NCBI GenBank assembly: GCA_902773215.1
Contig: CACYDQ010000078.1
Location: 1-11,819 of the forward strand
Source: an uncultured Spirochaetaceae bacterium
Lineage (GTDB): Bacteria > Spirochaetota > Spirochaetia > Treponematales > Treponemataceae
Reading direction: 5' to 3'
Length of the DNA stretch: 11,819 bases
The position numbers and the translations under genes are program-made. Below are positions 1 through 11,819 of the stretch, piece by piece. The notes beneath the pieces were generated by a model. The model saw only the letters and a program-made list of their open reading frames with translations, made no database searches and had not been told where the DNA came from. Position 1 is the first letter of the stretch; every line of letters begins with the position of its first letter.

Positions 1-10
1 AAAACGGGAC

Positions 11-38
11 TTGTCCAGTTTTTGGAGATGCCGTATAC
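11..38 (+). promoter_or_regulatory. Putative promoter of the LysR-type gene
   Basis: TTGTCC (11-16), a 16-base spacer and TATACT (33-38) resemble a sigma-70-type promoter, with four of six and five of six matches to consensus. The predicted transcription start, about 7 bases after the -10 box, falls at or next to the ATG at 46, so the mRNA would be nearly leaderless. This is inference from sequence alone, and upstream sequence is cut off by the window edge. Confidence 0.35.
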
Positions 39-45
39 TGGGGCG

Positions 46-957
46 ATGGAACTCTTTCAGCTCAGATATTTCATGGAGGTCGCCAAGCAGCAGCACGTGC
101 GGAAGAGCGCGGAGACCCTGCACGTAAGCCAGCCCGCCGTCACCAACGCCATCCACCGGCTTGAGGCGGAGCTGGGGGGTCCCCTCTTCGTGCCGAGCGG
201 CAGGTCCATCCGCCTGAGCACCTACGGCAAATTCCTCTATGACGAGCTCCTTCCCCTGAGCGGCACGCTGGACTCCCTCCCCGAGCGGATACGGAACATG
301 CATTCGCGGGCACGGCCCACCATACGGCTGAACGTCTTCGCCGCCTGGTTCATCGTCATGGACGCGGTGCTCGAGTTCCAGCGGATTGACCCGGACGTGA
401 ACTTCAACGTCGTGCGGAGCGAGACGATGGAGCTTGCCGACATCTCGGTGTTCACCGTCCAGCATTACCGGCCCAAAAAGCAGAAGCCCGCGATCTTCGT
501 CTGTACCGAAGAAATCTACCTTGCGGTGCCGAACGTGCCCCGCTTCCAGGGCAAGGACAGCATCAGCCTGACCGAGGTGGCGGACATGGGCTTCGTGCAG
601 GTTTCTGCCAAGAAGTACTTCCGCACGGTCTGCGACAGCTTCTGCAAGGCGGCGGGAGTTCACCCCAATACGGTCTTCGAGAGCGACGACCCCAATGCCG
701 TCTGCTTCATGATATGCAACAAGATGGGTGTGGGATTCTGGCCGGAATTCACGCTCGGGAACATCAGGCTCACCGAGAGCATCCTGCTCAAGAGGATAGA
801 GAAGCCGGACTGCCAGCGGGACATCGTGATAGAGCGGCATGACGTGAACAGCGACAACATCCACGTGCAGGTCTTCTACAATTTCCTGACCCGCTATCTG
901 GAGCTTTACCGCCTCAATCACGGCGGTGGCGGCCAGCCGCCGGCTCCTGCGGACTGA
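46..957 (+). CDS. LysR-type transcriptional regulator
   Basis: This is a 303-residue DNA-binding regulator of the LysR family, a normal length. The N-terminus (MELFQLRYFMEVAKQQ, then SAETLHVSQPAVTNAIHRLE at 21-40) is the classic winged helix-turn-helix with its linker helix. The rest (about 90-285) fits a periplasmic-binding-protein-like effector domain, though with weak family signatures, so the ligand cannot be named. The tail is rich in Gly and Pro. I chose the ATG at 46 because LysR proteins usually begin right at this MELxQLRYF motif. The frame is open further upstream, with a TTG at 22 preceding an ATG at 28, so a slightly longer protein is possible. No good Shine-Dalgarno precedes 46. 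The gene converges with the kinase-DegV gene and shares a hairpin at the stops. LysR proteins often control divergent genes, and any such gene would lie left of the window. Confidence 0.9.
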   Translation: MELFQLRYFMEVAKQQHVRKSAETLHVSQPAVTNAIHRLEAELGGPLFVPSGRSIRLSTYGKFLYDELLPLSGTLDSLPERIRNMHSRARPTIRLNVFAAWFIVMDAVLEFQRIDPDVNFNVVRSETMELADISVFTVQHYRPKKQKPAIFVCTEEIYLAVPNVPRFQGKDSISLTEVADMGFVQVSAKKYFRTVCDSFCKAAGVHPNTVFESDDPNAVCFMICNKMGVGFWPEFTLGNIRLTESILLKRIEKPDCQRDIVIERHDVNSDNIHVQVFYNFLTRYLELYRLNHGGGGQPPAPAD

Positions 958-978
958 CTGTCCGCGCAGTCAGTCCGC
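949..978. terminator. Perfect hairpin spanning two convergent stop codons
   Basis: A 12-bp perfect inverted repeat (GCGGACTGACTG at 949-960, CAGTCAGTCCGC at 967-978) is separated by a 6-base loop, TCCGCG. The left arm contains the LysR TGA stop (955-957) and the right arm touches the first base of the TAG stop of the kinase-DegV gene (978-980). It sits where a bidirectional terminator is expected. Neither side has a run of T, so it may instead act with Rho or protect the 3' ends of the transcripts. Confidence 0.6.
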
Positions 979-3900
979 TACGCCCTCCGCCTGAAGAGGA
1001 GGCCCATGCTTCCGGGCCCGCAGTTGCTTGAGACCGCCGGGGAAGCCTTCTGGAAGAAGACCTGCTTGAAGGGGACGATGGACAGGGCCTGTTCCTTGAC
1101 CGCCTGAAGCTCCTGATAGGTCAGGCCCGCGTAGGTGATGTAGAGGATGCTGTCGTCTATCGAGGACTTGTTCCTCAGCGCCGACTTCACGTAGCTTTCG
1201 CGTGCCTTGTCCAGTTCCCCGAATTCTATGCGGGAAAGCCGCATGGCCCCCTTCCGTATGGTCAGTATGGGATGAATCAGCAGGGCCTGGCAGAGGCCTT
1301 TCGCGAAATGGGACACGTGCCCGCCCCGTTCCAGGTAGTCCAGGCTGTCGACCAGGAAGCTGACGGAGAACCTCTTGCGGGATTCCTCAATCTTTTCCAG
1401 GACCATCTGCGGCGACGGGGTTTCCCTTGCAAACTGACGGGCGAGCAGGACCATCATCCCCATGCTGCTGGAAATGAGCTGGGAGTCCACGACGGTCACG
1501 TTGTCGAACGAGCGGGCAGCCTGGCACGCGTTGGCGAAGGAGTTTCCAAGGCGCGATGACATCGTGATGTGGATGAGGTACTGGGTCTCCTGCAGGCGTT
1601 TGGCGAAGAACTCCTCGTACTCCCTGACGGACGGGTCCTTGGACACGACGGTCTTGCCCGAGTTCTGTATGTAGTAGAGGAGGGAATCCGTGTCCACCTC
1701 CAGGTTGTCCATGAAGTAGCCCTCGTCCGTGACGATCGGGGTGGACAGGACGGGAATCCCCAGGCTTCGGAGCATGGGGAGGGGAATGTCGCAGACGCTG
1801 TCCGTGGAGATGACGAGCGGCAGCTTGCGGGAAGAGAGCTTGCGGGAAGAGACGGTCTCGCGCACCCTGATGCTGTCGCCGCGGAGCATCACGAGGTCTT
1901 CCGGCAGGAATGCGAGCAGCATGCTTTCCAGCTGCCCGCCGTTCACGGGCTTGGACAGGTAACAGTCAAAGCCCTCCCGCTCGTACAAAAGCTCGTTCTT
2001 GCGCCCTGCGTTGGCGGTCAGCGCGATGGCGGGCGTGTTCCTGTTGAGTCCGCCGGTCTGCCTGCGTATCTCGTGCAGGCAGGTTATGCCGTCCATCTCG
2101 GGCATCAGGTGATCGAGCAGCAGCACGTCGTAGCGCGTGACCTGGGTCATGGAGAGTGCCTTCTTGCCGCTGTCCGCCGTGTCCACCTGAATCTTGGTGC
2201 CGCGAAGCAGCTTGGTCTCCACCGTCAGGTTCATCTCGTTGTCGTCGACGATGAGGATGCGGGCGGACGGGGCCTCGAAAGACTGCTGGTAGGCCGTGCG
2301 GCTGTGCCCGGAACCGCGGGTCTTCAAGTCAAGTTCGCCGATGGCCTCCGGCCTGACCACTTCCTGGCTGAGCGTCACGGTGAAGGTGGAGCCGCGCAGG
2401 TAGATGCTCCGCACGTCGATCGTGCCGCCCATCAGCTCCACGAGCTGCTTTACGATGGAAAGCCCCAGGCCCGTACCCTCAATCATGTGGTTCTTCTGCA
2501 CGTCCACGCGCTTGAACGCGTCGAAGAGGTAGGGGAGGCTCTCTTTCTTCACGCCGATTCCCGTGTCCTCCACGGAGTAGGTGACGTTGACCGCGCCTTC
2601 CGCGAGGTGCTCGCAGCGGACCTTGAAGGCGACCGTACCCTCCCGGGTATACTTGACCGCGTTGGTCAGGAGGTTGAGCAGCACCTGCTTTATGCGCACC
2701 TCGTCGCCAAGAAGGGAGGAGGGGAGGTCGGGGGCTATGTCTATCAGGAATTCCAGATCCTTCTCTTTCGCCTTGACCATAATCATGCTGACGATGTCCA
2801 AGAGCATCGTCGCCGTGTCGTAGGGGGCGGAGACAATCTCCATCTTGCCGTTCGTCAGCTTGGACATGTCCAGGATGTCATTTATGAGGGCGAGCAGCAT
2901 GTTGCCCGCCCCGGCTATGCCCCGGGCATCCTCGGCGACCTCGTCGGAGATATCCTCCCTCAGAATCATCTCGTCCAGGCCGATTATCGTGTTTATGGGC
3001 GTGCGTATCTCGTGGCTCATGCTGGAGAAGAAACTGCTCTGGTTCTCGTTCAGGATTTCGATCTGCTTCTTCTGCTCGCGGATGACTTTGTTCTCCCTGA
3101 TGTAGCGGCGGGTCTGCACGATGCTGAATATGACCGCGGTCATAAAGAGGAGTATGGCGAACATGAGCGCGTGGCAGATAATCCCGCTCTGCAAGGAGAA
3201 GGGGTGTATAAGGAGGAGCGACCAAGTGTCGTTCAGCGGGGCGAGCTGGAATGACCCCAGGTCGGAAGTCCCCCGCAGTACGTCTGCATGCTGCAGGGGC
3301 AGCCTCTTCAGCTCCTCCTGCAGGCCGTACAGCATGGCCTTCTCCTCAATCCTGTCGGGCAGGGCATAGCAGCTTGCGAAGTTTCCGTTTTCGTCCCGCA
3401 GCAGGAGGTACTTGTCCCGTTCTTCCCAGGGGGTATGCAGCAGGTCGCCCATCGCATCCACCGGCATACGGATTCCGGCGACGCCCGACTTCATGCCGTC
3501 GGCCCGGTACACGGGGACGCTCATGCGCAGCCAGTGCCTCCGGGATTGGGGATCCGTCTCCTTGGTGATGAGGCAGTAATCCTTCTCGTAGGCGGTCTCG
3601 TACCAGCTGTCCTGTTCGGACGGAGGGAATATCCGGTAGCGGAATTCACCGTTCTCGTAGTAGCGCAAATCCTTGTCGGAGACAAAGAATGTTATGCAGG
3701 AGGAGGGCAGGCTGCTTACGTGCTTGAGGCAGGAATTTTGTACCGTCTCCTGCCGCGTGTTCCCGTCCGGGTTCTGGAAAAACTCCTCCAGCACCGGGTT
3801 GGAGGCCATCGTATGGGCGCAGAGCAGAGCCTCGCTTTTGGCCGCGCTGACCTGCCGGAGAATCTGCTCCAGCTCGCCTCTCAGCTTCATGTTCAGAGCC

Positions 3901-4010
3901 AGCTTGTACAGGTAATACGCTCCGAGGAACTGGGCGGCAATCCCGGTGGCCAGGGACAGTAGGAAGATGGTGAGCCTGCGTTTGCCGCGCGGGGAAAACT
4001 TACGCTTCAT
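978..4010 (-). CDS. Hybrid sensor histidine kinase with receiver and C-terminal DegV domain
   Basis: This is a 1010-residue membrane kinase. Domains in order: TM helix (about 13-36); extracytoplasmic Cache-like sensor (about 40-270); TM helix (about 277-298); short coiled linker; HisKA with SMSHEIRTPIN and phospho-acceptor H333; HATPase_c with N box NLLTNAVKYT (N450), EDTGIGV (D482) and EGTGLGLSIV (511-520); receiver about 584-703 with D589/D590, phospho-acceptor D633, T665 and K687-P688; linker; then a full-length DegV domain (about 730-1010). The DegV part shows STDSVCDIP, SKDPS (790-794), MSSRLGNS (817-824), VVDS, DSLDYLERGGHVS and NCGPGSMGLLF. DegV proteins bind fatty acids, and FakB members present them to FakA kinase. 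Fusion to a hybrid kinase is unusual. The ATG at 4010 is preferred over the upstream in-frame start at 4115 because GGAGG (4016-4020) lies 5 bases before it. It overlaps the preceding kinase gene by 11 bases, suggesting coupled translation. Confidence 0.9.
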   Translation of the reverse strand: MKRKFSPRGKRRLTIFLLSLATGIAAQFLGAYYLYKLALNMKLRGELEQILRQVSAAKSEALLCAHTMASNPVLEEFFQNPDGNTRQETVQNSCLKHVSSLPSSCITFFVSDKDLRYYENGEFRYRIFPPSEQDSWYETAYEKDYCLITKETDPQSRRHWLRMSVPVYRADGMKSGVAGIRMPVDAMGDLLHTPWEERDKYLLLRDENGNFASCYALPDRIEEKAMLYGLQEELKRLPLQHADVLRGTSDLGSFQLAPLNDTWSLLLIHPFSLQSGIICHALMFAILLFMTAVIFSIVQTRRYIRENKVIREQKKQIEILNENQSSFFSSMSHEIRTPINTIIGLDEMILREDISDEVAEDARGIAGAGNMLLALINDILDMSKLTNGKMEIVSAPYDTATMLLDIVSMIMVKAKEKDLEFLIDIAPDLPSSLLGDEVRIKQVLLNLLTNAVKYTREGTVAFKVRCEHLAEGAVNVTYSVEDTGIGVKKESLPYLFDAFKRVDVQKNHMIEGTGLGLSIVKQLVELMGGTIDVRSIYLRGSTFTVTLSQEVVRPEAIGELDLKTRGSGHSRTAYQQSFEAPSARILIVDDNEMNLTVETKLLRGTKIQVDTADSGKKALSMTQVTRYDVLLLDHLMPEMDGITCLHEIRRQTGGLNRNTPAIALTANAGRKNELLYEREGFDCYLSKPVNGGQLESMLLAFLPEDLVMLRGDSIRVRETVSSRKLSSRKLPLVISTDSVCDIPLPMLRSLGIPVLSTPIVTDEGYFMDNLEVDTDSLLYYIQNSGKTVVSKDPSVREYEEFFAKRLQETQYLIHITMSSRLGNSFANACQAARSFDNVTVVDSQLISSSMGMMVLLARQFARETPSPQMVLEKIEESRKRFSVSFLVDSLDYLERGGHVSHFAKGLCQALLIHPILTIRKGAMRLSRIEFGELDKARESYVKSALRNKSSIDDSILYITYAGLTYQELQAVKEQALSIVPFKQVFFQKASPAVSSNCGPGSMGLLFRRRA
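1822..1851. repeat. Perfect 15-bp tandem duplication in the receiver-DegV linker
   Basis: The 15-base unit agcttgcgggaagag occurs at 1822-1836 and again, without any change, at 1837-1851. It is in frame and produces the doubled peptide SSRKL-SSRKL (residues 721-730) directly before the DegV domain starts. Confidence 0.9.
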
Positions 4011-6366
4011 TCGTACCTCCAATAAGGGCGGCCACCTGCTTCTTAAGCCCGTCAAAATCAAATTGCTCCACGGACGCGAAAGCCCCCGGCAGTATCTCCT
4101 CCACAGTCTTGCCACCCTGCCTCATGCCATCCAGCCTGCGCAGGATGATGACCGCCCGGTCTGCCTCCAGTGTGTCCAGCGAGTCCTTGAGCGCGGCGAG
4201 CAGCTGCCCGTAGTCCAGCTCCGCGATGGTATCCCCGAACGGGGTATCGGGCTGCTCCCCGGATGCCGGGACAGAAAGCTGCATCGGGAGTCTGCCCGGG
4301 AATTCGTTTATGTACTGTATCTTGGAAATTGGGAGGGAACGTCGCAATGCCCGCTCAAACATCATCAGCTCAATCGGCTTGGAGATAAAGTCATCGAAGC
4401 CTTCCCCCAGGAAGAACTCCCTCGCGCCGCTCGAGGCGTTCGCGGTGAAGGCAATGGCGACCATCTCCTTCTCTGCGTGAGTGTTCAGCTTGCGCAGGAT
4501 GTGCAGGCATTCCACGCCGTCCATCTCAGGCATCATGTGATCCAGGAACAGCACGTCAAAGTTTCGGCTACGGCACAGCTCTATGGCCTCCTTGCCGCTC
4601 AGGGCAAGGGTCACTTCCATCTGGTAGTCCTTGAGCACGCCCTCCGCGACCATCAGGTTCATCTCGTCGTCATCGACGACGAGCGCCTTGAGCCCGGGAC
4701 AGACAAAGTGCTGGGGCACGTCGCTCTCCTCGGCGACATAATTCCCGTTCAGTACGTTGACGAGCGGGACGCTGAAGAGGGGCTTCTTGATGATGGGTAT
4801 CGAGCCCAGCCGGTAGCCCTCGAATTTCCTGCCCACGACGACCGCGACGGTCACGCGGGCGGCAAGCCCGTCAAAGAATTCCGGATCGTCGTTGTACTCG
4901 TCCCTCGACGTGAACAGGTGGGACACGGGGTATGTCTGGCATATCTGCTTGAGGCCGTCCATATCCGGGGCGCGTATCAGCGTTCCCTGGAGGGATTTTT
5001 GTATGGTCGCTATCATGCGCTCGTAGTACTCGCGCACCATTGGGTCGCTGAATTTCTCCGAGCGGAAGTAATAGACCACGCAGAGGGAGCGTTCGTTGGA
5101 AATGGACATGCTCGGCGAGTAGTCGGATACCTTCTGGGGTATGCTGATGTTTATCTCCGTCCCCTTGCCGACCTCGCTTTCCACCCGGATAAAGCCGCCC
5201 ATGCTCCTGACCAGGCTGGACGTAACGGTGAGTCCCAGTCCGATTCCGCTGCTCTTGCGGGTGCGGTCGGAGTCCGCCTGATAGAGCTTGCCGAAGACCT
5301 TGGACAACTGCTCGTCGCTCATGCCGATGCCGGTGTCGCAGACCGAGATAAGAAGGTTCGCGCCGTAGTCCCGCTTGAGCGTGCTGAGCTTGACGAACAC
5401 GCCTCCTTTCTGCGTGAACTTGAGGGCGTTCTCGATGAGGTGGCGGAGGATTTTCTTTATCTTTCCCTCATCGCCGAGCATGACGGCGGGAATGCGGATG
5501 TCAACGTCCAGGATCAGCTCAACGGAGGGCTTGTCGTCCATCTCGCTCAGGCCGCTTATCACGTCGTTGATGCAGGACACGATGCTGTAGGGGGACTCGC
5601 TCACCTTGAGCCGCTTCATCCCTATCTCCGTATAGTCCAGGATGTCGCTTATCTGCCCGTAGAGCCTGTGCCCCGCCCGCTTGATGGCGTGCAGCTCCGA
5701 CCGCTTCTGAGCGTCGTCCTCCTTCTTCAGGAGGGACTCGCTGATGCCCGTCACGGCGTTGATCGGGGTGCGGAGCTCGTGCGACACGTTCGCCATGAAG
5801 TCCTCGGTCTGCCGGTTCACCTCCTTGAGGCTTTCCACGGCGGCCTGAACGTTCTTCTTGGACTTGCGCCTGCGGTAAATCACGTCCTTTGTGGACAGGG
5901 TCGCCACCGTCACCGACACGATGTCCATGGAGAGCCGGGAAATTTCAAGGGGGCCGCTTATCGCCCCGATTGTCCCGGTGATAAAGAAGTGCCAGACGAG
6001 TATCAGGCCGTAGACGGCGACCCCCGCATAGATGGCCCACTCGCAGTCCAGGGTCATGAAGACGGTCTGCATGATGATGGCGATGATGGGAACGTCAAAG
6101 AGGCTGTCCGGGTGCACGCCGTAAAAGAAGAATGCCCCCAGGCAGATGAGGACGTAGAGGGGGGGGCGTATTTCCAGCGGGACGAAGCGGGTGAAGTGGC
6201 AGAACATCATCACGCCGATGACCGCGAGCAGGAAGGGAACTGCCCAGGTCTCCCAGCCCATGATCAGTGTCTCCGCTATCAGCCCCAGGAACATGAAGCT
6301 GGAGACGCATATCGCAGCAAGGTGGGCGGCGAGCAGCTCCTCGTCCTGTTTCAGCTTCGTTTCCAT
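4000..6366 (-). CDS. Hybrid sensor histidine kinase with six predicted TM helices, pseudo-receiver and receiver
   Basis: This is a 788-residue membrane kinase. The N-terminal 165 residues hold about six hydrophobic helices (11-37, 40-58, 68-85, 92-107, 110-130, 146-163) with little room for an external domain, so it probably senses within the membrane or responds to a partner. HisKA follows with VSHELRTPIN and H196; then HATPase_c with IENALKFT (N313), CDTGIGM (D344) and SSGIGLGLTV (372-381). Residues about 425-545 look like a degenerate receiver that keeps the KKP (527-529) end motif but lacks the acidic pair and phospho-acceptor Asp. A second, intact receiver (558-675) has D565-D567, D609, T641 and K663-P664. 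A helical tail (about 700-788) resembles that of the Hpt protein in this cluster. There is no Hpt domain. The ATG at 6366 has GGAGGAG 9 bases upstream. The gene starts 19 bases after the response regulator stop and overlaps the kinase-DegV start. Confidence 0.92.
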   Translation of the reverse strand: METKLKQDEELLAAHLAAICVSSFMFLGLIAETLIMGWETWAVPFLLAVIGVMMFCHFTRFVPLEIRPPLYVLICLGAFFFYGVHPDSLFDVPIIAIIMQTVFMTLDCEWAIYAGVAVYGLILVWHFFITGTIGAISGPLEISRLSMDIVSVTVATLSTKDVIYRRRKSKKNVQAAVESLKEVNRQTEDFMANVSHELRTPINAVTGISESLLKKEDDAQKRSELHAIKRAGHRLYGQISDILDYTEIGMKRLKVSESPYSIVSCINDVISGLSEMDDKPSVELILDVDIRIPAVMLGDEGKIKKILRHLIENALKFTQKGGVFVKLSTLKRDYGANLLISVCDTGIGMSDEQLSKVFGKLYQADSDRTRKSSGIGLGLTVTSSLVRSMGGFIRVESEVGKGTEINISIPQKVSDYSPSMSISNERSLCVVYYFRSEKFSDPMVREYYERMIATIQKSLQGTLIRAPDMDGLKQICQTYPVSHLFTSRDEYNDDPEFFDGLAARVTVAVVVGRKFEGYRLGSIPIIKKPLFSVPLVNVLNGNYVAEESDVPQHFVCPGLKALVVDDDEMNLMVAEGVLKDYQMEVTLALSGKEAIELCRSRNFDVLFLDHMMPEMDGVECLHILRKLNTHAEKEMVAIAFTANASSGAREFFLGEGFDDFISKPIELMMFERALRRSLPISKIQYINEFPGRLPMQLSVPASGEQPDTPFGDTIAELDYGQLLAALKDSLDTLEADRAVIILRRLDGMRQGGKTVEEILPGAFASVEQFDFDGLKKQVAALIGGTNEA

Positions 6367-6384
6367 AACAGGCCACTCCTCCGG

Positions 6385-7146
6385 CTACACGCTCTTGCCC
6401 AGGAAGAACGAATCGATGGTCTTGACGATCATAGCCTGGGGCATCGTCTTGAGGATGTACTTCTCGGGGTGCGCGTCAAGGACTTTCTTGACGGTCTCCT
6501 TGTCATCCTTGGAGGTCAGGAAAATCACCGGTATCTTGGACAGGGAAGGAATCTTCTTTATCATCTCGAAGGTCTCGAGCCCGGATGTCTCCGGCATCTC
6601 GTAGTCCAGCAGGATGAGGTCAACGGAATTCTTTTTCAGGAAGTCCATCGCGTCCGAGCCGCTCGTCGCCATGAACACCGTGTACTTGGCAGACAGCCAG
6701 CCCTTTATGGTCCTGAGCACCAGGGGGTCATCGTCCACGATGAGGATTCTCTGGCCCAGGCTCTTGCCGGACTTGGACACCTTTTTCAGGTCGTCGATGA
6801 TGTCCTTGGGGTCAATCGGCCTGGTGTACATCCTGTCTATGAAGGCGGGGGGGATTATCTCGTGCACGAAGTCCAGCTCCCCCTTGGAGCCGACGATGAA
6901 AAGGGACAGCTCGCCGCTGCTCTTGGCTATAACCCCCTGCAGGTACTTCAGCGTGCTCTCGAAGCCCTGTATGTCCCCTTCCATGTACACGAGGAACACC
7001 GGGGGAATGTCCCCTTCAAAATTAGAAAGGTAGGACGGATCCGGGGGGTAGACCTTGACCTCAAAATCATGATCCCTGATGCTCTTTATCATCGCCTTCG
7101 CAAGGAAACCCGGCTCCTTGCCTATGAATAACACGCTTTTTTCCAT
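6385..7146 (-). CDS. Double-receiver response regulator without output domain
   Basis: This 253-residue cytoplasmic protein is made of two receiver-like halves. Residues 1-122 have the alternating beta-alpha pattern, but carry GKEP where the acidic pair should be, YMEGD where the phospho-acceptor loop should be and R109-P110 in place of Lys-Pro. It is therefore a pseudo-receiver. Residues 132-250 form an intact receiver: ILIVDDDP (D138, D139), LLDYEMPE with D181 as acceptor, T211 in FLTSKDD, and K233. The Pro normally following that Lys is Thr. There is no DNA-binding, GGDEF or enzymatic domain, so it may be a relay intermediate, a phosphate sink or a protein-interaction regulator. The ATG at 7146 is preceded by AAAGGAAG with about 7 bases of spacing. 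It lies 39 bases after the Hpt gene and 18 bases before the polytopic hybrid kinase gene, in the same direction, so an operon is likely. Confidence 0.9.
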   Translation of the reverse strand: MEKSVLFIGKEPGFLAKAMIKSIRDHDFEVKVYPPDPSYLSNFEGDIPPVFLVYMEGDIQGFESTLKYLQGVIAKSSGELSLFIVGSKGELDFVHEIIPPAFIDRMYTRPIDPKDIIDDLKKVSKSGKSLGQRILIVDDDPLVLRTIKGWLSAKYTVFMATSGSDAMDFLKKNSVDLILLDYEMPETSGLETFEMIKKIPSLSKIPVIFLTSKDDKETVKKVLDAHPEKYILKTMPQAMIVKTIDSFFLGKSV

Positions 7147-7185
7147 AACACAACTTCCTTTCTGATTTATATCCTTATTTATAAT

Positions 7186-8265
7186 TTATATATCGGAAAG
7201 CAACGCCAACGCCTCTTTCTTGTTCACGTCGCCCACGGCTTTTTTCAGTTTCCTGATAAAATCCCGCCGGTCATCCGCCACACGGTACTCCCCGAGCGAG
7301 CCGATGATGTAGTCCGCGCTGTCAAAGTCCGAGATTTCAAGGCATTCCTTCAGATCCCGGCAGGCGGAAGCAAGGTCTTCCTCCGTAAGGAGGGGGCGGT
7401 CGTCTTCTGCCTGTGCGCTTTCCTCATCTCCGTGCTCCACGACGGGAAGGAGCCGCTCCCGGTAGCTCCGGTAGAGCTCCAGCAAAGCCGGGGTCTTGCC
7501 GGCGATTTCCTCCGTCCGCATATCATCGGCGGCAGCTTCCAGGGCCTTTGCGTCGGCGGAAAGCTGCATGGCCCCTATCAGGCGGGCAGAGCTTTTCAGC
7601 GAGTGCACCGCAATCCGGTAGTTCTTCCAGTCCCCGGCGGAGACGAAGCCTTCCAGAACTCCGGCCCGTTCCTCTATGCTGTCGTAGAACTTCTGCATGA
7701 CTGTCTTGAGGACATCCTCGCCCCCGCAGTTTTTGACCGCTTCTTCCAGGTCTATGCCCTCCATCGGCGGGAATGCCGGGGGCTTCGGGGCTGCCCCGGC
7801 GGCTGGTGCGGGTACGGCCGGAGTCCCAGGTATGGCGGAAGCCCCGGGTATGGCGGAAGCCACAGGTACGGCTGAGGCCGTGCGCCTTACGTCCAGCAGC
7901 GTGCAGACTCTCCTGCAGAGGACGGATGGTACGGGCGGGGGCAGCTGAATCAGGTCGGACACGCCGGAGTCAAAGAGGCTTTCCAAAAGCCCCGCGTCCT
8001 CGTTCCCGTCGGTCAGGAGGAGCAGGGGAACGCCGGCCAGCCTGCGGTCGGCCCTGATTGCCCCAAGAAGGGAGAAAGGCTCCTCAATGCCTGCGTGAAA
8101 GAGGATGATGTCAGTCTGATGATCTTTTAAGAAGGAGAGGGCCGTCTCTGCGGACGGGGCGTAGCTGACGCGCATGCCGCAGGACAGGAGGGCCTGCCCT
8201 GTGGCTTTGAGTCGGTCTTTGTCTGTGTCGATGAGCAGGGCCCATCCGGTCAGCTTCACGTTCAT
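7186..8265 (-). CDS. Hpt phosphotransfer protein with N-terminal pseudo-receiver
   Basis: This 359-residue cytoplasmic protein is the likely phosphotransfer shuttle for the two hybrid kinases, neither of which has its own Hpt. Residues 1-125 fold like a receiver (LLIDTDKD, LLLLTDGNED), but His57 stands where the phospho-acceptor Asp should be (DIILFH) and Gln107 replaces the conserved Lys. An Ala/Pro linker (about 130-168) with ASAIPG repeats follows. The Hpt domain (about 169-278) contains AVHSLKSSARLIGA, with H221 the likely phosphorylated residue and K224 the usual partner. A helical tail (290-359) resembles the end of the polytopic kinase. The frame is open up to an ATG at 8316, but that start lies in the -35 element of a good promoter and the ATG at 8289 lies in its -10 box. 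I therefore chose the ATG at 8265, just before the first beta strand. The leader is then about 16 bases, with no Shine-Dalgarno. Confidence 0.87.
   Translation of the reverse strand: MNVKLTGWALLIDTDKDRLKATGQALLSCGMRVSYAPSAETALSFLKDHQTDIILFHAGIEEPFSLLGAIRADRRLAGVPLLLLTDGNEDAGLLESLFDSGVSDLIQLPPPVPSVLCRRVCTLLDVRRTASAVPVASAIPGASAIPGTPAVPAPAAGAAPKPPAFPPMEGIDLEEAVKNCGGEDVLKTVMQKFYDSIEERAGVLEGFVSAGDWKNYRIAVHSLKSSARLIGAMQLSADAKALEAAADDMRTEEIAGKTPALLELYRSYRERLLPVVEHGDEESAQAEDDRPLLTEEDLASACRDLKECLEISDFDSADYIIGSLGEYRVADDRRDFIRKLKKAVGDVNKKEALALLSDI
7808..7879. repeat. Four imperfect 18-bp tandem repeats in the Ala/Pro linker
   Basis: Four 18-base units lie at 7808-7825, 7826-7843, 7844-7861 and 7862-7879. 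The two middle ones differ at a single base (ccaggtatggcggaagcc versus ccgggtatggcggaagcc) and the outer ones are more diverged. On the minus strand each encodes a six-residue unit of ASAIPG type in the flexible linker between pseudo-receiver and Hpt domain. Being in frame, copy-number change would alter linker length without breaking the gene. Confidence 0.85.
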
Positions 8266-8287
8266 AGGGGTTCGTACAATATATACC

Positions 8288-8316
8288 ATTATACTATACA
8301 AACCCCGCGAACGCAA
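8288..8316 (-). promoter_or_regulatory. Promoter of the phosphorelay cluster
   Basis: Read on the minus strand: TTGCGT (8316-8311), a 17-base spacer and a perfect TATAAT (8293-8288). Predicted transcription would begin near 8281, about 16 bases before the ATG at 8265. It lies in the 66-base gap after the chemoreceptor. The same -35/-10 pair with the same spacing occurs before that chemoreceptor, which strengthens the call. Confidence 0.65.
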
Positions 8317-8331
8317 CCAGAAAAGGCAGCC

Positions 8332-10428
8332 TTACACCTTGAACTCGTCTATCTGCTTGCCTATCTTGCCGATTGACTGTTCCATGCGGCCGGAAACCTC
8401 TTTGAGCGCCATGCCGGTCTCGTTTATCTTCCGTGCCCCGTGGAGCATCTCGTCCATGCTCTGCTTCATCGAAATCGTCACGTCCTGCAGCATCTGCACT
8501 TCGGAAAGGATGAGCTTGTTGCCCTCGTGCATCTCCTCGGAGGCGACCTTGACTTCCTGCGTGCTGTCGTTCATCAGCTTGAGTGCGCCGACAATCTGCT
8601 TGGAACCCTGGTTCTGCTCCTCCATCGCCGTCCGCACCTGCATGACCAGCTGGTCGGTGTCGGCAAGCTCCTGCGAAACCTGCGAGAAGGTCTTGCTCGC
8701 TTCCTCGGAGGCGTGGACGACGTCCGCGATGGAAGCCATTATCTGCTTGAGCTGGTTGCTTATCTGCGTGGACTGCTGGCCGGAAGTCTCGGAGAGCTTG
8801 CGGATCTCGTCCGCGACGACTGCGAATCCCTTTCCCGCCTCGCCCGCATGGGCCGCCTCGATTGCGGCGTTCATGGCGAGCAGGTTGGTCTGCTCCGCGA
8901 TGCTCGAAATGGCGGCGTTCGCGTCCTGCAGCGTGGCGGACTGGCTCTCGATGGCGGAAACCTTCTGGCTCACGGCCTCAAGCTTATGGAAGCCTTCCTG
9001 GGAGTGGGACTGCAAGTCGCCGAACACGTCCTTCATCCGCTCCACCGAGCTGGTGACGGCATTGATGTTGCCTATCATCTGCTCGACGGCCGCGCTCGCC
9101 TGGGACACGCCGCCCGACTGCCCCTCTATCATCTTGTTGAGCGAGTCCACGTTGGCGGAAATCTCGTCCACTGCCCCGGCGGTCTGGTCCACGCTCTTCT
9201 TCTGGTTGTCGATCTGATGGCCGAAGCTGTCTATGTTCGCGATGATCTGGTTGATCGCGCTCGCGGTGTCCTGGGCGGACGCGGCCATGTCGCTTCCTGC
9301 AATCCCCAGCTCGTTCTTGGAGGCCTTGACCTCCTTGATGATGTCCTGAAGCTTCTCTGTAAATTGATTGAATCCCTGCACCACCTGGCCGATTTCGTTG
9401 CCGGAACTGACCGCGATTCGCTGGGTCAGGTCGGCGTTGCCCGTCGCGATGCCGCGGATGGTGTCGCGGACGGTGCGGAGCGGCCTGAGGGCGACGACCA
9501 GCACCACGCCGCCCAGCACGAGGATGACGATGAGGACCCCGATGCCGAACGCCGTCGTCGCAGCAGCAATCTTGTCACCCAATGCTTCAATCGAACCCTG
9601 CGCGACGGTGAAGCCGAATGCCCAGGGGGTGTCCTCTATACTGCCGTAGACAACGAGGTCCTGCCCATTACCCGTGTAGGACTTAATCCAGCCGTAGCCG
9701 GACTCGCCGTTGACCATCTTCTGGGAGTAGGGAATGAGGTCCTCATGCCCCTCGCCGGGGTTGGTCAGGAAGTTGCCGCCATCCGCCGCATAGGGGTGGT
9801 ACATGACGTTGCCGTCGTGGTCCAGCATGAACTGCCAGACACCGGCAGGGACGTTCAGCTCCTTGACGGGCTTGATGAGGATTTCCAGCGGGATAATCCC
9901 CGTAATCATGCCGAACAGCTTGCCGTTCCTATCCTTGAGCGGCTCGGACACGTGAACGACAGTCTTGCCCGTCGTCTTGGCGGTAACGGGGTTGTCCACG
10001 TAGCGGGCCTTACCCTGCTTCATTATTGCCTGGAAGTAGTCGCGGGTAGATATCTCGGTCGGCTTGCCCTGATCGGTGACCGCCTTCCCGTCAGGACCGG
10101 TAATCATCATGTATTCGTACTCGGAGGCCCTGACATGGGTGTTGGCCAGCATCCACTGGATTGCCGCATCAAGGTCACCGTCCTTCATCACGTCCGCATG
10201 AACGTAGACCTGCAAATCCTTGAAGTAGCCTTCCACGTTGTTATCTATCGCAAGCTTAAGCGCGTCCGCAAGAGTTCTGTAGCTCTCCGCGTTGGACGCC
10301 TTGGAGTCAGCCTTTGCGATTCTGGAAATCGCGAAAACCTGCACCGCCGTCATAATGGCGAAGCCCGCCCCAATCATCAGTATGAGGTAGGCGACAAGGC
10401 TCAATGACTTCTTTTTTTCGTTTTCCAT
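8332..10428 (-). CDS. Methyl-accepting chemotaxis protein with dCache sensor
   Basis: This is a complete 698-residue transmembrane chemoreceptor. It has a TM helix (about 10-35), an extracytoplasmic double-Cache sensor (about 45-280), a second TM helix (about 290-313), HAMP (about 315-366, with GNADLTQRI and [10 protein letters not shown]) and a long coiled-coil signalling domain. The hairpin tip ([20 protein letters not shown] from 512, through [11 protein letters not shown] to 547) is the highly conserved CheA/CheW-binding site. In the sensor, STRDYFQAI and YVDNP resemble the dCache ligand-pocket strand, but Tyr and Phe replace the Trp-Tyr of the amino-acid-binding RxWY motif, so the ligand is uncertain. 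The protein ends in IDEFKV, with no CheR/CheB-tethering pentapeptide. The ATG at 10428 has GGAGGA 8 bases upstream. It has its own promoter, and no clear terminator separates it from the phosphorelay genes. Confidence 0.95.
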
Positions 10429-10455
10429 AGGAAAATTCCTCCGAATATAACATGG

Positions 10456-10484
10456 ATTATAACACGGGAATCATCATAACGCAA
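10456..10484 (-). promoter_or_regulatory. Promoter of the complete chemoreceptor gene
   Basis: Read on the minus strand: TTGCGT (10484-10479), a 17-base spacer and TATAAT (10461-10456). Predicted start of transcription is near 10449, giving a leader of about 20 bases that contains the GGAGGA ribosome site. The rest of the 166-base gap (10429-10594) holds the terminator of the preceding gene and a short direct repeat of AAACGG (10503-10508 and 10517-10522) upstream of the -35 box. Confidence 0.7.
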
Positions 10485-10550
10485 ATTTAATCGGATACTG
10501 ATAAACGGATATTATCAAACGGCAGGGACCGGAGACGAAAGACGTGCTTT

Positions 10551-10580
10551 AAAAGAATCCGGGGGTACCTGCGTACCCCC
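10551..10580 (-). terminator. Intrinsic terminator after the partial chemoreceptor gene
   Basis: GGGGGTAC (10561-10568) and GTACCCCC (10573-10580) form a perfect 8-bp stem with a 4-base loop. On the minus strand it is followed by GGATTCTTTT, a short T-rich tract ending at 10551. It begins 14 bases after the TAG stop at 10595-10597, as expected for Rho-independent termination of that gene. Confidence 0.75.
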
Positions 10581-10594
10581 TCCTGCCCGCAGTC

Positions 10595-11819
10595 CTACAC
10601 CTTGAACAGGTCTATCTGGCTGCCTATCTTGTCGATGGCCCCGTGCATCCTGCCGGAGATGCTGCCCAGGACGCTACCTGTCTCGCTGATCCGCTGCGCC
10701 CCGGCGGACATCTGGTCCATGCTCCGCTTCATGCTGGACGTGACCTCCTGCAGACTGCCCATTTCCGCCTTGATTTTTGCGCTGCGGGCGGACATTTCCT
10801 TGGATGCCTTGTGGACTTCCACCGTGCTGTCGTTCATGTTCTTGAGCGCGCCGCCTATCTGCTTGCTGCCCTCGTTCTGCTCCTGCATGGCCGCCTTGAT
10901 CTGCATGACCAGGGCGTCGGTCTCCTTTATCTTGCTGGAAACGGCGGCGAAGGCCTCGCTCGACTCCTGGGACGCGGAGACGACCTCGGTAATCGAATCC
11001 TTTATCTTCTTGAGCTGCTCGCCGATCGTCTTGGACTGGCCGGAGGAAGTCTCGGAGAGCTTGCGGATTTCGTCGGCGACGACGGAGAACCCCTTTCCCG
11101 CCTCGCCCGCGTGGGCGGCCTCGATCGCGGCGTTCATGGCGAGCAGGTTGGTCTGGCTCGCGATGCTGGAAATGGCCTGGTTGGCCTCCTGCAGCATCTT
11201 GGACTGGTCCTCTATCTGCCGCACCTTCTCGTTGACGGCCTGCTGCTTGTCGAATCCGGACTGCGCGTCGGCGGAGAGGACCTGGAAGGAGTCGGCCATC
11301 TTGTCCACGGACTGGTTGACCGAGGAGATGTTTCCTATCATCTGCTCGACGGCGGCGGAAGCCTCGCTGACGCCGGAGGACTGGCTTTCGATGAGGTCAT
11401 CCATGCTCTGGATGTTCTGGGAGATGTCGTCCACGGCGACGGCGGTCTGGCCCACGCTGCCGCCCTGACTCGTTATCTGGGCGGAGATGTCGTCTATGTT
11501 CGCGATAATCTGGGAAATTGCGCTCGCCGTGTCCTCCGCGCTCCGGGACATCTCGTCGCCGGATTCGGTCAGCCGGGCCTTGGAGCCCTGCACGTCCTTC
11601 ATGATCTGCTGGAGCTTGTCCAGGAAGAGGTCGAAGTGGATGATGAGGTCGCCTATCTCGTCGCGGATGAAGAGCTTGCAGCGTTTGGTCAGGTCAGCGT
11701 CCCCGGTCTCCAGTTCCTTGAGGAAGTTCGTTACGTTGTAGATTCTCCACATGAGCCAGTGGATGAAGGTGTAGCTGCATATCAGCAGGAAGGCGATGAG
11801 CACCGCCGTAATCGGGATG
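10595..11819 (-). CDS. Methyl-accepting chemotaxis protein, C-terminal part (5' end outside window)
   Basis: The reading frame is still open at the right edge, so the N-terminal TM helix and sensor domain lie outside the window and the ligand cannot be guessed. The visible 407 residues start inside a TM helix (ITAVLIAFLLICSYTFIHWL). A HAMP domain (ELETGDADLTKRCK, IRDEIGDLI) and a full coiled-coil signalling domain follow. The hairpin tip reads [20 protein letters not shown], then [19 protein letters not shown]. It ends in IDLFKV with no tethering pentapeptide. The signalling domain aligns closely and without evident gaps with that of the neighbouring complete receptor, so the two are tandem paralogues. 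The GTG at 11801-11803 is an internal Val codon, not a start. The gene is followed by its own terminator and is probably a separate transcription unit from the next receptor. Confidence 0.95.
   Translation of the reverse strand, partial: IPITAVLIAFLLICSYTFIHWLMWRIYNVTNFLKELETGDADLTKRCKLFIRDEIGDLIIHFDLFLDKLQQIMKDVQGSKARLTESGDEMSRSAEDTASAISQIIANIDDISAQITSQGGSVGQTAVAVDDISQNIQSMDDLIESQSSGVSEASAAVEQMIGNISSVNQSVDKMADSFQVLSADAQSGFDKQQAVNEKVRQIEDQSKMLQEANQAISSIASQTNLLAMNAAIEAAHAGEAGKGFSVVADEIRKLSETSSGQSKTIGEQLKKIKDSITEVVSASQESSEAFAAVSSKIKETDALVMQIKAAMQEQNEGSKQIGGALKNMNDSTVEVHKASKEMSARSAKIKAEMGSLQEVTSSMKRSMDQMSAGAQRISETGSVLGSISGRMHGAIDKIGSQIDLFKV

Follow-up and report, generated by a model that had tools for sequence, protein, structure and literature searches.

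What a DegV domain does at the end of a histidine kinase is the question raised by the 11,819-nucleotide stretch of DNA analyzed here (the window), in which such a domain closes the reading frame of a hybrid kinase. DegV/FakB proteins have been studied as fatty-acid carriers for membrane lipid synthesis, and a large group of these proteins appears to have been co-opted as signaling domains. To our knowledge, the means by which bacteria monitor fatty acids that are internal to the cell or have been incorporated are largely an open question. No description of a DegV-kinase fusion was found in the literature searched, which included few subscription journals and so provides weak evidence. The first-pass annotation of the window had asked whether DegV is an acyl-ligand input to the kinase or an output.

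The DegV hybrid kinase of the window

The minus-strand frame 978..4115 is open throughout, with no internal stop. The likely start of the DegV kinase is an ATG at 4010, which has GGAGG directly 5′ of it and places 11 bases of the frame within the 3′ end of the preceding gene. This start gives a protein of 1010 residues, with which the residues 730-1010 assigned to DegV in the first-pass annotation agree. In the numbering of the 1045-residue translation, from which 35 is subtracted to obtain the 1010-residue numbering, Pfam placed HisKA at 359-423, HATPase_c at 470-584, Response_reg at 620-732, and DegV at 768-1041; a dCache_1 match at 101-249 fell below the Pfam cut-off (Table 1). The DegV match (PF02645) covered profile positions 3-277 of 280 with 150.6 bits against a cut-off of 27, and the NCBIfam profile TIGR00762 matched with 163 bits, above its cut-off of 99.7. 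The stop-free frame and the Pfam matches bear out the claim that DegV is fused behind HisKA, HATPase, and receiver in one frame, and the earlier placement of DegV at 978-1824 agrees with the Pfam stretch.

The protein has the H-box His, the ATPase domain, and the receiver Asp of a hybrid histidine kinase. The acidic pair, phospho-acceptor Asp, Thr, and Lys of the receiver are invariant across an alignment of 17 rows. Structure prediction, proposed in the first-pass annotation as a check, was run on a 455-residue REC-DegV piece and gave a model with a pLDDT of 83.7 and a pTM of 0.61, in which linker residues 157-172 had pLDDT values below 50. With this disordered linker and this pTM, the model predicts no docked signaling interface between receiver and DegV. 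The DegV domain itself has the full DegV fold when set beside lipid-loaded structures.

Table 1. Coordinates and basis of assignment of the features in the window
Feature	Position	Strand	Basis
DegV hybrid kinase gene, 1010 aa (frame open to 4115)	978..4010	-	frame, Pfam, start-site inspection
Cache-like sensor region, N-terminal	3369..3815	-	dCache_1 28.8 bits, under Pfam cut-off 45
HisKA with SHEIRTP motif	2847..3041	-	Pfam and motif
HATPase_c	2364..2708	-	Pfam
Receiver	1920..2258	-	Pfam and 17-row alignment
Receiver-DegV linker, predicted disordered	1830..1877	-	pLDDT <50
DegV domain	993..1814	-	Pfam, NCBIfam, fold comparison
HK2 partner hybrid kinase, 788 aa: N-terminal region, HisKA, HATPase, unnamed middle domain, receiver	4000..6366	-	Pfam, tblastn
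HK2 middle domain, family marker HK2mid	4702..5109	-	without Pfam match
Response regulator, 253 aa, one receiver (6415-6747)	6385..7146	-	Pfam
Separate Hpt protein, receiver-like N-terminus (Hpt 7510-7701)	7186..8316	-	Pfam
Chemoreceptor dCache-HAMP-MCPsignal, 15 bases upstream of Hpt frame	8332..10428	-	frame and Pfam
Second chemoreceptor, cut by contig end, association only	10595..11818	-	frame and Pfam

Distribution of the fusion

A search for relatives restricted to lengths of about 575 to 1829 residues returned 34 proteins, including that of the window. The domain-architecture check, run on precomputed Pfam matches, found DegV together with a receiver in all 34 and HisKA with HATPase_c in 33, the exception being a 652-residue piece on a short contig. 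The fusions come in sizes of about 1010 residues (several with a Cache match), about 890 residues, and about 1140 residues (with Hpt in 6 of 11). The four nearest named loci, from three Treponema (one of goat rumen) and one Spirochaetaceae, are 86-89% identical to the window in the DegV part, and the carriers L004, L008, and L010 are from the rumen. Where fused relatives are named at all, it is only as "DegV family protein" or "DegV family EDD domain-containing protein."

Within the window's genus, DegV was detected in 24 of 118 genomes and the fused form, as an open frame of at least 893 residues, in 8. A receiver-DegV profile (matches of 1e-70 or better) hit 51 of 299 genomes in a Lachnospiraceae sample around the L012 genome; 45 of these matches span receiver and DegV, 1 is cut at a contig end, and 5 are DegV alone. 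These counts are minima, as five candidates per genome were taken in the DegV search and three kinases per genome were scored, so that some units will have been missed. The same profile matched 9 of 341 genomes in a wider class sample, five of them already counted, and 1 of 247 in a sample of the window's phylum, this being the window's own genome.

The window spans the whole of contig C78 in a fragmented genome (523 contigs, 72% complete), and the fusion might be taken for an artefact of assembly or annotation. The relatives refute this reading and leave it a negligible probability: there are 33 other fusion proteins, three of them from the named Butyrivibrio strains LC3010, AE2032, and JL13D10, of which two lie on contigs 2.8 and 3.7 Mb long, and the identical receiver-DegV junction recurs in two phyla. 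The case that the first-pass annotation had named as refuting its claim, a fusion confined to one assembly with separate genes in relatives, fails on these proteins and on the 8 fused genomes of the genus.

The partner kinase and the Hpt domain

The gene overlapping the start of the DegV kinase encodes a second hybrid kinase, HK2, whose N-terminal region has apparent membrane helices by eye. A tblastn search with HK2 found a full-length relative directly upstream of the DegV kinase in 14/14 testable loci from both phyla, that is, in loci holding upstream sequence (L003 and L069 start too late). Gene overlaps of 1-4 bases are common in the units. Over the 299 Lachnospiraceae-sample genomes an HK2 profile gave 62 high-scoring places (686 bits or more). 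For 59 of them a co-directional DegV match follows within 4 kb, and the other three end within about 400 bases of a contig end; none of 59 lower-scoring kinases had DegV downstream. This separation is to be read with the profile having been built from loci chosen for having DegV and the cut having been set at the observed edge, where the gap is narrow (686 against the next 673 bits).

Ten DegV places in the 299-genome sample lack a listed HK2 upstream, some of them being contig-end cuts or variants. Among the individually inspected loci, HK2 is absent from the stretch covered in six: L069, L127, and L131 are at contig edges, and L118, L119, and L125 are exceptions or variants with no separate HK2. 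Judged by gene order, the DegV kinase is nearly always encoded behind HK2, and the two appear to form a conserved two-kinase unit.

The middle domain of HK2 comprises about 135 residues and is conserved across two phyla. A pseudo-receiver, which its position had suggested, was not supported by profile comparison with HK2's own receiver (probability 1.4). HK2-like kinases also occur without DegV in view (L136 and L138), so HK2mid alone is not exclusive to the DegV unit.

The separate Hpt protein of the window stands in for an Hpt domain that many relatives carry as part of a kinase. Of 41 loci with both kinase genes, 25 have the Hpt fused to HK2, 7 have it on the DegV protein, and 8 have it in an adjoining frame; in none do both kinases carry one. 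The adjoining-frame group includes the window and its close kin, and the frame in L111 is a broken-off HK2 end; in L120 it is encoded two genes upstream. L004, L115, and L117, each with a third kinase nearby, have additional Hpt domains that belong to neither member of the pair. In the quick tree, the seven units whose DegV protein bears the Hpt group in a single branch (SH-aLRT 100). An Hpt that shifts in place and keeps its number is what would be expected if both kinases feed one Hpt, and we infer that HK2 and the DegV kinase share it.

Comparison of the DegV domain with FakB

T61, S93, R170, R202, and H266, which we take to be the functional residues of FakB2, were located in a multiple alignment of 66 unit DegV rows and 27 free-standing DegV; the five positions land on T, S, R, R, and H in 4x9x. 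The FakB1 residues in PMC8892158 match this numbering, and the same paper describes the Arg at FakB2 R202/FakB1 R205 as required for FakA binding (PMC8892158). This FakA-docking site is basic in 0/66 unit domains versus K or R in 27/27 free-standing DegV, counts in which the rows are interrelated, 20 of the 27 free-standing rows are from one genus, and the long-branch rows L040, L128, L015, and L018 are included. A separate alignment (47 fused, 27 free) placed the R202 column less surely, and the counts given are those of the 66/27-row alignment. At the site of FakB2 R170/FakB1 R173, where Arg is required for fatty-acid phosphorylation, 31 of 66 unit domains have Arg, and Thr or Ser occupies the T61 site in 59 of 66.

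The window has Ser, Gly, His, Phe, and Asn at the T61, S93, R170, R202, and H266 sites, respectively, the R202 site being Phe by multiple alignment and Glu by pairwise alignment. Of the carboxylate network formed by T61, S93, and H266 it keeps only the hydroxyl at T61. The first-pass annotation had listed all landmarks of a full-length DegV protein; the motifs are indeed present, but several FakB functional residues are altered. Asn at the H266 site was considered as a mark of fused proteins or of a sensor role and dropped, since many free-standing DegV, including Treponema proteins adjoining FakA, also lack the His and the residue discriminates no function. The His is found in just 8 of the 27 free-standing DegV, and the free-standing DegV of the Treponema genus (L001, L027-L037), some adjoining FakA, mostly have Ser there.

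One reading of these data makes the domain a FakB tethered to the membrane that supplies FakA with fatty acid, its fusion to a kinase being accidental or serving co-regulation. The genome of the window encodes FakA (G000:C160), and of eight genomes that carry named loci seven do as well, so carriers do not generally lack it. The docking site nevertheless lacks a basic residue in every unit domain, and the catalytic R170, lost in the window, is retained in fewer than half of them. In the window's genus every FakA gene (18/18) has a free-standing DegV no more than 3 kb away; a FakA neighbor is found for 18 of the 23 free DegV, which include one fragment, and for 0/8 fused DegV. A FakA C-terminal profile matched in 2 of the 8 fused-DegV genomes, and in G090 a FakA-like frame runs into a contig end. 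No FakA match was found in the other five, G017, G020, G115, and G128 (90-98% listed completeness) and G073 (89%). A tethered FakB is highly improbable on this evidence. The likeness of the fused DegV to FakB appears from these comparisons to be one of fold, not of FakA partnership. Loss of the arginine that contacts membrane and FakA is in keeping with a domain that a membrane kinase already anchors. A gene neighborhood of DegV with hemolysin III is mentioned in part of PMC3146951.

The altered carboxylate-holding residues (S93, R170, and H266 sites) raise the possibility that the ligand is not a free fatty acid, or not an acyl lipid at all. Together with the wide divergence of the domains, which are 28-42% identical to that of the window outside the Cache-bearing Treponema group, they speak for a pocket that binds some other ligand or for a domain that is a mere dimer or scaffold module. 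Opposed to this are the 31 columns of at least 85% identity among the 66 unit rows, many of them far rarer in free-standing DegV, and the full DegV fold, though fold alone shows no function. We regard a non-lipid or scaffold role as unlikely.

Phylogeny of the unit DegV domains

In a DegV tree rooted at its midpoint, the unit DegV form their own branch with 100/99 support. The four long-branch rows were left out of the careful tree and kept in the quick tree. The ten Treponema rows grouped together in 0/200 bootstrap trees and fall in two places among Bacillota rows. A simple story of two transfers into Treponema was rejected, since AU tests excluded neither a single Treponema clade (p 0.181) nor a single Bacillota clade without Treponema rows (p 0.096). 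Patchy occurrence (8/118 genomes in the genus and 1/247 in the phylum sample) favors transfer.

Placement of DegV and regulators around the unit

DegV is found in other arrangements in a few relatives. A free-standing DegV lies beside HK2 in L121-L123, and L125 has DegV fused to Hpt alone. In L120 (5431-8304) the usual order is reversed, with DegV N-terminal on a hybrid kinase whose frame runs off the contig end, so that a further C-terminal domain is possible. L118 (2290-4878) and L119 (1951-4563) encode HK2-type proteins that end in DegV and have no HisKA match or H-box and no receiver match in Pfam; a GGDEF protein comes after each. By domain content these two are putative degenerate-kinase DegV sensors.

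At least 20 of 41 pairs have a c-di-GMP enzyme domain no more than 9 kb away on their strand, a lower bound because the stretches differ in length and one that has no background control; HD_5 domains are common anyway in the eight fused Treponema genomes (8-13 matches each). In 15 of these pairs the enzyme is a receiver-HD-GYP protein, mostly directly before HK2, with the GYP motif in 15/15 and the upstream HD motif in 14/15. Directly upstream of HK2 in L009 (1138-3507) is a 789-residue REC-GGDEF-REC-HD-GYP protein, which joins domains for c-di-GMP synthesis and breakdown in one regulator.

Other units have receiver-only regulators. A single-receiver regulator and an Hpt protein accompany the kinases in the window, L004-L006, and L066, with no c-di-GMP enzyme in the stretch covered; Pfam found no output domain on the 253-residue regulator of the window. 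In L004 the unit is faced from the opposite strand by a further group of genes (7615-13953) for hybrid kinases and a receiver protein.

Chemoreceptors lie upstream of the unit in the window, L006, and L128, and that of the window at 8332..10428 is possibly on the same transcript as the Hpt gene. L111 has one downstream, and that of L063 lies outside the unit on the other strand. In L011 the sequence upstream encodes a chemoreceptor together with a CheA-like protein. The unit may be linked to chemotaxis. L063 further encodes a 690-residue protein (4681-6753) in which a chemoreceptor signaling domain is fused to iron-only hydrogenase large-subunit and Fe-S domains.

These arrangements bear on whether DegV is an output, in which receiver phosphorylation would alter acyl-lipid binding or release and the relay would control the free fatty-acid pool or hand lipids on to other enzymes. 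DegV directly follows the receiver in most units, a C-terminal place that is usual for outputs and is a point against input, and the full-length fold is kept. Effector domains are, however, often on separate response regulators, as in the pairs with c-di-GMP enzymes, and DegV also occurs N-terminal to a kinase, on degenerate HK2-type kinases, with Hpt alone, and free, all of which favors input over output. The residue for FakA docking and membrane contact in FakB1 is also gone. An output role is quite unlikely, and of the two roles that the first-pass annotation had left open, acyl-ligand input fits better.

Proposed mechanism and significance

Our preferred reading, to which we assign a probability of roughly 0.55, is that the DegV kinase is one half of a conserved two-kinase phosphorelay in which DegV is a cytosolic acyl-lipid input that sets the kinase/phosphatase balance. 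HK2 and the DegV kinase would be made from adjoining, often overlapping genes, would interact, and would share one Hpt, from which phosphate would pass to a separate response regulator. In many relatives that regulator would be a c-di-GMP enzyme of HD-GYP or GGDEF type; in the window it would be a receiver-only protein. The DegV pocket would hold a fatty acid or similar acyl lipid, and its occupancy would change the kinase/phosphatase balance of the pair, with information flowing from DegV to the kinase. By its parts, the unit is a phosphorelay with DegV as a probable additional sensor.

Tentatively, and at slightly less than even odds, we suggest that the unit represents an undescribed class of intracellular lipid-sensing phosphorelay, in which a FakA-free DegV reports the acyl-lipid state to c-di-GMP turnover or to chemoreceptor-linked regulators. 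Its origin would lie in a free DegV gene beside a c-di-GMP-linked kinase that became fused to a second kinase, spread in Lachnospiraceae and related bacteria, and reached rumen Treponema by transfer.

The conserved fusion and pairing suggest a little-known system that senses lipids from inside rumen bacterial cells. Unsaturated fatty acids are toxic to Butyrivibrio, which hydrogenates them in the rumen. A lipid-to-c-di-GMP switch could bear on biohydrogenation, biofilm formation, and motility, and the DegV-kinase module makes internal fatty-acid sensing testable in Butyrivibrio strains.

Comparison with known systems

The window domain belongs to the DegV/FakB family (PF02645, TIGR00762) and has the same fold. 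Unlike DegV/FakB, the unit DegV are fused to or encoded beside hybrid kinases, form their own tree branch, have no basic FakA-docking site, and lie away from FakA in the genus. RetS/GacS is a multi-kinase phosphorelay with more than one hybrid kinase in one relay, as is proposed for the unit, whose kinases differ in being encoded side by side, one of them with a lipid-binding-type domain. In ShkA, according to part of PMC7010744, an extra pseudo-receiver between ATPase and receiver binds c-di-GMP. HK2 too has an additional domain between HATPase and receiver, but profile comparison did not recognize it as a receiver.

RpfC is a hybrid kinase, and its partner RpfG is a REC-HD-GYP protein. The fatty-acid signal DSF activates the histidine kinase RpfC of Xanthomonas and is bound in a 22-residue N-terminal sensor region (PMC5391125). 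HD-GYP regulators likewise adjoin the unit in relatives (e.g. L063, L065, L067, and L007-L009). The unit differs in having a cytosolic DegV as the would-be binder and two kinases, and the window has no HD-GYP protein. By analogy, RpfC/RpfG is the nearest functional parallel; the unit would at most work alike and is not a member of that system. If the proposed mechanism is correct, the unit would parallel DSF sensing, the fatty-acid receptor being internal rather than external.
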